DNA of 64,000 nt, taken from positions 22,740-86,739 of the IMG/VR virus record IMGVR_UViG_3300021960_000046. The stretch is one strand, 5' to 3'. Numbering within the stretch: the stretch's first letter is position 1; each line of letters begins with the position of its first letter. Shown here piece by piece: positions 1 through 64,000 of the stretch. Below the pieces are notes generated by a model, which saw nothing but the letters and a program-made list of their open reading frames with translations, had not been told where the DNA came from and did no database searches. This stretch comes from a virus. The position numbers were made by a program, and so were the translations under genes.

Positions 1-11
1 CACACATATTT

Positions 12-776
12 TCATTTTTTGTGGAATGGACATTTATATTCTCCGTCTTTTCTCATTTGCTTTTGTTTTTCTTTGTACCCACCATTTAGACCATTAAACT
101 TTGTAAAAATATTTAAAGCACTAGTCTTTCTTTCTTTTTCAAATTCAGGTGTTTCATCAATACATTCAAATTCAAATTCGTTTCTTTGAAAAGGTATGTA
201 CATACACAATGGTGTACCTCTTTTAATCTCTATTGTGCCTTCTTTTTTAACCATGACTTGTTGATTAATTTCGTAGTGAAAATCTGTGTCTATAATGCCA
301 GGTAATACTTCAAAGTCTTCATTGAATTCATAGAACATTGGCATTTGTAACATAGAAACTCCTGGTGGAGTTTTTACAAACCAAGGACATTCTGTTTTCC
401 AACAGAATTTATATGTATCTCTTTGATTGGCAGGTAAGTGGTCAATGAATTGATTGTCACCATGAAATCTCCAAGGCAACTTATCGTTTGGTGTTTCCCA
501 ATTATAAACAACTTCACCGTCATTCAAAGTTTTAATAGTTAATCTACTATCACACCACATTTTCATTACATAACCAATTCTATGAAAATCTGGAAAAGAA
601 GGACAATTCTTAACGGTTGGTAATTTTTCTTCTCCGTCCATGGTAAATCTAGGAGTTTTTGCAAACCATGACGGAATATATTTTGTTGCAACTTCTATAG
701 GTTGAATATCGGCCAAACCTGGAACGGATGACCAGAAAGTTATTTTAGGTTGTTTCTTTTTAAAAAAGTTTATCAT
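12..776 (-). CDS. conserved phage protein of unknown function
   Basis: A complete 254-residue reading frame. It is rich in aromatic residues and Pro (for example IPSWFAKTPRF near residue 35 and FRTW/WFV-type segments in the middle) and has no signal peptide, membrane segment or nucleotide-binding motif I can recognise. The C-terminus ends in a basic Cys/His stretch (KCPFHKK). It is the last gene in its transcription unit within the window, 7 nt downstream of the DUF4338-like gene, and is probably co-transcribed with it from the promoter at 1929-1957. I do not recognise a function; a structural or host-takeover role cannot be separated from sequence alone. Confidence 0.75.
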   Translation of the reverse strand: MINFFKKKQPKITFWSSVPGLADIQPIEVATKYIPSWFAKTPRFTMDGEEKLPTVKNCPSFPDFHRIGYVMKMWCDSRLTIKTLNDGEVVYNWETPNDKLPWRFHGDNQFIDHLPANQRDTYKFCWKTECPWFVKTPPGVSMLQMPMFYEFNEDFEVLPGIIDTDFHYEINQQVMVKKEGTIEIKRGTPLCMYIPFQRNEFEFECIDETPEFEKERKTSALNIFTKFNGLNGGYKEKQKQMRKDGEYKCPFHKK

Positions 777-783
777 TAATTAC

Positions 784-1890
784 TCATCTTATAATATCAA
801 TATTACTATCTTTAGTCCATATCTCTAAATCATTTCGAATACGACCTTCTTCTTTTAACTTGTTATATCTTTTTGTGGCTAGTTTTCTCCACCATGAAAC
901 AATGTTATCTACATTGTATTTATCATAGTTTTCAGCCTTCTTTATTTCATCTGTTTTACCATTTACTATATCAACAAAGTTTTCAATACCATAATTTGAA
1001 ACATAATATCTTTTTTGTTCTGTTAAGTTCTTTGCGTTTGCAATAGTCACATCAAAGTTTTTACGGTCATCACCATCTAGTGCTTTCTTTACTAGACCAA
1101 TAATACCTGTAGTCATTTTAAGTTTACGACTTGACGCACCTTCTTTTACAAGTTGTCCTTTGCCAATAATATCCTCAACATAGTCTACCATATCTAAGTA
1201 AGGTTTACCATGCAACATAGGAATAAAATCTGACATTGTATTGCCTTTGTATCTTAGAAACGGTTTCATACCGTCATACATTGAGGCACCTTTTGTATTA
1301 CCATAGAGTGATGTAGTTTCAAACATTACCAAGTTCATATCATATTTTTTGTTTAATCGTTCTCTAACAAAGTGTGAACAACATACCCCAGCAAGAAGTT
1401 TACCACCGAGGTAATTATAACCAAAGGGCTGGCAAGGAACAATAACAAAACCCATAATTGCTGTCTTATTGAAAGTTGTGAGGTTTGGTACACTTCCCAA
1501 TAAATCATTTCTTGGTTTACAATTAATAACTGGACTCCCAAAACGCATAAAGCCCACAAACTTATTAGTATTATTTTCTTTAACTGCAAGTTTCAATGCC
1601 TTTCCTGGAATACTGACCATATTACTATGACTTGAAATCATATTAATACAGGTGTCCCATGTGTAGTTATCTAATTCAACAACTTCTAAATCCATGTCCT
1701 CTGGTGACATAGTAAAGTCACTAAACATCTCGGAATCTAAACCCATACCAGGCAAAGATGTAGGCAGACTATCAATCTGTGCCATCTTTTGGTCACGCAT
1801 GTACTGGTCTATTCTTTCAAACTGACCAAAATAGTCGTTGAAGATAGCTGCGACATGTTGTGCTTGTTCTTTACTTAGGGTCTTCGCCAT
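784..1890 (-). CDS. DUF4338 (DruA-like) family protein, copy 1
   Basis: 368 residues. The central part (about residues 105-220) carries the order of motifs seen in DUF4338/DruA-like proteins: a KFVGFMRFGSP strand, a conserved Arg-Asn-Asp turn, the hydrophobic IVPCQPFGYNYLGGKLLA segment, then an ETTSLYG motif followed by a YDGM/YKGNT segment. It is clearly homologous to the product of 17375-18679, including a C-terminal KxAxKRxxxLK basic helix. DUF4338 proteins include DruA of the Druantia defence locus; the biochemical role of the family is not settled. The start is an ATG with GGATGTGG upstream. A sigma70-like promoter sits 39 nt upstream, just past the gene 43 stop. The remote family assignment is from motif order, not alignment. 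Confidence 0.65.
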   Translation of the reverse strand: MAKTLSKEQAQHVAAIFNDYFGQFERIDQYMRDQKMAQIDSLPTSLPGMGLDSEMFSDFTMSPEDMDLEVVELDNYTWDTCINMISSHSNMVSIPGKALKLAVKENNTNKFVGFMRFGSPVINCKPRNDLLGSVPNLTTFNKTAIMGFVIVPCQPFGYNYLGGKLLAGVCCSHFVRERLNKKYDMNLVMFETTSLYGNTKGASMYDGMKPFLRYKGNTMSDFIPMLHGKPYLDMVDYVEDIIGKGQLVKEGASSRKLKMTTGIIGLVKKALDGDDRKNFDVTIANAKNLTEQKRYYVSNYGIENFVDIVNGKTDEIKKAENYDKYNVDNIVSWWRKLATKRYNKLKEEGRIRNDLEIWTKDSNIDIIR

Positions 1891-1928
1891 TCCACATCCA
1901 TAATAATAAAACTGGTATCAATAATATA

Positions 1929-1957
1929 ACTATACTACAAAATATACTAAATGTCAA
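1929..1957 (-). promoter_or_regulatory. sigma70-like early promoter for the DUF4338-like gene
   Basis: Read on the minus strand: -35 TTGACA at 1957-1952, 17 bp spacer, -10 TATAGT at 1934-1929. The start of transcription would be near 1922, leaving a leader of about 30 nt before the ATG at 1890. It lies immediately after the stop codon of the polymerase gene, so it opens a new transcription unit. Confidence 0.7.
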
Positions 1958-1959
1958 GC

Positions 1960-4446
1960 TCATCCGAAGAAAGCCTCCAGACTTGCCTGTGGTTCTGCTT
2001 TCCAACCAATTGCGTCTAAGATAAATCGCATAGGGTCTAAGAAAGTCTTATCAAACATAACATCATAGTCTATGTATTGTTGTAGATTAAACTCGGTTGG
2101 TAGTGTACTAATATAACTGATAACATCAAACTTAAACGGATTGGCTTCTTTGAGTTTTAGAAACTTAATCTTGTCGCCTTCTTGTATCATAGGATACTTG
2201 TTATGTAATTTGAAATTATCAATCTGATGATTATATATCAAAGCACCTTTCACATGAATTGGTGTACCTTTGATGAATATGTTACTACTACTGGTATACT
2301 TTTTAAGATTGTTACAACTTCTAGGAAAAGCAATTGCTTCTGCCGGTAGTTTGAAAAATTCTGTTCTAAAGTCTGCAATAAATTTATGTAGGTCTGTTTG
2401 TTCTTTACCCATAATAATTTTAATTGCTTCTTTAATCTTACCTCTACAAACTTGTGGTGTTGAAGACTTAACGGCTTCGATACCCATAAGTTTAAGTTTA
2501 GGTTCTGCAAGTCTAACACCTTCTTCATCAAGTACATTTAGCATGTATCTCTTCTTTGCAATCCAGATACCTTTGTTGGCAATTACTTCTCGTTTCATTA
2601 CCATGGCATTTTTAAATGCATTAGAATAATCTGCTAGTTCATCAAAACATTTTTCAATATATGGTTCAATCTTTTGTTCACAAACTTTATTTAAGAAGTC
2701 AACAATCTGGTCATTTGTTTTACCTTTGCATGTTACTTCAACTAATTTTTCTAATCGAACATAGATACTATCTGTATCAGACGCCACAATATAATCTTCG
2801 TTATCTGTATTCAATACTTTGTTTAAATAATCATTTACTTTTTTTTCAATGAAACGAATAATAAACTGACCAGCAGTTGTAATACCAGCAGCCTGTCTTA
2901 CATCATAATACCTGAAGTATTGATTACCAACTGCACCATAAGCTGAGTTCAATGCAATCTTTCTTGCCCATTGAATATTATGGCACCTTGCAATCTCTTT
3001 AACTAATTCTGGATTCTTAGTTCTTTGATATTGTTCTTTTGCCTTCAACATTCGTTTCTTATAAATCACTCGTTCTTTATACATGGTCTCCATCATTTCA
3101 GATAGAAACCCTTGGCTGTCTCTCATAAACAATGCACCGTTAGGTGTAATTGTTGCGTTCTTTTCTTTTAAGAAATCTAAATTAATTTCTCTATTCAACA
3201 TCTTCTCAACACCAACGGCTGAATGATGAGAACCAATCAGTTTTTCTGGTGAGATGTTGTATTGAATAAGAATATGTGGATAAAGAGAGTTGATATCAAA
3301 TGAAACCATCCACTTGTGTTGGCCTGGTATAGGGTCTTTTACATAAGCGCCTTCATACTTTTCATTCTTAATGTGGTCTTCTCTTGGTGGTATGCAAATA
3401 TTCTTCTTCATCAAATAGTTTGCAATCAAAGTATCCCACACTCGCACTTGTGAAAAGATATCATCATAGTTAACTTTGGATTCATATGCAACGGTCAATG
3501 CCAGTTCAATCAAACCTAGTTTGTCTTCTAGTTTGTCAACAATCTCCACATCTTGTATGTTGTAATCTACAAACCTTTGAAAGTCTTTCTCATAAAATTC
3601 TTTGAATGTGCCATAAGGGTTATCGTTCTTGTTTTCATCTAGTTCTATTTCACCAATGAAATCTAGTTTATAACTTTCTTGCCTTGTTGGAATAAACCAC
3701 TTATACAAGTCAAGGTAATCTAACATAACGGTACCAAACAAAGTATAAACTCTTTGTGGTCGACCTTGTACATGAATTACTGCATTGTCAATCAATCCCC
3801 AAGGTGACATCTTTTCAATGACCTTTTGACCTGCAACAAGTTTAATTCTTTCCATCAAATATGGTAAGTCAAAAAACTTGGTATTCCAGCCTGTGATAAT
3901 ATCAGGATGATTTTTCATCCAAAACTTCACAAACTCAAACATCAATTCTTTTTCACTCTTACATTTAATATAAGTTACATCTGTTCTATCTGTATGATAA
4001 TCGCCTACACCCCATGTAATGATGTGTTTGTTTGTTTGATTTTTTACCGTAATACATAACAACTCTTCAACTGGATTTTCTACATCTGGAAAACCATTTT
4101 CACAAGTAGTCTCAATGTCTAGTGTAAAAATTTTAATTAGTTTTTTATCCCATTCAATCTCTTGTGGGAATTCTTGGCCAATATACTGATAATGAAACCT
4201 CTCTAAACCATAGACAGGTGTATTCATCTCAGACCTCTCTTTACGATATCGTCTGGCATCCATAATATTATCAAATGTTATTGGTTGTAGATACTGACCT
4301 TGTAGGTTTTTGTAAGGAGATTTAGATGATGTTAGAGAATAGAAAGTTGGCATAAAGTCCAACTTCTCTTTGTATTCTTTACCGCCGTGTATACCACGGA
4401 CTAATAGTTTTCCTCTGTGTTCGATAACATTTTTATAAAAGTTCAT
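1960..4446 (-). CDS. 43: DNA polymerase, family B (T4 gp43)
   Basis: 828 residues against 898 in T4. 3'-5' exonuclease motifs: Exo I D110-I-E112 (FTLDIET), Exo II near 188-193 (NTKFFD), Exo III YNIQD at 295-299. Polymerase motif A DINSLYP at 384-390, motif B KIALNSAYGAVGN at 496-508, motif C DTDS at 557-560, and a KKRY segment further on. The C-terminus ASLEAFFG resembles the short tail by which T4-type polymerases bind the gp45 clamp. It replicates phage DNA with the clamp and clamp loader encoded upstream. The start overlaps the end of the ferredoxin gene by 14 nt with GAGGAACA as ribosome site, implying translational coupling. A consensus promoter inside the ferredoxin gene can also serve it. 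Confidence 0.98.
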   Translation of the reverse strand: MNFYKNVIEHRGKLLVRGIHGGKEYKEKLDFMPTFYSLTSSKSPYKNLQGQYLQPITFDNIMDARRYRKERSEMNTPVYGLERFHYQYIGQEFPQEIEWDKKLIKIFTLDIETTCENGFPDVENPVEELLCITVKNQTNKHIITWGVGDYHTDRTDVTYIKCKSEKELMFEFVKFWMKNHPDIITGWNTKFFDLPYLMERIKLVAGQKVIEKMSPWGLIDNAVIHVQGRPQRVYTLFGTVMLDYLDLYKWFIPTRQESYKLDFIGEIELDENKNDNPYGTFKEFYEKDFQRFVDYNIQDVEIVDKLEDKLGLIELALTVAYESKVNYDDIFSQVRVWDTLIANYLMKKNICIPPREDHIKNEKYEGAYVKDPIPGQHKWMVSFDINSLYPHILIQYNISPEKLIGSHHSAVGVEKMLNREINLDFLKEKNATITPNGALFMRDSQGFLSEMMETMYKERVIYKKRMLKAKEQYQRTKNPELVKEIARCHNIQWARKIALNSAYGAVGNQYFRYYDVRQAAGITTAGQFIIRFIEKKVNDYLNKVLNTDNEDYIVASDTDSIYVRLEKLVEVTCKGKTNDQIVDFLNKVCEQKIEPYIEKCFDELADYSNAFKNAMVMKREVIANKGIWIAKKRYMLNVLDEEGVRLAEPKLKLMGIEAVKSSTPQVCRGKIKEAIKIIMGKEQTDLHKFIADFRTEFFKLPAEAIAFPRSCNNLKKYTSSSNIFIKGTPIHVKGALIYNHQIDNFKLHNKYPMIQEGDKIKFLKLKEANPFKFDVISYISTLPTEFNLQQYIDYDVMFDKTFLDPMRFILDAIGWKAEPQASLEAFFG

Positions 4447-4771
4447 TGTTCCTCAAATATGCAATTAAGCCATCATGTTTAGGTTCTAGTTCGATTTGAC
4501 AGGACAACCTACTGAGTCCTGGTTTATAGTCTTTTTCGTATTCTAATAAGTCAATTTCAGGACTATTATAAGCCATTTCATCTAATTTGTCAAGCCACCT
4601 TTCATCAATATACACATGACAAGTACCACACGCACAACAACCACCACAGGTGGCTGGTATTTCTTCGATAGGAACAGGTGAATGAAACTTGGCAGCCTCC
4701 ATAAGAGTAGTACCTACAGGCACTTCAACTCTTATCTTGGAGCCGTCTCTGACAAAATATACCGTAACCAT
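4433..4771 (-). CDS. [2Fe-2S] ferredoxin, adrenodoxin/ISC type
   Basis: 112 residues. Cluster ligands are visible as C42-x5-C48-x2-C51 followed by C91 in LSCQI, the pattern of ISC-type/adrenodoxin-like ferredoxins; two extra Cys (45 and 46) lie inside the loop. An electron carrier: plausible clients in this genome are the bilin reductase and heme oxygenase (43.5-44.7 kb) or the radical-SAM proteins (62-64 kb), but it sits in the replication operon, overlapping gene 43 by 14 nt. Phage ferredoxins are known accessory metabolic genes in marine viruses. The client is an inference. Confidence 0.92.
   Translation of the reverse strand: MVTVYFVRDGSKIRVEVPVGTTLMEAAKFHSPVPIEEIPATCGGCCACGTCHVYIDERWLDKLDEMAYNSPEIDLLEYEKDYKPGLSRLSCQIELEPKHDGLIAYLRNNELL
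4565..4593 (-). promoter_or_regulatory. consensus sigma70 promoter inside the ferredoxin gene
   Basis: Minus strand: -35 TTGACA at 4593-4588, exactly 17 bp spacer, -10 TATAAT at 4570-4565, a perfect match to the bacterial housekeeping consensus. Transcription would start near 4558, giving about 110 nt of leader before gene 43. It overlaps codons for the WLDKLDEMAYN segment of the ferredoxin. It probably gives gene 43 its own early transcript. Confidence 0.65.
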
Positions 4772-4772
4772 T

Positions 4773-5105
4773 TTAAAGTTTTGGTAGTTTTGCTTCTGTT
4801 ATGAATTTACTTTCTTGAGCTGACGGTTGTAAAATACCTGAGGTATTTTCTTCGTAGTTCTTTTTGATATCTGATTTAGGATTAATCATTGTGATAACTT
4901 TATCAATCATCACTTTAACTTCGCCGTCATCTGTATAAGGTTGCCATGGTGACAACATCAACTGAATTGGTTGTCCTGGTGCCATCTGTCTTGGAATTAA
5001 GACAAACGATTTTTTTAATACAATGTGGTCAGCATATTCATCAATATCACCGATTACATCTTCGCCTGTTGTTAGACGAATAATTTTAACATTCTTCATA
5101 TTCAC
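4773..5105 (-). CDS. Sm-like phage protein, copy 1
   Basis: 110 residues starting MNMKNVKIIRLTTGEDVIG. The first 80 residues look like a small beta-barrel (LTTGEDVIGDI, then VLKKSFVLIPR, then a KVITMINP strand) of the Sm/LSm-like type common as an unannotated gene in T4-like marine phages. It is related in layout to the product of 25041-25478 (KIIKLVNGEDVICRI ... DKIMTITN). A role in RNA binding is only suggested by the fold. It has a strong ribosome site (AAGGAGTGAAT before ATG) and its own promoter overlapping the end of rimK. Confidence 0.75.
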   Translation of the reverse strand: MNMKNVKIIRLTTGEDVIGDIDEYADHIVLKKSFVLIPRQMAPGQPIQLMLSPWQPYTDDGEVKVMIDKVITMINPKSDIKKNYEENTSGILQPSAQESKFITEAKLPKL

Positions 5106-5118
5106 TCCTTGTTATCAT

Positions 5119-5147
5119 AATATAACACAACTAATTCAATTAGTCAA
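5119..5147 (-). promoter_or_regulatory. sigma70-like promoter upstream of the Sm-like gene
   Basis: Minus strand: -35 TTGACT at 5147-5142, 17 bp spacer, -10 TATATT at 5124-5119. It overlaps the last codons of the RimK-RimB gene and would start transcription near 5112, followed by the AAGGAG ribosome site. It probably drives the Sm-like, ferredoxin and gene 43 unit. Confidence 0.6.
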
Positions 5148-6528
5148 TGCTGTATTTGGTTGTTATTACATATTTTCTTTGAGGGTTAACCATTACATTT
5201 AATTTGTTCATAAATGCACGGTCAAATAGAATAAGACTTCTCTCATCTCTATCGTCCAAAGTAAATTCTACATCTTTATAGAGACCGCCTGCAAACTCCA
5301 CATCAAGTTTGATAACATATCTGGTCTCATCATAATCTCTTAAGCCGCCTACTGATATGTCTTCTTTACGAATAATGTTTGAGGTTATAGTCTTACCCAA
5401 AAGAGTCCATCTAATTTGTTTACCATCCACCTTATACTTATCAGCGTGTATAACTGGCATGCCTGAATTACCAGTATCAAACTTAGCAACGATTTCCCCA
5501 AAAGGTTTAATTGTGACCACTTCTTTATAGCCACACTCCGTTGGTGTTTTATACCGGTTATTTTTATCAGCAAAGTAGTTGATAACAATGTTAGATATAT
5601 TAAGTTTAGTCGCATCCTCAATTCCCTCAGTACCAGGTGATGAATTCACCTCTAACATAAACGGCGGTTCTTTCTCCCTATTTTTACTAGGTATGAAATC
5701 AACTGCCGACCAATGTCCGTTTACTGCCTTAGCAGCTCTTAGACTTTCTTCAATTTCTAATTCTGTAAGTTCTATCTTTTCTGGTACAGAACCTTGTGAT
5801 ACATTTGACCTGAAGTCGCCTTCAATAACTGGTCGTTTCATAGCTGCAATTACTTTGCCACCTAAAATATGTACCCTTACATCATAATCTGTTTTAATAT
5901 ATTGTTGTGCTAATAAATCTGTGTCTTCATCTTGTTTATGAATTAATTGTACAATACTATCTAAACCTTTTTCTGTATCAACAAATAATACACCAACACC
6001 TTTAGAACCTCTAAGTGTTTTTAGAATAATAGGAAACTTTAAACCAGCTTCTTCAACTAGTTCTACTGATTTTTCGGGGTCATTGATAAGAATAGTTTTA
6101 GGTTCTGTTAAACCATAATCTGCAAGTCTTAATGAAGTTCTATACTTGTCTGCACAAATATTAATACTTTGTCTGTTGTTTACACAACATACATTGGCTC
6201 TTTCTAAGATAGACACAAAGTCCATCCAACTATCTTTTCTGACAACACTACCACGAATGATTGCAACGGTATCACTATCAATTTCAAAACCTTTTTTATC
6301 ATCTTGGTTATGAAATCTACGAACACCGTCCTCGTAAGTAGTATAACCGCCAGTAAGTTTAAAAAGATAGTGTGGATATTTTAACTTATCACACTCTTCT
6401 CTAAGTCTATCAGCAGTATGAAATTCTTTTGCCTTTTCTGGTTCATCTGTAATGATGAGCAGACGCAAGAATTTTTCTTTATCTACTTTAGCTTCTGTTA
6501 AATAGTCTTTAAATTTTGGTACTTGCAT
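5140..6528 (-). CDS. rimK: RimK-like ATP-grasp ligase fused to RimB-like aspartic protease domain
   Basis: 462 residues. Residues about 85-320 form an ATP-grasp ligase: ILKTLRGSKGVGV (K170 region, ATP binding), DVRVHILGGK, and the Mg-binding EVNSSPG at 293-299. RimK enzymes add glutamates to the C-terminus of ribosomal protein S6. From about 335 a second domain begins with KFDTGNSG (350-356), the DTG motif of retropepsin-like RimB/ATP-dependent zinc protease domains, which process RimK-made poly-Glu. Both activities on one chain would make a self-contained modifier and trimmer. RimK genes are known in T4-like cyanophages. It starts directly after the regA stop (no gap), so it sits inside the replication operon; host ribosome or another acidic-tail target is an inference. 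Confidence 0.88.
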   Translation of the reverse strand: MQVPKFKDYLTEAKVDKEKFLRLLIITDEPEKAKEFHTADRLREECDKLKYPHYLFKLTGGYTTYEDGVRRFHNQDDKKGFEIDSDTVAIIRGSVVRKDSWMDFVSILERANVCCVNNRQSINICADKYRTSLRLADYGLTEPKTILINDPEKSVELVEEAGLKFPIILKTLRGSKGVGVLFVDTEKGLDSIVQLIHKQDEDTDLLAQQYIKTDYDVRVHILGGKVIAAMKRPVIEGDFRSNVSQGSVPEKIELTELEIEESLRAAKAVNGHWSAVDFIPSKNREKEPPFMLEVNSSPGTEGIEDATKLNISNIVINYFADKNNRYKTPTECGYKEVVTIKPFGEIVAKFDTGNSGMPVIHADKYKVDGKQIRWTLLGKTITSNIIRKEDISVGGLRDYDETRYVIKLDVEFAGGLYKDVEFTLDDRDERSLILFDRAFMNKLNVMVNPQRKYVITTKYSID

Positions 6529-6963
6529 TTACTTGCCATCTGTTTCACTTTCGCCAGGTTTTTTACCTATATTATATTTAGCTGTCAAGTTCCAGTCATT
6601 TTTTTCTTTATAAGGTAAAACCTTTATCTGGCTTAGTGGTGCTTTGTTGTCAACACTATCCTTTTTAACGATATCAATTAAGTTCCAATCTTGTAATAGT
6701 AGCGCAATTGTATTTCTTCTTTGAATATCATTTTCAACCAAAGTAGATTTCTTACCATCTAAAGCAAATAACTCTTTAAAATGGGTAATATAATACTTAC
6801 CTTGTTTGTGTAAAATATGACAAGATTGATATAGGGTTTTGTCTTTACGACTTGCAACACCTATTCTCGTCAAGGTCTCTCTAACCTTTAGAAAATCATC
6901 TGGTTGTTTGATTGTTACCTCAAGCATATCTGCCTGAGACCATTTTATAATCTCTTCACTCAT
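6529..6963 (-). CDS. regA: RegA translational repressor
   Basis: 144 residues. From residue 13 it follows T4 RegA closely: DFLKVRETLTRIG, KDKTLYQSCHILHK, YYITHFKELF, and a WNLTAKYNIGKK end. RegA binds the translation start regions of early mRNAs and shuts them off. The first ATG (6963) has a strong GGGAG ribosome site and overlaps the gene 62 stop as ATGA, so I take this start, which gives a 12-residue extension relative to T4. The order 62-regA with the polymerase gene downstream matches T4, except that three other genes are inserted before gene 43. Confidence 0.96.
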   Translation of the reverse strand: MSEEIIKWSQADMLEVTIKQPDDFLKVRETLTRIGVASRKDKTLYQSCHILHKQGKYYITHFKELFALDGKKSTLVENDIQRRNTIALLLQDWNLIDIVKKDSVDNKAPLSQIKVLPYKEKNDWNLTAKYNIGKKPGESETDGK

Positions 6964-7355
6964 TTTTTTCTCCCACCCTTTTCCAAGGACTTTTTAATTA
7001 GTTCCAATTGTTCATCATTTAGTATGGTTAGAGCTTCTTTTGCTTTTTCATTACTATAGCCATAATACTCTTTCACATACTCCATGTCTTTAATCTTCGA
7101 TTGTGATAACCATTTACCACCAAATCGCTTTTTCTTACGGATACTATTTATATAAAAGTCAAATTGTACTTTTTTGTCAAGGAAGTGGAAGCCATTCATC
7201 TCATTGGCTTGTGCTATACAATCGTAATGCATTGACAGGCAACGATTGATAATGTAAGGAGAATATTTTTTCTCCCACATAATATCATCACTATCTAATA
7301 GTTTTTCTTTAGATGTATTGATAGCGTTTAGATAATCTTTTAGTTCATAACTCAT
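6960..7355 (-). CDS. 62: clamp loader small subunit (T4 gp62)
   Basis: 131 residues against 187 in T4. Recognised from position between gene 44 and regA and from the INSIRKKKRFGGKW segment, which matches the basic PRGKRYGKW-type patch of gp62. It forms the clamp loader with four gp44 subunits and opens the gp45 ring. Overlaps regA by 4 nt. Unlike T4, two tRNA genes separate it from gene 44. The short length fits the reduced gp62 of marine T4-like phages. Confidence 0.85.
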   Translation of the reverse strand: MSYELKDYLNAINTSKEKLLDSDDIMWEKKYSPYIINRCLSMHYDCIAQANEMNGFHFLDKKVQFDFYINSIRKKKRFGGKWLSQSKIKDMEYVKEYYGYSNEKAKEALTILNDEQLELIKKSLEKGGRKK

Positions 7356-7371
7356 AATATATTAACCTCAA

Positions 7372-7447
7372 TGGTGCCCTCTGACGGAATTGAACCGCCA
7401 ACCTACTGATTACAAATCAGTTGCTCTACCAATTGAGCTAAGAGGGC
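7372..7447 (-). tRNA. tRNA-Thr (anticodon TGT)
   Basis: Minus strand, 76 nt. Acceptor arm GCCCTCT pairs with AGAGGGC and is followed by ACCA, so CCA is encoded. D-arm (AGCTCAATTGGTAGAGC), anticodon stem ACTGA/TCAGT with loop TTTGTAA (TGT, reads ACA), variable AGGTT, and T-arm GGCGGTTCAATTCCGTC are all present. It is located between genes 44 and 62 and presumably processed from the same transcript. Confidence 0.96.
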
Positions 7448-7452
7448 AAATT

Positions 7453-7527
7453 TGGAGCGGGTGACAGGATTCGCACCTGCGACATTTTCGTTGGCAACGA
7501 AATGCTCTACTCCTGAGCTACACCCGC
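7453..7527 (-). tRNA. tRNA-Gly (anticodon GCC)
   Basis: Minus strand, 75 nt. Acceptor GCGGGTG pairs with CACCCGC followed by TCCA, so CCA is encoded. Anticodon stem TTTCG/CGAAA with loop TTGCCAA (GCC). T-arm GCAGGTGCGAATCCTGT. It is 5 nt from tRNA-Thr and 6 nt from the gene 44 stop. One of two Gly tRNAs in the window; the phage fibres are extremely Gly-rich, which may explain the choice (inference). Confidence 0.95.
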
Positions 7528-7533
7528 TTATAC

Positions 7534-8478
7534 TCATTTAAATTTACAACTCGCCATAATCTCAGTTAGACAAGCAATTAAGTTAATTTCCTGGTCGGCA
7601 ACAAAGGCAGCCTTGTATTGATAACCAGCGACAATTAATATCATCTGAGGTACAGACGAAGCCTCTAACGCATTGGTTAGAACATCATATACACCTCTGA
7701 ATAAAGAAGATGGTTCTTTGTCTAAGTTCTGAACAACCCATTTACGCATATCATTAAATCGTTTCTCTTTTAAAGAAGCGACCAACTCTTTGTTATTGGC
7801 TTCAGATAAACTAAACAAAATACCACTATCAATTTTACCCCTTACAGAATATCTTTGTAGTTCATTTATAGTTCTACGAAAGTCTGGATAGTATTTCTGA
7901 ATTAACTCAGCCAATACTTTAGGGTCATATTCAACCTCTTCTTTCTTTAGAATGTCCTGTAATCTAGTTAGAAGTTGTTTGGCAGTTTTTACTTTCTGGC
8001 CATTAACAATTCTAAAATCAATTACGGTACATCTACTATGTAGAGGTTCAATGATTTTGTTTTTGAAATTACAAGTAAAGATAAATCTACAATTCTTGTA
8101 AAATGTTTCGATAAAATTACGCAAAGCAGGTTGTACGGACTCGGCATTCATATAGTCTGCCTCATCAATAATAACTACTTTGTGGTTTGCCTCTGCCGTT
8201 AGAGAAACGGTTGAAGCAAAGTTCTTAATCTTGTGTCGTAGTGTATCAATTTGACGGCCTTCATCTGAACCGTTAATGATAATATAATCTACGCCTAGTT
8301 GTTCACATAAAGCACGAGCAACGGTAGTCTTACCAGTACCTTGTGTACCTGATAATAGTAAATTTGGTAACTCGCCTTGTTTTAGAAAACTTTTGAAAGT
8401 CTCTTTAGTATCTTCAGCTAAAATACAATCATCAATTGTCTTTGGCCGATACTTTTCTACCCATAAATGGTCTGACAT
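7534..8478 (-). CDS. 44: clamp loader large subunit, AAA+ ATPase (T4 gp44)
   Basis: 314 residues (T4 319). It begins like gp44 (WVEKYRPKTIDDCIL). Walker A GTQGTGKT at 44-51, Walker B IIDEAD at 103-108, sensor region IFTCNFKNKII and the SRC motif at 148-150 that reaches the neighbouring subunit. It loads the gp45 clamp with gp62. Ribosome site GTGAGGAAAAA before ATG. A 2OG oxygenase and a small acidic gene separate it from gene 45, unlike T4. Confidence 0.97.
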   Translation of the reverse strand: MSDHLWVEKYRPKTIDDCILAEDTKETFKSFLKQGELPNLLLSGTQGTGKTTVARALCEQLGVDYIIINGSDEGRQIDTLRHKIKNFASTVSLTAEANHKVVIIDEADYMNAESVQPALRNFIETFYKNCRFIFTCNFKNKIIEPLHSRCTVIDFRIVNGQKVKTAKQLLTRLQDILKKEEVEYDPKVLAELIQKYYPDFRRTINELQRYSVRGKIDSGILFSLSEANNKELVASLKEKRFNDMRKWVVQNLDKEPSSLFRGVYDVLTNALEASSVPQMILIVAGYQYKAAFVADQEINLIACLTEIMASCKFK

Positions 8479-8500
8479 TTTTTCCTCACTTGTTTCATAA

Positions 8501-9058
8501 TTAATAATTCTTAAAGTATATATTGAAAGACAAACTTATTCTCTCGCTATCTGTTAAATTAGTATCTATACTATGTAGGAGATAACCAGGAAATAAAATT
8601 AATTTACCTACATTTGGTTTATGGCCAAATGGTCTTCCAGCATAATGTTTAAAGATTGATGAATTCGTTTGATACGCTGGTGTATAAAACTTTATATCGC
8701 CATCATCACCACTTGTTTGGTAATAATATACTCCAGATATATCAGCAGTACCATGGTCGTGTTTATGTCCATAATTACCAGGTTTGAATAATGAAAACCA
8801 AGATATGGTTTTATATTCAGGCATATGATAATTTATTTCGTTACAATAAACAGGTAAGTTTTCATCTAATACTTGTTGAAAGTGTTTGAATGTAAATGTA
8901 CTATCAAAGTCACCTCCTAAGTAATGAGATTTCCACTCATCATGGTATTTGAATTCAACCGTTTTCAACAACTCAGATAATTCGGTTTGCACATTGTTTA
9001 ATTGTGGACCTGTTATCTGATTATAATATATTGGTGTTGAAAAAGGTGTTTCAATCAT
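8501..9058 (-). CDS. 2OG-Fe(II) oxygenase-like protein (PF13759-like), no. 1
   Basis: 185 residues. Follows the marine-phage 2OG-Fe(II) family pattern: SWFSLFKPGNYGHKHDH (H98, H100, H102) then DISGVYYY, and the C-terminal LILFPGYLLHS (H162) plus SERISLSFNI (R173, 2-oxoglutarate carboxylate). The family is annotated as Fe(II)/2-oxoglutarate dioxygenase; substrates are unknown. It is inserted between clamp gene 45 and clamp loader gene 44, with an 8-nt overlap with the upstream acidic gene. Confidence 0.85.
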   Translation of the reverse strand: MIETPFSTPIYYNQITGPQLNNVQTELSELLKTVEFKYHDEWKSHYLGGDFDSTFTFKHFQQVLDENLPVYCNEINYHMPEYKTISWFSLFKPGNYGHKHDHGTADISGVYYYQTSGDDGDIKFYTPAYQTNSSIFKHYAGRPFGHKPNVGKLILFPGYLLHSIDTNLTDSERISLSFNIYFKNY

Positions 9059-9356
9059 TCACTTGTTCATCTTCATCATAAGAAAAGGTAACTTCATATC
9101 CACCTTTTCTGTCTGTCCACCAATCATCTTCTCGTTCATAGTCACACTCACTTACAAACTCCCAAAACTTATCGTTTTCTTCGTCTGTAGGTTCTTCGCC
9201 AATAGGTTCTATTTTAGAACCAAACTGCTGTTCTTGGTGTGATAAGATTTCTTTAAATCTTTGTACTGAACCGAAATCTTGTATGATGAATTCATCATCT
9301 ACATCATACTTGAATTCAGAAGCTACTTGGTGCCACTCAGTTTTGCTGAATTGCAT
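9051..9356 (-). CDS. small acidic protein between genes 45 and 44
   Basis: 101 residues, strongly acidic, especially from residue 50 (PIGEEPTDEENDKFWEF, ECDYEREDDWW, YDEDEQVND). No recognised domain. Gene 45 ends 3 nt upstream and the following oxygenase gene overlaps by 8 nt, so it is an integral part of the operon. The charge could suit DNA mimicry or binding to a replication protein, but that is speculation. Confidence 0.75.
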   Translation of the reverse strand: MQFSKTEWHQVASEFKYDVDDEFIIQDFGSVQRFKEILSHQEQQFGSKIEPIGEEPTDEENDKFWEFVSECDYEREDDWWTDRKGGYEVTFSYDEDEQVND

Positions 9357-9358
9357 AA

Positions 9359-10024
9359 TTAAAACTCACTATCAGGTTCTACAGCAATCCAGTATTGCAC
9401 TTTGGTTGTTTTGTTAATGAAATGACTAATCTTTTGTGAAGAGATAGCAACATCATAATCACCATTAATTAACTTAAAGTTCTCTTTCTTAAAGAAAGCC
9501 TTAAAGGTTTTATCAGTTGTACCAATTTCTGATACATAGTCATTAGTAGAAGAATCCTTCTTATCAAACGCAACCAACTTAATAACCTTACCATCACCTT
9601 GAATTGAAATATCTGGTAGATTTAGTTGTGTAGCCACTTTCATAAGTTTATCGAATACACCCTTAACTAAAGTAAAGGTAACAAACTTATCTGGCATTGT
9701 GATTGATTTTGATGGCGTCATCAAAACGGATTTATCAGCGAATACATATTTAATCTTAGACTTACTATTATCATCTACAATGTGTAGAGATTGTCCACCA
9801 TTAAATTGTAATGTACTCTTATCAAACAATTCAATAGCTCGTAAGAAATCTGGCAATTTATATACACCAAATTCCTGTTCAAAGGTTTCATCAATTGTTG
9901 CTTCTGCTAATACATTCTTTTGATTTGAAATCGTAGAGATTGTATTACCAGGTTTGAACAAAATGTTCTCGTTAATATCAGCAAAGTTTTTTAATACTGA
10001 CATTGTGTTAGCACTCAAATTCAT
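9359..10024 (-). CDS. 45: sliding clamp (T4 gp45)
   Basis: 221 residues (T4 228). The N-terminus LSANTMSVLKNFADINENILFKPG matches gp45 (LSKDTTALLKNFATIN), and the chain ends with a VAVEPDSEF-type segment like the T4 VVALEAD. It forms the trimeric ring that tethers gp43 and, in T4, also activates late transcription with gp55 and gp33. First protein gene after the promoter at 10134-10162 and the tRNA-Gly gene. Strong ribosome site (AAGGAGAAAATAT). Confidence 0.96.
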   Translation of the reverse strand: MNLSANTMSVLKNFADINENILFKPGNTISTISNQKNVLAEATIDETFEQEFGVYKLPDFLRAIELFDKSTLQFNGGQSLHIVDDNSKSKIKYVFADKSVLMTPSKSITMPDKFVTFTLVKGVFDKLMKVATQLNLPDISIQGDGKVIKLVAFDKKDSSTNDYVSEIGTTDKTFKAFFKKENFKLINGDYDVAISSQKISHFINKTTKVQYWIAVEPDSEF

Positions 10025-10052
10025 AATATATTTTCTCCTTCATAATATTATT

Positions 10053-10126
10053 TGGAGCGGATGAGTGGTACTGCCCCACTTTCATTTGATTGGAAATCAA
10101 ATATAATACTTTTATACGACATCCGC
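10053..10126 (-). tRNA. tRNA-Gly (anticodon TCC)
   Basis: Minus strand, 74 nt. Acceptor GCGGATG pairs with CATCCGC followed by TCCA (CCA encoded). Anticodon stem TTTGA/TCAAA with loop TTTCCAA (TCC, reads GGA/GGG). The D-arm is AU-rich and weak (CGTATAAAAGTATTA), so the structure is less ideal than the other two. The predicted transcription start of the promoter at 10134-10162 falls at the tRNA 5' end. Confidence 0.88.
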
Positions 10127-10133
10127 ATTATTC

Positions 10134-10162
10134 AATATACACTAGATGGCCGTCTTTGTCAA
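10134..10162 (-). promoter_or_regulatory. sigma70-like early promoter for tRNA-Gly and gene 45 operon
   Basis: Minus strand: -35 TTGACA at 10162-10157, 17 bp spacer, -10 TATATT at 10139-10134. The predicted start is next to the 5' end of tRNA-Gly(TCC). The -35 lies in the loop of a perfect 12-bp inverted repeat (10143-10180), which suggests a regulator site. Confidence 0.65.
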
Positions 10163-10180
10163 GCCTAGGACGGCCATCTA
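10143..10180. repeat. 12-bp perfect inverted repeat around an early promoter
   Basis: TAGATGGCCGTC (10143-10154) and GACGGCCATCTA (10169-10180) are exact inverse complements around a 14-nt centre that contains the TTGACA box. There is no U-run on either side, so it is not a classical terminator. It could be an operator, an RNA processing hairpin for the upstream transcript, or both. Confidence 0.8.
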
Positions 10181-10190
10181 ATTTTACTTC

Positions 10191-10430
10191 TTAGTCTTTC
10201 TTAGTTACAAATGAATATAACTCAGCAGCCTGTTTCATCACCTCGGTTGGTGAATACATTTTAGGCAAATACTTTTCAGTATATTCAGTTATATCTTTGT
10301 TTGCTTCTTTTACTTTGTTTAGATTTTCATAAAAGATACCAACTTGTGTATCATATGCTTTATCTAACATTTCTTTAGCCATTGCTAAAGTATCGAAACG
10401 AATTTCGAATGGGTTTTTTCCACTTGACAT
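10191..10430 (-). CDS. small helical phage protein of unknown function
   Basis: 79 residues from the ATG with the strong AAAGGAGAAAATT ribosome site (MSSGKNPFEIRFDTLAMAKEML). A longer in-frame extension upstream lacks a site. Predicted mostly alpha-helical, with alternating Lys/Glu and Tyr (YTEKYLPKMYSPTEVMKQAAELY). It is 10 nt before the inverted repeat and downstream of hsp20. Similar small genes occur beside gene 45 in marine T4-like phages; function unknown. Confidence 0.75.
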   Translation of the reverse strand: MSSGKNPFEIRFDTLAMAKEMLDKAYDTQVGIFYENLNKVKEANKDITEYTEKYLPKMYSPTEVMKQAAELYSFVTKKD

Positions 10431-10503
10431 AATTTTCTCCTTTGTGTCTGTGTTGTGTGTTAAGGTGGCGGAATATTCCCGCCACCAATATATATCCAAT
10501 TAA

Positions 10504-10947
10504 CTATTTAACTTCAATAGTCTTTGGTTGTTTGTGTTCTGGAATAATTCTTTCCAAAGACACTTTTAAAAGGCCGTCTTTTAGTTCGGCACCTTTAACT
10601 TCAACATCATCAGCGATTGTAAAAGCTTTAGAGAAATATCTTTTAGCGATACCCTTATGGATAACACCATCTTCCTCGTTATCTTCTTTTTCTTCTTTGA
10701 TTGATTTGATAGTTAATACACCATCTTCCAAAGATACATCAATATCTTTTTTAGAATAACCTGCTAATGCAAGTTCAACATCATAGGTATTTTTACCTGT
10801 CTTTACAATGTTGTATGGTGGGAAATTAGGGACAGAAAGTCCTCTAAAGTCGTCTTCAAACATTCTTTCGAAATGGTCAAAGACATTATCAAAACCGATT
10901 GTTACCGGTCTTAATTGATTGAATATACTTAGTGCTTTGTTTGTCAT
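10504..10947 (-). CDS. hsp20: small heat shock protein Hsp20 (alpha-crystallin domain)
   Basis: 147 residues. N-terminus resembles IbpA (RPVTIGFDNVFDHFERMF). The alpha-crystallin domain spans about residues 38-135 with NTYDVELALAGYSKKDIDVSLEDGVLTI and the conserved AxLKDGLLKVSL (here GAELKDGLLKVSLER), followed by an IEV-type tail. ATP-independent holdase that would protect phage or host proteins during assembly. Hsp20 is part of the conserved set of marine T4-like phages. A TATAAATA late promoter lies about 70 nt upstream, so it is probably made late. Confidence 0.96.
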   Translation of the reverse strand: MTNKALSIFNQLRPVTIGFDNVFDHFERMFEDDFRGLSVPNFPPYNIVKTGKNTYDVELALAGYSKKDIDVSLEDGVLTIKSIKEEKEDNEEDGVIHKGIAKRYFSKAFTIADDVEVKGAELKDGLLKVSLERIIPEHKQPKTIEVK

Positions 10948-11015
10948 ACAAACCTCCTTTTATTAAGCAAAGTTTATTGTTATTAAATGAAAGCCCATTA
11001 TGGCACTTTCACATT

Positions 11016-11023
11016 TATTTATA
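11016..11023 (-). promoter_or_regulatory. T4-type late promoter (TATAAATA) for hsp20
   Basis: Exact TATAAATA on the minus strand in the 88-nt gap between the small membrane protein gene and hsp20, about 70 nt upstream of the hsp20 ATG. This is the gp55-dependent late promoter octamer of T4. Confidence 0.65.
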
Positions 11024-11035
11024 TAGGTATTCATT

Positions 11036-11263
11036 TTAAAATGTCAACCCATAATGTATAATTAATCCTACACCAAGAATTACTATCTGTGGTGTAAAAT
11101 TGAGAAGAATACTCTTCTCTTGCCATTTGATACCCACATAGGTCCATAGAATAGCACCTAACATGTGTACTATGACATTATAAGGGTATGCTTCTGGTAT
11201 TGTGTGTAATGCTATCGCTATTAATATAGTCGAAGCAGCCACATACTTTATAATATTCACCAT
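11036..11263 (-). CDS. small integral membrane protein
   Basis: 75 residues from the ATG that has GAGG at proper distance (the ATG 6 nt earlier is too close to it). Three hydrophobic stretches: IIKYVAASTILIAIALH, VIVHMLGAILWTYVGI and IVILGVGLIIHYGL. No catalytic motif. Probably sits in the host inner membrane; a lysis, superinfection exclusion or transport accessory role is possible but not shown. It lies directly downstream of the structured RNA. Confidence 0.6.
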   Translation of the reverse strand: MVNIIKYVAASTILIAIALHTIPEAYPYNVIVHMLGAILWTYVGIKWQEKSILLNFTPQIVILGVGLIIHYGLTF

Positions 11264-11282
11264 TTTCATATCCTCATATAAG

Positions 11283-11632
11283 TGGTAGTTTCGGTTTAGG
11301 GTCTTAAACTACCAAAGAGAGCCGCAGCTTTAGTTTGGAGATTATAGAGGTGAAACTAAGCGCAAATGCTAAAACCCCTCTGTATCTGGTAGTGGTAGGC
11401 CTCACCCACTTTTACCCTAGTATCTACTTAAAGACACATTTCCCGAGGTCACGCTAGCGACCTTTTACGGCTACGAAGGCCAATGGACCAGATAAGGTGG
11501 TAGTTTTGATAAAGCAGACTACCAACTGCTGACTATTCGGATTGAACCGAGGCGTCACCCCTTCCATCGCTGGAGGTCTTACGAATTGCCTCCACATACT
11601 ATTTATTACACTTCACGGCACAGCAGATGGAA
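11283..11632 (-). ncRNA. large structured RNA of unknown class downstream of bS21
   Basis: About 350 nt without a credible ORF but full of paired segments. Closing helix TTCCATC+GCTG (11562-11572) with CAGC+GATGGAA (11621-11632), one bulge, enclosing GGAGG/CCTCC (11572-11576/11589-11593). An H-type pseudoknot: AGCAG/CTGCT (11513-11517/11526-11530) interleaved with GGTAGT/ACTACC (11499-11504/11518-11523). A bipartite hairpin at 11530-11557 (TGAC/GTCA around TCGG/CCGA). Helices AGAGG/CCTCT (11346-11350/11377-11381), AGTGG/CCACT (11391-11395/11406-11410), GGTC/GACC (11447-11450/11459-11462) and GGTAGTTT/AAACTACC (11284-11291/11306-11313). Orientation is set by neighbours. No group I/II intron core, RNase P core or tRNA-like CCA end is seen. 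It lies right after the rpsU stop and is probably co-transcribed. Confidence 0.6.
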
Positions 11633-11643
11633 CGAAATCTCTA

Positions 11644-11847
11644 TTATTTCATTCTTTCAAGTTTAGCTAATCGCTTTTTAGTATTTTTAATACCTTGCTT
11701 CTTAGCCTCTCTACGAATTTCTGAAGGTTTCATATAGTATTGTCTATCTCTAATTTCTTTGATAAGACCCTCTTTCTGAACCTTTCTTTTAAGAACACGC
11801 ATAGCCTGTTCTAAATTGCCATTTCTTACTTTTATTTCTATCGCCAA
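11644..11847 (-). CDS. rpsU: ribosomal protein bS21
   Basis: 67 residues, the usual bS21 length: IKVRNGNLEQAMRVLKRKVQKEG, then RQYYMKPSEIRREAKKQ and a very basic C-terminal helix. bS21 sits near the 3' end of 16S rRNA and helps initiation, so a phage copy can bias host ribosomes toward phage mRNA. Phage-borne bS21 is known in pelagiphages. The start codon is TTG (11847-11845); GAAAGG lies 12 nt upstream, slightly far. A terminator hairpin of the upstream gene separates it from cobS, so its expression depends on read-through or a weak promoter I cannot see. Confidence 0.93.
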   Translation of the reverse strand: MAIEIKVRNGNLEQAMRVLKRKVQKEGLIKEIRDRQYYMKPSEIRREAKKQGIKNTKKRLAKLERMK

Positions 11848-11876
11848 ATTATACTTTAACCTTTCTTGTCCTTTTC

Positions 11877-11913
11877 AAAAAAGTGGTGGTAGGGACACTA
11901 CCCCCTACCACCG
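11877..11913 (-). terminator. Rho-independent terminator after cobS
   Basis: Minus strand: GGTGGTAGGG (11912-11903) pairs with CCCTACCACC (11894-11885) around an 8-nt loop, followed by a T-rich run (ACTTTTTTG). A second 7-bp hairpin (TCTTCGC/GCGAAGA, 11928-11946) lies between it and the cobS stop. It separates cobS from bS21. Confidence 0.85.
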
Positions 11914-11954
11914 TTTCGAAAGGACACTCTTCGCTTAATGCGAAGAATTGAGTA

Positions 11955-13151
11955 TTAGATAACCTCTTGGTCATCTGAGGACTCCTCCTCACTCATTTGG
12001 GAAGCAATATCAGATTGTCTTTGCTGTTCTGCTATCTGCTCAGCAGTAGCACCAGCGTCAACTTTCTGGTATAGTTCCATAAATGAATTCTTTGTATCAT
12101 CATCAAATCTGTTTGTACACACTTCAATAGCTTTCATTTTGTTATTGAAGATAGCAAACGCTTGAATGATATGTACTAACCTTCTGGTTGAAATAATCTC
12201 ATCAACACCACCATCAAAGTAGGTTTTTCTGATTACATCAGCCCAAGTTACCAACTTATTACAAAAGTCTTTGTCTTTTTTACCAGACTTTTCTAAAGTA
12301 TTGATAAGGATTTTCTCCTCAACCTTAGCAGTTGGATACTTTTGTTCAAAGGTAATTGGAAATCTTTCCAAGAACGCCTCGTTCAATACATTAGTACCGA
12401 TAAACTTACCATCATCACTACCTTGACCTTTTGTATTGGCAGTAGCAATGACATTGAAACCATCAGCAGGTTTCACAAACTTGTTAATCTTTTTAACAAA
12501 GACACCAGAGCCTTCTAAGATTGGTTGTAAACACATAATCTTATTAGACGCAAGGTCAATCTCATCAAGTAACAAGACAGCGCCTCTTTCCATGGCTTCG
12601 ATAACAGGACCATTTTGCCATACGGTCTGACCGTCTTTAAGTCTGTAACCACCTAAAAGGTCGTCTTCATCTGTCTCAATGGTAATGTTAACCCTAATAA
12701 GTTCTCTCTTATTCTCGGCACAAGCCTGAGTAACACCCATTGTCTTACCATTACCAGACAAACCAGTAATGAAGATTGGATAAAACATTCCAGATTTAAC
12801 AATCTGTTTAACATCTGGATAGTTACCAAATGAAACGAATACTGGATCCTTTTTAGGAACAATATCGCCTGTTAGTGAAGACACAACATAAGCCGCCTCA
12901 TAATTTTTTTGACTTTCTGGTGCCAAAATCTTTTCAGCAACCGGAGTAGTCTCACCAACTCCTTCACCATCAACTGGTAGTTTGAACATAGACTTACCAA
13001 TTTTGTAGTCTGAGTTCTTAATCAACCATTGAGGTGCATATTTACAGCCAAACTTTTTGTTGGCTTCTTTAAGTTGTTGAACCGTTAACTCGGCAGTACC
13101 GAATTTTTGAACGGCATAATCAACAAACTCTTTTTGTTTAGTATTTAACAT
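11955..13151 (-). CDS. cobS: CobS-like AAA+ ATPase (MoxR type)
   Basis: 398 residues. AAA+ core from about 105 to 330: Walker A GLSGNGKT at 130-137, LLGGYRLKDG, Walker B LLLDEID at 193-199, and a sensor segment NVIATANT. Acidic tail (MSEEESSDDQEV). CobS is annotated as a cobaltochelatase subunit, and cobS is part of the marine T4-like core, but no other cobalamin genes are seen here. With the VWA gene upstream it forms a MoxR-VWA type pair, more likely a remodelling chaperone than a cobalamin enzyme (inference). It has its own TAGGAT-type promoter and a strong terminator, so it is a single-gene unit. Confidence 0.9.
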   Translation of the reverse strand: MLNTKQKEFVDYAVQKFGTAELTVQQLKEANKKFGCKYAPQWLIKNSDYKIGKSMFKLPVDGEGVGETTPVAEKILAPESQKNYEAAYVVSSLTGDIVPKKDPVFVSFGNYPDVKQIVKSGMFYPIFITGLSGNGKTMGVTQACAENKRELIRVNITIETDEDDLLGGYRLKDGQTVWQNGPVIEAMERGAVLLLDEIDLASNKIMCLQPILEGSGVFVKKINKFVKPADGFNVIATANTKGQGSDDGKFIGTNVLNEAFLERFPITFEQKYPTAKVEEKILINTLEKSGKKDKDFCNKLVTWADVIRKTYFDGGVDEIISTRRLVHIIQAFAIFNNKMKAIEVCTNRFDDDTKNSFMELYQKVDAGATAEQIAEQQRQSDIASQMSEEESSDDQEVI

Positions 13152-13198
13152 AGTGTATGTCCTTTCATATTTAAGTTAATTTCTCACTTTATGGGTCC

Positions 13199-13227
13199 AT
13201 CCTACAGGAGTTTCCTGAAAATGGCAA
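13199..13227 (-). promoter_or_regulatory. sigma70-like promoter for cobS
   Basis: Minus strand: -35 TTGCCA at 13227-13222, 17 bp spacer, -10 TAGGAT at 13204-13199. The -10 is inside CCTGTAGGATGGAC, a 14-bp sequence repeated at the promoter of the neighbouring cobT-like gene. The predicted start leaves about 40 nt of leader with AAAGGACAT as ribosome site. Confidence 0.6.
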
Positions 13228-13297
13228 CCATTATTTTCACTTTTTTTCAACTTTTTTTTCGTTGCCAGGTGTGACTTTCCAAGGTGCGACATCCTGT

Positions 13298-15556
13298 CTA
13301 TGCAACCTCCGCTATAAATTTGTTTAAAATCACTCTGGAAACCAATCTATTTTGCATTGCTTTACCAAACATTCTCTTAAACTCACCAACGGTTTCTTTT
13401 TTAATTTCAGTATCAGACATATCAAAGTTCTCAACTTTAAGTCTTTTACCATCTAGTAAAAAGTATTTGTTATAACCAGGTTTGTCAACAGCAATGGCCT
13501 TGTTTTTGGTCATTTCTTTTCTGGCTAATTCAGTTTTTCTACTTCTTTCCATATAGTCTTTGCCTTCCATATACTTCTCAATATCCCACCTTTTAACTCT
13601 TTTAAGGATAAAGAAACCAAGTATGTTACAATCATATTTGTTTTTAATCATGGTCAACAACTTGTCTGTTAAATCATAGTAACTATCTAATACAATCTTA
13701 TTTTTACCACTTTGCAACACGGCTGTTTTATCATAATCAACCACACTTGATTTGTACCATTCATCACTACCAATCTCTGCTGGGTTATACATTTGCTTTC
13801 TAAAGCTGTTTGCCCCACCATCTGTTAAGGTAATAAAGGTCATTTTCTCAATACCATATTTGTCTTTGAACATTGGTATCAATTCATTACAAAACACCAA
13901 CGCTTCGTTAAGTGGTGTATTACCTAAGTACAATGCATTAGGAACACCAAAACTATTGTATCTAGCCATTCTTAAATCACTATCAAAATCTTTTTGATAA
14001 CAATAATTAGCATTGTAATATTGTGCCATGTGGTACATATACATACCTGCTAATTCAAATTCTTTCTTAGTCATTCTGTGACTAAAGCAATTAACTAGAT
14101 TGAAGTTCTCAAACGACCAATCACCTTCTTTGTAGTTAAATGACTTTTCTTGTTTATCACTTCTCTCACTAGTAAAGAAATAAACTTCAAAAGGAATATT
14201 TACTTTTCTAACAAACTCTACAAGGTTAAGTAATTGCTCAACGGTATTCATTAGAGTATCACTCATAGAACCAGACCAATCAAGTAACATCATCATACCG
14301 TGGTTTTTACCATCAGGTATAATAGTCAATTTCTTAAAGATATCATCTGAGTATTTGTAACTAGGTAGTTTTAAAGGGTCAATAATACCTGTCTTATCTG
14401 TTTGTGCTCTCTTGTAAGCAGTAGCAGCTTTCTTCATCTCAAACTCTTTAACAAGATACATAACCGTTTTCTTGTTTTCTTTTTGAAACTTTTTAAATGT
14501 ATCTTTTAACCATGACATATATGGCACATCTTCATAATTGTATGCTCTATGTCTAATTCTTTCTTCTTGCATTAATTGAAGAAACTTTTTGTAAGTAAAG
14601 ATAGATTTAAGATTTGCTTTTGGTATAGAACCGTAAGTGAAACCTTTTGTCTTACTATCAAGTAGTTCTGATTTCTTTTCTTCGTAAGCTTGGTCAGTTA
14701 CAGCTTTTAAAAGTTTGTTAGATGGTGTGCCATCTGAACCTTTACCGTATTGACCAGGTTCACCAGTTTTTTCTTCTTTATTTTCTGTTTTTTCTTCTTG
14801 TGTACTAGATGAATTTTCATTAGCAGGTTTTTCATCATCTGCTTTTTCATCACCAAAGTTATTGAAATCATTTTTTTCATCTGATTGGTCGTTATCATCA
14901 GCACTATCAAACTCATCTTCAAAGTCATCTTCATTACCAAGTTCATAAGTTTTAACAATAGATAACTCATCAAAGTTAGGAAGTTTTTGCATTTCCTCAA
15001 CTTGTTCTTTCTGCCATGCTAACATCTCTTTAGCAAGTGAAAGTACATCATCAAAGGTAGTCACTTGGTCAACTTTAGCCAACCAGTTATTATCTTGGTC
15101 GTTAAATGAAAAAGGTAGTCTGTTAAGTGATTTACTTCTTAGATTAATCTTGTCGATAATCATTAAGTCTGTATTGATATCTTTACCATAAAGACCAAAG
15201 AAGTTCTTTTTTTCTAAGATATCAAAACCGTTTAGGTAGTTTTTAACTACACCAGGATATTTTGCTTGAATTAATTTGTCAATTCTTGTGTCTTCGATAA
15301 CATTGACATATGACCTTAGTTCTTGGTCAGTAATGCCTTCCCATTCTTCATAAGGTGTATATAATGCGTGTGAACATTCGTGTGCTATAAGCATGTCATA
15401 GACATCACCAGATTGTTCTTTGAAAATTGGTAGGGTTAGAATTCTGTTTTTGACATCAAAAGAAGCAGTCGCAACTTTGTCGTGTCTAACGGTAATATTT
15501 TCGTTTGCTAGAAGTTTAGCGAGATTACTCTTAACTTCTAAATTTATAGTGTTCAT
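13298..15556 (-). CDS. cobT: CobT-like protein: HExxH metallopeptidase-like head, VWA tail
   Basis: About 752 residues. Near the N-terminus HECSH (59-63) is an HExxH zinc motif with ALYTPYEEW and, further on, a conserved VNVIEDTRID helix, as in VWA-containing metallopeptidase-like proteins. The middle (about 215-275) is a long Asp/Glu/Lys low-complexity linker. A VWA domain follows, with the MIDAS motif DWSGSMSD and later TLTDGG. VWA partners of MoxR/CobS ATPases recruit substrates. I take the ATG preceded by AAAAAGGACACTAAT as the start, 7 codons inside the longest frame. The parallel leader and repeated 14-bp promoter element tie its control to cobS. Confidence 0.88.
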   Translation of the reverse strand: MNTINLEVKSNLAKLLANENITVRHDKVATASFDVKNRILTLPIFKEQSGDVYDMLIAHECSHALYTPYEEWEGITDQELRSYVNVIEDTRIDKLIQAKYPGVVKNYLNGFDILEKKNFFGLYGKDINTDLMIIDKINLRSKSLNRLPFSFNDQDNNWLAKVDQVTTFDDVLSLAKEMLAWQKEQVEEMQKLPNFDELSIVKTYELGNEDDFEDEFDSADDNDQSDEKNDFNNFGDEKADDEKPANENSSSTQEEKTENKEEKTGEPGQYGKGSDGTPSNKLLKAVTDQAYEEKKSELLDSKTKGFTYGSIPKANLKSIFTYKKFLQLMQEERIRHRAYNYEDVPYMSWLKDTFKKFQKENKKTVMYLVKEFEMKKAATAYKRAQTDKTGIIDPLKLPSYKYSDDIFKKLTIIPDGKNHGMMMLLDWSGSMSDTLMNTVEQLLNLVEFVRKVNIPFEVYFFTSERSDKQEKSFNYKEGDWSFENFNLVNCFSHRMTKKEFELAGMYMYHMAQYYNANYCYQKDFDSDLRMARYNSFGVPNALYLGNTPLNEALVFCNELIPMFKDKYGIEKMTFITLTDGGANSFRKQMYNPAEIGSDEWYKSSVVDYDKTAVLQSGKNKIVLDSYYDLTDKLLTMIKNKYDCNILGFFILKRVKRWDIEKYMEGKDYMERSRKTELARKEMTKNKAIAVDKPGYNKYFLLDGKRLKVENFDMSDTEIKKETVGEFKRMFGKAMQNRLVSRVILNKFIAEVA

Positions 15557-15586
15557 ATTAGTGTCCTTTTTCATCATATGTGTCCA

Positions 15587-15614
15587 TCCTACAGGCCTTT
15601 TCCATATAAGTCAA
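15587..15614 (-). promoter_or_regulatory. sigma70-like promoter for the cobT-like gene
   Basis: Minus strand: -35 TTGACT at 15614-15609, 16 bp spacer, -10 TAGGAT at 15592-15587, within the CCTGTAGGATGGAC element shared with the cobS promoter. It lies downstream of the terminator of the nucleotidyltransferase-cupin gene, as expected for a new unit. Confidence 0.6.
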
Positions 15615-15650
15615 GCGTTTTTGTGATTTTTTTTTAATTTTTTTTCAACA

Positions 15651-15676
15651 AAAAACCCTTATAGGACAAGGGTTTA
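15651..15676 (-). terminator. Rho-independent terminator after the nucleotidyltransferase-cupin gene
   Basis: Minus strand: AAACCCTT (15675-15668) pairs with AAGGGTTT (15660-15653) around a 7-nt loop and runs into TTTTTTG. It is 24 nt after the stop codon at 15700. Confidence 0.8.
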
Positions 15677-15699
15677 TGTAGCTGCGTCAAATCGCACAG

Positions 15700-16479
15700 C
15701 TAATTTATTGTATTTTTTCGCTCAATATCGTCTTCCGAGCAGTCCGTTCCATACTGGATTTCGATAATTTTAAGTGGTATATGTTCTTCATTACATAACT
15801 GGTGCCATTCACCTCTCTCTATATGTAAGTTATCAAACATTTTATACTCACCTAGTAGTTCTAAATCTGTGTTACTATTGATTGTATAGACGGTGGCCAC
15901 ACCTTTACTGATAAACCAATGTTCTGACCTATCTTTATGTTTTTGCATAGATAGTCTTTCGCCAGGCATTACAACTAATTCTTTTACTTTAACTACATTG
16001 AGTTCATTATGTATAACTCTATAATATCCCCACGGTCTTTCGGTCTGGTTTGTAGCCCATTTCTCTAAAATGCTTGATGAGGAGTTACGCTTCTCCGTAC
16101 CTCCTACACCAAAAGCAAAGGTAATCCAGTCATCTGATTGGAAATACTTCTCTTCAGGTATGTTCTCGGCAGTTCTATCACCACCATTGGCAAAGATAAT
16201 GTGTGCTTTAGGGTAAAATCTTTTGACTTTTAGAATACACTCAATGGCCGTACCGTCCCAATCATCAAACGGTATTACATTGTGTACAAACGATAGGTTT
16301 TCTACAACCTTTTCTCGTTCATAGAAAGGCATAAAGTATTTGCCTTTCTTTTCTTTTAACCAATTGTCTGAGTTAAGTCCTACAATCAAATGGTCGCCTA
16401 AGGCGGCGGCACATTTCAGGTACTCTATATGTCCTGAATGTAAAGGGTCAAAACCGCCAGTTGCAATGACTACTTTCAT
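15700..16479 (-). CDS. cytidylyltransferase-like domain fused to a mannose-6-P isomerase-type cupin
   Basis: 259 residues. Residues 1-135 form a nucleotidyltransferase of the GCT/HldE-C type: GGFDPLHSGH (H14 and H17 are the HxGH nucleotide site) and a FANGGDR segment. Residues about 150-250 form a type II mannose-6-phosphate isomerase-like cupin (RPWGYYRV, MPGERLSMQKHKDRSEHW, EWHQL). The two parts suggest a sugar-nucleotide activating and isomerising enzyme for surface sugar or lipid head groups. I know each domain separately, not this fusion as a standard enzyme. It overlaps mazG by 4 nt and ends at a terminator. Confidence 0.85.
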   Translation of the reverse strand: MKVVIATGGFDPLHSGHIEYLKCAAALGDHLIVGLNSDNWLKEKKGKYFMPFYEREKVVENLSFVHNVIPFDDWDGTAIECILKVKRFYPKAHIIFANGGDRTAENIPEEKYFQSDDWITFAFGVGGTEKRNSSSSILEKWATNQTERPWGYYRVIHNELNVVKVKELVVMPGERLSMQKHKDRSEHWFISKGVATVYTINSNTDLELLGEYKMFDNLHIERGEWHQLCNEEHIPLKIIEIQYGTDCSEDDIERKNTIN

Positions 16480-16799
16480 CTATTGTCACCATTGCCACCG
16501 ATAACACCTCGGTTCATTCGGTCTTGTAATTTAACTATATTGTTGTCAGCAATAGTTTGGAGGTCGCAGCCAATATCATCAGCCAATACAGCGATATACC
16601 ACAGGCAATCGCCAATTTCAGCGGATATCTCTTTACGATAATCTTTATTCTTCTCATATCCATCTCTTATTAATTTTTTAACTTTGTTCGCCACTTCGCC
16701 TGCTTCACCGGCAAGTCCTAACGCTGGATATAAAATCTGGTGTTTCTTGTCGTAGATAGCCGTTGTCTTGGCCATTTCTTGGTACTCATTGAAATTCAT
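16476..16799 (-). CDS. mazG: MazG-like nucleotide pyrophosphohydrolase
   Basis: 107 residues, single-domain MazG size. Contains GLAGEAGEVANKVKKLIRDG and EISAEIGDCLWYIAVLAD, which supply the ExxE and ExxD metal ligands of the all-alpha NTP pyrophosphatase fold. Phage MazG proteins hydrolyse noncanonical or host nucleotides and may affect (p)ppGpp or recycle host DNA; mazG is common in marine T4-like phages. Overlaps the next gene by 4 nt (ATGA). Confidence 0.95.
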   Translation of the reverse strand: MNFNEYQEMAKTTAIYDKKHQILYPALGLAGEAGEVANKVKKLIRDGYEKNKDYRKEISAEIGDCLWYIAVLADDIGCDLQTIADNNIVKLQDRMNRGVIGGNGDNR

Positions 16800-16811
16800 T
16801 TCTATTTAGTC

Positions 16812-17375
16812 CTAATTTGTTTTATACACATAACCCTCAGAAAGACCTAATTCTTTCCATGTACGATTACTTTCTTGTATATTTAAATCCGGATACACGC
16901 CATTGATTTTGTGGTATTCATCAACAAACTCTTTCTCTACCGTGTGAAAATCAATAGGTATCTCCTTCTTGTATTTCTTACCATTGAATGTTGGTATCTC
17001 TACTTCAACAATCGGCAGTAGTAAAAAATAGACTTCTAACCTATTACCAGCAAGCAATTCTTGTTTCATATACTTACAGATTGCATAATTTCTCATACTC
17101 TCTGTCTTGCCAATATCGCCTCTGAAATAAGCCGAGATGGTCGCTTCGATACCGCCTTTGTCTTGCGAGCCACCAATCTTTACTATTTTACTATTGTTAG
17201 TTAAAATGTAAAGTCTTCCTCTTGGATTCTTTCTGTATTCTTTTAAACAAGTGGTGTTTAATGATAACTTATTGTCGTTAAGGAATATCTCACCTAGTTT
17301 GACCCATTGAGATAAATCTAAACCATCAATAGAAGTTACTTCTTTGTAACCTAGCATTTCAGCTATCTTGTTCAT
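16812..17375 (-). CDS. GIY-YIG-like domain protein paired with a DUF4338-like gene
   Basis: 187 residues. Around residues 52-90 the pattern RGRLYILTNNSKIVKIGGSQDKGG followed by a helix with ISAYFRG resembles the core of GIY-YIG/T5orf172-like domains (YIL ... VKIG ... Arg/Tyr). It lacks an obvious catalytic Glu in the usual place, though PTVEKEF- and E-rich helices follow, so nuclease activity is uncertain. It overlaps the stop of the DUF4338-like gene by 1 nt (TAATG), so both proteins are probably made together. A restriction-like or DNA-modification role is an inference. Confidence 0.55.
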   Translation of the reverse strand: MNKIAEMLGYKEVTSIDGLDLSQWVKLGEIFLNDNKLSLNTTCLKEYRKNPRGRLYILTNNSKIVKIGGSQDKGGIEATISAYFRGDIGKTESMRNYAICKYMKQELLAGNRLEVYFLLLPIVEVEIPTFNGKKYKKEIPIDFHTVEKEFVDEYHKINGVYPDLNIQESNRTWKELGLSEGYVYKTN

Positions 17376-18679
17376 TATCTTCCTACTTGCGACAGATACT
17401 TAGATTTACATTCTTCCCAACTCATATAGATAATATCATCATAGAAATGGCTTTCGGTTGAAACTCTATCTTGTTTCTTTAAAGACGCCAATCTCTTCTT
17501 AGCGTATTTGTTTTTCCATATCTCTGTTAATGCTTCTACTGAATTGTCAAACTTTCTAACTAACTTGTCTTCTTTAATTTCTTCTCTTAAAAATTCGTTT
17601 GTGTTATTAAATAATTCACCAAAGTAAATACCTCTAGCGTGTTCTGATTTAATTAACTTTTTATCAATACCTAATTTGTTATAGGTAAATGTTAAACTTC
17701 TATTTCTATGGTCTCTTTTATGAGGTTGACCACTATCTTTCTTTGCAACATACCATTCAAAGAATTTATATGTGTGGTTTTTCATCAACCATTGTTGAAT
17801 AAGTTTCTGTGTTGGTTTTTCTGGTTCAAATGAAACTGAACCTGCTGTCCAACCCATTTTCTTCCAACCAAATAATCTATCGTATTGTGATAATGGTATT
17901 TCTTTTGTCTTACCATATAGTGATGTTGTTGTAACACCCACAAGTTTATCTTTGTATTGTGCTTCCCAAGTTTTCTCTACCGTATCTGATAAACATAATA
18001 GAGCAAGTAGTTTACCACCTACTAGATTATAACCTAATGGTTGAATAGGTACAATCGTACTACCAATACAAGTATGATTAATCATTCGTTGAGTTTTAGC
18101 TTCTCGTTCCCAACCAATGTGTTTATCTCTTGGTGTTAAATCTAAGAAGTCTGAGGACATACAAGTTACACCAAGAAATTTGCCTGTCTTCTTATCTCTA
18201 ATTAAAAAGTTTAGATTTCTACCAATGTTACTATTGTTTTTCATTGTAGAAAGGAAAGTTCTTAGACCATTCCAAACGGCAGGACCTTGTGCGTTAGTAG
18301 CCTTAGATAATGTTTCGTTAGTGTCTGTGTAAACTAACTCAGGTTCTAAATCAATATATTCTTCGGGGTCTTCTGGCAACCAGAAGTTATTTTTAATCTC
18401 TTGTAGTAATTGACCTTGTGCTGGGTCTTTTAATGTTTTGCCTGTATCATCAAAAAAACTATTAGTTTCAACCGTAGGATATTTGTGTTGTACTTCACAC
18501 CATTTCTGATACAAAGTATATTCTTTTACATCCATAGCAGAAACAAAGGTCAAGTCTTTAATAACTTGCGCCTTTAATTTTTCTGTATCTACATCTGGCA
18601 CTTTGTCTAATGGATTGTTATCTGACCAACTTTGCCATTGGTCGTCAATCGACATGCCTTTTTTCCACGAATAACTCAT
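17375..18679 (-). CDS. DUF4338 (DruA-like) family protein, copy 2
   Basis: 434 residues. The central region (about 155-290) matches DUF4338 better than copy 1: KFLGVTCMSSD, LTPRDKHIGWEREAK, IVPIQPLGYNLVGGKLLALL, a W..QYKDKLVGVTTTSLYG strand and a YDRLFGWKKMGWTAG segment. It shares a basic C-terminal helix (KYAKKRLASLKKQ) with copy 1. DUF4338 includes DruA of Druantia; the function here is unknown. Its downstream partner is a GIY-YIG-like protein. The -10 of its promoter overlaps the ribosome site, so the mRNA may be leaderless. Confidence 0.7.
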   Translation of the reverse strand: MSYSWKKGMSIDDQWQSWSDNNPLDKVPDVDTEKLKAQVIKDLTFVSAMDVKEYTLYQKWCEVQHKYPTVETNSFFDDTGKTLKDPAQGQLLQEIKNNFWLPEDPEEYIDLEPELVYTDTNETLSKATNAQGPAVWNGLRTFLSTMKNNSNIGRNLNFLIRDKKTGKFLGVTCMSSDFLDLTPRDKHIGWEREAKTQRMINHTCIGSTIVPIQPLGYNLVGGKLLALLCLSDTVEKTWEAQYKDKLVGVTTTSLYGKTKEIPLSQYDRLFGWKKMGWTAGSVSFEPEKPTQKLIQQWLMKNHTYKFFEWYVAKKDSGQPHKRDHRNRSLTFTYNKLGIDKKLIKSEHARGIYFGELFNNTNEFLREEIKEDKLVRKFDNSVEALTEIWKNKYAKKRLASLKKQDRVSTESHFYDDIIYMSWEECKSKYLSQVGR

Positions 18680-18686
18680 AATGTAT

Positions 18687-18715
18687 ATCCTAAACTAAAA
18701 TTCTTAAAATGTCAA
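18687..18715 (-). promoter_or_regulatory. sigma70-like promoter at the start of the DUF4338-like gene
   Basis: Minus strand: -35 TTGACA at 18715-18710, 17 bp spacer, -10 TAGGAT at 18692-18687. The expected start (about 18680) is one base from the ATG at 18679, which would give a leaderless transcript. TAGGAT could alternatively serve only as a ribosome site for read-through mRNA. Confidence 0.5.
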
Positions 18716-18718
18716 GTC

Positions 18719-19297
18719 TCAAACGAAATTGCAATTAATTATAATACGGTTCTTATGTTTTGTTGGTGATTGGCCTGTATGCATATTGAGGCCATTGAAT
18801 ATGAATAGTCTGTTTGCCTTAGGAGATACTCTTTTTATCTCTGTAAAATCTTCTGGTTTATATGTGTACATAGGGTCTTCTTCATATTTCTTATCATATA
18901 ATTCATCATAAACAATAGTATCACCATCACTATCATTTACATAATAGATTACTGACCAATGGTTTTTATTAGGCATATCAACATGTGGTTCGTGTGTCTT
19001 TTCTTTGTGGCTGTACATAGTCATATCAGCTCTTGCTCTTATGACTTCTTTTGCACCTATTGTGTCTATACAATCATAGAAGAATGGTGTAAAGAATTTA
19101 CCATATGGAGAATTGTTATCTAACATATGAAAAAAACCATAACTAGTTAGTTCATCTGTTTTTATCATCTCACTAGGCAAAGATATATTACTCTTATAGA
19201 ACCATGGAAACATATCACCTTCGAGTATTCTCTTTATCTCGTTATGATATGTTGGTTTTAAAAAGTTATCTATGACTTTAATATAATTCTTTTCCAT
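18719..19297 (-). CDS. 2OG-Fe(II) oxygenase-like protein (HxD type), no. 2
   Basis: 192 residues. Belongs to the shorter FPWFY subgroup: MFPWFYK near residue 29, PHVDM (H105-x-D107) as the first two Fe ligands, distal His in LNMHTG (H173) and NRIIINCN (R184) for 2-oxoglutarate. Between them lies the conserved IYYVNDSDGDT hairpin. The substrate is unknown. It overlaps the following small gene by 28 nt. Confidence 0.85.
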   Translation of the reverse strand: MEKNYIKVIDNFLKPTYHNEIKRILEGDMFPWFYKSNISLPSEMIKTDELTSYGFFHMLDNNSPYGKFFTPFFYDCIDTIGAKEVIRARADMTMYSHKEKTHEPHVDMPNKNHWSVIYYVNDSDGDTIVYDELYDKKYEEDPMYTYKPEDFTEIKRVSPKANRLFIFNGLNMHTGQSPTKHKNRIIINCNFV

Positions 19298-19455
19298 TGT
19301 TTAAATCTTTCAGTATTCTTGGTACCCACATATTGTTCACCTGTTTCCATATCAACTATTTTCCATTTCTCAGGTACTCTTGTAAAGATTTCTAAACTCA
19401 TAGGTCTGTTTAGTACATCTACCTCTTTACCATCTTTAAGCTTGCGTTTTGCCAT
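19270..19455 (-). CDS. small basic protein between def and an oxygenase
   Basis: 61 residues, MAKRKLKDGKEVDVLNRPMSLEIF and a Trp/Lys-rich end. It overlaps the def gene by 20 nt at its start and the next oxygenase by 28 nt at its end. The ribosome site is weak, so translation is likely coupled to def. No domain is recognised. Confidence 0.6.
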   Translation of the reverse strand: MAKRKLKDGKEVDVLNRPMSLEIFTRVPEKWKIVDMETGEQYVGTKNTERFKQWKRIILKS

Positions 19456-19996
19456 ATTTCTTTGCCAGTTCTATCTGTTTCATGGCCTTCTTTCTAGCCA
19501 GGTCTAATTTTAACTTTGACATTCCCTCAGTAAACACTCTACCAATCGTATGGTCATATTCATGTTGGAATATTCTACTCATCATACCATCTAAATGGCC
19601 TTCTTTTAAATCACCATTTTCATCTTCGTATTTTACCACTACTTTTCTTGGTCTTTTAATTGATAAGAATAAGAATGGAAAAGTTAGACAACCTTCTTTA
19701 AACATTACCTGTTCCTCACTTGAAGAAATAATCATAGGATTAAAACAAGTTAATTCTAATCCTCTTTCTATCTGTGGGTGTCCACCTAAAACAAACATAT
19801 TGAAAGGCAATCCAACTTGATTGCATGTTAGACCAATGCCACCATATTTTTTCATAGTTGCAAACATAGCCTCTTTTAATTCGTGTCTATCTTTAAATCC
19901 ATGTTCTGATAACATATCATCTTTAAATGGTGCAATAGCACTCAAAACTCTGGGGTCTGTAGGCGGTATTAACTTTAGTTCTTTTACTTCACTCAT
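19436..19996 (-). CDS. def: peptide deformylase
   Basis: 186 residues. All three deformylase motifs are present: GIGLTCNQ at 53-60 (GxGLAAxQ, one Ala replaced by Thr-Cys), EGCLT at 101-105 with metal ligand C103, and QHEYDH at 144-149 with the two His ligands and catalytic Glu. It removes the N-formyl group from new proteins. Phage deformylases are frequent in marine T4-like phages. Overlaps the upstream oxygenase by 4 nt. Confidence 0.97.
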   Translation of the reverse strand: MSEVKELKLIPPTDPRVLSAIAPFKDDMLSEHGFKDRHELKEAMFATMKKYGGIGLTCNQVGLPFNMFVLGGHPQIERGLELTCFNPMIISSSEEQVMFKEGCLTFPFLFLSIKRPRKVVVKYEDENGDLKEGHLDGMMSRIFQHEYDHTIGRVFTEGMSKLKLDLARKKAMKQIELAKKYGKTQA

Positions 19997-20559
19997 GTAA
20001 TTATCCTTCTGTAATTGTAAGCAATGCTAATTCTTGGTTCATCTGAGTTGTGCATTGTTACTGCATGTTTTAAATGACTTCTAAAAATAATCAATTTACA
20101 ATCCTCTGATTTATAAGAAACTTGTGTTGGTCCGTCTGCATAAATCATATCAGTATGTGGATTATCAAATGACACCTTTGTATTCTCATCACCTGCCTTT
20201 AATATGAATATTGCTGATACCATATTCATTGCATGGTGGTGGTACTCTTGGTAGTCACCTCTCTTGTATATATTAAACCAAGATTGTTCTTTTGATAAAT
20301 CACCAAACAAAAATTGTAATTCATTTGTATAGTCTTTTACTCTTTCATCAACCCATTTATTAAGTTCTTTAAAGTCATTATCGGTGTTTAAATCATATTT
20401 GTTAATTGTATTATATACATCTGATTGCCAAAACTCACCACCCTTTTCAATCTTACTTTGTATTTCAAAACATTTGTCTTGTAATTTTTTTATATAACTT
20501 TTATCACCATCATAAAAAGTATATGCGATTGTCTGAGGAAACCACTTCTCTATAATCAT
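19993..20559 (-). CDS. 2OG-Fe(II) oxygenase-like protein (PF13759-like), no. 3
   Basis: 188 residues. SWFNIYKRGDYQEYHHHA (H107-H109), an MVSAIFILKAG strand, then LIIFRSHLKHAV (H165) and PRISIAYNY (R176). Same architecture as no. 1. It sits between gene 46 and def with 4-nt overlaps on both sides, so it is translationally coupled to gene 46. Confidence 0.83.
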   Translation of the reverse strand: MIIEKWFPQTIAYTFYDGDKSYIKKLQDKCFEIQSKIEKGGEFWQSDVYNTINKYDLNTDNDFKELNKWVDERVKDYTNELQFLFGDLSKEQSWFNIYKRGDYQEYHHHAMNMVSAIFILKAGDENTKVSFDNPHTDMIYADGPTQVSYKSEDCKLIIFRSHLKHAVTMHNSDEPRISIAYNYRRIIT

Positions 20560-22271
20560 GCTGGTTGTAACCTCGTAAAGTTTTTATATTTCTCATACTT
20601 AATAATATTAGAAAATTTATCAAAAAGAATATCACCTTTATGTGATATAATAAAGATATTTTCTTTTTCTAATGCTTTAATAATTTTAAAGAAATCATCT
20701 GTGCCTTGGCCATCTAAACTACTATCAAAGATTTCATCTAGTATTAATAGATTAGTATTGGTACTATTTTTCATACGAGCAATGTCTCGCCATGTAAATA
20801 ACAAAGCAAGGTCAATTCTCATCTTTTCACCTTCACTAAAATTATTATAGTTAAAGGTATCTCTAAATCTACTTTTTACCGTTTCATTAAACTCTTCATC
20901 TAAATGGAAAGATACAAAGAAATCCATTTGTTGTAAATACTTGTTGATTAAAGTATTCATAATAGGTACATACTTACGAATAATCTGCGCCTTAGCACCT
21001 TTGTCATTTAAGATTTCTCTTAATACATCTACATATGATTTTTCTTCTTGTACATCTGTTAAATGACTTTCTGCCAGACCTAATTCAGCCGACATATCTT
21101 CTAATGATTTTTTAATACTTTCAATGTCAACACTTCTATTAGAAGATTGTCTTAACTCTTCATGTATCTGGTCACTATAGTTTTTTAAACTATCAAGTGA
21201 AGTATTAATCTTTGCAACCTCTACACTCATCTCATTTATCTTAGATGATATTTTTGAGAATTCGGTTACTCGTTCTTCCTGTTTAGTAATCTCTTTTACC
21301 AAGTCTAACATGCCTATTTCTAACTTGTCAATGATTTTTGTTTCTGAGTTACACTTGTCACCTTTAAAATGTTCGTCTATTGGTTGTGTACAAGTAGGAC
21401 AATTATCATTATCTAAAAAGAATTGTAATGTCTTCTTATGTGAATTAAGATTAGTCTCAATCTTTGTTTCAATCTTTTGTAGTTCTCTTAATTTGGTATT
21501 AGTCTTTTCTTGTCCTTCTAGCTTGGATTTTGTTACGGCAATCTCTTCATTCAATTCTTGTAATTTTGTTTCAAATTCTATGGTTTTTTTGTTATATTCT
21601 TCTAGCTTATTTTGTTTAGCCGTCTGGATGTCATTTCCTTGCGCTTGGATGGTAGTTAGATACTTGGACTCTGTTTCGTACTTGGTCTTTATTAACTCCG
21701 CCTTATGACGCACCTCCGTCAATGTTTTTGTGAGGTCACTCTGTTGTGAACGCAAAATTAGGTCCATTAGGCCAAAAACTCTGATATCAAGTATCTCTTC
21801 AACAACTTCTCTTCGATATCGTGGTTTCATCTTCATAAACGGTTCGTATGATGAAGAACCTAGTATGACCACCTGAATGAATGAACGATAGTTCAACTTC
21901 ATAATATTCTGTTCTAAGTATTTTTGATAGTCTATGTTATTTGCGTCTTGGTTTAGTTGTTCACCATTACAAATAATGTCAAAGATATTTGGTTTAATGC
22001 CTCGTTTGACGGTATAGTTCTTTGTGCCTACTTGAAAGTCTACCTCAACCAATGCGTCTTGATTGTTGATAGTGTTTACCATCTGTTCTTTCTTAATGAT
22101 ACGAAATGGTTTATTGAATAATACAAAACATAAGGCGTCTAATAGTGTGGACTTACCACTACCATTAGTACCAACAATCAATGTTGTAGGTGACTTATCT
22201 AAATCTATCTCAATAGGAATATTACCACTAGATAGAAAGTTTTGATATCTAATTTTTTTGAATATTATCAT
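20556..22271 (-). CDS. 46: recombination nuclease ATPase subunit (T4 gp46, Rad50/SbcC-like)
   Basis: 571 residues (T4 560). Walker A GTNGSGKST at 34-42, two long coiled-coil arms around the zinc hook CPTC (291-294), ABC signature FSEGEKMRID and Walker B LLILDEIFDSSLD near the C-terminus. With gp47 it resects DNA ends for recombination-dependent replication and host DNA breakdown. Overlaps the flanking oxygenase genes at both ends (4 and 23 nt), so an oxygenase separates it from gene 47. Confidence 0.97.
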   Translation of the reverse strand: MIIFKKIRYQNFLSSGNIPIEIDLDKSPTTLIVGTNGSGKSTLLDALCFVLFNKPFRIIKKEQMVNTINNQDALVEVDFQVGTKNYTVKRGIKPNIFDIICNGEQLNQDANNIDYQKYLEQNIMKLNYRSFIQVVILGSSSYEPFMKMKPRYRREVVEEILDIRVFGLMDLILRSQQSDLTKTLTEVRHKAELIKTKYETESKYLTTIQAQGNDIQTAKQNKLEEYNKKTIEFETKLQELNEEIAVTKSKLEGQEKTNTKLRELQKIETKIETNLNSHKKTLQFFLDNDNCPTCTQPIDEHFKGDKCNSETKIIDKLEIGMLDLVKEITKQEERVTEFSKISSKINEMSVEVAKINTSLDSLKNYSDQIHEELRQSSNRSVDIESIKKSLEDMSAELGLAESHLTDVQEEKSYVDVLREILNDKGAKAQIIRKYVPIMNTLINKYLQQMDFFVSFHLDEEFNETVKSRFRDTFNYNNFSEGEKMRIDLALLFTWRDIARMKNSTNTNLLILDEIFDSSLDGQGTDDFFKIIKALEKENIFIISHKGDILFDKFSNIIKYEKYKNFTRLQPA

Positions 22272-22863
22272 TTATCATTCTCAAATTGCCTGATACGGTT
22301 ACTCTTTCTATATCAGATTTAAAAGGCATTACAAAATGTCTCAATTTTGCTGGAAATATAAACATATCTCCTGTTGCCGGAAAGTGTGCATGACTTGAAA
22401 CTACCCAATCGGAATCTTCACCATAAATAAAACTAATAGAACCAGGATCTGGACTATCTCCTTCATGTGCGTCTGCTTCTTTCTTCAATTCATCTGGCAC
22501 TTCTACAAATATAACAAAAGATAAGTCAGCACCATGTATATGTGCAGGATTAAAGTCACCACTTCTCATGTAATTAATCCATAGACCAACAGGTTCAAAT
22601 TGTTTAATCGACCTCTGTTTAAAATGTGCGTCAAACAAATTTGAATATGCGTCAAACTCTTGTTTAAAGTTATCATAAAACCATAAGGACGATTGTTCAT
22701 CAAAATAAAATTGTGACTTTAAATGACCTGCAAGTTTATGATTAAAACTTTGTTTGTTATTTCTAGCTATTGTACCATATTCTTTTAATTTGTCAAGTCT
22801 GGTTTGGTCTACTTTTGTTTGCATTAAAACAGGACCAAAGTAACTAGTTCTAACTGGTATCAT
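22249..22863 (-). CDS. 2OG-Fe(II) oxygenase-like protein (PF13759-like), no. 4
   Basis: 204 residues. GLWINYMRSGDFNPAHIHG (H108-x-H110), LSFVIFVEVP, then GDMFIFPAKLRHFV (H176) and ERVTVSGNL (R187). It is placed between genes 47 and 46, overlapping gene 46 by 23 nt and gene 47 by 4 nt. In T4 that spot holds small ORFs; here an oxygenase occupies it. Confidence 0.83.
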   Translation of the reverse strand: MIPVRTSYFGPVLMQTKVDQTRLDKLKEYGTIARNNKQSFNHKLAGHLKSQFYFDEQSSLWFYDNFKQEFDAYSNLFDAHFKQRSIKQFEPVGLWINYMRSGDFNPAHIHGADLSFVIFVEVPDELKKEADAHEGDSPDPGSISFIYGEDSDWVVSSHAHFPATGDMFIFPAKLRHFVMPFKSDIERVTVSGNLRMINDNIQKN

Positions 22864-23906
22864 TCACTTGCCTCTACATACAACTCTTTTGCAAATTGTT
22901 TTAGTTTTTGTTTATCTACATCTGTTTCTACTTGGTCAATATAATTATTTAAAAATGTTAATGTATCTTCACCTTGTTCTAAAATATCACCTCTGATACT
23001 AGCATTTAAATCTGTAGGGTCTTCAATGATTTGTAGTTCGTGTACATTGATTGCGTTATACATCTTCTCAACAAATCTATTGTACATATCATCATCTGTT
23101 TTTTGTGAGATGAATAGTTTGACATGTGTATTATCATATTCTGATAAATCAAATTGGTTATAATCTGTCTTCTTATCATCATAAACAATCTTTTTAAACA
23201 TTCTAAGTGGATTGGCCACTCGTTCTATTTCTCTTGTTTCTGTATCAAAGATATGAAAACCTTTAGGACATTTGTAGTCTGACCATGTCATTTCATATTG
23301 CGTACCTAGGTAGTGAATACGGCCGTCATCTGACTTTTTATGAAAGTGGCCAGATAATACTTTTTCAAACTTAATAAATTGTTCTTTCTCTAAACCATGT
23401 TCATTGATATGGCCTTTATGCATTTCGAAACCTTTAATCTCTAAATGCCCCATACAAATAGGCGATTGTGATTGGTCAATAGTATGAATACTATCATCTA
23501 AATTATCATCACAAATCCAAGGAAGAAATAAGATATCAAGTCCATCAAATGCGACTTCGGTTGCCTTAGTATAAATGGTGCAATTTTTGTTTAAGTTTAA
23601 ATTCTGTAATGCGTTTACTTCATTTGTATTCTTATAATATGTGTCGTGGTTGCCAATGATAACATGAGTGTCAATGTTTAGTTCTTCTAGCCTGTTCCAG
23701 AATACTTGTTTGAAATTGTGTGCTGTTTTGTGGTTGATAAACTTTCTTCTATCAACTACATCACCTAAGTGAATAAGTGTGGTGATATTGTTTTCTATTA
23801 GATATGGAAAAAACAAGTCATTATAAAACTTGTTCTGATATTCCATAAAAGCAGGACTATCGTTTCGCACCCCAAAATGGGTATCATTAAGTAAGGCTAT
23901 CTTCAA
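22860..23906 (-). CDS. 47: recombination nuclease (T4 gp47, Mre11/SbcD-like)
   Basis: 348 residues (T4 339). Calcineurin-like phosphoesterase motifs in order: LNDTHFGVRN (7-16), HLGDVVDRR, GNHD, and GHFHKK. Mn-dependent nuclease partner of gp46. Follows the no. 5 oxygenase gene by 11 nt and overlaps no. 4 by 4 nt. Confidence 0.96.
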   Translation of the reverse strand: MKIALLNDTHFGVRNDSPAFMEYQNKFYNDLFFPYLIENNITTLIHLGDVVDRRKFINHKTAHNFKQVFWNRLEELNIDTHVIIGNHDTYYKNTNEVNALQNLNLNKNCTIYTKATEVAFDGLDILFLPWICDDNLDDSIHTIDQSQSPICMGHLEIKGFEMHKGHINEHGLEKEQFIKFEKVLSGHFHKKSDDGRIHYLGTQYEMTWSDYKCPKGFHIFDTETREIERVANPLRMFKKIVYDDKKTDYNQFDLSEYDNTHVKLFISQKTDDDMYNRFVEKMYNAINVHELQIIEDPTDLNASIRGDILEQGEDTLTFLNNYIDQVETDVDKQKLKQFAKELYVEASE

Positions 23907-23917
23907 AGTTCACTCCG

Positions 23918-24415
23918 TTAATAATAATTTATATTGATGTTCATTCTACTGGCAGTATTTGTACATGTGGTACTTGAATGTGGCCTACTGCTATCGAATA
24001 GTAACAATCTATTCTTTACACTTTTTATTTTTGTACCGTCTTCTAATAAGGTATAACCATCATTTGAATTTATATAAAACAAAGCACCCTTATGTGGGAA
24101 GTCAAAATCAGTATGCATTCCGTGTTCAATAATTTCAGGTGTTGCTTGATATAAATTACATTTAATTCTAATAATTGCTTGTGCTTTAATTCTTCTTAGA
24201 ATAGGTTGTGTCAAACTGAAGTATTGACTACTTGGTTGATACGCCTGATACATCAAATGTGCCATATAAAAATGTGGTATATTTGACTTTACTTCTTTGA
24301 AAGGCAAAGCAACTTGTTCACCATAGAACCATGGAAAGTAACTACTTGTTAATTGACTTTCAATATGTTCAAAGTCTGCCTCTGTCAAGGCATTATCTAT
24401 TATTTCATATTGCAT
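23918..24415 (-). CDS. 2OG-Fe(II) oxygenase-like protein (HxD type), no. 5
   Basis: 165 residues, the shortest of the set. FPWFYGEQ near residue 27, MHTDF (H101-x-D103), LFYINSNDGYT, distal RPHSST (H146) and SRMNINI (R157). It is inserted between gene 55 (adjacent, no gap) and gene 47. Confidence 0.85.
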   Translation of the reverse strand: MQYEIIDNALTEADFEHIESQLTSSYFPWFYGEQVALPFKEVKSNIPHFYMAHLMYQAYQPSSQYFSLTQPILRRIKAQAIIRIKCNLYQATPEIIEHGMHTDFDFPHKGALFYINSNDGYTLLEDGTKIKSVKNRLLLFDSSRPHSSTTCTNTASRMNININYY

Positions 24416-24916
24416 TTATTTTTTTTTCTTTTTCTTTACGACAATATCTGCATTGTCTGTAGGTAAATTCTTTTGTAAGAATTCGGTGAATTGATTTTTA
24501 AATTCCCTATCTTCACCTGGTTGTAAGGTCATATCATCATAGTTGGCCTCAGCAATCATTCTCTGTTTAATAGTCATCTGTTTCTTTTCTTTTTGTATTC
24601 TACGAACAAATGCATAGTAAATGATTTGTGTAAAATAAGCAAAAGGATTTTGACTTGTTTCAGGATTGAAGTTATCTAAGTATTGTAGGCAGTTTTCTAT
24701 ACCATCAGAAATCATATCGTCTCTAAAAGTATAGTTGATGAAATTTGGTTTGTAAGAAAGGTGATTGGCAATCTTTAAGAAACACTCACCAATATAATCT
24801 GTGACTGGTGGTTTCTCTTTACCAACTGATTTCGCCTCTAGTACGGTCTTTCTGTATTCGGTCATAGCCGCCAGAAATTCCTTGTTATTTACATAATGTT
24901 CTTTTTTTGCACTCAT
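24416..24916 (-). CDS. 55: late-transcription sigma factor (T4 gp55)
   Basis: 166 residues from MSAKKEHYVNNKEFL, which aligns with the T4 gp55 start (YVNNKELL). Conserved core: FRDDMISDGIENCLQYLDNFNPE and NPFAYFTQIIYYAFVRRIQKEKK, the region 2-like part that contacts core RNA polymerase and the TATAAATA promoter. Ends in a Lys run. The ATG with GAGGATATT upstream is chosen over one 18 nt earlier. Its product explains the TATAAATA octamers before late genes in this window. Confidence 0.95.
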   Translation of the reverse strand: MSAKKEHYVNNKEFLAAMTEYRKTVLEAKSVGKEKPPVTDYIGECFLKIANHLSYKPNFINYTFRDDMISDGIENCLQYLDNFNPETSQNPFAYFTQIIYYAFVRRIQKEKKQMTIKQRMIAEANYDDMTLQPGEDREFKNQFTEFLQKNLPTDNADIVVKKKKKK

Positions 24917-24925
24917 AATATCCTC

Positions 24926-24954
24926 ACTATACATTATTATTCATTTATTGTCAA
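24926..24954 (-). promoter_or_regulatory. sigma70-like promoter overlapping the gene 55 start region
   Basis: Minus strand: -35 TTGACA at 24954-24949, 17 bp spacer, -10 TATAGT at 24931-24926. Transcription would start about 3 nt before the gene 55 ATG, leaving the GAGGAT ribosome site out of the mRNA. Either the transcript is nearly leaderless or the match is fortuitous. Confidence 0.5.
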
Positions 24955-24979
24955 TGCTAGGTTGTATATCGTCCTAGGC

Positions 24980-25007
24980 TTGACATGCTTGCCTTAATCT
25001 GTATAAT
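24980..25007 (+). promoter_or_regulatory. consensus sigma70 promoter on the plus strand (antisense)
   Basis: TTGACA at 24980-24985, 16 bp spacer, TATAAT at 25002-25007, in the 106-nt gap between gene 55 and the Sm-like gene. It points away from all annotated genes, into the antisense strand of the Sm-like gene and uvsW. Downstream is a hairpin (AGCGG/CCGCT inside CTTAATC/GATTAAG). The preceding 16 nt CGTCCTAGGCTTGACA is shared with the early promoter at 10134-10162. Confidence 0.5.
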
Positions 25008-25040
25008 AGCGGTGTCCGCTTTGATTAAGACATAGCTCCA

Positions 25041-25478
25041 TTAGTGTAGAGTTGTCTTGTCATTAAACTCATCAAATATTTCATTCAACTCATTATTGTC
25101 CTCTTCGTCCAACTGCGAGCCCTTTTCGTCTACCTTATTTGGCAACGGCGAAACTGGCAACCTGTCGTATGCATGAGAAAGGTTTACATAACTCTTACTC
25201 ATCTCAACACTTGCATTTGTAATAGTCATAATCTTATCTTTAGGAATAGTAATTATTTTATCTGGTGTATAGGCTGTCCACTTTGTTAAAGCAATATAGT
25301 CTCTGAATCCAGCCTCAGTAAATTGTGGAATGTATTTTATTAATAAAGGTCTTTCTAATCTTAAAAGAGGACCATTATCTGGTAATTGTTTTTCGCCAGT
25401 TAATATTCTACAAATAACATCTTCACCATTAACTAACTTTATTATTTTTATTTCTTCGTTATTTTGGTGCATTTGCAT
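25041..25478 (-). CDS. Sm-like phage protein, copy 2
   Basis: 145 residues. IKIIKLVNGEDVICRIL, then LLRLERPLLIKYI and DKIMTITNASVEM: same beta-barrel-like layout as the product of 4773-5105, followed by an acidic tail (QLDEEDNNELNEIFDEF). It overlaps uvsW by 20 nt at its start. RNA binding is only suggested by the fold. Common but unnamed in T4-like marine phages. Confidence 0.72.
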   Translation of the reverse strand: MQMHQNNEEIKIIKLVNGEDVICRILTGEKQLPDNGPLLRLERPLLIKYIPQFTEAGFRDYIALTKWTAYTPDKIITIPKDKIMTITNASVEMSKSYVNLSHAYDRLPVSPLPNKVDEKGSQLDEEDNNELNEIFDEFNDKTTLH

Positions 25479-26952
25479 TTAACTCCACATTATGGATTTC
25501 ATAATCAAAATCTTCTTCATTGTATATATTTATCCTTTCCCTAAAATGGGCTAGAGTGTAGTTCTCTTTCTCATTATAAGTTAAATCGTCCGATATGTCA
25601 TATAAGGTTGCATGACTATTGTTATCTTTTAACCTAAGTCCACGGCCAATAGATTGTAAATTTCTAATCCTGGACTTTGAAGGTGAAGCAAACACAATAT
25701 TATGAAGATTGCGAATATTAATACCAGTTGAGAATGTTCCATAAGAAGCAACAATAATTGCATTATCCGACTTCTCTGTGATTTCTCTGATTTTTTCTCT
25801 TTCATCTGCGTCAACGCCTCCGTAAACATAGAATACTTTTTTATCTTCTGCTTTGTCTCTTATACTTTCATATAAATCTTTGCCATGTTTTTCTACATAC
25901 TGAAATAATACTAATGAGTTGCCTTGTAAACCAGCGGCCAAGTTTCTAATAAACTTGTTTCTTTTATCTGATTGTACAATGTAATCCATTTCTTCTTGGT
26001 AGTTCATACCATGACAATGTTTTCTTTCATCTTTACCGTGTTTTAAAACTAAACATAATATTTTTAATGCGGCCAGTTTTCCTTTTAATTGTAGTTCTGT
26101 CGTAGATACTACCTTGTTAACCGTACCGAATAGTCCTTCTAAGACTAATTTATGAGTTTTAGTTCCGTCTAATGTACCTGTAAGACCAATTCTATGTGAA
26201 CAATTTTCTAACTTAGTTAATATTTTTGTTAGTGATACTGCTTTGAACAAGTGTGCCTCATCACCTACAATACAACCAAATTGTTTAAACCATTTTTTAG
26301 GTTGATTATATATTGATTGCCATGTAGATATAATAACAGACTTATTAGTATCTTTGTCGTGTCCTTGATATATCTTGTGTACATTTCTTTCAGACGACCA
26401 ACCATAGTCTTTAAAGTCTTTAAATAATTGTTCAACCAATGATGTAGTTGGTACAATAATTAAAATCTTATTGTTTTTATTTTCTTTTATTTTAAGTAAG
26501 AAGAACCTAATAAGAAGATAAACAATAAGAGATTTTCCACTAGCGGTGGGTGAAAGTAATAAACACCTATTTTTCTTAATACCATGTACAAATGCCTCTC
26601 TTTGATAATCTCTGACTTCAAAAGGTATCTTTAATGCTTTAATAAAACCATCAATTGCCTTTTCGTCAATCTTAGTGTCTTTAATCTTTGTGCCATCTAC
26701 CACATGAACATCATTCTTTTGACACCAATCTAATATATATGGATATAGACCAACATAAATCTGGCCTGTCGCATATGAATATAATCTAATTTTGCCGTCC
26801 CATACTCTACTACGGTATTGTGGCATAAATTTAAAACCAGGTACTTCAAATGTAAAGTATTCTCCTAGTTCTCTACGAATACTATCGTCTGCTTCTATTT
26901 TTAAATAGACATCATCTTTCTTGTCTATAATCAAATATCTTTGTGAATTCAT
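25459..26952 (-). CDS. uvsW: UvsW-like SF2 DNA helicase
   Basis: 497 residues (T4 503). N-terminal DNA-binding cap, then RDYQREA (Q motif), Walker A SPTASGKS at 134-141, DEAH at 231-234, IGLTGTLDG (motif III region) and the C-terminal helicase motifs ASYGTFSTGINIRNL and SIGRGLR. It unwinds R-loops and branched DNA, shifting replication from origins to recombination. Adjacent to uvsY as in T4, but with an oxygenase gene between. Overlaps that gene by 1 nt. Confidence 0.96.
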   Translation of the reverse strand: MNSQRYLIIDKKDDVYLKIEADDSIRRELGEYFTFEVPGFKFMPQYRSRVWDGKIRLYSYATGQIYVGLYPYILDWCQKNDVHVVDGTKIKDTKIDEKAIDGFIKALKIPFEVRDYQREAFVHGIKKNRCLLLSPTASGKSLIVYLLIRFFLLKIKENKNNKILIIVPTTSLVEQLFKDFKDYGWSSERNVHKIYQGHDKDTNKSVIISTWQSIYNQPKKWFKQFGCIVGDEAHLFKAVSLTKILTKLENCSHRIGLTGTLDGTKTHKLVLEGLFGTVNKVVSTTELQLKGKLAALKILCLVLKHGKDERKHCHGMNYQEEMDYIVQSDKRNKFIRNLAAGLQGNSLVLFQYVEKHGKDLYESIRDKAEDKKVFYVYGGVDADEREKIREITEKSDNAIIVASYGTFSTGINIRNLHNIVFASPSKSRIRNLQSIGRGLRLKDNNSHATLYDISDDLTYNEKENYTLAHFRERINIYNEEDFDYEIHNVELNANAPK

Positions 26953-27566
26953 TAAAAGTTTCCAGAAGAATAATCGTCTGAGGATCCTAATTTTCCTCTG
27001 AACATAACATTGAACGAAATACTAACTCTATTAGTATCTGTTTCATTTACAGGAACATAATGTTTTAACCAAGACGGAAATAACATTAATCTATTTTGTG
27101 TTGCATTGTATTGCCATAGAGATGAATTGTCTGTGTTATAATTCTTAATTGTAGGTACAAGTACATCTACTGCTGGCCTAGGGTCTAAAAAAGTAATACC
27201 TGGATGTGCGTCAATACTACTAACATAAAAAACTCCACTTAACATATTGTTTGAATGACCATGTGTTCTGTGCATTTCACCTTTTTCATATACATTTGCC
27301 CACATGTCTGTAATTTCATAATCTTCATATACATACTGCATATTATCAAAATAATACTTTGTACTTTTTAATATAGTATCAGTTAATTCTGAATATAGTT
27401 TTTCATTGTGAAGATTGGCCTTTGATTGCCATTGTTTAAACTCTTCATTCTTTTTTTTGTTTTGTATATCTGATAGAATAGATAATCTTACATCATCAAC
27501 TAAGATGTTATCTTGTATTTGAATAAGTGTAGGAAATAATCTATCATAGAATATAGTTTGTATCAT
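26952..27566 (-). CDS. 2OG-Fe(II) oxygenase-like protein (PF13759-like), no. 6
   Basis: 204 residues. MWANVYEKGEMHRTHGHSN (H102-x-H104), MLSGVFYVSS, FLDPRP, then LMLFPSWLKHYV (H169) and NRVSISFNV (R180), the full family pattern. It lies between uvsY (4-nt overlap) and uvsW (1-nt overlap). Confidence 0.88.
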   Translation of the reverse strand: MIQTIFYDRLFPTLIQIQDNILVDDVRLSILSDIQNKKKNEEFKQWQSKANLHNEKLYSELTDTILKSTKYYFDNMQYVYEDYEITDMWANVYEKGEMHRTHGHSNNMLSGVFYVSSIDAHPGITFLDPRPAVDVLVPTIKNYNTDNSSLWQYNATQNRLMLFPSWLKHYVPVNETDTNRVSISFNVMFRGKLGSSDDYSSGNF

Positions 27567-27991
27567 ATCGCACCACTAGTAAACTTACGCCATTCAATTG
27601 CGTTTCTTATTTGCCAATCTCTGCTTGAGATTTGTCTTAAAGTTTTATCTAAGTAATCTACTATAGTTGACAGATAGTCAACCTTTTGTTTTGCTTTGAC
27701 ATATTCTACATCTGATTTAATGTATTGGTCAACATCTTGTTTCAATACTTTTAAATTAAATGGATTGTCAATGTATGTTTGTTGGTCTGATTTGCCTGTG
27801 TAATATTCCCACTTGTCTCTTTGTGTGGTAATTAATTCAGCTTCAGCTCTGCTTAATAACAACTTAAAGTTATTAAGATGTTTCATATATTTGTTGTGTA
27901 GTTGAGGAGTTTTCAGCGATTCCAAATCAAGTTCAGTATCGTTGAGTTTCATATCTTTCTCAACTAAATCTTGTAGTTCTTCTAAAGTCAT
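27563..27991 (-). CDS. uvsY: recombination mediator UvsY
   Basis: 142 residues (T4 137). MTLEELQDLVEKDMKLNDTEL matches the UvsY N-terminus (LEDLQEELKKD), with a WEYYTGK segment like the T4 DYYSGRG and a C-terminal RDWQIRNAIEWRKF helix. It loads UvsX on gp32-coated ssDNA. It begins its own transcription unit from the promoter at 28012-28040. Confidence 0.93.
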   Translation of the reverse strand: MTLEELQDLVEKDMKLNDTELDLESLKTPQLHNKYMKHLNNFKLLLSRAEAELITTQRDKWEYYTGKSDQQTYIDNPFNLKVLKQDVDQYIKSDVEYVKAKQKVDYLSTIVDYLDKTLRQISSRDWQIRNAIEWRKFTSGAI

Positions 27992-28011
27992 AATATCTCC
28001 ATAATCTTACT

Positions 28012-28040
28012 ATAATAACACAAAAACTTTAAAATGTAAA
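28012..28040 (-). promoter_or_regulatory. sigma70-like promoter for uvsY-uvsW unit
   Basis: Minus strand: -35 TTTACA at 28040-28035, 17 bp spacer, -10 TATTAT at 28017-28012, followed by GGAGATATT before the uvsY ATG. It is in the gap after a late structural gene, where an early unit would begin. Confidence 0.6.
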
Positions 28041-28044
28041 GCTT

Positions 28045-28671
28045 TTAAGAGGTTACGGTAGTTGTTCTACTATCACCGGCACTTGCAAATTCATATTGTC
28101 TGTACTGAAATGAAACGGTAGCGGTTAAGTAATCCACATCTGTGGCTTGTTGTGTGTAGTTCAATCCACTCAATGATACTGGATAGATATCTGTAAATCG
28201 TACCTCAGTAACAGGATTGTTTTTACTTGTTAGTATTGTTAATGTTGCGTCTGAATATACTGCACCTTGTGATGTTGCACCATATTTAACTTTACCAGGA
28301 TCCGTTGACAAATTGGCACCACTTGAAGTAGGAAATCTATCTCCGCCAGCTCTTAACAAATCTCTGTATTGTTTATTATCTGTAGGAAAACCTAAGCCTG
28401 ATAACCAACCAAATATTTCTTGGTAGTTTTCTAAGTTTTCATCTACTAAGAATGACATCTCAATATTAGAAAAGTCTAGTTTATCTCCAGGTAAAGGAAT
28501 GTCAACTAGAGGTGTTTGAAAAGTTCTAGTTGGTAATGATACAGCTGGAATGTTTACAGCAGTACAGAAATATTCAACCTTAGGCAATTTAATAATATTA
28601 AACTTAAACTGCGTAGGTGAAGCATAGTCTGTTTTTGTAGGCTGTCTGCCATATGAATTAATAGTAGTCAT
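28045..28671 (-). CDS. tail tube-like structural protein (gp19/gp54-type fold)
   Basis: 208 residues. QFKFNIIKLPKVEYFCTAVNIPAVSLPT, then DKLDFSNIEMSFLVDENLENYQEIFGWL and a C-terminal TATVSFQYRQYEF: the same strand order as the gp19 tube protein at 35528-36055 (CRATSLPG ... WSITVINDTNFKLRNAFERW ... FSVTFAYQYFE). Probably a tube initiator or baseplate-tube junction component, in the role of T4 gp54 or gp48. It stands alone between the gene 23 terminator and uvsY, with a late-promoter-like octamer upstream. Confidence 0.7.
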   Translation of the reverse strand: MTTINSYGRQPTKTDYASPTQFKFNIIKLPKVEYFCTAVNIPAVSLPTRTFQTPLVDIPLPGDKLDFSNIEMSFLVDENLENYQEIFGWLSGLGFPTDNKQYRDLLRAGGDRFPTSSGANLSTDPGKVKYGATSQGAVYSDATLTILTSKNNPVTEVRFTDIYPVSLSGLNYTQQATDVDYLTATVSFQYRQYEFASAGDSRTTTVTS

Positions 28672-28696
28672 TTTTTAACCTTTTATAATACAGGAC

Positions 28697-28704
28697 TATT
28701 TATC
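28697..28704 (-). promoter_or_regulatory. late-promoter-like octamer (GATAAATA)
   Basis: GATAAATA on the minus strand, one mismatch to TATAAATA, 26 nt upstream of the tube-like gene and just past the gene 23 terminator. Needed if the downstream late gene is to be transcribed after termination. Confidence 0.45.
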
Positions 28705-28721
28705 CACTCCAGGAAAAAGGC

Positions 28722-28754
28722 CAAAAAAAAGGGGGCGTGAAAGCCCCCTTTTTA
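28722..28754 (-). terminator. Rho-independent terminator after gene 23
   Basis: AAGGGGGC (28729-28736) pairs with GCCCCCTT (28743-28750) around a 6-nt loop. Runs of A before and T after make it work in both directions; on the minus strand it follows the gene 23 stop by about 25 nt and ends in a run of T. Confidence 0.92.
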
Positions 28755-28774
28755 ATATAGTAACTAAACTGATA

Positions 28775-30115
28775 TTACATTAAGTTTGCAACTTGCACTC
28801 TTTGGTAGTATCTGTTTGAGTTAGCAGAACCAGCGTCATTTACTGCTGAAGCAGCACCTGAAATCGCACCAGTTTCCGCAAATGGGTTCGCTACTAGACC
28901 ATATCTAGTTTTGAAACCGATTTTCGGCTGGAAAGTGTCCTGACCAACTGCTCTAACCATTTGTAAAGGTACATATGGGCAGTAGAATAAACCTGCGTCA
29001 TATGGTGAAGTACCTTTGTAACCAATAACATAGTATTGTTTACTAGATGAGTTAGCAGAGTACGGATCAATGTACACTTTGTATCTGCCGTTAAGAACAC
29101 CAGCAAATGTATTGCCTGTGTCATCAACTGATAGATTGTTGTTTAATGCTGGAGTATAGTCTAAAACGCCTGCCATTTGTAATGCACTAGCAACATCAGC
29201 AGAACAGATAATAATATTACCTTTTCCTCTTCTTGTTCTTTGTGCAATTCTGTTAGCGTCTCTTTCTAATTGGAACATCAAACCTTTAAATCTTTCAACT
29301 GACCATCTTCCGTTGGAATCTGTGTCTAAGTCAAAGATACCTGGTGTTGTAACATTACCAGTTTGTGCGCCTTTTTCAGCATTGACATAAACCGTTCTTA
29401 CAACTTCTCTGTTGATTTCCGCAAGGATCTCAGCAGATAGAATGTTTGCAAGTTCAGTCTCAGCGTCTAAACCATGGATTGCTTTTAAGTCTTGTGCAAG
29501 TTCCATAGTGTATTCTGCTTTAAGAGCTCTTGATTTAGCAGTCACCGTTGATTTCTCAATTGAGAATGCCATTTCAGCGAATTGGTTTCCGCTGTCATCA
29601 CCTAGAGCTTCAGCAGCTGCTGTAGTCATTCCACCACCTTTTGTGTAAGTACCTGGTGAGCCGTCATTTAATACAGCTGGGTTAGTACCTGAGTGGTCTT
29701 CTGTAGTGAAGCCATCAACGCTTGAACCAGCAGCGTTTCGACCTGTATAGTCGGAATCTGCTTCGTCAAACATAGCTTCTTGTCCAGTTTGTGAAGTATA
29801 TCTACTTCTCATTGCAAAGATAAGGCCAGTTGGTCCAGTCATTGGCTGAACGCCAGCGATATCATATGCGATTAAGTTTGGCATAGCTCGTCTTACGAGT
29901 GAAATTAGGATTGGGTCCCAATTTGCTACACCACTACCTGTAGAGTTGGTAGGAGCTGCTTCAGACATAAACGCTCTGTCTTCTTTTAAAGCTGCTTCCT
30001 GGTTTTCCAAGATTACAGATGTAACGGCACGCCTATAAGGATCCGAGATTTTTGGTAAATCCGGATGCTCTAGGACTGGCTGCCATTTTTTTTCATGTGT
30101 TTCTGAAAGATACAT
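28775..30115 (-). CDS. 23: major capsid protein (T4 gp23)
   Basis: 446 residues (T4 521). N-terminal prosegment ends near FMSE-AAP (E52/A53), a plausible gp21 cleavage site, followed by VANWDPILISLVRRAMPNLIAYDIAGVQPMTGPTG, the gp23 signature. HK97-fold shell protein. It is followed by a strong terminator, as in T4. Shorter insertion domain than T4, usual for marine T4-like phages. Confidence 0.97.
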   Translation of the reverse strand: MYLSETHEKKWQPVLEHPDLPKISDPYRRAVTSVILENQEAALKEDRAFMSEAAPTNSTGSGVANWDPILISLVRRAMPNLIAYDIAGVQPMTGPTGLIFAMRSRYTSQTGQEAMFDEADSDYTGRNAAGSSVDGFTTEDHSGTNPAVLNDGSPGTYTKGGGMTTAAAEALGDDSGNQFAEMAFSIEKSTVTAKSRALKAEYTMELAQDLKAIHGLDAETELANILSAEILAEINREVVRTVYVNAEKGAQTGNVTTPGIFDLDTDSNGRWSVERFKGLMFQLERDANRIAQRTRRGKGNIIICSADVASALQMAGVLDYTPALNNNLSVDDTGNTFAGVLNGRYKVYIDPYSANSSSKQYYVIGYKGTSPYDAGLFYCPYVPLQMVRAVGQDTFQPKIGFKTRYGLVANPFAETGAISGAASAVNDAGSANSNRYYQRVQVANLM

Positions 30116-30142
30116 GTATTTTCTCCCTATTGCTTTTTTCCG

Positions 30143-31327
30143 TTAAGATATTTTAATATCTTTTGTTTTACTTATAGCGGCGGTATAAGCAGCCATTGCA
30201 TTTGATAGGTCAACATTATCTGTTGAACCACCAGCCGCCACATCCTCTAAACTCTCATTTACATTTGATTTTTTGATTCCAAAGTATGATTCCTTAACGG
30301 TCTGTACCTTGTTTCTAAAATCATCAGCAGATGAGTATTCAATTTCTTCTGTCAGTTTGAAAAACTTTTCTTTAGATGTATCTGCTAAATCGTAAGCTGC
30401 TTCAGCTATGATTTGCGTTCTTACATACTCAGAGTTTTGTTTTGCAAGACTAACATTCTTCTCAACCTCTTCATTGAGTTTGTTTTCCAAAGTCTCAATC
30501 TTTTGTGCTTGGTCTTCTAGCACATCATATTTTTCATCTGGAACATCAATGTAGTGGTCTTCGAAAAGTTTTTTCAAGCCAGAAATAAAATCTTCAGCGA
30601 TTTCGCCTTTGATTCCTCTTTCTAATGCAACTTCGTTGTCTTTCATCCACTCTTCTACTACATAGTTCAAGTAGGAATCAACTTTTTCAACGAGTTCTGC
30701 TTTAGCTTTAGTTGTCTCTTCTTCGAATTTAGTTTGAAAGTCTGTTTCCATCTCTTCAGCGATTTCTTTTACTTTAGATTTAATCGCCGCTTCGAATACG
30801 GTTGCAGCTTTCTGTTTAAATTCTTCGGATAAGTCTGCTTCTCCAGCTACAAGAGCGTCAACATGTTCAGTTACATCTAAGTCTTCTTGTTTAGATTTGT
30901 AACCTTCTTCTTTGTCGCCGTCTTTTTTATCTGCTTTCTTGTCTAAGTATTTTTTTAGACCGTCTGGCATTTCGCCTTCGTTTACAACTTCATCCGATTT
31001 TTCTGTTTCTTCGACTTTAGCACTTTGACCTGGTGTTGCAACCTTAGTTACACCAGCATCCGTGTCAGGATTACCAGCAGTATCAGGTGTTCCACCTTTG
31101 TCAGCAGTAGCGCTAATTTCGTCAGAAACTTTTTTAGTTTTCTTTGTTGCGTCAGGATTGCTGTCTGTAGGTTTAACTACCGCTGGACCTAAATCTTCTG
31201 CCTCATTTGACAAATGAGTAGGCTCAGCCGCTACAGCATTCTTTTTGGGAGCGTCCGCTTGTGGATTACTAGCCTCTGCCACAGCTGCCGCTTCTAACGC
31301 CTCAATTTTTGTTTCTGTATCGGCCAT
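30143..31327 (-). CDS. 22: prohead core scaffold (T4 gp22)
   Basis: 394 residues, longer than T4 gp22 (269). The first 160 residues are Ala/Thr/Asp/Lys-rich and low in complexity; residues 170-330 are an acidic coiled-coil (FQTKFEEETTKAKAELVEKVDSY, ETLENKLNEEVEKN). Location between genes 23 and 21 sets its identity. Internal scaffold destroyed by gp21 during maturation. Ends with a conserved DLSNAMAAYTAAISK-type tail. Confidence 0.9.
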   Translation of the reverse strand: MADTETKIEALEAAAVAEASNPQADAPKKNAVAAEPTHLSNEAEDLGPAVVKPTDSNPDATKKTKKVSDEISATADKGGTPDTAGNPDTDAGVTKVATPGQSAKVEETEKSDEVVNEGEMPDGLKKYLDKKADKKDGDKEEGYKSKQEDLDVTEHVDALVAGEADLSEEFKQKAATVFEAAIKSKVKEIAEEMETDFQTKFEEETTKAKAELVEKVDSYLNYVVEEWMKDNEVALERGIKGEIAEDFISGLKKLFEDHYIDVPDEKYDVLEDQAQKIETLENKLNEEVEKNVSLAKQNSEYVRTQIIAEAAYDLADTSKEKFFKLTEEIEYSSADDFRNKVQTVKESYFGIKKSNVNESLEDVAAGGSTDNVDLSNAMAAYTAAISKTKDIKIS

Positions 31328-31394
31328 TGAGAATTCTCCCCTTTATTAGTCGTTTCTTAAAAATAAAAAACTAGTTTTTTGTTTTTTCATAAGA

Positions 31395-31402
31395 TATTTA
31401 TA
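31395..31402 (-). promoter_or_regulatory. late promoter (TATAAATA) for gene 22
   Basis: Exact TATAAATA on the minus strand, just past the gene 21 stop and about 68 nt upstream of the gene 22 ATG. It would boost scaffold and capsid transcription. Confidence 0.65.
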
Positions 31403-31404
31403 CT

Positions 31405-32049
31405 TTATAGATTTTTAAGAAAGTTTGCAAAGACTTTTGCCTTAGCTTCCGCTAATGCTCTGCTCTTAGCACTCTTAATCTCATTCTTCCAAGCTTCAAT
31501 ATCTTTCTCAATTAAAACGCCATTATTCCAAACCCACTCTTTATTTTCCATAATGCCTTCTACGAAAGCGTCTGGAGCTGAGGGGTCAGCAACAATGTCG
31601 GCGGCAGTAGCTAGATAAAAGTCATCTTTGACCACATTAGCTCCACCTGATTGCATAATAGAACCCATACCTCGACTAGATACTCCTAATTGAGCACCTT
31701 CATCAATAAGACTTTTTACAATCTTACCGTATGGTGTGTCCATTATCTTTGCTTCACCAATAAAATTATTACCATCTGGATAGAGCTTGCTAATCATATG
31801 ACTAACTCTCTCTAAGTTTACGGTTGGACCATCTGGATGACCTAACTCGCCAAAAGCTCTTTTCTTATTGATAAATTCTCTATTATAACGATTTACTTCT
31901 CGTTCTAAAATTTGTTTTGGATAAACTCGTCCATTTCTATTCTTCAATTCTGATTGAAGGAATATACCTCTAATTTTGTATTCTTTTTTACCGTTATTCT
32001 CTTCTATAAGATATTCGGCATTTGATACTTCTTCGGAAATAAGTTTCAT
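31405..32049 (-). CDS. 21: prohead protease (T4 gp21)
   Basis: 214 residues (T4 212). Herpesvirus-type serine protease fold: GIFLQSELKNRNGRVYPKQIL at the start, catalytic His in ELGHPDG (H71) and Ser in LGVSSRGMG (S124/S125), followed by VADPSAPDAFVEGI. It cleaves gp22, gp23 and core proteins. It has its own late promoter upstream. Confidence 0.96.
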   Translation of the reverse strand: MKLISEEVSNAEYLIEENNGKKEYKIRGIFLQSELKNRNGRVYPKQILEREVNRYNREFINKKRAFGELGHPDGPTVNLERVSHMISKLYPDGNNFIGEAKIMDTPYGKIVKSLIDEGAQLGVSSRGMGSIMQSGGANVVKDDFYLATAADIVADPSAPDAFVEGIMENKEWVWNNGVLIEKDIEAWKNEIKSAKSRALAEAKAKVFANFLKNL

Positions 32050-32067
32050 AGTTCTCTCTCTGTCTAT

Positions 32068-32075
32068 TATTTATA
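32068..32075 (-). promoter_or_regulatory. late promoter (TATAAATA) for gene 21
   Basis: Exact TATAAATA on the minus strand between the 131-residue protein gene and gene 21, about 19 nt before the ATG. Confidence 0.6.
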
Positions 32076-32082
32076 AACTTTT

Positions 32083-32478
32083 TTACCTAAACTCTACAAT
32101 TATTGTGTAATTATCGCCATTAGCAAAGTTTCTGGTTGATAATAATACATCTCCAGTAGCTTCTAAAGCGTTATTATTTAACTCATTACCAGCGGCTCTA
32201 AAGTCCCAATACCCATTTCCACTTAAAATAATCGCTGTGGTATTAGCATTTGTGCCTGCCCATAGTAACTCAACAGCTGACTTAGGATTGGTACAATTGA
32301 TAGAGTACCATATCTTACTAATCTTTTTAGTATTGTCTTCACTCATAAATGTTGTTGCTGAAGCGTCAACTTTAGTGACTAAGGATTCTCCTGTTCCATC
32401 TGAATAGTTGGTCATCTTAACAACATACTTAACACCTGAAGTGTCTGCTATTGTTTGTGTTGTAATCTGGTCTGCCAT
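32083..32478 (-). CDS. beta-rich virion-associated protein of unknown function
   Basis: 131 residues with no charged clusters and many Thr/Ser/Asn; alternating strands (VKYVVKMTNYSDG, KIWYSINCTNPKSAVELLWAG, DNYTIIVEFR). Located between the prohead protease and a lectin-like protein in the head gene cluster, with 3 nt to the upstream gene. Possibly a head decoration or outer capsid protein; not recognised by family. Confidence 0.65.
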   Translation of the reverse strand: MADQITTQTIADTSGVKYVVKMTNYSDGTGESLVTKVDASATTFMSEDNTKKISKIWYSINCTNPKSAVELLWAGTNANTTAIILSGNGYWDFRAAGNELNNNALEATGDVLLSTRNFANGDNYTIIVEFR

Positions 32479-32481
32479 TTC

Positions 32482-33447
32482 TTATAAACCCCATTTCGTT
32501 GTCAAGTATGATTCCACATCTGACATTTCTGCACTTGATAGTGCTTTGTTAAACATTAAAAATTCTGCTACATCACCATTCATAAACTCAGCGCCATCAT
32601 CACAACCTATAAAGATTGTTCCGTTACTTGCACTAGTTGTAGCACCTACGGTACCTGTGAATGTTAAAGTTTCTGCTGTGCCATCAATTCTGTAAACTAA
32701 TCTAGTAGCATTATCAGCTTGAGTACCATCAAATTTTAAAGTGTGAATATGAAAATCTGCATCAGCAGCCGTACCTGTATCAGCACTTGCACCTGCCATT
32801 GATACATTATAATTTGTGTCTATAAAAATACCCATATCTTCTTGGTCAGTTGTTGTAAGTGTACGAGTTCCAGATGTACTAGTAAATTTTGAAACTGCTA
32901 TTATTGTCATACCTGATAAACTTTGAGCCCACGCAACAGGATTAATACTTAAACAATCATCTGTTCCATCAAATCTTACAACTGACTTAGAATTTAAAAC
33001 AGAAGTTCTAAATGTAGGTCTTGTTGTTGCACCACCAACAGAATTGGCGTTGTGAGCAAAATTAGATTTATCTGTCCATTGTGTAAATATACTGCCGTCT
33101 GTAACAGCAGGAACAAATTGACTATTATCTGCACCATCAAACCAAGATTGTAGAGTTGTAGCTGCGTCTGATACAACTGCTGTAATCGTATCTAATCCAC
33201 CGCCAGCTGCTAGTTGTACATCATAGTAACCTTTATAAAGTTCTCCACGCTCAACACTATCTGCTGTTGTTCTACATCTAATATAAACTTGTAGAGTATC
33301 ACCAGTTACGGGTCTAGTCCATGTTCTTATGCCACTAACAATAACTGAATTCGCACCATCAGCTGAATCCGGATATGTGTTGCTAATTGTAGCAGCGTCA
33401 TCATATTCCCAAATGCCGTTAGAACCAGGTACTGATACCCATGCCAT
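32482..33447 (-). CDS. LamG/concanavalin-like lectin domain protein in the head cluster
   Basis: 321 residues. Residues 1-100 hold a beta-rich N-terminal part (WTRPVTGDTLQVYIRCR). From about 140 a LamG-like jelly-roll: VVRFDGTDDCLSI, MTIIAVSKFTS, HTLKFDGTQ, IFIGCDDGAEFMNGDVAEFLMFNKALSSAEMSDVESYLTTKWGL-type C-terminal signature. Such domains bind sugars or cell surfaces. Finding it between genes 20 and 21 rather than with the fibres suggests a capsid-surface adhesin (inference). Confidence 0.78.
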   Translation of the reverse strand: MAWVSVPGSNGIWEYDDAATISNTYPDSADGANSVIVSGIRTWTRPVTGDTLQVYIRCRTTADSVERGELYKGYYDVQLAAGGGLDTITAVVSDAATTLQSWFDGADNSQFVPAVTDGSIFTQWTDKSNFAHNANSVGGATTRPTFRTSVLNSKSVVRFDGTDDCLSINPVAWAQSLSGMTIIAVSKFTSTSGTRTLTTTDQEDMGIFIDTNYNVSMAGASADTGTAADADFHIHTLKFDGTQADNATRLVYRIDGTAETLTFTGTVGATTSASNGTIFIGCDDGAEFMNGDVAEFLMFNKALSSAEMSDVESYLTTKWGL

Positions 33448-33449
33448 GT

Positions 33450-33695
33450 TTATACTTCTCCTAATTGTGTTTCTACTTCTTTATCAATATAGTTGTAGAT
33501 AACACTTGTGTTTATATTATGAAACTCGGCAACTTTGTTAACTGCGTCTTCCACATTGTCAACTATATTACCGTCTTCGTTATTACACAATTTAAAAAAG
33601 TCGTTGACCGCCTCTTTATGTAAAGGCGGTAAACCATTATATGTCTTTGTATCTATTTCTGATTTAGAAAATAGATTACTTAGTTTCTGCTTCAT
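33450..33695 (-). CDS. small protein in the prohead core position
   Basis: 81 residues, predicted helical (PPLHKEAVNDFFKLCNNEDGN, VEDAVNKVAEFHN). Overlaps the upstream gp67-like gene by 20 nt. In T4 the two small genes between 20 and 21 are 67 and 68, both prohead core components; this is in the 68 position but I see no sequence similarity. Confidence 0.65.
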   Translation of the reverse strand: MKQKLSNLFSKSEIDTKTYNGLPPLHKEAVNDFFKLCNNEDGNIVDNVEDAVNKVAEFHNINTSVIYNYIDKEVETQLGEV

Positions 33696-33969
33696 TTGGT
33701 GTAAACTCTATCTGTGAACCGTCTGTATGAATAATATCAGCGGTTGTTGGACTAGGGTCAGTCACATGTGGTTTAGGGTCAGAAAAAGCAGTAGCGCCAT
33801 CTTGTGCGTTATCTGGTGCTTGTGCAAAAATACTTCCTGCAACTTCTTGCCTTTTCACATCCAAAGCAGAACCAACTTTGTCTCTTAATGCGTCTTTAAA
33901 ATGTTCGCCAGCACCGACATTATCGCCAGTTGCTAATGCGTCTATAAAGTTTTTAGTAGCTTCACTCAT
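33676..33969 (-). CDS. prohead core protein (gp67/gp68-like)
   Basis: 97 residues. N-terminus MSEATKNFIDALATGDNVGAGEHFKDALRDKVGSALDVKRQEV follows the layout of prohead core proteins of marine T4-like phages (AL..GDN..A...FKDAL..KVG.ALD.KRQEVAG). Directly after gene 20 (11 nt), which supports the role. Confidence 0.75.
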   Translation of the reverse strand: MSEATKNFIDALATGDNVGAGEHFKDALRDKVGSALDVKRQEVAGSIFAQAPDNAQDGATAFSDPKPHVTDPSPTTADIIHTDGSQIEFTPNEAETK

Positions 33970-33980
33970 GTTTTATCTCC

Positions 33981-35492
33981 TTAAAAGGTATCTTTCATAG
34001 CGCCTGTATCAGGTGCCGAAATAATACCATCTTCAACTTCTCGTTTAATTTGTTTGTTGATATCTTCCATTTCTCTATCGTTCTGTTTAAGAACCTGTCT
34101 TCGAATGAAATCAACTGAATAATACTTACCAACATAGTCTCTCATAGCGTCTGCAAGTCTTAATCTTTCTAACATCATTTCGCTTTCTTTTAACTCTGCA
34201 AAATGACCGTCTGCTAAGAAATCGTATTGTAGGGTATCTCTAATATCCATCCAATCTTTCTCAGCAATAACTTTCTTTAAAACTAACTGAGTTCTAAGTA
34301 TGTCATTAAACAACTCAGTAAATTTCTTTCTTAGTCTTTGAACAAATTTAGTAAACTTTAATTCATCTCTTGTAATTTCAGTAGAACGGCCAAGATTAAA
34401 ACCTTGTGAACCTTCTAATCTACTTACTGGTACATTTAATGAACGATATAGTTTTGCTCTAAAGTATTCAATGTCTGCAATCTCACCTAAATTTTGACCG
34501 CCAGGCAAAGTAGTAATATCAGTACCTCTTCCACCTTCTCTACTCGGTAACCAAAAATCTTCCAACATTGACATATAGTTTCTGTCATCTCTGATTTCTC
34601 CTGTGTTAGCGTCATATACAAGTTTGTTTCTGTATCTTGCCATCACATCTCTAAGGTATTGTTCAGCCTTAACTTTAGGTAAATTACCTACATCAATCTT
34701 AAAAATTCTTCTTTCAGGCGCTCTAGCAATTCTGTAAATTACCGTAGCGTCTTCAATCATTCTTAACTGATTGACCGGTTTAATTGCCTTGTGTAAGTAT
34801 GACAAGACTTGATTTTTATTTTGGTCAATTACACCAGACGGTACAAAAGCAATTGCGTCTGTAGCAATCTTAATACCACCAGATGTAGTGTTAGTTACAC
34901 CTTTTTCATTGAAAAGGAAGTATTCTTCGAATTCATCAACAACTGATAGGCCATATGGTAATGGACCATCAGGTCTTTTCTTTCTAACTTCTCTAATCTT
35001 TTTAATTTTACGAGGGTCAATATATCGTAACTCTGTGATACCTCGGACAGGACTATCCCTATCAATTACTTTATGAAAATATACTCTACCATCAACATAC
35101 CATCTTCTAAATATGTCGTGGCCTTTAGTATTAAAATTTAACAACCTTAATACTTCTTTAAATTCGTCTTCGATTTTTCTACCAATTTCTCTGCCGAAAG
35201 GTAACAACTCAGTATTAACTCTTACTGCGTCTTTCATTTCGTTTGCTACGATAGCCTCATTAATAATATCCTCGATTGCCATGTCGCACTCGGGGTGTAA
35301 TGAGATTTCTCTATATCTACGGATTAAATCTGCCTCAGTTTTGGCACTACCTTCCATATCAAGGTATTGACCAAAATAGCCACCGGCGGCGATGGTTTGT
35401 GTACCATCATCCGCCTGTGGTTGTGTGAAGCTTTGTTTTGGATCCGCCTCTTTTTTGAGACGAGTGATAGAAAATCCAAATAGTTCAGCCAT
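33981..35492 (-). CDS. 20: portal vertex protein (T4 gp20)
   Basis: 503 residues (T4 524). Contains YREISLHPECDMAIEDIINEAIV, RRWYVDGRVYFHKV, ELRYIDPRKIKKIREV, and a VSRLEGSQGFNLGRSTEITRDELKF segment, all characteristic of gp20. Twelve copies form the DNA entry channel and connect head to neck. Order 18-19-20 is as in T4. Confidence 0.97.
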   Translation of the reverse strand: MAELFGFSITRLKKEADPKQSFTQPQADDGTQTIAAGGYFGQYLDMEGSAKTEADLIRRYREISLHPECDMAIEDIINEAIVANEMKDAVRVNTELLPFGREIGRKIEDEFKEVLRLLNFNTKGHDIFRRWYVDGRVYFHKVIDRDSPVRGITELRYIDPRKIKKIREVRKKRPDGPLPYGLSVVDEFEEYFLFNEKGVTNTTSGGIKIATDAIAFVPSGVIDQNKNQVLSYLHKAIKPVNQLRMIEDATVIYRIARAPERRIFKIDVGNLPKVKAEQYLRDVMARYRNKLVYDANTGEIRDDRNYMSMLEDFWLPSREGGRGTDITTLPGGQNLGEIADIEYFRAKLYRSLNVPVSRLEGSQGFNLGRSTEITRDELKFTKFVQRLRKKFTELFNDILRTQLVLKKVIAEKDWMDIRDTLQYDFLADGHFAELKESEMMLERLRLADAMRDYVGKYYSVDFIRRQVLKQNDREMEDINKQIKREVEDGIISAPDTGAMKDTF

Positions 35493-35527
35493 AATAATAT
35501 TCCTCTTTAGGACTACTTATCCAACGA

Positions 35528-36055
35528 TTAAGTAGTCGTATTTGTTTCAAAGTATTGATAAGCAAATGTAACGGAAAATTCTTCAACCGCTGTTGCTTCA
35601 TCATATGTCAACTCAATAGGAGCAATTGTAGTAGGAAATACACCTCTTAAAGTGTAAGACTTAATAGTTGCACCGTTTCTATCTAACTGGTCAACAAATG
35701 CGTCAACTTGATAATCCGCTGGGTTAGTCAAGCCTTCGTTATCTGTCATATTATTGATACCATTTGACCATCTTTCAAACGCATTTCTTAGTTTGAAATT
35801 TGTATCATTGATAACCGTAATTGACCAATCGTCAATCGTTCTATCTCCTGCAATCTTAATACTTCTACCTCTGAAAGGCACATTAAAACTAGGTACGGTC
35901 ATACCTGGCAATGATGTTGCTCTGCATAAGAAAGCAAGGTCTTCTATTTCGCCACCAACTTGTGCGTAACCAGGAAAAGGCATTGTTACCTTAAACTGAT
36001 TGGCTCTTGCGCCGCCGCCAGCAAGTTTAGCTTTGAAGTCGTTAATGTTCGCCAT
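35528..36055 (-). CDS. 19: tail tube protein (T4 gp19)
   Basis: 175 residues (T4 163). MANINDFKAKLAGGGARANQFKVTMPFPG, FLCRATSLPGMTVPS, RSIKIAGDRTIDDWSITVINDTNF, and C-terminal EEFSVTFAYQYFE are the tube signature. Stacks as hexamers inside the sheath. Placed 14 nt after gene 18. Confidence 0.96.
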   Translation of the reverse strand: MANINDFKAKLAGGGARANQFKVTMPFPGYAQVGGEIEDLAFLCRATSLPGMTVPSFNVPFRGRSIKIAGDRTIDDWSITVINDTNFKLRNAFERWSNGINNMTDNEGLTNPADYQVDAFVDQLDRNGATIKSYTLRGVFPTTIAPIELTYDEATAVEEFSVTFAYQYFETNTTT

Positions 36056-36069
36056 TTTCTATTCTCCCC

Positions 36070-37986
36070 TTAACCTGCAACTTCGTCAAAAGAGACGCCA
36101 GTTCTAGTTGCTACGAATTGAAGTGTGATGAAGTTAATGCTTCTAGCAGGTTTAACGAAAATCTCTGCTACGAATTCATTTCTATCAACAACTTCGCCTG
36201 TGTTATTTGTTTCATCACATACTACTAAGAAGTCTGTGATACCTCTTCGACCTTGTACTTCTCGTAAGAAAGGCTCTACAATGTTTCTAAAGTTCGCTCT
36301 TGTAAATTCATCATTGAATTCAAACAATTGGAATTTAGAAGCAGTAGCAATTGCCTTCTCTAATACAATGAATAGTCTTCTTACATTGATACGGTCAAAC
36401 GCACTTGGAGCAGACAATCCAGTTTTGTCACCAAATAATACGGTGCCTTGTCCTGGGAAAGTAGCTACAGGATTAACTCTAGCTCTGTATAAGTCGTCTC
36501 TTTGTGTTTTTGTTGGGTTGTAAGCAAGTTTAACTGCACCTCTAACCACACCTCTATTCAGACCTGCTGGTGAATACCAAGCGTCTGCGATAAGGTCAGT
36601 TCTAGCTGCTAGACCTGCTACATCACCATTTAGTGGAATGTATCTGTATGTATCATTGTATCTGTCGTACATATATTTGTATCCGCTATCGAAAACAACA
36701 TATGAAGATGAACGGATGCCATTGTAGAATGAAACTACATTGCTAGTCGCTGTGTTGCCATCAACACCCACAACATCACTTCTTTCAGGTGAAGCAAAAA
36801 CGATTGCGTCTTTTCTTCTTTCTGCGATTGTGATTAAGTTGTCGATATGAGTTGCGTCACCTTTACCTGCAATGATTAATCCTACATCAACGGTATCTGT
36901 GTCTTCAAACTTTTCGTATGCTGTTCTAACTTGACCGATAGTAGCTGCACCACCGTTGTTACCGTTTTGTAAAGTAACTTCGATTGGGTCAGATACGGCA
37001 GTAAAAGTTGTACCAGAAGCTGCGTTACCCCAGTTAGCGCCACCTGAATTGTGGTCCATCCAATAGATGTAGTTTGATTTATTCATCACTACATTTGGAT
37101 AGTAGTTTGTTTCGCCTTGTGGTAATTTTGCGTCTGAAGCTTTTGACAATCCGTCATATACTTCTAACACATCGCCTTTAGTACCTGTGATAGTGCCATT
37201 AACATCTTCAACAACTATGTGAAGTTCGTCATTAGCGCCACCATTTTGATTTGAGTAAGTTGAAGTACCTGGAGCTTTCTTAACTAAATCGTAATATCTC
37301 CATCTTCTTCTAACATTTGATCCGTCAGATAAAGCGTCAACTAAACCTGAGGAATCACCTGCTGAGAAATAAGCTGGTTCATCTTTTCTTACGATTGTTA
37401 AGTCATTAGTAGATTTACTAATTACTCTGTACTCATAATTATCTCCAAAATTAACTATGTCGCCAACATTGATGTCTGTTCCAGATGTTACGGTAACAAC
37501 GGTATCTCCTGCCGCTGTTGCTGTGTCATTGACGGTAGTTACAGCAGTTTGTTCATACGCTGTCGCACTTGGACATGTATGTACTTTAATGCTGTTACCC
37601 CATGCGCCTGCTGTTCTAGCAGCCCATTGACCAACTGAAGCAGAACCGTTAGCATAGTTATCTTGGTAGTCTTGTAAATTTTTGATTACAAAAGCCGAGC
37701 CGGATTCGGTGGCTGTTGCAACCGCTGAGTTCTGTACACGAACAACTCTAAGAGCGTTAGAATATTGTAAAAAGCTAGCAGCGCTAAAAAAATCTTCGAA
37801 ATTATCAGCGTCTGGTTTGCCAAATACGGAAACTAACTCTTGCTCACTAGAAATAGTCACTACCTCATCTAACGGTCCTTTTCTGAACGAGCCAGCAAAA
37901 GCGCCTGTAGATGTTGAAACGGCAGGAATAATTCTTGTTAGGTCTTTTTCCTGTACGAGAACACCTGGTGATACTTGAAATGCCAT
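36070..37986 (-). CDS. 18: contractile tail sheath protein (T4 gp18)
   Basis: 638 residues (T4 659). N-terminal FQVSPGVLVQEKDLTRIIPAVSTSTGAFAG and FRKGPLDE; C-terminal conserved core RINVRRLFIVLEKAIATASKFQLFEFND and FIRKP-like EIFVKPARSINFITLQFVATRTG. Hexameric rings contract on infection. A late promoter lies about 100 nt upstream. Confidence 0.97.
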   Translation of the reverse strand: MAFQVSPGVLVQEKDLTRIIPAVSTSTGAFAGSFRKGPLDEVVTISSEQELVSVFGKPDADNFEDFFSAASFLQYSNALRVVRVQNSAVATATESGSAFVIKNLQDYQDNYANGSASVGQWAARTAGAWGNSIKVHTCPSATAYEQTAVTTVNDTATAAGDTVVTVTSGTDINVGDIVNFGDNYEYRVISKSTNDLTIVRKDEPAYFSAGDSSGLVDALSDGSNVRRRWRYYDLVKKAPGTSTYSNQNGGANDELHIVVEDVNGTITGTKGDVLEVYDGLSKASDAKLPQGETNYYPNVVMNKSNYIYWMDHNSGGANWGNAASGTTFTAVSDPIEVTLQNGNNGGAATIGQVRTAYEKFEDTDTVDVGLIIAGKGDATHIDNLITIAERRKDAIVFASPERSDVVGVDGNTATSNVVSFYNGIRSSSYVVFDSGYKYMYDRYNDTYRYIPLNGDVAGLAARTDLIADAWYSPAGLNRGVVRGAVKLAYNPTKTQRDDLYRARVNPVATFPGQGTVLFGDKTGLSAPSAFDRINVRRLFIVLEKAIATASKFQLFEFNDEFTRANFRNIVEPFLREVQGRRGITDFLVVCDETNNTGEVVDRNEFVAEIFVKPARSINFITLQFVATRTGVSFDEVAG

Positions 37987-38085
37987 TTAGGTTTCTCCTT
38001 TAATTTGCAAATTAACGAAAGTAGTTTTTTTACTTTCAAATTTCGTAAGTTTTCTTACGCCCATAGTTAAATCTACTTACAATGA

Positions 38086-38093
38086 TATTTATA
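38086..38093 (-). promoter_or_regulatory. late promoter (TATAAATA) for gene 18
   Basis: Exact TATAAATA on the minus strand in the 126-nt gap between genes 17 and 18. Two small hairpins (CGTAAG/CTTACG near 38044-38059 and GAAAGTA/TACTTTC near 38017-38038) follow in the leader; they have no U-run. Confidence 0.7.
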
Positions 38094-38112
38094 ATAAACC
38101 GATATTACACAT

Positions 38113-39753
38113 TTAAAAACCCTTTCGGACAACGGGGTGCCATACGGTTCCATACTCATCAATTATCTCTTTTTCTTCTTCTGGTGTACCATCATCTATG
38201 AAACCAAAGGGTGCCATGTCTTGTTCTATAAGGTTTTGTTGTTCCTCGTATAACATTTGTCTTGCGTTTGTGTCTGTCATCTCTTTAAAAAATGGTTGAT
38301 TTGACAACCATCCAAAGATAACTAAACACATCATTAAATCGTCTGTATTACCCTCATCAGCCTGCCAACTCTGGCCTCTTCTAACAAAGGTACTCATCTC
38401 TTCAACGATATTAAAGTCATTAATTATAATTTTGTCACCTTCTACAAGTGACTTGATATTAGAACAACCAATCTTCTTAATCTGTTTGGTCATTTTAACA
38501 CCAAAACCTGAACCTCTACCAGAGAAACCAGCACCTAATATTTGGCCAGCTCTACCTCTTTGTGTAGTCATTAACAGATTATCATACTCTAATTCAAATT
38601 GTAATGCCTCTGCCACTTGTTGACCAAGGTCATTTGTTTCAACTAATACATGTGCGTGATTATACGCTTTACATACTCTATCAATAGTGTGTGGAAATAA
38701 TAATGGTTTAATATCATTATCTCTAAACTTCGCAACAATCTTATATGGCATTTGCGTAACATCTAATATTACAAACGCCGAATAGTCTTTAGTAACACCA
38801 CGAGCCACATCAACGCAACAAACATATGTTGAAGTTTTTTTAGGGTCTTCATATATATCTAAACCTGCATTTGAAACCTTTGGTGTTTGAAAGGTCATAG
38901 TTTTAATTTTAGCAGGACTAATAAGTGTATTAACAGAACCTAAAAACTCACACTCAAACTCTTGTTGAAACTGCTCAGGTGAGGTGTTTCTAATTGTTGC
39001 CTCTTTCCAGGCCTCATCTCTTCCTGGTACCTCAGACCAATGTACTTCAATTGGTATGTAATCGTTTCTTTTATTCTCTGCGTCTGTCCATAACTTATAA
39101 AACTGGTTCATACCGTATGGTGTAGATACAATAATCATCTTTGTTTTTTGTCCAGATGAAATTGTAGGATAAACTGAGCTAAAGAACATCTCTGCAATAT
39201 TGGCAGGTACGAAAGCAAACTCGTCTAAGAAAATAATATTAAATGAACCACCTCGAATTGCACTTGAAGAAGTTGCAGCTGCGACAATCTGTGATTTATT
39301 TTCTAATTCAATATTACCTTTGTTCCAGTTGATTACTCCTTGTTGCAACCACTTAGGAAGATTTTCGTATGCAAGTTGCAATCTTCCGAGAATGTCACGA
39401 GCTGTAGATGATTTATTTGCAAGTATAGCAATATTAGAATTAGGATTAAAAAGCGCATAGTGTAACAAGTAAGAAATAGTCGTTGTTGACTTTCCTGACT
39501 GCCTCGGTAGTTTACAAATAGTAAATCTGTTATCGTGTATGGTTCTTACAATGTGTTGCTGAAAAGGATACATCTTAAATGGTACAAGACCATGGTCAAG
39601 TGAAACCACTTTAATGTATTTTTCCATAAAGTAAACAGGATCCTCGGCGCACTTTTGATATTCTACAATCTGGTTTTTAGTAAACTCTTGTGGTGTGTTT
39701 ACTTTCTTTAGATTAGGATTGCCTAAGTATGCTGAATTATCTGTCGTACTCAT
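38113..39753 (-). CDS. 17: large terminase subunit (T4 gp17)
   Basis: 546 residues (T4 610). ATPase: Walker A KLPRQSGKST at 81-90, Walker B IIFLDE at 173-178, motif III IVSTPYGMN. RNase H-like nuclease: CCVDVARGVTKDYSA, VLVETNDLGQQ, and EGNTDDLMMCLVIF for the acidic triad. Packages DNA through gp20. The upstream neighbour is an oxygenase gene overlapping by 4 nt. Confidence 0.97.
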   Translation of the reverse strand: MSTTDNSAYLGNPNLKKVNTPQEFTKNQIVEYQKCAEDPVYFMEKYIKVVSLDHGLVPFKMYPFQQHIVRTIHDNRFTICKLPRQSGKSTTTISYLLHYALFNPNSNIAILANKSSTARDILGRLQLAYENLPKWLQQGVINWNKGNIELENKSQIVAAATSSSAIRGGSFNIIFLDEFAFVPANIAEMFFSSVYPTISSGQKTKMIIVSTPYGMNQFYKLWTDAENKRNDYIPIEVHWSEVPGRDEAWKEATIRNTSPEQFQQEFECEFLGSVNTLISPAKIKTMTFQTPKVSNAGLDIYEDPKKTSTYVCCVDVARGVTKDYSAFVILDVTQMPYKIVAKFRDNDIKPLLFPHTIDRVCKAYNHAHVLVETNDLGQQVAEALQFELEYDNLLMTTQRGRAGQILGAGFSGRGSGFGVKMTKQIKKIGCSNIKSLVEGDKIIINDFNIVEEMSTFVRRGQSWQADEGNTDDLMMCLVIFGWLSNQPFFKEMTDTNARQMLYEEQQNLIEQDMAPFGFIDDGTPEEEKEIIDEYGTVWHPVVRKGF

Positions 39754-40310
39754 TGTTTAAAATCTATATTAATAATTAATCTTTTCCATTTTTTAATAGG
39801 ATGTGAAGCTGCATGTAATAAGTTACCTCTAAAAAATAACCATCTGCCTTTTTTAGGCGAAACTCTTACTTTTACTTTTTCATCTTTGTCAAACAACCAG
39901 GTATCACCATCACTATCGTTAACATAATATAACCCTACATAATGGTCTTCTTCTTGGTCATAATGTGGTTTGTTGTGACTATCCAAGTTGCCGTTTGGTG
40001 CCGTAAACTTTAAGTTTGCCTTACATCTTATTACAGGACTTTGTATCTTTGTAGATTGTAATAATCTATCTAAAATCTTTTTACAATAGTTAGAATTACC
40101 AACACCATCTCTTACAAATACATGTGACATTTGAATATAATCATAGTATTCATGGTTATACTTAGTATAATGTTCACTTTCACCTACACTCAATTCGTTA
40201 TAAAACCAAGGAAATGTATTAGAAAATAAAATATTCTCTATTGTATTTTGAGTATCTACATCTACCAAATCATCAAACACTTGATACTCATTATTTACTA
40301 AATCAATCAT
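39750..40310 (-). CDS. 2OG-Fe(II) oxygenase-like protein (HxD type), no. 7
   Basis: 186 residues. FPWFYNEL near residue 33, KPHYDQ (H116-x-D118), LYYVNDSDGDTWLF, distal LLHAAS (H166), and KRLIINIDF (R177). Same subgroup as no. 2, 5 and 11. It is located inside the packaging operon between the terminase genes, overlapping gene 17 by 4 nt and the ParB-like gene by 8 nt. Confidence 0.86.
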   Translation of the reverse strand: MIDLVNNEYQVFDDLVDVDTQNTIENILFSNTFPWFYNELSVGESEHYTKYNHEYYDYIQMSHVFVRDGVGNSNYCKKILDRLLQSTKIQSPVIRCKANLKFTAPNGNLDSHNKPHYDQEEDHYVGLYYVNDSDGDTWLFDKDEKVKVRVSPKKGRWLFFRGNLLHAASHPIKKWKRLIINIDFKQ

Positions 40311-40590
40311 TAACTACAACACCTTCAATATGTGTATAACCTAATTCTAAGGCCGCCTTTACTCTTTGACTGCCACGCCATACACTAAATTCTTTTTCTG
40401 TATATTTAGTACCGTTTGCCCCGTATCTAATTCTATTGGAAATATGATGTCTGATTACTTCTATTGGATTTTCTAATTCTTCACCCTCTAATAGTTCTAG
40501 TAGAGGTGTCATAGACTTAATATGTACTAAATCGTCTAGTTTAAGAATTATCTTCTTTGGATTCTGTTGCTTCGCCTTCAATAACTTCAT
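40303..40590 (-). CDS. ParB/sulfiredoxin-like small protein
   Basis: 95 residues. The second half (SNRIRYGANGTKYTEKEFSVWRGSQRVKAALELGYTHIEGVVV) resembles the GxxR-xxAAxELGxxxIP core of ParB/Srx-like domains. Located between the terminase subunits and overlapping gene 16 by 50 nt. Could bind DNA at the packaging site or act as a small nuclease; both are guesses. Confidence 0.6.
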   Translation of the reverse strand: MKLLKAKQQNPKKIILKLDDLVHIKSMTPLLELLEGEELENPIEVIRHHISNRIRYGANGTKYTEKEFSVWRGSQRVKAALELGYTHIEGVVVND

Positions 40591-41011
40591 TATCTTTCCT
40601 ATTCAATAACTTTTGCAATTCTGCTGTAGAACCTACGAACAAAGCATTCTGTATTTTAGTATCAGATTTCTTTGTTACTTCTTTTAAATCTTTTAGTTTC
40701 TTTTGTAAGTCTTGTAGTTTATCTGTTACTTGTGCAACTTGGCCAATTAATTGTCCTGCAACTTCATAAGCTCTAGGGTGTTGGCCTTCTTTTGCAATTT
40801 CTAAAATACCTTCAATTGCTTGTTGACCTTTTTCAATTAGATTATAATAATTTTCTCTACTATAATCATAATCATTATCAATGTCACCTTTACTTTCATC
40901 TACTTTTCTAACAACGGCTTTTGGTTGTTCAAAGTCTGTAACAGATATCTCTTTTTCTTTTTTAGGTTCTAATCCTAAAATTTCATTTACACTATCTTCT
41001 AATTTGCTCAT
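40541..41011 (-). CDS. 16: small terminase subunit (T4 gp16)
   Basis: 156 residues (T4 164). Contains YDYSRENYYNLIEKGQQAIEGILEIAKE and HPRAYEVAGQLIGQVAQVTDKL, the gp16 core that forms the oligomeric coiled-coil ring. Regulates gp17. Gene order 15-16-17 is as in T4, apart from two insertions. Confidence 0.92.
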   Translation of the reverse strand: MSKLEDSVNEILGLEPKKEKEISVTDFEQPKAVVRKVDESKGDIDNDYDYSRENYYNLIEKGQQAIEGILEIAKEGQHPRAYEVAGQLIGQVAQVTDKLQDLQKKLKDLKEVTKKSDTKIQNALFVGSTAELQKLLNRKDNEVIEGEATESKEDNS

Positions 41012-41013
41012 AA

Positions 41014-41805
41014 TTATTCATCTTGTCCCGTCGCTGGATTATATGACTTAGAGTCCGTAAAAAAGTCAATTGTTGTTGTAAAACCAAAATCATCATTTGC
41101 GTCAGCCGATAATGGGTCTGGCACTACGATAATTCGTTCTTGTCTTGCTGTATCTGGCAAATCAACAGCCAAATCTGCTTGTGTCTTTTTAATAATACCT
41201 TGTTCTTGCATTGGACCATACAAATATGTTTTCGCTGTAAATTGCATTGTGTAAATCACAGCTCTTCTATTATTGTATGAACCATCATATGTGTCTTCGT
41301 ATGTAACACCATTTAAAATAATAGGTACATCTGTTTTAATATCTAATTCAGGAACGGCATTAATAGTTACCGTAAAATCTGGTTGAAAGTATGGTAATAT
41401 TTGTTCAATAATTTGTAATCCATTTTCTGCATTAGCTGTAAAAGCATATAAACTAAACCCAATGTTATATGGTACAGGAGAGTAGTTGTAATTCATTGTC
41501 TTGCCGTCTTTTACTTTTACTCTCTTTTGTATCTTGTTTAGTTTTCTACTAGGGTCATAAGATAGACCAGTAATTTCAAAACCCATACGAGGTAATACGA
41601 TAGCAAATTGTCTATTGTTTAAGTCGGCTTGTTGGTCAAGTCTAGTAATAAATTTTTCTTTAGGTGCATATGCTAAAGGCACTCTCATTCTACCTGTGAC
41701 ACCACCTGTAGAGTTTTTAGTTTGTACTTGAATGTTGTTAAAGACTTGACCAAAAGCAATAGTCAATTTTCTTAAACTTTGGTTATAAAAATGAGTACCT
41801 AACAT
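41014..41805 (-). CDS. 15: tail terminator/sheath stabiliser (T4 gp15)
   Basis: 263 residues (T4 272). GTHFYNQSLRKLTIAFGQVFNNI, RVPLAYAPKEKFITRLDQQ and RMGFEITGLSYDPSRKLN are typical of gp15, which caps the tail and joins it to the neck. Overlaps gene 14 by 1 nt. Confidence 0.94.
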   Translation of the reverse strand: MLGTHFYNQSLRKLTIAFGQVFNNIQVQTKNSTGGVTGRMRVPLAYAPKEKFITRLDQQADLNNRQFAIVLPRMGFEITGLSYDPSRKLNKIQKRVKVKDGKTMNYNYSPVPYNIGFSLYAFTANAENGLQIIEQILPYFQPDFTVTINAVPELDIKTDVPIILNGVTYEDTYDGSYNNRRAVIYTMQFTAKTYLYGPMQEQGIIKKTQADLAVDLPDTARQERIIVVPDPLSADANDDFGFTTTIDFFTDSKSYNPATGQDE

Positions 41806-42620
41806 TATTCGTAATCAACCTCTCCGAATGGATTTCGTTCTGTGAAATCTAATATATCATCTGTTAATGAACCAGTTGTCATTCCAGCTTCTGTGTTTAA
41901 ATTTAAGTTGTCTGCATATGGAGATTGGTTCTGAATATTTTGTACAACATATTCCTCATTTAATAAGAAAGCAGGTTGACCTGTAGAGTAACCTCTTTCT
42001 AATTGAATAGAACCTTCACCGCCTAATGCAGCTTGACCAGCTTCAAGTGTGAATTTAAATAGTAACTGGTTAAGTGTGTATTCATCTTCGTGTTGGTCGA
42101 TTGTTTCGTTACCTGTATTGAGTTGTTCAGACGAATACTCCCAACGAGTAACTTTAAGTTTGTAAACTGGTAGATTGCCTAATTGAAAGAATGGTTCTTG
42201 GTCTTCAACGAATAGTATTTCAAAAAAAGAATTCATCAAAGGTACAAAGATAATGTCACCTTCGTTTGGTCTACCAGAGGCAATTAGATTTGCCTTATTG
42301 CCTACATGAAAATCCCAACTTCTTTTAGCAACAACTAGTGTAGTATCATCTCTGATTTCTAAACCAAACTTGTTGATAATTTCTTGTTCACCAGCAAAAC
42401 CCTCATTTGTTTCAAAGTACATTTCAATAGCATAACTATCATCAAAACGAGATGATACATCTTCGCCTAAGATTAAGTCGTGGTTTACTAATGTACGAGG
42501 AAGATAATGAACATCTTGTCCATAGATTTTAATACCTTCGATAATTAGGTCTTCGTGTAACCTTTTCTCGTTGGTGTTACCAATGCCTCTTCCTGATTGA
42601 AAATAGTGGTTAACTGGCAT
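41805..42620 (-). CDS. 14: neck protein (T4 gp14)
   Basis: 271 residues (T4 256). GRGIGNTNEKRLHEDLIIEGIKIYGQDVHYLPRT and SYAIEMYFETNEGF are the conserved gp14 parts. Forms the neck with gp13. Confidence 0.93.
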   Translation of the reverse strand: MPVNHYFQSGRGIGNTNEKRLHEDLIIEGIKIYGQDVHYLPRTLVNHDLILGEDVSSRFDDSYAIEMYFETNEGFAGEQEIINKFGLEIRDDTTLVVAKRSWDFHVGNKANLIASGRPNEGDIIFVPLMNSFFEILFVEDQEPFFQLGNLPVYKLKVTRWEYSSEQLNTGNETIDQHEDEYTLNQLLFKFTLEAGQAALGGEGSIQLERGYSTGQPAFLLNEEYVVQNIQNQSPYADNLNLNTEAGMTTGSLTDDILDFTERNPFGEVDYE

Positions 42621-42625
42621 GACAT

Positions 42626-43432
42626 TTATCCAATCATCATTGCCGGATTTAACTCAAATGTTGAACGAATTTCTCCCTCTAATTTTTCAATTTCAGCAAG
42701 TGATTGTGTGTAGATTTCAACACCATTAAGTGTCACACCACCAATCATTGCTACGCCTCCAAATTTAGATAAGTTGGAACCCCATTGTTTTTTAAATAAA
42801 GCAGTTACATATCTTTTTAGGTAAATGTCGTTATATACATCTGTATATACATCCGGGTCTAACTTTCTATATGCTTCAATTACTAGATATTCACCAACTT
42901 GTAAATCGTTCTTCCAATCCATGTCAATGTATAATCTATTATCGTGTTGATTAAATCGTAATGGTTTTTCACCTACTAAAATGTGGTCTAAGAAATCTAA
43001 ATGTCTTAAAACGATATCATAATTGATAACACTTGTTGATGAGAAATCATATAAATCATTTAATCTTAACTGATATCTAACATCAAATAAATTTAGGTTA
43101 CCTTTATCTGAAAACGGAAATATATTGATAACAGAAATAACACTTTCTGGAACGGTAATATAATTATTTTGTTCTAGCCATGTAGTTGAGACTGAATTCT
43201 TTGTAATTGTCTCACTAGTGTTACCTAAAATTCTTGCTTTATCGGCAGCTGTATATTGATATTTTAAATAAGTCCGTCTAATTGCGTCATAATGATACTG
43301 AGCAAAGTATTGTAGACCTTCATCAATTCTATCTTCCAGCTGGTCGTCATCAGCATTAATTTCGATAACAGGATGGCCTAACGCTCTTAAAGCGTATTGT
43401 TTTAATTGTTCTCTGCTTGATGGATTTGCCAT
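42626..43432 (-). CDS. 13: neck protein (T4 gp13)
   Basis: 268 residues (T4 309). LKQYALRALGHPVIEINADDDQLEDRIDEGLQYFAQYHYDA is the gp13 signature; MANPSSREQ at the start. It heads the late run 13-14-15-16, with a TATAAATA promoter 30 nt upstream that separates it from the redox island. Confidence 0.94.
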   Translation of the reverse strand: MANPSSREQLKQYALRALGHPVIEINADDDQLEDRIDEGLQYFAQYHYDAIRRTYLKYQYTAADKARILGNTSETITKNSVSTTWLEQNNYITVPESVISVINIFPFSDKGNLNLFDVRYQLRLNDLYDFSSTSVINYDIVLRHLDFLDHILVGEKPLRFNQHDNRLYIDMDWKNDLQVGEYLVIEAYRKLDPDVYTDVYNDIYLKRYVTALFKKQWGSNLSKFGGVAMIGGVTLNGVEIYTQSLAEIEKLEGEIRSTFELNPAMMIG

Positions 43433-43461
43433 TCTAATATCCTTTTGTACCTTCTACGGTA

Positions 43462-43469
43462 TATTTATA
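43462..43469 (-). promoter_or_regulatory. late promoter (TATAAATA) for genes 13-14-15-16-17
   Basis: Exact TATAAATA on the minus strand between the bilin reductase stop and gene 13. It lets the neck/terminase run be expressed late, independently of the island. Confidence 0.7.
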
Positions 43470-43473
43470 AGAT

Positions 43474-44160
43474 TTATTTTATCTTCGGAAAGAGATTATC
43501 TGAGCAGAATAACTTTATATCATCTTCAGGCAAACCAAGTGATTCCATTACTCTAGGAGTGTGTGGATTTTGCTGTTGGTTCTCACAATAGTAGTTTTGT
43601 GCTTCAATTACATCATTTTCCTCACTATCGCCATTATATGAACCTATCATATTTAGATAAGCAGAAAGGTTACCTATTGCAATATCACATATATTCTTTA
43701 ACTCAACAATATCTTGTACATTGCCAGCCGCTATCATACCACCGCTGAATATTCTCTTAGCCCAATCAGGCAATTCTCGTTCTTTACTAGGTTTAAAATC
43801 TTTAACTTCGTTAATAAACCACTTTGTTAATGGATGTTCTTTCTGTAATAAAGGAGAAAAATCATGGAATGCACCAGTAACTTTATTCTTACCTGCAATT
43901 ACATCAAAACCATAAATTGGTCCACCATTTGTTTTGTTTGGAAATAAACATACATGCATCATCCAAAGTTTCTTACTATCTCTTACATCAACAACATCAA
44001 CATGAGCTCTTCGTACATTATTATTTTTCCATGTTCTATTGACCCAGCCATATTCTGGATTGTTAAATCTTTCCATACCTGGTTCATCATACTCTTCACA
44101 ATGACGGTCTAATAAATCGACCATCTTGTCTTTACAATTAATTAAAGTTTCCCAAATCAT
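43474..44160 (-). CDS. pcyX: ferredoxin-dependent bilin reductase (PcyX-like)
   Basis: 228 residues, the size of viral bilin reductases. The N-terminal half carries WKNNNVRRAHVDVVDV, MMHVCLFP, YGFDVIAGKNKVTGAFHDFSP; the Asp of HDFSP (D100) corresponds to the catalytic Asp of the PcyA/PebS family. The C-terminus has PHTPRVMESLGL and SDNLFPK like other members. It reduces biliverdin, taking electrons from ferredoxin. PcyX-type enzymes next to heme oxygenase have been reported from uncultured marine phages thought to infect alphaproteobacteria and make phycoerythrobilin. It starts with AAGGAAATGC before ATG and overlaps the heme oxygenase gene by 23 nt. The exact bilin product is inferred. Confidence 0.9.
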   Translation of the reverse strand: MIWETLINCKDKMVDLLDRHCEEYDEPGMERFNNPEYGWVNRTWKNNNVRRAHVDVVDVRDSKKLWMMHVCLFPNKTNGGPIYGFDVIAGKNKVTGAFHDFSPLLQKEHPLTKWFINEVKDFKPSKERELPDWAKRIFSGGMIAAGNVQDIVELKNICDIAIGNLSAYLNMIGSYNGDSEENDVIEAQNYYCENQQQNPHTPRVMESLGLPEDDIKLFCSDNLFPKIK

Positions 44161-44722
44161 GCATTTCCTTCATTTCTTTAAACAACATTGTTGCACTTTC
44201 AAAACAATATCTAGCTTCTGCTAAAACATTAATTTGATAAATGTTCATGTACATATTAACTCGTTCTTTTACAATTCGTTTATACTCTATAACTTCAGTA
44301 TTTGTAAATCTATAATATCTATTAGGACCTGGAGTTTTCTTTCTAATCATTTGACCGCCAGATAAATCTCCTAAATGTCTTACATAGATATGTGCATATA
44401 ATTTTTCTGCACTTTCTGAGATAGACTTAATATGTTCTATATATTTGTTTGTACTTTCGGTTAACGGTGGTTTACCATTTTCATGGTTCCATAAAGCATT
44501 GTAATCGTAATGTAATGCTTCACTTCTAGGTAGTGAATTTAAATCTTTAAATAGCGATAGTTGTTGTGCGTGTTTTTCTAATTCAGAATAACAAGCTAAC
44601 TGGTTGTACAAATAACAAGCATATAATTGTTTGTTAATATTACCAGACATTAATATTCTCACAAAGTCCTGGCGTTCAGCGTCTTTGTGGTGTTCCATTG
44701 TCAATTCTTTTATATCATACAT
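44138..44722 (-). CDS. ho1: heme oxygenase (HO-1 type)
   Basis: 194 residues. Proximal His in LTMEHHKDAERQ (H11/H12), a YACYLYNQLACYSELE helix, and the distal-helix signature YVRHLGDLSGGQM (GDLSGGQ at 118-124). It opens heme to biliverdin, releasing CO and Fe(II). Together with the downstream reductase it forms a two-step heme-to-bilin route. It overlaps the upstream oxygenase by 8 nt. Confidence 0.97.
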   Translation of the reverse strand: MYDIKELTMEHHKDAERQDFVRILMSGNINKQLYACYLYNQLACYSELEKHAQQLSLFKDLNSLPRSEALHYDYNALWNHENGKPPLTESTNKYIEHIKSISESAEKLYAHIYVRHLGDLSGGQMIRKKTPGPNRYYRFTNTEVIEYKRIVKERVNMYMNIYQINVLAEARYCFESATMLFKEMKEMHDLGNFN

Positions 44723-45326
44723 ATATTTTATAGTCCATTGCTATAGAAATTCTATCATCATCACTTTGATTTTGTTCCACCTCATGTTTAATGTGAGCTG
44801 GAAAAATGATAAATCTTCCTGGTTTAGGTTTGTAAAAATATCCAAAACTATTTAGATTGTTAGAATTGCTTTGTTTTAAATACAAATCATTAAACTCCAT
44901 TCTAACATCTGGTGATTTTAATACTAAGTTACCAAGTTCTTTATTTTCATCACCTTTTATAAAGAATACTACTGAAAAATTTGATGTGACATGTGAATGT
45001 TCTGGTGCATAATCTCCAGGTTTGTTTACATTAATCCACGCAGCTGTTAAATCTACTTTTCTAGGTGTCTTTATGTTTAATACATCAGCAAAGCCATTTA
45101 CATGAGGTTGTATAAAGTCTGTAAATTTTTTTAATATAGTTTCTTTACTTAACTCTTCATTGAATTTAGACTTAGTATTATTAATAAATTCAACTTGGTG
45201 TCCTGAAACATTACCCTTATGACCTAAATGTTTATATGCCAATTTTTCAATAGCACTAATCATATCAACATCTTCACATTGTCCTATTGCTATTGGTGTT
45301 ACAAATGCTGGTACAATATCAATCAT
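44715..45326 (-). CDS. 2OG-Fe(II) oxygenase-like protein (PF13759-like), no. 8
   Basis: 203 residues from the ATG that overlaps the upstream stop as ATGATTGA; a longer in-frame extension lies within the neighbour and has no ribosome site. AAWINVNKPGDYAPEHSH (H110-x-H112), FSVVFFIKGD, then GRFIIFPAHIKHEV (H181) and DRISIAMDY (R192). Coupled on both sides inside the redox island. Confidence 0.86.
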   Translation of the reverse strand: MIDIVPAFVTPIAIGQCEDVDMISAIEKLAYKHLGHKGNVSGHQVEFINNTKSKFNEELSKETILKKFTDFIQPHVNGFADVLNIKTPRKVDLTAAWINVNKPGDYAPEHSHVTSNFSVVFFIKGDENKELGNLVLKSPDVRMEFNDLYLKQSNSNNLNSFGYFYKPKPGRFIIFPAHIKHEVEQNQSDDDRISIAMDYKIYV

Positions 45327-45999
45327 CAAACGAATACCATCCGGTTGCAATATATTTTTCATGTTTCTCTGATATAACACCTCTGTGTATGTGTGTCCAA
45401 TCAGTAGGCCAAAATACGGTTAATCCTTTTTCTGCCTGTAAAGTTACATTCTGATATTTCCAATGTGTGCCACCGTCTGGTACATCATTTAAATAAGTCA
45501 TAAAAACTAAAAATCTTTTAGCAGATTCCACACAATCTCTTTCAAAGTGATTAACTTTATAACCACCTCCTGGAGGATAGTATTGTAAATTAGTTGTCAT
45601 ACCTCTAAGTGACCAAGGTGTGGTCATATTAGTTTCTGGATACAAAGGGAAGAAGTTTTTTAAAGCAGCTTGTAGTTCTCTATGATAAGCAACAATCCTT
45701 TTATCTTGGTTATCAATTGTAAATCCACATTCAATACTATCTTTTCTTTCTTTGTTTACTTGTCGTTGACCAAAAGCACCTGGTTCTTTCTCAGGATTTT
45801 CTTTATACCATTCGATAAGTCCATCACAAATACTATTGTCATTCATATAAAAACCAGCAATAAACTTTTCTGGTTGTGAATTTATTTCATGTGGTCGTCT
45901 TTTATTCTCATCACTTAAAGTAACATGTGTAAATTTGTTATCATCACTTAAATGAGGAAATTTCCTACCATACATTTCTGTGCCATCATTTATAGTCAT
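45319..45999 (-). CDS. prolyl-4-hydroxylase-like 2OG-Fe(II) oxygenase, no. 9
   Basis: 226 residues from the ATG preceded by GAAGGTAAAG. Double-stranded beta-helix core: YYPPGGGYKVNHFERD with H151-x-E153 (HxE in place of the usual HxD), FMTYLNDVPDGGTHW, then FWPTDWTHIHRGV (distal H203) and KYIATGWYSF (K215 for 2-oxoglutarate, as in P4H). Different subgroup from the other oxygenases. HxE is less usual in hydroxylases. It overlaps the halogenase by 14 nt. Confidence 0.85.
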   Translation of the reverse strand: MTINDGTEMYGRKFPHLSDDNKFTHVTLSDENKRRPHEINSQPEKFIAGFYMNDNSICDGLIEWYKENPEKEPGAFGQRQVNKERKDSIECGFTIDNQDKRIVAYHRELQAALKNFFPLYPETNMTTPWSLRGMTTNLQYYPPGGGYKVNHFERDCVESAKRFLVFMTYLNDVPDGGTHWKYQNVTLQAEKGLTVFWPTDWTHIHRGVISEKHEKYIATGWYSFDD

Positions 46000-47581
46000 C
46001 TTTACCTTCAAAGAATTCATCTCGTAAAAACTCATAAGTTGATTTGAGTTTAGAAGCTTGTTCTTCCCAATCCCTTCTTCTACTATCTAATCTAGTTGTT
46101 ACTTCGTCCCAAGAATTATGATAATGCCTTTTATCAGAATTACAATTTTCTTGTGCAATTCTATGAAAGTCATGTACAAACCATCTCATACCTGGAGCAA
46201 TACATTGTAATCCCTCTGATAGTTCCCAACGACCATCTCTTTTTCTTCTAAAGGAATCTTCAAAAGCATTTCCCTTTTTAACAGGCCATTTTTGAGACCA
46301 TTGTCTTCTTTGAACATCTTGCCAATATGGCGTATCTTCTCTATTTGATAATGAGTAATGCATAGCCACGAAAGCCGCAAAACCATCAAACATTTTACTA
46401 GTTAAGAAGTTATATTCTTCTCTATCATACTCTGTGTATTTGTCTCTTTCACCACCAATTTTAGCCACTAAATGTCTTAAAAATTCATGTACTGAATATA
46501 GTCCATTACTTTCTAGTGGTTCAATAAAACCAGCAGATAAACCAATAGCGACAACATTATTGACCCACATTCTTTCGTGTCGACCAACTCTCATTTTAAT
46601 TTTCTTAAATTCTAATTCTTCTACAGGTACACCACTATAGTTTTTATCTTTAATGAATTGTTTAAACTCTTCTAAAGCATTTTCATCACTAATATATTTG
46701 TCTGAATAAACATAACCTGTACCCCAACGAGTCCATAAAGGAATTTTCCATACCCAACCATTATTATGTGCAATACAATCGGTGTATAGATTAATTTCTT
46801 TTTCTTTATCTTTATAAGGCAGTCTTGTTGCCCAAGCTGAGTTGTTTGGCAATACATCAGCAAAGTCAATAAACTTTTCACCTAATGCTTTGCCTAGTAA
46901 TAATGATTTGAAACCTGTACAATCAATCCATAAGTCAGCTTCATACTTGTCTCCGTTTTCTAATACAACGGATTCTACATTATTGTTTTCATCTGTGATT
47001 ACATCTGTAACATCACCTAATACATGTTGTACACCTTCGGGAATACAAACCTCATCTTTTAAGAATAAACCAAACTTAGTTGCGTCAAAATGATACGCTT
47101 TATCTTTATTATAATTAAAATTAGGAAAGTTTTCTCCTAATGTGTTTTTATTAACCATAGCCATTTGAGAATAGTTTGTATCTGCAAAATCAGTTACAGG
47201 AGTATCAGGTAAAAAACATTTTTTATAATACCAATCATTTGTGCCATCTCTGTTACCAAATGTCACAGGTAATCCAAAAGGATAATGAAACCCACCATCA
47301 TTGACATCATAGAAATTTTCAAAACGAATACTTAGTTTAATTGTTCCGTCTGTGTGCTTTACAAATCTTTTAGGATCATTCAATCCAATTAATTCTAACC
47401 AATTAGAAATACCACCAATTGTACTTTCACCAACACCTACGGTTGATATATTAGGACTTTCAATTAGTGTAATCTTGGTGCCTGGTTTACAGGTTCTAAT
47501 CAGAGTAGCCGCTGTCATCCAGCCTGCACTTCCGCCACCTACGATTTTAATGTCATTGTATTTGTTGTATAGTTTACTCAT
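45986..47581 (-). CDS. prnA-like: FADH2-dependent tryptophan-halogenase-like enzyme
   Basis: 531 residues. FAD-binding VGGGSAGW (14-21), ESTIG, catalytic Lys in TIKLSIRFENF (K82), the family signature GWVWKIP at 275-281 and FIEPLESNG near 355. These enzymes form HOCl at the flavin and a Lys chloramine that halogenates Trp or other indoles/pyrroles. Such genes are known in marine T4-like phages; their substrates are unproven. No flavin reductase is seen in the window. The gene overlaps the upstream oxygenase by 4 nt (ATGA) and has GAGGAAAAA as ribosome site. Confidence 0.94.
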   Translation of the reverse strand: MSKLYNKYNDIKIVGGGSAGWMTAATLIRTCKPGTKITLIESPNISTVGVGESTIGGISNWLELIGLNDPKRFVKHTDGTIKLSIRFENFYDVNDGGFHYPFGLPVTFGNRDGTNDWYYKKCFLPDTPVTDFADTNYSQMAMVNKNTLGENFPNFNYNKDKAYHFDATKFGLFLKDEVCIPEGVQHVLGDVTDVITDENNNVESVVLENGDKYEADLWIDCTGFKSLLLGKALGEKFIDFADVLPNNSAWATRLPYKDKEKEINLYTDCIAHNNGWVWKIPLWTRWGTGYVYSDKYISDENALEEFKQFIKDKNYSGVPVEELEFKKIKMRVGRHERMWVNNVVAIGLSAGFIEPLESNGLYSVHEFLRHLVAKIGGERDKYTEYDREEYNFLTSKMFDGFAAFVAMHYSLSNREDTPYWQDVQRRQWSQKWPVKKGNAFEDSFRRKRDGRWELSEGLQCIAPGMRWFVHDFHRIAQENCNSDKRHYHNSWDEVTTRLDSRRRDWEEQASKLKSTYEFLRDEFFEGKDDYK

Positions 47582-48150
47582 TTTTTCCTCATATAGTTTA
47601 TATTCATAATTACTCTACGGTCTTTATCAGTTTGAGTAAAAGCCGAGTGTACTAAATTGCCATCAAATAGAATTAATCTATTTTCTTTTGTTTCGAATTC
47701 TTTATCGCCAATAATACTAGCACCATTGTCACTAGTAAAACATAGTATGCCTGTTATATATTCAAAATTATTATTGGTTGTTTCGTAAAAATCTGTATGT
47801 TTAGCTAGATATTTTACTTTGTTTTGATTTGTGTACAGATTTAACTTCCACTTCAAAGGTTCACCAATAGGAACATTATGTTCATGTAAGGCGTCTGTTA
47901 TAGGGAAAAAGTTTCTGTACATATCACTAGTAGGACCTTTAGGTGTAAGAAGAACATTATGTAACATAAATGTTCCTACATCTTTAGTATCTACTTTTGT
48001 GATTGTGGGGTCTTGTGGGTTATAATCAAAGTCGGACCAATGCCAAGGAAAATCAATCCCTAAGACAAAGTTTTGTAACCTGTTAAATGTGTGTTTTGGA
48101 AGGAAGTCATCAATACACTTCACAAATCCATTATCAAAATTATCAATCAT
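47578..48150 (-). CDS. 2OG-Fe(II) oxygenase-like protein (HxD type), no. 10
   Basis: 190 residues. FPWHWSD near residue 34, KHTDF (H118-x-D120), ITGILCFTSDNGASI, distal LVHSAF (H168) and RRVIMNINY (R178/R179). First gene of the redox island; the ATG at 48150 has GGATAAATAATATT upstream, which may serve as ribosome site. Confidence 0.85.
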   Translation of the reverse strand: MIDNFDNGFVKCIDDFLPKHTFNRLQNFVLGIDFPWHWSDFDYNPQDPTITKVDTKDVGTFMLHNVLLTPKGPTSDMYRNFFPITDALHEHNVPIGEPLKWKLNLYTNQNKVKYLAKHTDFYETTNNNFEYITGILCFTSDNGASIIGDKEFETKENRLILFDGNLVHSAFTQTDKDRRVIMNINYMRKK

Positions 48151-48189
48151 AATATTATTTATCCATCTATAGGAAAGACGGTTATGATA

Positions 48190-48648
48190 TTAGATGTCTG
48201 TTTGGTCTTCCCACTCGTTAGTGCTAGGATTCCATCTATACCAAGTAGTCATTTCACCTGTTTTTTTCGCATACCATCTATTAGTAAGTTCACTCCATTT
48301 CATACCTGAATATGTATTACCATTGCTGGTTGTTTCATATTGATGAGGTGCAACCCAATCGCCAATAGTTTTATCAATTCTCCAACTTGTACAAGGATTG
48401 CCGTTCAAATCTTCATATAAATCTGGATGAAAACATTTTAATTCAGCATTCCAATTACTACCTTTATTGGCTTCTCCATTTACATTACTAAGATTAGCAA
48501 TATAAGTTCCTGCACCAAAAGTTTTAATACAATATTGTTCTACTTTTTCTTGTGTGATAGTACCGGTAGCATCCATACCATAGTTTCTGTTAATAGAAAA
48601 AGTATTTTCTACTTTGTCGTTACTATCTAATTTTGCAACTTCTATCAT
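48190..48648 (-). CDS. fibre-cassette Trp-rich protein, copy 1
   Basis: 152 residues. Starts IEVAKLDSNDKVENTF, has a Cys/His/Trp-rich middle (CFHPDLYEDLNGNPCTSWRI, WVAPHQYE) and ends with repeated Trp patterns (RWYAKKTGEMTTWYRWNPSTNEWED). Homologous to copies at 50045-50494 and 51892-52356, each lying directly after a Gly-rich fibre gene. It could cap or bind the fibre tip or act as an adhesin or assembly factor; not recognised by family. Confidence 0.75.
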   Translation of the reverse strand: MIEVAKLDSNDKVENTFSINRNYGMDATGTITQEKVEQYCIKTFGAGTYIANLSNVNGEANKGSNWNAELKCFHPDLYEDLNGNPCTSWRIDKTIGDWVAPHQYETTSNGNTYSGMKWSELTNRWYAKKTGEMTTWYRWNPSTNEWEDQTDI

Positions 48649-50036
48649 TAAATTCTACCTTTATATCTGATTACTACTATACCGTCTGCGCCTTTACCGC
48701 CATAGTGAAGTTGTGAAGCGTTACCATCACATCCTCCGCCACCGCCGCCTGTGTGTTCTTCGGCCATTGCACCGCCACCTTGAGCACCGCCACCGTGTCC
48801 GCCACCAGCAGCTGAAGTATGATTGTGACCGGATGCGCCGCCACCACCTGCATACCAAATATCTCTGCCTGTAATATCATTTCTTTCACCTCTACCGCCG
48901 TGGCCACCTTCGTGGTGACCGTAATTGTCAGAACCTCTTTGATGAGCACCACCGCCACCACCGTGTGTATGACTTTCGTGGGTACCACCTCTGTTACCTG
49001 AACCTTGTCCGTTAGCATTTCCATGAGTATGACCATGAGCAGCACCTCCGCCTGAACCACCGTCTCGGCCTCTGGAGTTACTTGAACCTCCTCCGCCACC
49101 GCCACCTGATACCATGCCGTCAAATGTTGATGAACCGCCATCATGTCCGTGTGAGTTAGATGTTCTTTGTGAACCGCCTGTACCAACTACAACTGCGTAA
49201 TTTTGTGCTGTAATGGCATAATTTTTTGAGTTGTTTGCTCTGTATCCACCAGCACCACCGCCACCTGCGTGGTGTGTACCGCCTGAACCGCCACCGCCAA
49301 TGATTAGATATTCAATCTTATCACCTAATACGGAATCTGTACCTAGAGCATGTACTTTAAAAGTACCTGATGTTAAAAACTTGTGAACAACATCATCGCC
49401 GTCTATATAAATTTCTTCAGCGTCTGAGGTAGCAATTGGCCATCTTCGTGAGCCAACATTTTTAACTGCAACACCTCTATTTGTTTGACCGCCTAATTCT
49501 TGGTTATAATCTGATTGAAATTTAGTAACTCTCCAACCACCATCACCTGAAATACCGTCATCAAAAGTAAATTCTACAACTGCACCTTTTTGATGAATAA
49601 CCCAATCGTCTGGTTGTCCTTCAATTAATTGTCCACTTCTATTAATAGTTACAGGATTTTCAGAGAAAGTTCCTCTGTAATCCGAAATCTGAATTTGGTC
49701 ACCTCTTTGAGGAGCTGCTGGAAATGTAATCGTAACAACACCGTTTGTTGTATCTACAAAGTATGCGTTTTCACCTGTAGCAGAAAAGTTTGATGTTCTA
49801 ATGGTATTGTGCGCCATTTTTTCGGCTGCCGTACCTTTAGACATATATCTCCAATAAGTGGAGTTTTCTGCTTCACCTGTCGCTGGTGCTTGATTTGTGT
49901 GACCTAACACACAAATGAATGTACTCGTAATACCTGAATGTTGGTACTGAACGAAATCATCCACTTCATAAGCAACGGAGTTTTGCCATTGCCCCTGATA
50001 AGTTGGTTTTAATTTGCCTAAGTCTATTGCTGCCAT
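48648..50036 (-). CDS. Gly/His-rich tail fibre adhesin, copy 1
   Basis: 462 residues. Residues 1-75: an attachment module with a WQNSVAYEVDDFVQYQ repeat unit also found in the 1181-residue fibre. Residues about 75-240: beta-rich region (TNGVVTITFPAAP, HKFLTSGTFKVH). From about 245 to the end: poly-glycine with runs of His (GGTHHAGGGGAGGY, AHGHTHGNANGQGSGNRGG, HESHTHGGGGG) closing with the phage-fibre signature GIVVIRYKGR. Poly-Gly sheets of this kind form receptor-binding tips in T4-like fibres. Overlaps the Trp-rich gene by 1 nt. Confidence 0.85.
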   Translation of the reverse strand: MAAIDLGKLKPTYQGQWQNSVAYEVDDFVQYQHSGITSTFICVLGHTNQAPATGEAENSTYWRYMSKGTAAEKMAHNTIRTSNFSATGENAYFVDTTNGVVTITFPAAPQRGDQIQISDYRGTFSENPVTINRSGQLIEGQPDDWVIHQKGAVVEFTFDDGISGDGGWRVTKFQSDYNQELGGQTNRGVAVKNVGSRRWPIATSDAEEIYIDGDDVVHKFLTSGTFKVHALGTDSVLGDKIEYLIIGGGGSGGTHHAGGGGAGGYRANNSKNYAITAQNYAVVVGTGGSQRTSNSHGHDGGSSTFDGMVSGGGGGGGSSNSRGRDGGSGGGAAHGHTHGNANGQGSGNRGGTHESHTHGGGGGAHQRGSDNYGHHEGGHGGRGERNDITGRDIWYAGGGGASGHNHTSAAGGGHGGGAQGGGAMAEEHTGGGGGGCDGNASQLHYGGKGADGIVVIRYKGRI

Positions 50037-50044
50037 TTTTTTCC

Positions 50045-50494
50045 CTATTCTGTTACTTCAATCCAAGTTTGTGTAGCAGTATCCCAATAACTTTGTTTAG
50101 AAGTCTCAACCATTTGTGATGGATAAGAATACCATTTTTGTTCTGCTTCGTCCCAATCAAATTTAGCTCTATTGGCTTCATCTTTGAAAGGACCTATCCA
50201 AAAACAATTCTCATTTAATGTCCATGAATTGCAAGGGTTGCCGTTTCTATCTACAGGTCTAGGACCATGAAAATGTCTATCTTCAGCATGCCATATATCA
50301 TCTACACTAGGATATGTACCTGCCATATCATCTGTGTATAGTATATATGTTCCTGCACCATTTACTGCTTCAGCAAATGCTTGTGCTTTTGTTTGTGATA
50401 CTACACCAGTAATATCTGCAATTTTTTTAGGATTAGCAGTTATAACCTGTGTTACTACATTGTTCTCATCAATTTTTGCTATGTAATTTGCCAT
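50045..50494 (-). CDS. fibre-cassette Trp-rich protein, copy 2
   Basis: 149 residues, related to copy 1: NYIAKIDENNVVTQVI start, GPRPVDRNGNPCNSWTL in the middle, and KWYSYPSQMVETSKQSYWDTATQTW at the end. The Trp pattern is kept while most other positions differ. It directly follows Gly-rich copy 2 (2 nt gap). Confidence 0.73.
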   Translation of the reverse strand: MANYIAKIDENNVVTQVITANPKKIADITGVVSQTKAQAFAEAVNGAGTYILYTDDMAGTYPSVDDIWHAEDRHFHGPRPVDRNGNPCNSWTLNENCFWIGPFKDEANRAKFDWDEAEQKWYSYPSQMVETSKQSYWDTATQTWIEVTE

Positions 50495-50496
50495 AT

Positions 50497-51867
50497 TTAT
50501 CTAACCCTATATCTGATTACTACTATACCATCACCGCCGCCGCCACCTCGTCTGTGACCACCAGAAGTACCATCTGTACCTCCGCCACCGCCTCCGGTAC
50601 CGTTAACTCCGTATCCACCGCCTGCTTGGCCTCCACCACCTTCACCGCCTGCTGGGCATGAAGTGTGATTGTGTCCGGCTGCGCCGCCACCACCTGAGTA
50701 GTGTTGTGGAATTCCTGTAATATCGTTTTCGTAGCCTCTGCCACCGTGACCTGCCATGTGGTTACCATAATGGTCTGCACCTGGTTCAGCAGCACCGCCT
50801 CCGCCACCACCATTGTGATGTCCGTTTGAACCGCCTCTATGACCTTGACCTTGTCCGTTTGCGTCACCGTGTCCGCCTGTGTGATTACCACCACCGCCAG
50901 AACCACCTGAACGACCACCGCCGTTTGGATGTCCGCCACCGCCTCCGCCACCTGCACTTGTTAAACCAAATGCCGTAGAAGCAGAACCAGTTTGTCCGTG
51001 TCCGTCACCGCCGTATTGTGAACCGCCGGCACCAACTACGATTGAATATGCTTGAGCAGTTACAGCTTGTGCGAAAGAGTTATTTGCTCTATATCCTCCT
51101 GCACCACCACCTGCGCCATGGTGTGTTCCACCTGAACCACCGCCACCTACAATTAGATACTCGACTACATCGCCTAATGCGGAATCTGAACCTGTTGAAT
51201 GTACGGTAAATGTGCCAGATGTTAAAAACTTATGTACCATATCTCGGCCATCTAAGTAAACTTCTTCGGCATCCGAAGTAGCAACTATATATCTTTTAGA
51301 ACCTAATCCTTGATGTCCTTTTGTTTTTAAACCTGAATTTTCTTCGTTACTATAAGTAACAAATTTCCAACCTTGACCACCTGTACCATTGTATGCTAAT
51401 TCTATAACGGTACCTTTTGCATTTAAAACAAAATCATCAGGTTCGCCTTCAATCAATGAACCGTTACCTGCTAATGTACAAAAATTAGTGTTGAAAGTTT
51501 TTGCGTAATCTATAATTTTTAAATATGTGCCATCACTAGGTGCTGATGGTAATGTAACCGTAATTGCACCACTTGAAGTATCTACAAAGTAAGCACTTGA
51601 ACCTGAAGCTGTAAAATCTGCTGTTGAAACTGATTGATAAGCAATAGCAATCTGGTCAGTACCTTTTGCCATAAATTTCCAGTAAGTAGAATTTTCTGTT
51701 CCACCAGTTGCTGGAATTTGGCCTGTACTATTTGTAACAGCAATAAATGTACTTAAAGTACCACCATCTGAATATTGTACGATATCGTCTTTCTCGTAAG
51801 CAGTGCCAGACGACCAAGTACCTTTGGGCGTTAATGCTAATTTTCCTAAATCAATTTGTATTGCCAT
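50497..51867 (-). CDS. Gly/His-rich tail fibre adhesin, copy 2
   Basis: 456 residues with the same three-part design as copy 1: WSSGTAYEKDDIVQYS attachment unit, beta-rich middle with HKFLTSGTFTVHS, and a glycine-rich C-terminal third (GGTHHGAGGGAGGY, GGSGGGGNHTGGHGDANGQ, GHNHTSCPAGG) ending GIVVIRYRVR. Fewer HxH pairs than copies 1 and 3, and a distinct Gly-rich loop order, so tip specificity probably differs. Confidence 0.85.
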   Translation of the reverse strand: MAIQIDLGKLALTPKGTWSSGTAYEKDDIVQYSDGGTLSTFIAVTNSTGQIPATGGTENSTYWKFMAKGTDQIAIAYQSVSTADFTASGSSAYFVDTSSGAITVTLPSAPSDGTYLKIIDYAKTFNTNFCTLAGNGSLIEGEPDDFVLNAKGTVIELAYNGTGGQGWKFVTYSNEENSGLKTKGHQGLGSKRYIVATSDAEEVYLDGRDMVHKFLTSGTFTVHSTGSDSALGDVVEYLIVGGGGSGGTHHGAGGGAGGYRANNSFAQAVTAQAYSIVVGAGGSQYGGDGHGQTGSASTAFGLTSAGGGGGGGHPNGGGRSGGSGGGGNHTGGHGDANGQGQGHRGGSNGHHNGGGGGGAAEPGADHYGNHMAGHGGRGYENDITGIPQHYSGGGGAAGHNHTSCPAGGEGGGGQAGGGYGVNGTGGGGGGTDGTSGGHRRGGGGGDGIVVIRYRVR

Positions 51868-51891
51868 ATTTTTTTTAACCTATCCTATTTA

Positions 51892-52356
51892 TTATAGCTC
51901 CGTGCTATTAGTATCTACCCATGATTGTGTACTATTGTTCCAAGTCCACCAAGTGTTATATTCCACACCTGCTCTTTGAGCATACCAAGTAGCATTACTT
52001 TCTCTCCAATTAAATTTTTTCATAGTGATTGTGCCATTTGCACCATATTGGTGTGGTGCTTGCCATTCGAATTCTGTATTAGAATATGTCCATGAAGCAC
52101 ATTCAACACCTTCAATATCTTTAGGTCTGATATCTCTAAAAGAGTTTGAGGCTGCATGATATTCCTGGCCAATTTCAGGTGAAGTGTTTGTATGCATATC
52201 ACATTTGTATGTATAACCTTCGCCCCATAATTTTGTACAAACAGCATTAATGCTATGATGTGTACATGAACCTGTAGATTTGTCAATACACTTTTCAACT
52301 TTAAGAATATGAACATCTACTACTTTATTATTACTATCTATTTTAGCTACTTTCAT
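51892..52356 (-). CDS. fibre-cassette Trp-rich protein, copy 3
   Basis: 154 residues: KVAKIDSNNKVVDVHIL start, a Cys-rich segment (CTHHSINAVCTKLWGEGYTYKC), ECASWTYSN and WQAPHQYG like copy 1, and WYAQRAGVEYNTWWTWNNSTQSW end. Directly follows Gly-rich copy 3 (1 nt gap). The extra Cys pairs are unique to this copy. Confidence 0.73.
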   Translation of the reverse strand: MKVAKIDSNNKVVDVHILKVEKCIDKSTGSCTHHSINAVCTKLWGEGYTYKCDMHTNTSPEIGQEYHAASNSFRDIRPKDIEGVECASWTYSNTEFEWQAPHQYGANGTITMKKFNWRESNATWYAQRAGVEYNTWWTWNNSTQSWVDTNSTEL

Positions 52357-52357
52357 A

Positions 52358-53728
52358 TTACTTAACCTTATACCTAATTACTACTAGTCCTGAACCGCCA
52401 GCGCCACCATAGTTTGCTTGACCTGTAGAACCATCTGTTCCACCGCCACCACTTCCACTAAATGGTTCTGCACTACCGCCATTTCCTGAACCGCCGCCAC
52501 CTAAGCCGCCGCCACCAGGACCTCCGTGTTGATGTGTTCCTGCACCACCGCCTCCACAATACCAACGATTTTCGCCTGTAATGTCTGAAGCTGTACCGGA
52601 TCCACCGTTACCACCCATGTGATGTCCGTATTGGTCACCACCTCTAGTGTATGAACCGCCACCACCGCCATGAGTATGACTTTCGTGGTTACCACCTCTG
52701 TTACCTGAACCTTGTCCGTTTGCGTTACCATGTGTGTGATTGTGTCCCGAACCACCACCTGAAGCACCATCTCGGCCTCTTCCAGCATTCGAACCACCAC
52801 CGCCACCGCCACCTGATGTTAAACCAAATGCACTTGAAGAACCTCCGTCATTACCTGTAGTGTTAGAGTATCTTCTATCACCACCAGCACCTACGGTAAT
52901 TGTATATGCTTGTGGCGTAACTGCTTGGTTATAAGCTGCGTTATCTCTGAAACCACCAGCACCACCGCCACCAGCATGGTGTGAACCACCTGAAGCGCCA
53001 CCGCCAACAATTAAATATCTTACATTTGAACCGAAAACGGAATCTGAACCTACTGAATGAACGGTAAATGTTCCTGAACTTAAAAACTTGTGTACCATGT
53101 AATCGCCATCTAAGTAGACCTCTTCTGCGTCTGAGGTTGCGTTAATCCATCTTTTTGAACCAACACCTGGCGATACTGCTTTATCTTTATTATTAATTTC
53201 GTCTGAGTTAAATGAAGTAATCTTCCAACCATTTGAACCTGAAACTGAACTATCATATGTGAAGTACACATGTGTACCTCTACTATTTAAAACCCAATCA
53301 TCCGGTTCACCTTCAATAGTGTTACCGTTTGCAGCTAATGTTACTTGATTAATATGGAATGTTCTTGCTCTATCAATAAATGCAATTTGGTCACCGTTAC
53401 TTGGTGAGGCAGGCATTGTAATTGTAATTGCGCCTGCTGTTGTATCGACAAAATAACCAGTTGAACCTGAAGCTGTAAAACTTGATGTTTCTGGAGCACC
53501 CCATGTCATTGATACTGCGTCTGTACCTTTTGCCATTAATGCCCAATAAGTTGCATTTGGATTACCAGCAGTTGAAGGCACCTGATTTGTACTATTTGCT
53601 ATAGCAATGTATGTACTTGTAACACCTGTATCAGTATATGTAACCATATCGTCAACTTCATAAGCTGTACCGCCTACATAAGCGCCTCGATATTTTACTT
53701 TTAATTTTCCTAAATCTATTGTTGCCAT
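52358..53728 (-). CDS. Gly/His-rich tail fibre adhesin, copy 3
   Basis: 456 residues. Same design; YVGGTAYEVDDMVTYTD attachment unit, HKFLSSGTFTVHSVGSDS middle, Gly-rich tip with GHNHTHGNANGQGSGNRGG and HESHTHGGGGG shared almost exactly with copy 1, ending GLVVIRYKVK. It is the most upstream copy, and with the small gene 53744-53977 heads the cassette series. Confidence 0.85.
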   Translation of the reverse strand: MATIDLGKLKVKYRGAYVGGTAYEVDDMVTYTDTGVTSTYIAIANSTNQVPSTAGNPNATYWALMAKGTDAVSMTWGAPETSSFTASGSTGYFVDTTAGAITITMPASPSNGDQIAFIDRARTFHINQVTLAANGNTIEGEPDDWVLNSRGTHVYFTYDSSVSGSNGWKITSFNSDEINNKDKAVSPGVGSKRWINATSDAEEVYLDGDYMVHKFLSSGTFTVHSVGSDSVFGSNVRYLIVGGGASGGSHHAGGGGAGGFRDNAAYNQAVTPQAYTITVGAGGDRRYSNTTGNDGGSSSAFGLTSGGGGGGGSNAGRGRDGASGGGSGHNHTHGNANGQGSGNRGGNHESHTHGGGGGSYTRGGDQYGHHMGGNGGSGTASDITGENRWYCGGGGAGTHQHGGPGGGGLGGGGSGNGGSAEPFSGSGGGGTDGSTGQANYGGAGGSGLVVIRYKVK

Positions 53729-53743
53729 TTACTCTGCCTAGTC

Positions 53744-53977
53744 CTAGTTATCAATTGTTGCTATTAAGTGACCGTTTGTCGGATCAATTGAAAATACAAA
53801 TCCTGAAGCTGCGAATATTACATCATCAAAGCTTGCCATTTGAGCAGCTGTGATATTTGACGCACCCCCATTAGTTGTAATTACTTGTAAAGTATCATTA
53901 ATGCCGTCACCGTCCGAATCCGTTTTAATGAACCCGTAAACCTCGGCCTTACCTGTAAAATCTCGTAATTCAGACAT
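53744..53977 (-). CDS. small fibre-region protein
   Basis: 77 residues: YGFIKTDSDGDGINDTLQV (a calcium-loop-like DxDxDG segment) and SFDDVIFAASGFVFSIDPTNGHLIATIDN. It is expressed from a late promoter 22 nt upstream. Probably virion-associated; unknown function. Confidence 0.65.
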   Translation of the reverse strand: MSELRDFTGKAEVYGFIKTDSDGDGINDTLQVITTNGGASNITAAQMASFDDVIFAASGFVFSIDPTNGHLIATIDN

Positions 53978-53999
53978 TTAAAATACTCCCTTATTTGTA

Positions 54000-54007
54000 T
54001 ATTTATA
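54000..54007 (-). promoter_or_regulatory. late promoter (TATAAATA) for the adhesin cassettes
   Basis: Exact TATAAATA on the minus strand in the short gap between the 1181-residue fibre and the 77-residue gene. It would drive all three cassettes. Confidence 0.65.
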
Positions 54008-54014
54008 ATTCTTA

Positions 54015-57000
54015 TTATACATTCTCTACTAATTTCCATCCATAAGTTGTACCTGTGTAAACTAAACCGACAGCGGCGTTGTCTGTAGATAAAACAAATG
54101 TTTGATTTAAACCCATAACTTTTGCACCGTTACCTTGTACATCACAATTGTTTGTTGCGAAGTTATCTGTTAAGTCCATAATTCTTAATTCATCTCCAAC
54201 TTGAGGTGAAGCAGGCAGTCTAACAATTGCCTTGCCACCAGATGTATCAACAAAACTACGAGAACCAACATCTAAAGTTATAACCGTAGAACCGTCACCT
54301 GTGAGTGTAGCCCAAGGTAAGAAACCACTTAAACCTGTCCATTGTCCTGAGTTGTTGTAACCTTCCCAAGTATTCTTATCAGTATTAAATCTGATACCAC
54401 CTGCAAACAAGTTAATACCTGCATTTGATGGTCTTTGAGCAGTTGTACCAATCGGTACCGTAAAGTGTCCTGGTCCCATACCATTTCTTTGAGTGTATCC
54501 AACAATTGCTCGTTCTGTAGGAACTGAGGTATCGGAATCACCGGCCATGGTTGGGTCAGTTGAAAATTCATTAATAGTTGCGCCAAGTGAAGCACCAATA
54601 GAACCTAGTTGTAATTCTGTCAAACCAGAAAGGTCAAATGCGTCTGCGTTCAATGTCGCAATACCAGTTGACTGCTGGATTCTGAATAAATTACCAACTC
54701 TAAAGTCACCGTTTTGGTCAGTTGAAGAGAAGTAAACTCTACCACCATTTAATTCTACCGTTTCATCATCTTGGTCAGCAGGTTGTGTTACACCTACTGC
54801 GTTTGGATAATTTGTATCAGCAAAAGAACCAGTACCAATATCTAAGAAGTCGTGGCCTGTTAATCTGATATTTGAAAATCTATTTGTTTGACTTATTGTA
54901 GTACCAGGCGCTTTTGCGTCTGAAGCTGTAATAGCAGGATTAACTTTAATAATCGCTGTCTCATTTACTAAGTTTTCTTCGGATACTTGTGTAATTCTGT
55001 AATAGTTTGTATCGCCATCTACAGCACCTGTAAATGCGTTAGAAGCTAAGACAACTACATTAGCAGAACTTAATGTTCCGTCTGTAGATGAAATTGGAAT
55101 TACGAAACCTTGAATACCTGAAGAACCAACCGTTGAAGGAGTTGGTTCACCAAACAATGTTGATAATTGGAAAGTATAAGTTGAACTATCAGCTTTTGTA
55201 CCAGTTACGGTTTCACCTTTTTGGAAATCACCTGTAAGGTTTTCAATGTAAATGTACTTAGCGGATGTTTGTAAATAGAAAATTGTACCTGTTGCACCAG
55301 AAGTATTACCAACTAGTGTTTGACCTAATACTAAGTTATTTTCATCATTTGAACCACCTACGAAAGTTTTGGAATCAAACTCAAGCATTTTACCTCTTGT
55401 TTGATATTGTACAGGAACTTCTTCGTAGTAATTACCATCTGCAACAGCACCTTGTTCTCCGTATGCCATTGAAGAGTTAAGTGAACGAACAAAACCACCA
55501 CCTGTTGCATAAACAGCCTTATCACAATAGTATGTGAAGACTGATACAATCTCTGCACGGCCGTTGTTCAATGCATGAACACCTATACCATCTGAGTTAA
55601 TTTGTGTAAAGTCGTTTGCCAACATTGATTTGTTGGAATTTGGATATGAATATCTATGTAATGCACCATCAATCTCGATACCAGTTGCGTTGGCATTGAT
55701 TGAAGTCATGTTTTGACAATAAGGTGAAGCAGTTGTAATATTACCAGTTGGGTCTAATGAAGTAACTGCCGCTTTTCTTGTACCACCAGTATTTGCTGGT
55801 ATACCTGTCAACCCTTGTGAAGACATTTCTAATAAGTTTGTGTTGTTATTTAACAACCACATTTTAGCTGCATTATTTAATTCTAATGAAGCAACGGTAG
55901 CAGTAATTGTTGCGTTACCGCCAAGTTGTGAACTATCTAAAGTAATTGTTTCGTTTAGTTGATAACCATGACCGCCATGGTAAACAACAACCGTAGGAGC
56001 TGAAGAACCATCTGCTATTACCGAAAGAATACAACCCTTACCATTAAGACTTGATGTAGTATGTTTAAAGTGATAAGAACCTGGAGTACCACCTGTACCG
56101 CCTGTAATATTGTTAAGTGTAGCAATCTGTGTTGAACTGCCTGAAGCAGGTCTAACTTGTGTACTTCTTAAAGATGTACCTTTAACGGTAACACCTGCTG
56201 GAATAACTAATGGTAATTGTTCTCTATAAACACCGTTTGCGATATGAATTGCGTCACCAACTGATACTGAGATTACATCAAAAGTTAAATCAGTTGCGCC
56301 ACCTAATTGTGTACCTGTAATTGTGATTACATCACTAATTGAGTGACCTGAACCGCCATCTGTAATTTCAATAAATGGTGTAGATGAACCATCAATTGTA
56401 ACACGAGCAGTAATATTTGTACCTGAACCAGAAGATGTACCTGTTACATCATTGTAAACACTAGGAACTCCGCCTGTACCACCTGATACATTGTTAAAGT
56501 CTGCAACATCACCAGAAGTCGCTACTGATAATGCTTTGTGAATTGTTCTGAATGGAAATTGTTTTGAACCGTCATATGTATCTTTACCGTTGTTTGCAAC
56601 ATAGATAACATTTCTGTCCTCTGAACCACCCCATAAAATATCTGTACCATTTGAAGTTAAAACTGAACCTCTAGGACCTACACCTAATCTTTCATTGGCT
56701 GTAGAACCTCTAACCATAATATCGCCTCGTCTAGTAAGCACATTGTTACTATCACCTTGCGACATCAAATTCCATTTTGTATTATCTGTTCCTGGTTCAA
56801 CATTCAATACATCATATTCAATACAAATGTATGATGATGTTGAAAATTCTACTACATGACCTTTTTGATATGTTGAAGAAACACTATAGTTGCCTTCCCA
56901 TTTCATACCTTCGTTGATTACTTCCCATTTAGCTGGGTGACTTGAAGGTGTTTGACCTGCTGAAGTATCTACAATACAAACATATGACCAACCACCAAAC

Positions 57001-57560
57001 TGCATTGTATCTCCAGTTTTGTATAGTGTAGCCGCATTGTAATCGCCTGTAGCATTAAAGCCTGTTGTCAATACTTGCCAATATGCACCTGCAACTGGAG
57101 TTTGACCTGAATGGTTTTGTAAAGCTGTGTAAGAATAACCACCATAAGTAACAATATCACCGTCTTGGTAATATGTTGATGGATCCCATGAATTTTCGAA
57201 TTGTAAACCTTCGTTGTAAACTGCAAATTTAGTTAAATCTAAAATGCCTGTATTGTCCGAAGTGTGTTGTGTTGTAACTCTGTATTGTTGAGCACCAAAT
57301 TTTACAACATCATTTAATTTGTAAAAAGTATTAGCTGTATGTTCAGCTGCTATAAATCTTAATCCTTCAGTATGTAAATTCCATTTACCTGAAGTTATGT
57401 CTGAGTAGAAAGCTGGGTCATCTACACCTGATGTATGGTTCGTAACACAAACATATGTATTCGCACCGTATTTTACAATATCATCTACGACATAAGAAGT
57501 AGTGGCTGACCAGTTACCTCTCCATTTGAATTTTAATCTACCTAGTATAAAATCTGCCAT
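54015..57560 (-). CDS. large tail fibre with five N-terminal repeats and a beta-helix-like middle
   Basis: 1181 residues. Residues 1-290 hold five units of the type W..tt.Y..gDiV.yg.ysYvc..ht (for example NWSATTSYVVDDIVKYG, YYQDGDIVTYGGYSY, LYKTGDTMQFGGWSYVC), the same module as the single copy in each Gly-rich fibre. About 320-720: a pectate-lyase-like start (VIYVANNGKDTYDGSKQFPFRTIHKAL) followed by a long Gly/Asn/Ser-rich part typical of parallel beta-helix fibres. C-terminal third has a QNGDFRVGNLFRIQQSTG segment common in phage structural proteins and ends in a short beta domain. Probable long fibre or baseplate spike. It starts 1 nt after the upstream gene. Confidence 0.8.
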   Translation of the reverse strand: MADFILGRLKFKWRGNWSATTSYVVDDIVKYGANTYVCVTNHTSGVDDPAFYSDITSGKWNLHTEGLRFIAAEHTANTFYKLNDVVKFGAQQYRVTTQHTSDNTGILDLTKFAVYNEGLQFENSWDPSTYYQDGDIVTYGGYSYTALQNHSGQTPVAGAYWQVLTTGFNATGDYNAATLYKTGDTMQFGGWSYVCIVDTSAGQTPSSHPAKWEVINEGMKWEGNYSVSSTYQKGHVVEFSTSSYICIEYDVLNVEPGTDNTKWNLMSQGDSNNVLTRRGDIMVRGSTANERLGVGPRGSVLTSNGTDILWGGSEDRNVIYVANNGKDTYDGSKQFPFRTIHKALSVATSGDVADFNNVSGGTGGVPSVYNDVTGTSSGSGTNITARVTIDGSSTPFIEITDGGSGHSISDVITITGTQLGGATDLTFDVISVSVGDAIHIANGVYREQLPLVIPAGVTVKGTSLRSTQVRPASGSSTQIATLNNITGGTGGTPGSYHFKHTTSSLNGKGCILSVIADGSSAPTVVVYHGGHGYQLNETITLDSSQLGGNATITATVASLELNNAAKMWLLNNNTNLLEMSSQGLTGIPANTGGTRKAAVTSLDPTGNITTASPYCQNMTSINANATGIEIDGALHRYSYPNSNKSMLANDFTQINSDGIGVHALNNGRAEIVSVFTYYCDKAVYATGGGFVRSLNSSMAYGEQGAVADGNYYEEVPVQYQTRGKMLEFDSKTFVGGSNDENNLVLGQTLVGNTSGATGTIFYLQTSAKYIYIENLTGDFQKGETVTGTKADSSTYTFQLSTLFGEPTPSTVGSSGIQGFVIPISSTDGTLSSANVVVLASNAFTGAVDGDTNYYRITQVSEENLVNETAIIKVNPAITASDAKAPGTTISQTNRFSNIRLTGHDFLDIGTGSFADTNYPNAVGVTQPADQDDETVELNGGRVYFSSTDQNGDFRVGNLFRIQQSTGIATLNADAFDLSGLTELQLGSIGASLGATINEFSTDPTMAGDSDTSVPTERAIVGYTQRNGMGPGHFTVPIGTTAQRPSNAGINLFAGGIRFNTDKNTWEGYNNSGQWTGLSGFLPWATLTGDGSTVITLDVGSRSFVDTSGGKAIVRLPASPQVGDELRIMDLTDNFATNNCDVQGNGAKVMGLNQTFVLSTDNAAVGLVYTGTTYGWKLVENV

Positions 57561-57561
57561 A

Positions 57562-57975
57562 TTACGCTTTCCAATTCCTTACGGCGCCATCCTTATTGTC
57601 ATAGGGATAATCTGCCAAATATCTTGCTACCAACCATCCGTCTTCATTAATAAAATAACTTACTTTGTTATCATCAAATCTGTGTTGTTCAAATGCTCTT
57701 GCTCTTTTATCAAACTGCCAACTTTCAGTTGGTACTTCAGCATTGGTTCTAACACTTTCATTAACGGGTTGGCCGTTGTTTAATTTGTTTTCTTCCAGAT
57801 GTTCTAATCCGCCATAAGCAAATGCTGAACCATCTGATACTTTCACAGCTTCGTCACTAGCCAAATACACTCTTGTATATCTAAGTAAACCATCATCTTC
57901 CCTCGTCAAAGCATGTAAAGCCTTGTGGGTATGGAATGTGGTATGTGTATTGTCTCCGAACGATAAGTATGCCAT
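57562..57975 (-). CDS. fibre-region protein of unknown function
   Basis: 137 residues: MAYLSFGDNTHTTFHTHKALHAL, and FINEDGWLVARYLADYP near the end. Conserved hydrophobic pattern but no family recognised. Located between two structural genes with 1-nt spacing to the large fibre, so likely virion-associated. Confidence 0.65.
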   Translation of the reverse strand: MAYLSFGDNTHTTFHTHKALHALTREDDGLLRYTRVYLASDEAVKVSDGSAFAYGGLEHLEENKLNNGQPVNESVRTNAEVPTESWQFDKRARAFEQHRFDDNKVSYFINEDGWLVARYLADYPYDNKDGAVRNWKA

Positions 57976-57989
57976 GTTTATTCCTTATT

Positions 57990-58005
57990 TATTTATATAT
58001 TTATA
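57990..58005 (-). promoter_or_regulatory. two adjacent late promoters (TATAAATA twice)
   Basis: The octamer occurs at 57990-57997 and again at 57998-58005 on the minus strand, head-to-tail, 15 nt before the 137-residue gene. Together they precede the large fibre operon. Confidence 0.65.
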
Positions 58006-58012
58006 CCAGATT

Positions 58013-58360
58013 TTAAGTAACTTCCAAAATACTTGCAAAAGCTTCTATTTGAGGAATCGTACTATCCTGGTTCTCTCTTACTATAAGTCTTAATCTATCA
58101 CCAGCCGCCATATTGATTGGTTTATCAATTGTTAGTGTATTTTCTTGTGGTACATTAATATTCTTAGTAATATGCTTAAATGTAGTACCACCGTCAATTG
58201 TACACTTCACATCCACATTAGCATTGATAGTTTCACTATGATTAGTGATAAACAATGCATGAATAACTGCTTGAGCGCCAGCCGGACATGTGTATATATC
58301 ACTAGAAGTATGGTCTAATGATGTTAATGTCAAACCTGCATTTTTAAATGTACTTGCCAT
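58013..58360 (-). CDS. beta-sandwich structural protein
   Basis: 115 residues, strand-rich: LTSLDHTSSDIYTCPAGAQAVIHALFITNHSETINANVDVKC followed by NMAAGDRLRLIVRENQ. This is a recurrent small virion protein pattern in marine T4-like phages (an A..VI..L.itN...... sandwich). Role unknown. Confidence 0.65.
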   Translation of the reverse strand: MASTFKNAGLTLTSLDHTSSDIYTCPAGAQAVIHALFITNHSETINANVDVKCTIDGGTTFKHITKNINVPQENTLTIDKPINMAAGDRLRLIVRENQDSTIPQIEAFASILEVT

Positions 58361-58362
58361 AT

Positions 58363-58743
58363 TTAACTACCAAAAACTATAGCATATGCCAAAGCGTCAC
58401 CAACGGTAGCAAGTGTACCTGATTGATTAGGTAACTTAACTTGTCTATCAGCCGTAGGTTCTTCTACAGATAAAAATGTTTCGAAAGCATTTTCTAAGAA
58501 GCCTTCGAATACTAAAGATGAACCGTTTAATGTGATATTGTTAGTAGTTACTGCGTTTGTGTTTGTGACATCTTGTAAACCAATCGCACCAGCACCACCC
58601 ATTTCTTTAACATTGCCTAAACTATCTTTGGTAAAAAATTTACCATCAGCAATGTTCATCGCCAATTCACCTACTTGCAAAGAAGCACCTGAAGGTATTG
58701 ATAATGTTGTTTCTGACCTTTTTGGTTTAATGACAACAGCCAT
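58363..58743 (-). CDS. tail fibre-like structural protein
   Basis: 126 residues. Begins with LSIPSGASLQVGELAMNIADGKFFTK, the (L)xxGELAxNxxDGxLFxK motif of fibre N-terminal repeats in T4-like marine phages, then NGSSLVFEG and a C-terminal RQVKLPNQSGTLATV segment. Possibly a fibre connector or short fibre. Confidence 0.7.
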   Translation of the reverse strand: MAVVIKPKRSETTLSIPSGASLQVGELAMNIADGKFFTKDSLGNVKEMGGAGAIGLQDVTNTNAVTTNNITLNGSSLVFEGFLENAFETFLSVEEPTADRQVKLPNQSGTLATVGDALAYAIVFGS

Positions 58744-58745
58744 TG

Positions 58746-58946
58746 TTATTTCCTACTCTTTTTAATTTGTGAGATGAGTTTTGCTTTAGTTAATCTTCTA
58801 TCTAATTCAATACCCAATTTTCTGCCCAATTTTTCTAATTCTACTTTTGTTTTCTTTTCTAAATCTTTTAAATTGATTTTTATTTGTTCTTGCTTTTTAA
58901 AACCTGGCATTCCAGAAATTAAAAAGTCTTTAATTTTTTTCCACAT
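58746..58946 (-). CDS. small basic protein with SAP/Rho-N-like helix pair
   Basis: 66 residues, very basic. DLEKKTKVELEKLGRKLGIELDRRLTKAKLISQIKK has the spacing of SAP or Rho N-terminal domains (helix, LGxELDxRxTKAxLI, helix), which bind nucleic acid. It is odd inside the fibre operon. Overlaps the upstream fibre gene by 1 nt. Confidence 0.6.
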   Translation of the reverse strand: MWKKIKDFLISGMPGFKKQEQIKINLKDLEKKTKVELEKLGRKLGIELDRRLTKAKLISQIKKSRK

Positions 58947-60670
58947 TAATATGTTCCTCCGTCAATTTGTGTAACAGCAACTTCACCTGTTGTAACTGAG
59001 AAGTTGTCGCTAGTAAATGAAGCAACACCAATATTTGATGTTGAAGCTAATTCACCGACAATCTGTATTGTTCTACCAGAAGCAATAGTATTAATACCTT
59101 CTCCTGCTAAGAACTCTAATGTACCACCTAATGGTACACTTCCTTGTGTAGAACTTTCATCTGTGAAATATAATGGGTCAGCAAGTTTGTTTGAAGAAAT
59201 AGAACCAGCTAACATTGCGTCTGTAATACCTAATGCTTTAACTCGTAAAGCGTCAGCAAAAACTTCGATTGAAGAATTATCAACTTCAACATTTAAAGTA
59301 TTACCTGTTTTACTTAATGCGTCTCCGGCTGTAACTTGACCTAGACCTGAGAATTGTACAAAGTCAAATGGGTCTGTACCAATTGTACCAACACCCTCTG
59401 CAAGTACCCAACCTGAATTGTTATATGTTGTACCGTGTGTAATGAATACAAAGTCACCACCTGCGGCCTCAGTAGGAGTATCAAAGTCTAAAGCTCTTGT
59501 TAATAATGATGTTGATGTAAGTACATAGATACCATTATGAGCTTTATTAGTTTCGCCGTTAACTATAATTCTATCACCTACTACAATATCTGTATCACCG
59601 TCTAAATCACCACCTGCAATATCAAGTGCTGTAGAAAGTGTTAAGGTTGCACCAACACCAGCAGTACCATTGTTGTATGTAACGGTATCGCCTGTGATTG
59701 TTGCTAATGGTGTAGTAAGAATAGCATGACATTGTTCGTGTACATGTAAACCTTCTGCAACTGCGTCAACATATCTTTTGTTAACAAGTGAGTTGTCGTT
59801 TAGACCTGCTCTATTTTCGTAACCACTAGGAACATTAACAACACCTGTACCGTGTGGTGCTAATTCAATATCTTTGTTGCTAGCAGTAGTTACAATTGAT
59901 TGCCCATTTACGGTAATGTCATCAACAACTAAAGAGGTTAATCCTGCAATATCTGTTGTTGTAGCACCAAGTTGAATTGTAGTTGAACCTAAAACAATTT
60001 CACCGTTTGTAGATAACTTAGCATTTGTTACTGCGTCATCTTTAATTTGTGCTGTATCAACACCTGAGTTTGTGATGTTGATTGTAATTTCGTTGTTTGT
60101 AACTTCGGTATCTAATCCAGTACCGCCTGTAAATGTTAATGTCTCAGCAGTATTGTAAACATCTGTTCCGACATCACCATCTAAATTAATAAACTGATTA
60201 ACGGTACCAAATGATAGTACACCAGAACCATCAGTTTTTAAGAACTGACCTGCTGTGCCGTCACCATTGGGTAGTGTGAATGTTGTTGATGTTGTTACAT
60301 CATTAGGTGCCTTTAAGGCAATGAATGAAGTACCATTATTAGTAGCTTCGTTAAATCTTAAAATACCAGCAGTAGATGATTGGTTACCAATGTTTAACTC
60401 ATCAATAGCAGAGTTATTATCTGTTATGATTGCTGAACTAGGAGTTAATTCGCCGTGTACATGGTCTAAAAGAGCGGTAAAATACTTACCACCAATTATA
60501 TCAATACTGGTTGCGTCACCGTTAAGGTCAACGGGACCAGTACCAATAAACATTCTATCGCCATTATTTACCTGCGTACCTGTTCCGTATGCGTAGGCTA
60601 ATTCACCTTGTTTGAGTGTACTAGGTGTACTAGTGGACGAACTTCGTTTTATCTGTACTATTGTTGACAT
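58946..60670 (-). CDS. tail fibre protein
   Basis: 574 residues. Opens with TIVQIKRSSSTSTPSTLKQGELAYAYGT (the GELAY fibre motif), contains KLPNGDGTAGQFLKTDGSGVLSFG-type strands and a C-terminal half with Gly/Asp/Thr repeats. Ends in SDNFSVTTGEVAVTQIDGGTY. Ser/Thr/Gly-rich, no enzymatic motif. Likely a trimeric fibre shaft. Confidence 0.78.
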   Translation of the reverse strand: MSTIVQIKRSSSTSTPSTLKQGELAYAYGTGTQVNNGDRMFIGTGPVDLNGDATSIDIIGGKYFTALLDHVHGELTPSSAIITDNNSAIDELNIGNQSSTAGILRFNEATNNGTSFIALKAPNDVTTSTTFTLPNGDGTAGQFLKTDGSGVLSFGTVNQFINLDGDVGTDVYNTAETLTFTGGTGLDTEVTNNEITINITNSGVDTAQIKDDAVTNAKLSTNGEIVLGSTTIQLGATTTDIAGLTSLVVDDITVNGQSIVTTASNKDIELAPHGTGVVNVPSGYENRAGLNDNSLVNKRYVDAVAEGLHVHEQCHAILTTPLATITGDTVTYNNGTAGVGATLTLSTALDIAGGDLDGDTDIVVGDRIIVNGETNKAHNGIYVLTSTSLLTRALDFDTPTEAAGGDFVFITHGTTYNNSGWVLAEGVGTIGTDPFDFVQFSGLGQVTAGDALSKTGNTLNVEVDNSSIEVFADALRVKALGITDAMLAGSISSNKLADPLYFTDESSTQGSVPLGGTLEFLAGEGINTIASGRTIQIVGELASTSNIGVASFTSDNFSVTTGEVAVTQIDGGTY

Positions 60671-60673
60671 GCG

Positions 60674-60946
60674 TTAATAATTCCCACAATTAAATGTTAG
60701 TGTACCTGTTGTTGTTATAATTTCGTTTCTTGTAACAAATTTACCGTCACTTGCCCGATACTGCAACATAGCACCATCTTCGACATTAGCGGCGTCAACA
60801 TCACCGAGTAGTTTTAATTGTAAAGTGGAATTCTGAGCCGCTTGTCCGGACGGTAGCGTAACCGAAACTTTCTGTGGACCTGAGCTGGTATTAACATTAA
60901 TATCAGCGGTTATATTATTCTTGGTTCCAATTGTGGCGTCTACCAT
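60674..60946 (-). CDS. small structural protein of the fibre operon
   Basis: 90 residues: QKVSVTLPSGQAAQNSTLQLKLLGDVDAANVEDGAMLQYRASDGKFVTRNEI, the MLQYRxSDGKFVxR pattern that recurs in marine phage fibre proteins. Follows a late promoter. Function within the virion unknown. Confidence 0.65.
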   Translation of the reverse strand: MVDATIGTKNNITADINVNTSSGPQKVSVTLPSGQAAQNSTLQLKLLGDVDAANVEDGAMLQYRASDGKFVTRNEIITTTGTLTFNCGNY

Positions 60947-60970
60947 AATTCTCTCTCTTCTACTCTTCTA

Positions 60971-60978
60971 TATTTATA
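60971..60978 (-). promoter_or_regulatory. late promoter (TATAAATA) for the 58-60.9 kb fibre genes
   Basis: Exact TATAAATA on the minus strand, 25 nt before the 90-residue gene. Confidence 0.65.
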
Positions 60979-60991
60979 AAGGATAGATTTG

Positions 60992-61330
60992 TTAAATGGA
61001 GACTTGTGGTCTTACTTGAATAAGACCTTCAATAACTCTAGTAACCTCACCAGCGGCGCTTGTGATTTCTAAATCATAGACATATCTAGTTGCATCCAAG
61101 GCGGCAGTTTGAGCTGCTGTCATGGATAATGTAACAATACCAGTTGTAGGGTCTGTAGCAATTGTACTGGTTATTGTGCTTCTTGTTTTTGTGCTAGCAT
61201 ACCCTTTGGCCATTTTGGCCTCTGCTGTATATCCAGACAAATTAAAAAGATTTCCGTTTGCGTCTTTTACCGTAACATCTGAGTTAAATGTTGCGCCTTG
61301 GTCTATAGTTAGGTTAGCTATTGCTGCCAT
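60992..61330 (-). CDS. virion structural domain protein
   Basis: 112 residues: NLTIDQGATFNSDVTVKDANGNLFNLSGYTAEAKMAKGYAS, then RYVYDLEITSAAGEVTRVIEGLIQVRPQV. This matches a beta-sandwich family frequent in tail/baseplate regions (G.tf......dG...dLsGY.a......GrYvYDLei......R..EG...V.P). Its role is not known. Confidence 0.72.
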   Translation of the reverse strand: MAAIANLTIDQGATFNSDVTVKDANGNLFNLSGYTAEAKMAKGYASTKTRSTITSTIATDPTTGIVTLSMTAAQTAALDATRYVYDLEITSAAGEVTRVIEGLIQVRPQVSI

Positions 61331-61331
61331 T

Positions 61332-61526
61332 TTATTTCTTTGTCTCTACTTTTAACAATTCTGATATTTTACCGTTGTAATAAGTAGTCAGTACATCAAT
61401 TTTCTCAATTTCTAATTCCAATCGAGTTTTGTTTACTTGAATTTCTTGTCGAACGGTAATGTAGTTTTGCAATTCAGGACTAAACTTAGTCTCATCATAT
61501 TCAACTCCATCAATTTTTATAGTCAT
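61332..61526 (-). CDS. small DUF6447-like protein
   Basis: 64 residues: MTIKIDGVEYDETKFSPELQNYI followed by a helical hairpin with QEIQVNKTRLELEIEKIDVL. The IDGxEYD start and helix pattern fit a small phage family (DUF6447-like). Function unknown. Own late promoter upstream. Confidence 0.6.
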   Translation of the reverse strand: MTIKIDGVEYDETKFSPELQNYITVRQEIQVNKTRLELEIEKIDVLTTYYNGKISELLKVETKK

Positions 61527-61544
61527 AATTATCTCCTTTAGTTA

Positions 61545-61552
61545 TATTTATA
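61545..61552 (-). promoter_or_regulatory. late promoter (TATAAATA) for the 61 kb genes
   Basis: Exact TATAAATA on the minus strand, overlapping the end of the 131-residue gene, 19 nt before the next ATG. Confidence 0.6.
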
Positions 61553-61943
61553 ACATAAATTCAGCCTTGTACCACTTTTTTATGTCTGGTACCATGCCTT
61601 TATCTTCATCTATAGGCAACACCTTATCTAAAATTGCGTTATATTCTTCTTTAGAGGCACCATATGGCCTAAAATAAGGGTCATTACCATAAAGTAAATC
61701 TTTGTCATTTAGTAAATCATAAAAATCTTCTTTAAAGTCATGTGTCAACCACCATGCATAACAAATAGCAACTGCATAACTCTTAGCTGGGTATATCCAC
61801 CCCATGTCTTTTTCATTAAAGTATCTAATAGCGTTATCTATAATATCTTCACTTTTAAACACTTCGACCATAGATAAATCATCTTCATGTTTAGGATTCA
61901 ATCTATGATATAATTCTTGTTTTATTTTCCAGTCTTTCATCAT
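61548..61943 (-). CDS. conserved phage protein of unknown function
   Basis: 131 residues, Trp/Tyr-rich: YFNEKDMGWIYPAKSYAVAICYAWWLTHDFKEDFYDLLND and YGNDPYFRPYGASKEEYNAIL. No signal peptide. It overlaps the radical-SAM gene by 41 nt and is coupled to it, so it may be its partner. I do not recognise the family. Confidence 0.65.
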   Translation of the reverse strand: MMKDWKIKQELYHRLNPKHEDDLSMVEVFKSEDIIDNAIRYFNEKDMGWIYPAKSYAVAICYAWWLTHDFKEDFYDLLNDKDLLYGNDPYFRPYGASKEEYNAILDKVLPIDEDKGMVPDIKKWYKAEFML

Positions 61944-62847
61944 ACCAATCTAATAATCCTTTGTAACCGTTACAACCGTTGGTTAAGTCTTTTACATACC
62001 TATAATGTTCTGTCAAACATGTGCCGTAGTATGCACATTGACGACAAATATCTGAGACATTTTTTATAGGCTCCTGTTCTGCCCATTGTAGATAGTTTTC
62101 AAAAGTTTCTAACTCTTTAAAGTATTCATTATCATTTATATCAAATTCTAATACTGCAAATTTACCACTAGGTGTAATATATATGTGGTCATCAGAAAAG
62201 GCATTATACTCACCTCTTAAACTCATAATAATTTTGCCTTCATTAACAAAATCAAATTTCTTTCTGATAGGGCTATCTATCCACTTTTTAACAAATTCTT
62301 CAAAATCTTTATGTGTTACATTATGTTGATTTGCTTGATTAGTTGAATATGGTTTTATCTCAACACTTTCAACACTAGAACAAGCATTTAACATAATAAT
62401 CATTTCTTCAACATCTTTTTCAATTACTTGTTGACTTGCAAGTATTAATACGGCAATAGGCACCTCACTTCTTAACATATTCTGATAAACTTTATCAGAT
62501 TTCTCCCTTGCCTCAAAGTCATAACTTACTGATAAGTAAAAGTCATTTTCAAAAAAACCTTCATGCAACATTGAGAAGTTAGTAATAATATTTATTTTCC
62601 CACCATAATATTTTCTTATCACATCTCTCATGCCATAAAAGTAATCTTTCTTTAAGGCGCCTATTTCTCCCCCGTATAAGTCTATCCAATCAATTTCTCT
62701 TTTCTTGGATATTTCGTCAAGTCTTTTATCTAACTCGACTAAACTAATTCTTTTTTGGTCTCTTAATTGTTCTGGTGTTAAGTAACAAAAGTCACAACTA
62801 AAATTGCAAAAGTAACTAGGATTAATTGATATGGTTATAGGTTTCAT
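61903..62847 (-). CDS. radical SAM protein with SPASM-like C-terminus
   Basis: 314 residues. Radical SAM cluster motif CNFSCDFC at 14-21 (CxxxCxxC), LYGGEIGAL (GGE, SAM amino group contact), and a C-terminal Cys-rich end (CRQCAYYGTC ... NGC) typical of SPASM/twitch auxiliary cluster domains, used by enzymes that modify peptides or proteins. It overlaps the upstream oxygenase gene by 4 nt. Reaction and substrate are unknown; the ferredoxin at 4433-4771 could be the electron source (inference). Confidence 0.85.
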   Translation of the reverse strand: MKPITISINPSYFCNFSCDFCYLTPEQLRDQKRISLVELDKRLDEISKKREIDWIDLYGGEIGALKKDYFYGMRDVIRKYYGGKINIITNFSMLHEGFFENDFYLSVSYDFEAREKSDKVYQNMLRSEVPIAVLILASQQVIEKDVEEMIIMLNACSSVESVEIKPYSTNQANQHNVTHKDFEEFVKKWIDSPIRKKFDFVNEGKIIMSLRGEYNAFSDDHIYITPSGKFAVLEFDINDNEYFKELETFENYLQWAEQEPIKNVSDICRQCAYYGTCLTEHYRYVKDLTNGCNGYKGLLDWYDERLENKTRIIS

Positions 62848-63401
62848 TTGTATATTGTCAAATCAACTGGCATTGCTAATCTTATTTTACCTTTAAATGT
62901 TTCTACATTGTGATATAGAAAACTAGGAAACATTAAAACATCACCTGTTTGTGGAGAAAATCTTAACGGTTCAAACATTTTATTAAATTCAGGTAAATAT
63001 CCTCGGTTTGCATTTGTACGAGGGTCGTGTAATACAATATCACCACCGTGATTGTTTTCACATAACAAATAAAACACAGCACTTATATGACTACCAGAAT
63101 GATTGTGTTTAGGCATAGCATAATTTGCACCATATCCTGTCAACCAACCTCTTAAATCATAATCTCTTTCATATAACTCTAAGTATGGACTACAATAAGC
63201 TCTAAAGATAGGTAACACATTTTCATCTCTAAAAGTCCTTAAAAATGGGTCATCTAAAATATTATCACCACTTACATTAGCAGATTTCTTATTTGCGTCA
63301 CCATACTTTGTTAATAAATGTTGAACAACTCCAGTATTCTCTTCAATAGATGATTTTAAAATTGGTGTTGCAAATGAAAAATTTAAACCTTTAATAATCA
63401 T
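62844..63401 (-). CDS. 2OG-Fe(II) oxygenase-like protein (PF13759-like), no. 11
   Basis: 185 residues. LTGYGANYAMPKHNHSGSH (H99-x-H101), ISAVFYLLCEN, LHDPRTNANRG, then GDVLMFPSFLYHNVE (H164) and GKIRLAMPV (R174). It is sandwiched between two radical-SAM/SPASM genes with 4-nt overlaps at both sides, so the three are expressed as one unit. Confidence 0.87.
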   Translation of the reverse strand: MIIKGLNFSFATPILKSSIEENTGVVQHLLTKYGDANKKSANVSGDNILDDPFLRTFRDENVLPIFRAYCSPYLELYERDYDLRGWLTGYGANYAMPKHNHSGSHISAVFYLLCENNHGGDIVLHDPRTNANRGYLPEFNKMFEPLRFSPQTGDVLMFPSFLYHNVETFKGKIRLAMPVDLTIYK

Positions 63402-64000
63402 ATACTTTCGTCCACATAAGGTGTTACTTCTTTATTTAGTCCATTGATTTTTAGTATATCTGGTGCTATACTTTTCATCTTACGACAATGTTGTTCTACT
63501 AAACCATGTTCTTTATAATCTTTAATTGTCTTTCTACAACCATTACATATTTGAAACATAGGACAAGTTAAACAAGATTGTTTCATCATTGACAAATTCA
63601 TATCACTTGATAATGGTTGAAAGAACTCACCTTGCATTTCTTTTTCAAAATTAATAGGTTTATCTTTATCATCACCAAATGCACCACAAGAATAGTAATC
63701 GCCACCTGGATTAAAGGCACGAATACCTGCGTCACAGGTTCTATGTAAAGGACAAAGAGTTTGTTCTCTTCTTAATCTCTTCGCCATTTGTTTTGTGTTA
63801 AACTCCCAAGGTGCTAAACCTTGATTGTATATCTCAACATATGTTTTGTATATGTCACCTTTTAAAAATGGTCTCTCTTGTTCACCACTTGCCATTGCAT
63901 AATTTAATTTACATTCTACACCTGTTTTGTCTTTAGATAAATTTTCAAATGTATTATCTGGTTCAAAACCTGCTGACATTTCATAAGCCAATTCTACATT
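63398..64000 (-). CDS. SPASM-domain protein, C-terminal part (5' end outside the window)
   Basis: The frame is open to the edge of the window, so the 5' part is missing. The visible 200 residues hold SPASM-type cysteines: CPLHRTC, YYSCGAFGDD, SCLTCPMFQICNGC, HC. This is the auxiliary-cluster domain of a second radical-SAM protein; the CxxxCxxC core would lie in the missing part. A TTG inside the frame is not taken as start because the frame continues upstream. Confidence 0.75.
   Translation of the reverse strand, partial: NVELAYEMSAGFEPDNTFENLSKDKTGVECKLNYAMASGEQERPFLKGDIYKTYVEIYNQGLAPWEFNTKQMAKRLRREQTLCPLHRTCDAGIRAFNPGGDYYSCGAFGDDKDKPINFEKEMQGEFFQPLSSDMNLSMMKQSCLTCPMFQICNGCRKTIKDYKEHGLVEQHCRKMKSIAPDILKINGLNKEVTPYVDESI

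What the first reader, a model, noticed from the sequence alone, without database searches (positions are those of the whole stretch)
43474..44722. Heme oxygenase and PcyX-like bilin reductase in a phage with no visible photosynthesis genes
Heme oxygenase (GDLSGGQ signature) and a bilin reductase (HDFSP catalytic Asp) overlap by 23 nt and form a heme-to-bilin route. PcyX/HO pairs are known from uncultured marine phage metagenomes; here the pair sits in a defined T4-like context next to gene 13, and the same genome has its own ferredoxin. Why a phage of a likely non-phycobilisome host makes a bilin is unresolved: a pigment for host sensory proteins, iron release from heme, or redox protection are alternatives.
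Basis: partly seen in the sequence, partly recalled or inferred. Interest (0 to 1): 0.75.

Follow-up and report, generated by a model that had tools for sequence, protein, structure and literature searches.

The report
Bilin-making gene pair in SAR11 phage
A virus related to known viruses of SAR11, very common ocean bacteria, carries two overlapping genes that together should turn heme into a pink light-absorbing pigment; the same gene pair at the same place is already known from a cultured SAR11 virus, and what the virus uses the pigment for is still unknown.

Summary
On the minus strand, 44138-44722 is a heme oxygenase and 43474-44160 a PcyX-type ferredoxin-dependent bilin reductase; they overlap by 23 nt and lie next to gene 13. 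The case is not new. The contig is a close relative of Pelagibacter phage Mosig EXVC030M, isolated on SAR11 strain HTCC1062 (terminase 90%, capsid 89%, gp13 85% identical). Mosig has the same pair at the same place (73% and 64% identical) and the same type of ferredoxin. The reductase falls in a 98/100-supported clade with Mosig PcyX and crystallised PcyX (5OWG). Wegner et al. 2024 described hemO-pcyX cassettes in pelagimyophages and posed the same question of purpose. I correct two details: the catalytic Asp is D86 (YGFD), not that of HDFSP; the phage ferredoxin is adrenodoxin-type. New quantitative points: 24 of 33 related contigs with readable sequence upstream of gp13 carry PcyX there; both genes are under purifying selection; D55, H69 and D86 are invariant in 77 of 77 PcyX sequences. 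Some relatives add heme-synthesis genes beside the pair, which favours the bilin over iron release as the selected product. Its use in a SAR11-type host remains unresolved.

The parts
43474..44160 (-). PcyX-type ferredoxin-dependent bilin reductase (predicted phycoerythrobilin synthase), 228 aa
   Evidence: PF05996; 5OWG E 2.7e-112; 72.7% to Mosig_00053; tree 98/100; AF2 model pLDDT 93.9 with Foldseek best hit 5OWG; D55/H69/D86 invariant
44138..44722 (-). Heme oxygenase, 194 aa
   Evidence: PF01126; 63.9% to Mosig_00054; AF2 pLDDT 93.8, Foldseek hits are heme oxygenases HO-1, HO-2 and HmuO; H12 in 61/65 sequences
44138..44160 (-). 23-nt overlap of the HO end and the PcyX start
   Evidence: sequence; the same 23 nt in most near relatives, 14 nt in Mosig
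42626..43432 (-). gp13-like neck protein (head-tail adaptor)
   Evidence: PHROG 211; 84.7% to Mosig, 62.7% to HTVC008M
43462..43469 (-). TATAAATA, T4-type late-promoter-like box between PcyX and gp13
   Evidence: the same box in Mosig
44715..45380 (-). 2OG-Fe(II) oxygenase overlapping HO by 8 nt (same gene cluster)
   Evidence: PF13759
45319..46035 (-). 2OG-Fe(II) oxygenase
   Evidence: PF13640 / phrog_61
45986..47581 (-). Tryptophan-halogenase-like flavoprotein
   Evidence: PF04820 E 2.2e-105; phrog_2928
47578..48150 (-). 2OG oxygenase-like protein (phrog_274)
4433..4771 (-). [2Fe-2S] ferredoxin, adrenodoxin/putidaredoxin type (C-X5-C-X2-C-X39-C), possible electron donor
   Evidence: Fer2 E 2.7e-9; best PDB hit ferredoxin VI; Cys spacing

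Best explanation
It is the known pelagimyophage hemO-pcyX auxiliary metabolic cassette. The phage heme oxygenase opens heme to biliverdin IXalpha, releasing Fe(II) and CO. PcyX then reduces biliverdin by four electrons, through 15,16-dihydrobiliverdin, to phycoerythrobilin. Shown by sequence and model: the two enzymes, their intact active-site residues, their coupling, their conservation and the phage lineage. Inferred: the activities, from close homologues; a SAR11-type host, from about 85-90% identity of core proteins to an HTCC1062 phage; and that the bilin, not iron, is the selected product (about 0.55).
For: The reductase is full-length homologous to PcyX_EBK42635 and lies in its clade, apart from PcyA and PebS. 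D55, the PcyX-specific residue (PMC11480375) that replaces PcyA E76, plus H53, H69 and D86 are present, and invariant in 77/77. AF2 models match 5OWG and known heme oxygenases. Median pairwise dN/dS is about 0.13 (PcyX) and 0.24 (HO). The arrangement is the same in Mosig. 24 of 33 related contigs carry PcyX upstream of gp13. Heme-synthesis genes sit beside HO-PcyX in relatives: HemE and HemC in L057, AlaS-like in L059. PcyX stays intact where HO has lost its proximal His in L037, L039 and L050.
Against: No enzyme assay. No known bilin-binding protein was found in this record (PF00502 absent), but the record is a fragment. L265 has HO next to gp13 without PcyX. HTVC008M and Melnitz lack the reductase. 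The phage ferredoxin is not plant-type. The HemE/HemC and AlaS argument comes from other phages, not from this genome (no aminotransferase-fold AlaS here).
Confidence: 0.88

Rival explanations
1. Iron supply: the gain is the Fe(II) released by heme oxygenase from host heme for the phage's many Fe-dependent enzymes; PcyX only clears biliverdin.
For: Several 2OG-Fe(II) oxygenases in the same cluster and elsewhere in the contig; iron role discussed in PMC11480375; HO without PcyX in L265.
Against: Some relatives encode heme-synthesis steps beside HO-PcyX, which would consume rather than release iron; PcyX is more conserved than HO; PcyX intact with HO lacking its proximal His in L037, L039 and L050.
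Confidence: 0.2
2. Redox or light protection: heme degradation and bilins act as antioxidants or as an electron sink in the infected cell.
For: General knowledge of heme oxygenase and bilins; other redox genes in Mosig such as peroxiredoxin and rubrerythrin.
Against: No specific evidence; a phycoerythrobilin-specific enzyme is not needed, since biliverdin is itself an antioxidant.
Confidence: 0.15
3. Cyanophage cassette for phycobilisome repair, i.e. a cyanobacterial host.
For: PcyA and PebS are thought to play this part in cyanophages; PcyX supplies phycobilisomes when put in Synechococcus (PMC13197396).
Against: Core genes are nearest to a SAR11 phage; no Photo_RC or phycobilisome families; tree placement outside cyanophage PcyA and PebS.
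Confidence: 0.03

Closest known systems
hemO-pcyX of Pelagibacter phage Mosig EXVC030M (MT647606)
   Same: Same two overlapping genes, strand, gp13 neighbour, upstream 2OG oxygenases, and adrenodoxin-type ferredoxin beside DNA polymerase
   Different: 73% and 64% identity; overlap 14 nt instead of 23; no tryptophan halogenase at this place in Mosig
PcyX_EBK42635 (PDB 5OWG)
   Same: Full-length match, same D55/H69/D86 set
   Different: Sequence divergence only; EBK42635 is a metagenome sequence
PcyA (cyanobacteria, cyanophages; CB_2 phage PcyA)
   Same: Fold, H69 (PcyA H88), D86 (PcyA D105)
   Different: PcyA has Glu at the D55 position; separate clade
PebS of cyanophage P-SSM2
   Same: Predicted product phycoerythrobilin from one enzyme
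   Different: Different clade; Val at the D55 position and Asn at H69

Membership tests
PcyX (phage phycoerythrobilin synthase) | Falls in the PcyX clade, apart from PcyA and PebS | tested here: met
   Maximum-likelihood tree, PcyX group 97/89, subclade with Mosig and 5OWG 98/100
PcyX (phage phycoerythrobilin synthase) | PcyX-specific Asp55 in place of PcyA Glu76 | tested here: met
   D55, 77/77
PcyX (phage phycoerythrobilin synthase) | Catalytic His and Asp (PcyA H88, D105) | tested here: met
   H69 and D86
PcyX (phage phycoerythrobilin synthase) | Two-gene cassette with hemO | tested here: met
   23-nt overlap
PcyX (phage phycoerythrobilin synthase) | Turns biliverdin into phycoerythrobilin | not testable with these tools
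   needs an enzyme assay
Heme oxygenase (HO-1/HmuO type) | All-helical HO fold, proximal His, distal-helix Gly motif | tested here: met
   AF2 and Foldseek; H12, GDLSGGQ
Pelagimyophage (SAR11 myovirus) | Core genes nearest to HTCC1062 myophages | tested here: met
   66/110 ORFs match Mosig; TerL 90%, MCP 89%, gp13 85%
Pelagimyophage (SAR11 myovirus) | Infects SAR11 | not testable with these tools
   inferred from relatedness

The most novel reading that the evidence does not exclude
The phage makes phycoerythrobilin in a SAR11-type cell as a chromophore or ligand for a still unknown bilin-binding protein of phage or host, with the adrenodoxin-type phage ferredoxin as a dedicated electron donor, so that a heterotroph is given a bilin-dependent function during infection.
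Probability: 0.2. Interest if true: 0.65.

Novelty: new member of a known kind. Interest (0 to 1): 0.25.

Why it matters
It confirms, with many more contigs, that heme-to-bilin enzymes are a usual trait of one lineage of SAR11-type phages rather than a curiosity, and it points to the isolate Mosig on HTCC1062 as a system in which the open question of what a heterotroph's phage does with a bilin can be tested directly.

Tried and rejected
A cyanobacterial host was rejected (core genes, no photosynthesis families). A bacterial home of PcyX: the genome-collection hits lie on phage-like contigs in MAGs (L095-L098), and the Nonlabens hit is a cyanophage-type PcyA on a phage-like contig. Among 385 alphaproteobacterial genomes only three matched PF05996: one is a MAG carrying such a phage contig, one has two distant paralogues, and one is below the cut-off. 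I looked for a photoreceptor in the large ORFs upstream of HO in relatives (745-754 aa); read by eye they look like tail proteins. I could not name a SAR11 genome set, so SAR11 bilin acceptors were not searched for; the small order searched (32 genomes, identity unknown) had HO only on the phage contig. The 'ferrochelatase' label in Mosig has no Pfam support and was not used. The TATAAATA count is not above chance over the window, but all 11 are on the coding strand and 9 are intergenic, where only 3.9% of the window is.

Full report
OBSERVATION. The two ORFs exist as described: heme oxygenase 44138-44722 and bilin reductase 43474-44160, minus strand, 23-nt overlap, with strong family matches. 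The heme oxygenase start also overlaps an upstream 2OG-Fe(II) oxygenase by 8 nt, and the chain of overlapping genes runs back through a second 2OG oxygenase and a tryptophan-halogenase-like gene to 48150. A 41-nt gap with a TATAAATA box separates PcyX from gp13; Mosig has the same box. Of the 11 copies of this box in the window all are on the coding strand and 9 are intergenic, although only 3.9% of the window is intergenic. This suggests that gp13 has its own late promoter and that HO-PcyX are read from further upstream. That is an inference.

IDENTITY OF THE REDUCTASE. It matches the crystallised PcyX_EBK42635 (5OWG) over its whole length, E 2.7e-112, and Mosig's reductase at 72.7%. In a maximum-likelihood tree with PcyA and PebS it falls in PcyX, in a 98/100-supported clade with Mosig and 5OWG. 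The alignment shows H53, D55, H69 and D86 at the places of PcyA H74, E76, H88 and D105; they are invariant in 77/77 PcyX sequences. D55 is the residue that Wegner et al. (PMC11480375) name as PcyX-specific.

IDENTITY OF THE HEME OXYGENASE. The AlphaFold2 model (pLDDT 93.8) matches HO-2, HO-1 and HmuO. H12 stands at the place of the proximal His and is kept in 61 of 65 sequences. In L037, L039 and L050 the His is replaced while PcyX stays intact; L265 has the reverse, HO with no PcyX.

PHAGE AND HOST. The window is part of an 86,739-base virus record. 66 of 110 ORFs match the SAR11 (HTCC1062) phage Mosig EXVC030M: TerL 90%, MCP 89%, gp13 85%. Next for gp13 are HTVC008M (SAR11) and Melnitz (OM43), then cyanophages. 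A SAR11-type host is therefore likely but inferred. Photo_RC, phycobilisome and AlaS-fold families are absent from the record, which is a fragment.

DISTRIBUTION. 109 viral stretches encode relatives of this PcyX (80 kept). Among contigs with TerL at least 81% identical and readable sequence upstream of gp13, 24 of 33 have PcyX there, 19 of them directly adjacent; some of the other nine are cut short. HTVC008M and Melnitz lack any bilin reductase and carry 2OG oxygenases or tail-fiber genes at that place. So the site is variable, but in this lineage the pair is usual. Median pairwise dN/dS is about 0.13 for PcyX and 0.24 for HO; synonymous sites are near saturation, so these are rough.

FERREDOXIN. 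4433-4771 is a [2Fe-2S] ferredoxin of the adrenodoxin/putidaredoxin type (C-X5-C-X2-C spacing). It is present in Mosig and absent from HTVC008M and Melnitz, which also lack the reductase, but not found either in six other HO-PcyX records, all fragments. It may be the donor; this is open. P-SSM2, the PebS phage, has a different Fer2 protein, found by the family model and not by this ferredoxin.

WHAT IT IS FOR. Relatives place heme-synthesis genes beside HO-PcyX: URO-D (HemE) and PBG deaminase (HemC) in L057, an AlaS-like gene in L059-L061. AlaS cassettes are published (PMC11480375), and PBG deaminase and coproporphyrinogen oxidase genes in a deep pelagimyophage group are mentioned in PMC7029224. 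I found no paper in the held library on phage URO-D beside HO-PcyX (one query). Making more heme only to release its iron would be futile, so I favour the bilin as the product. This argument is by analogy from other phages and does not prove it here.

VERDICT. Real, correctly read in its main points, and already known as a kind, down to a cultured relative with the same arrangement. The open question is the published one.

Noticed in passing
L057:9346-12478 (IMGVR_UViG_3300010883_007299): HO - PcyX - HemE (URO-D, PF01208 E 2.5e-57) - HemC (PBG deaminase, E 1.3e-61) in a row in a T4-like contig; a second PcyX record (IMGVR_UViG_3300020446_001892, 42908-43861) also has a URO-D gene.
   Followed up: partly
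L059:8948-11876 (also L060, L061, L076): HO - 97-aa ORF - PcyX - AlaS-like aminotransferase-fold gene.
   Followed up: partly
L038:8648-10687 and several of L042-L056, L095-L098: Hsp20 and ClpS adaptor genes directly upstream of HO-PcyX, with curli-like CsgF/CsgG genes (by eye) nearby: a second pelagimyophage-like context.
   Followed up: partly
L037, L039, L050: Heme oxygenase has lost the proximal His (and part of the Gly motif) while PcyX is intact.
   Followed up: no
L099 (NZ_RMVE01000006, Nonlabens xiamenensis): Cyanophage-type PcyA on a 188-kb phage-like contig within a bacterial assembly, very close to that of P-TIM40 in the tree; looks like contamination.
   Followed up: partly
window 45986-47581: Tryptophan-halogenase-like gene inside a chain of overlapping 2OG-Fe(II) oxygenase genes; HTVC008M has a halogenase beside TerL instead.
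   Followed up: no
window, 11 TATAAATA boxes: T4-type late-promoter-like boxes, all on the coding strand, 9 of 11 intergenic (3.9% of the window is intergenic).
   Followed up: partly

What the first reader, a model, noticed from the sequence alone, without database searches (positions are those of the whole stretch)
48190..53728. Three tandem adhesin cassettes (Gly/His-rich fibre plus Trp-rich partner)
Three unit copies keep gene order but have diverged; attachment module, beta middle and poly-Gly tip are conserved in layout. This suggests alternative or combined receptor-binding tips and a partner protein specific to each. No reverse transcriptase or template repeat is seen, so it is not a diversity-generating retroelement.
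Basis: seen in the sequence. Interest (0 to 1): 0.7.

Follow-up and report, generated by a model that had tools for sequence, protein, structure and literature searches.

The report
Triple glycine-histidine phage fibres with chaperones
A T4-like aquatic phage carries three tandem copies of a glycine- and histidine-rich tail-fibre tip gene, each followed by a small tryptophan-rich gene that is most likely that tip's own folding chaperone, which suggests a function for a widespread phage protein family that had none.

Summary
Three fibre-partner cassettes lie at 48190-53728 on the minus strand. They have the same gene order, about 1.85 kb spacing, fibres 56-58% identical and partners 30-36% identical. 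The array is not an assembly artefact: three other phage lineages in IMG/VR carry the same (fibre-partner)x3. In the nearest one, cassettes 1, 2 and 3 are positional orthologues for both genes, so the triplication is old and the pairs travelled together.

The fibre is an N-terminal module, a T4 gp9/gp10/CBA120-TSP4 XD1-like domain, and a TNF-like plus Gly-rich tip matching the Pam3 fibre gp24 (Z 14.5). The partner belongs to phrog_7759 (no function). Its predicted N-domain best matches the fibre-binding domain of gp25, the chaperone of that same Pam3 fibre (Z 5.1, next 3.2). Its C-terminal part is Trp-hairpins instead of gp25's helical trimeriser. Across unrelated phages this family sits directly downstream of a Gly-rich protein in 46 of 59 non-redundant loci, 14 of 14 independent loci with upstream sequence, and nearly all isolates examined.

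Best reading: three receptor-binding tips, each with a dedicated chaperone. Distinctive here: tips with 5.5-8.6% His, against a mean of 0.12% in 187 other phage Gly-rich domains.

The parts
52358..53728 (-). F1: Gly/His-rich tail-fibre tip, 456 aa; N-module 1-72, XD1-like 73-186, TNF-like + Gly-rich tip from ~187/208 to 456
   Evidence: PF21722 E 1.6e-19; AF2 model and structure matches
51892..52356 (-). P1: Trp-rich partner, 154 aa; starts 1 nt after the F1 stop
   Evidence: phrog_7759 E 3e-8; junction
50497..51867 (-). F2: Gly/His-rich fibre, 456 aa
   Evidence: PF21722 E 8.4e-19
50045..50494 (-). P2: Trp-rich partner, 149 aa; AF2 pLDDT 92.5; residues 1-78 match the Pam3 gp25 N-domain
   Evidence: phrog_7759 E 2.6e-12
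48648..50036 (-). F3: Gly/His-rich fibre, 462 aa
   Evidence: PF21722 E 1.1e-24
48190..48648 (-). P3: Trp-rich partner, 152 aa; start overlaps the F3 stop by 1 nt
   Evidence: phrog_7759 E 2.7e-5
53744..53977 (-). 77-aa protein between the long fibre and F1, beginning like the Gly-rich fibre of phage Mosig (LRDFTGK); kept in the other three lineages
54015..57560 (-). 1181-aa long fibre whose N-terminus and C-terminal XD1-like module are homologous to F1-F3; possible carrier of the tips
47578..48150 (-). 2OG-Fe(II) Asp/Arg-hydroxylase-like gene directly downstream; boundary of the array

Best explanation
Each cassette makes one trimeric receptor-binding tail-fibre tip and its own assembly chaperone. 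Shown by sequence or structure prediction: (1) the fibre is a modular protein, with an N-terminal attachment module and XD1-like spacer shared with the long 1181-aa fibre, then a TNF-like and Gly-rich tip of the Pam3 gp24 fold; (2) the partner gene starts 1-2 nt after the fibre stop or overlaps it; (3) the partner N-domain most resembles the domain of Pam3 gp25 that grips the TNF-like/Gly-rich junction of gp24; (4) fibre and partner are inherited as a pair. Inferred: the two are made in similar amounts by coupled translation; the partner N-domain holds the conserved junction while its Trp-hairpins cover the Gly/His loops; after trimerisation it is released, as gp25 is; and all three tips are assembled on the virion next to the long fibre, giving multivalent or multi-receptor adsorption through His-rich tips.
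For: Fibre residues 208-456 match Pam3 gp24 (7yfw Z 14.5, 175 residues, 33% identity) and the Bxb1 tail tip (Z 14.9); residues 73-186 match CBA120 TSP4 (Z 16.0), T4 gp10 (12.7) and T4 gp9 (11.8). Partner residues 1-78 have Pam3 gp25 (7ypx_a) as the best of 633 chains, Z 5.1, rmsd 2.3 over 55 residues, next best 3.2. PMC9608196 reports that the gp25 N-domain binds the TNF-like/Gly-rich junction of gp24 at 3:3 and that gp25 is absent from virions. phrog_7759 is directly downstream of a Gly-rich protein in 46 of 59 non-redundant viral loci and within three genes in 55 of 59. The same holds in 14 of 14 loci with upstream sequence from another collection. In Melnitz-2, two Gly-rich fibres each have a phrog_7759 gene, while a separate tail-fibre-assembly (Tfa-type) protein follows a protein that is not Gly-rich. 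Tfa (PF02413) was not found in any of 24 records searched. Seven of 12 cassettes have exactly stop+1 nt+ATG.
Against: The fold match is moderate: Foldseek alone gives E 3.3, and Z 5.1 is below the level (about 8) at which the aligner's matches are safe. No complex was predicted. The partner lacks the helical trimerisation domain that gp25 uses. Gly-rich fibres of the Mosig type have no phrog_7759 neighbour (0 of 17). HTVC023P has four Gly-rich fibres for one partner, so one partner per fibre is not a rule. The mirror-tree signal (r 0.45, rank 48 of 1296) comes mainly from the W/A orthologues.
Confidence: 0.7

Rival explanations
1. The partner is a structural cap: it folds the tip but stays on it in the virion and itself contacts the host, as gp38 does on gp37 in S16-like phages.
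For: The partner evolves faster than the fibre (W/A orthologues 40-46% against 63-73%). Within one population a short partner segment (residues ~17-36) is replaced while the fibre stays about 98% identical. Its C-terminal part is an extra Trp-hairpin array with no counterpart in gp25.
Against: Its N-domain resembles a chaperone that is absent from virions (PMC9608196). Fast divergence also fits a fibre-binding chaperone domain, which that paper calls variable. One partner serves four fibres in HTVC023P.
Confidence: 0.2
2. The three fibres are alternatives, one per virion, kept as a switchable repertoire that recombines between copies.
For: Lineages B and C have fibres that tend to group within their lineage, consistent with occasional exchange or re-amplification. 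A short partner segment is swapped in lineage C.
Against: No reverse transcriptase was found and no inversion or phase-variation machinery was recognised. All three are intact and in the same order in four lineages. W and A keep strict positional orthology.
Confidence: 0.15
3. The fibre-partner linkage is incidental: a small gene that happens to lie in the tail region.
For: phrog_7759 has no assigned function and a few members lack a Gly-rich neighbour (4 of 59 non-redundant loci, some truncated).
Against: The linkage recurs in unrelated phages of different size and type and in a reciprocal search started from a Gly-rich protein (66 of 74 loci). Spacing at the junction is tight.
Confidence: 0.03

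Closest known systems
Pam3 gp24 tail fibre + gp25 chaperone (PDB 7YPX/7YFW, PMC9608196)
   Same: Gly-rich tip with TNF-like base (Z 14.5); small partner encoded beside the fibre (Pam3 gp24-gp25 cloned as one segment); partner N-domain fold matches the gp25 N-domain (Z 5.1)
   Different: The partner C-terminal part is Trp-rich beta-hairpins, not an alpha-helical trimeriser; the fibre N-terminal part is an N-module + XD1, not a helical docking domain; three tandem pairs; His-rich tip
Melnitz-2, HTVC008M, HTVC023P, S-SM1, Bellamy and other aquatic isolates with Gly-rich fibre + phrog_7759
   Same: Gly-rich fibre followed by a Trp-rich phrog_7759 gene; two pairs in Melnitz-2
   Different: No triple one-to-one array in the isolates examined; Gly-rich regions contain 0-1.4% His
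T2/S16/PP01 gp37-gp38 adhesins
   Same: Gly-rich distal adhesin; small assembly gene next to the fibre
   Different: In those phages the Gly-rich part is the separate gp38 cap; here it is the fibre's own C-terminus
Kuttervirus (CBA120) branched tailspike complex
   Same: XD1 module (Z 16) and several receptor-binding proteins in tandem
   Different: No XD2/XD3 domain was recognised; tips are Gly-rich rather than depolymerase beta-helices
Tfa/Caudo_TAP tail fibre assembly chaperones (PF02413)
   Same: Small gene after a fibre; presumed role
   Different: No sequence match; no helical C-terminal domain predicted

Membership tests
Gly_rich_2 (PF21722) fibre tips | Profile match above the curated cut-off | tested here: met
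   E 1.1e-24, 8.4e-19 and 1.6e-19, all above cut-off
phrog_7759 | Full-length profile match | tested here: met
   All three partners match over positions ~1-121 of 125
Pam3 gp24-type fibre | TNF-like + Gly-rich distal fold | tested here: met
   7yfw_a Z 14.5, rmsd 3.0, 175 residues, 33% identity
Pam3 gp24-type fibre | N-terminal alpha-helical baseplate-docking domain | tested here: not met
   Residues 1-72 predicted with low confidence but without a long helix; 73-186 is XD1-like
Tfa / Pam3 gp25-type chaperone | N-terminal fibre-binding beta domain | tested here: inconclusive
   Best match of 633 chains, Z 5.1, rmsd 2.3, 55 residues, next 3.2, but Foldseek E 3.3
Tfa / Pam3 gp25-type chaperone | C-terminal alpha-helical trimerisation domain | tested here: not met
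   Model shows only beta strands after residue 49, pLDDT mostly above 85
Tfa / Pam3 gp25-type chaperone | PF02413 sequence match | tested here: not met
   No Caudo_TAP hit for P1-P3 nor in the window's record
Tfa / Pam3 gp25-type chaperone | Needed for fibre folding, released before maturation | not testable with these tools
   Needs expression and virion proteomics
T-even gp38 adhesin | Separate Gly-rich cap protein on the gp37 tip | tested here: not met
   The Gly-rich domain is the fibre C-terminus; the window's partners are 5-7% Gly
CBA120-type branched complex | XD1 module | tested here: met
   7rej Z 16.0, 106 residues within model range 73-227
CBA120-type branched complex | XD2/XD3 modules that recruit other spikes | tested here: inconclusive
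   None recognised in F1-F3; other tail proteins not modelled
Diversity-generating retroelement | Reverse transcriptase | tested here: not met
   No PF00078 match at E<=1 in the 86.7 kb record; the record may be incomplete

The most novel reading that the evidence does not exclude
The tips form histidine crowns that bind a metal (iron, zinc or copper) on a polyglycine scaffold: about 12-19 His per subunit, roughly 36-57 per trimer, with four His positions invariant and more nearly so across 12 paralogues in four lineages. The phage would adsorb through metal-dependent contacts or metal-uptake receptors. The Trp-rich partner would then be a new class of tail-fibre chaperone, using a Tfa-like grip and a Trp-hairpin sleeve, dedicated to Gly-rich tips across aquatic phages.
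Probability: 0.25. Interest if true: 0.72.

Novelty: new variant of a known kind. Interest (0 to 1): 0.56.

Why it matters
Linking the family to Gly-rich receptor-binding tips, with a fold clue to a solved chaperone-fibre complex, gives it a testable role. It also offers a marker for finding receptor-binding proteins in phages of very abundant ocean and lake bacteria, whose receptors are mostly unknown (own knowledge). The His-rich tips raise a concrete question about metal-dependent adsorption.

Tried and rejected
Nucleotide similarity to known phages gave only short matches. The A3 partner alignment was too diverse for a collection scan. Partner sequence searches of the PDB gave only chance hits. 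The weak Pfam hits of partners (Kelch_6 E 0.37; an enterotoxin family E 0.017, below cut-off) were rejected as chance. The F2 hit to CBM_5_12 (E 0.03) is below cut-off; the long fibre carries real copies. A link of 2OG-Fe(II) oxygenases to the cassette was tested on 149 neighbours: 6 + 6 Pfam hits, present but not general. Diversity-generating retroelement rejected. A fibre-partner complex could not be predicted with the tools, and the Pam3 gp25 sequence could not be fetched for a direct sequence comparison.

Full report
OBSERVATION. The window is part of an 86.7 kb virus record of a T4-like myophage: sheath gp18 domains, T4-type terminase, B-family polymerase, and synteny with Pelagibacter phage Mosig from the long fibre through 2OG-Fe(II) oxygenases, heme oxygenase and bilin reductase to the neck genes. 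At 48190-53728, minus strand, three fibre genes (456, 456, 462 aa) alternate with three small genes (154, 149, 152 aa). Fibres are 56-58% identical and partners 30-36%, far above shuffled sequence. Repeats recur about every 1.85 kb.

NOT AN ARTEFACT, AND OLD. Contigs L004, L011 and L018 together repeat the region from the same population: their partner and fibre proteins match those of the window. L014/L102 (41,990-base contig), L016/L103/L017 and L105 (26,828-base contig) are three other lineages with the same layout: long fibre, a 76-77 aa gene, (fibre-partner)x3, a 192-228 aa gene and a 517-537 aa gene. In lineage A, fibres and partners are positional orthologues of those in the window. Tree support is 100/100, 100/99 and 100/99 for fibres and 100/97, 83/85 and 93/92 for partners. 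Fibre orthologues are 63-73% identical and partner orthologues 40-46%. Lineages B and C tend to group within themselves, so exchange or separate amplification may also have happened. A mirror-tree test gives r = 0.454, rank 48 of 1296 relabellings; with W and A fixed the true pairing of B and C ranks 4 of 36.

ANATOMY OF THE FIBRE. AlphaFold2 on 12 sequences gave mean pLDDT 75.6, with the first 27 residues under 50. Residues 73-186 match CBA120 TSP4 (Z 16.0), T4 gp10 (12.7) and T4 gp9 (11.8), the XD1 kind (domain names from PMC8825819). Residues 208-456 match the Pam3 fibre gp24 (Z 14.5, 33% identity) and the Bxb1 tail tip (14.9). The N-module and XD1 are homologous to the two ends of the 1181-aa fibre upstream, so F1-F3 look assembled from its end modules plus a Gly-rich tip. 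The XD1 module is the most divergent part between cassettes of one lineage (37-48%); Gly-rich parts are 60-67%.

THE HISTIDINE-RICH TIP. The 12 tips hold 5.5-8.6% His. His 251, 329, 333 and 370 (F1 numbering) are in all 12, and His 250, 351 and 399 in 11. In 187 other phage Gly-rich domains His averages 0.12%, maximum 1.1%, with no HxH motif. Gly-rich regions of named isolates hold 0-1.4%. By analogy with Pam3, where loop ends between Gly stretches form the distal tip (PMC9608196), several of these His would sit at the tip; this is inference. Metal binding, as in the HxH needle of T4 gp37 (own knowledge), is a hypothesis.

THE PARTNER. All three match phrog_7759, which has no function. AlphaFold2 on 71 sequences gave pLDDT 92.5: a small alpha/beta N-domain, then beta-hairpins rich in Trp. 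The best PDB match is Pam3 gp25 residues 2-57, Z 5.1, rmsd 2.3, ahead of the next at 3.2; Foldseek alone did not rate it significant (E 3.3). The match is telling because gp25 is the chaperone of the very fibre that F1 strongly matches, and its N-domain grips the TNF-like/Gly-rich junction (PMC9608196). The gp25 helical trimeriser is missing. So the partner is not filed as a Tfa/gp25 family member, although it probably works like one.

LINKAGE ACROSS PHAGES. Starting from a phrog_7759 protein whose own neighbours are not Gly-rich (ct2KA10), 80 loci gave 81 family genes in 60 clusters. One per cluster, 46 of 59 with upstream sequence have a Gly-rich protein immediately upstream and 55 of 59 within three genes. 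A second collection gave 14 of 14 with upstream sequence, gaps 0-51 nt and once 223 nt. A reciprocal search from a Gly-rich protein found the partner nearby in 66 of 74 loci. Among isolates the pair is directly adjacent in HTVC008M, HTVC025P, HTVC033P, S-SM1, Bellamy, CRP-207, phiPsal1, Greip and twice in Melnitz-2, and at the end of a four-fibre array in HTVC023P and a three-fibre array in 023Pt_psg01. Melnitz-2 also has a Tfa-type protein following a protein that is not Gly-rich. In S-SSM5 and DSL-LC04 other genes, mostly 2OG-Fe(II) oxygenases, lie between the two. Exception: Mosig-type Gly-rich fibres have no such partner (0 of 17).

MECHANISM. Fibre and partner are probably translationally coupled (stop+1 nt+ATG in 7 of 12 cassettes). 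The partner is inferred to hold the junction, shield the Gly/His loops with its Trp-hairpins, and leave after trimerisation. Confidence is 0.7 for the chaperone role. Whether it remains as a cap (0.2), and whether the three tips share one virion, are open.

NOVELTY. A new variant of a known kind: Gly-rich tip plus dedicated chaperone, here in triplicate, with a different chaperone architecture and His-rich tips. No paper in the searched library names the phrog_7759 family, and a paper on 80 HTVC023P-type genomes does not mention glycine or tail fibres in its main text.

Noticed in passing
45986-47581: A tryptophan halogenase (PF04820, E 2e-105) lies just downstream of the Trp-rich partner array, after one 2OG-Fe(II) gene; genes of the same size with a similar N-terminus sit in the same place in the other three lineages. 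Whether it acts on the Trp-rich proteins is unknown.
   Followed up: partly
43474-48150: Cluster of 2OG-Fe(II) oxygenases, heme oxygenase and ferredoxin-dependent bilin reductase in a phage that otherwise resembles a pelagiphage (synteny with Mosig).
   Followed up: partly
53744-53977: The 77-aa protein begins SELRDFTGK, like the N-terminus of the Gly-rich fibre of phage Mosig (ADLRDFTGK); it may be a remnant of an older fibre replaced by the triple array.
   Followed up: partly
L105 6521-6979 versus L106 7991-8365: Two near-identical contigs differ sharply in a short segment (residues ~17-36) of partner P1 while the fibre next to it is about 98% identical; L102 versus L015 also differ near the P1 start.
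   Followed up: partly
L235 3030-3935 (Pontimonas phage phiPsal1): The deposited annotation puts genes 022 and 023 in other frames; the likely real gene is a 302-aa Gly-rich frame directly before the phrog_7759 gene.
   Followed up: yes
L232 2-418 (Pelagibacter phage Greip, annotated gp59 region): The frame directly before the phrog_7759 gene is a Gly-rich tip (42 Gly per 100).
   Followed up: partly
L230 2927-7336 (Methylophilales phage Melnitz-2): Two Gly-rich fibre + phrog_7759 pairs, plus a separate Tfa-type protein elsewhere in the tail region: a cultivable system for testing the chaperone idea.
   Followed up: partly
L006, L008, L063, L081, L086: 2OG-Fe(II) oxygenase genes are sometimes inserted between the Gly-rich fibre and the phrog_7759 gene, or lie directly before the latter.
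   Followed up: partly
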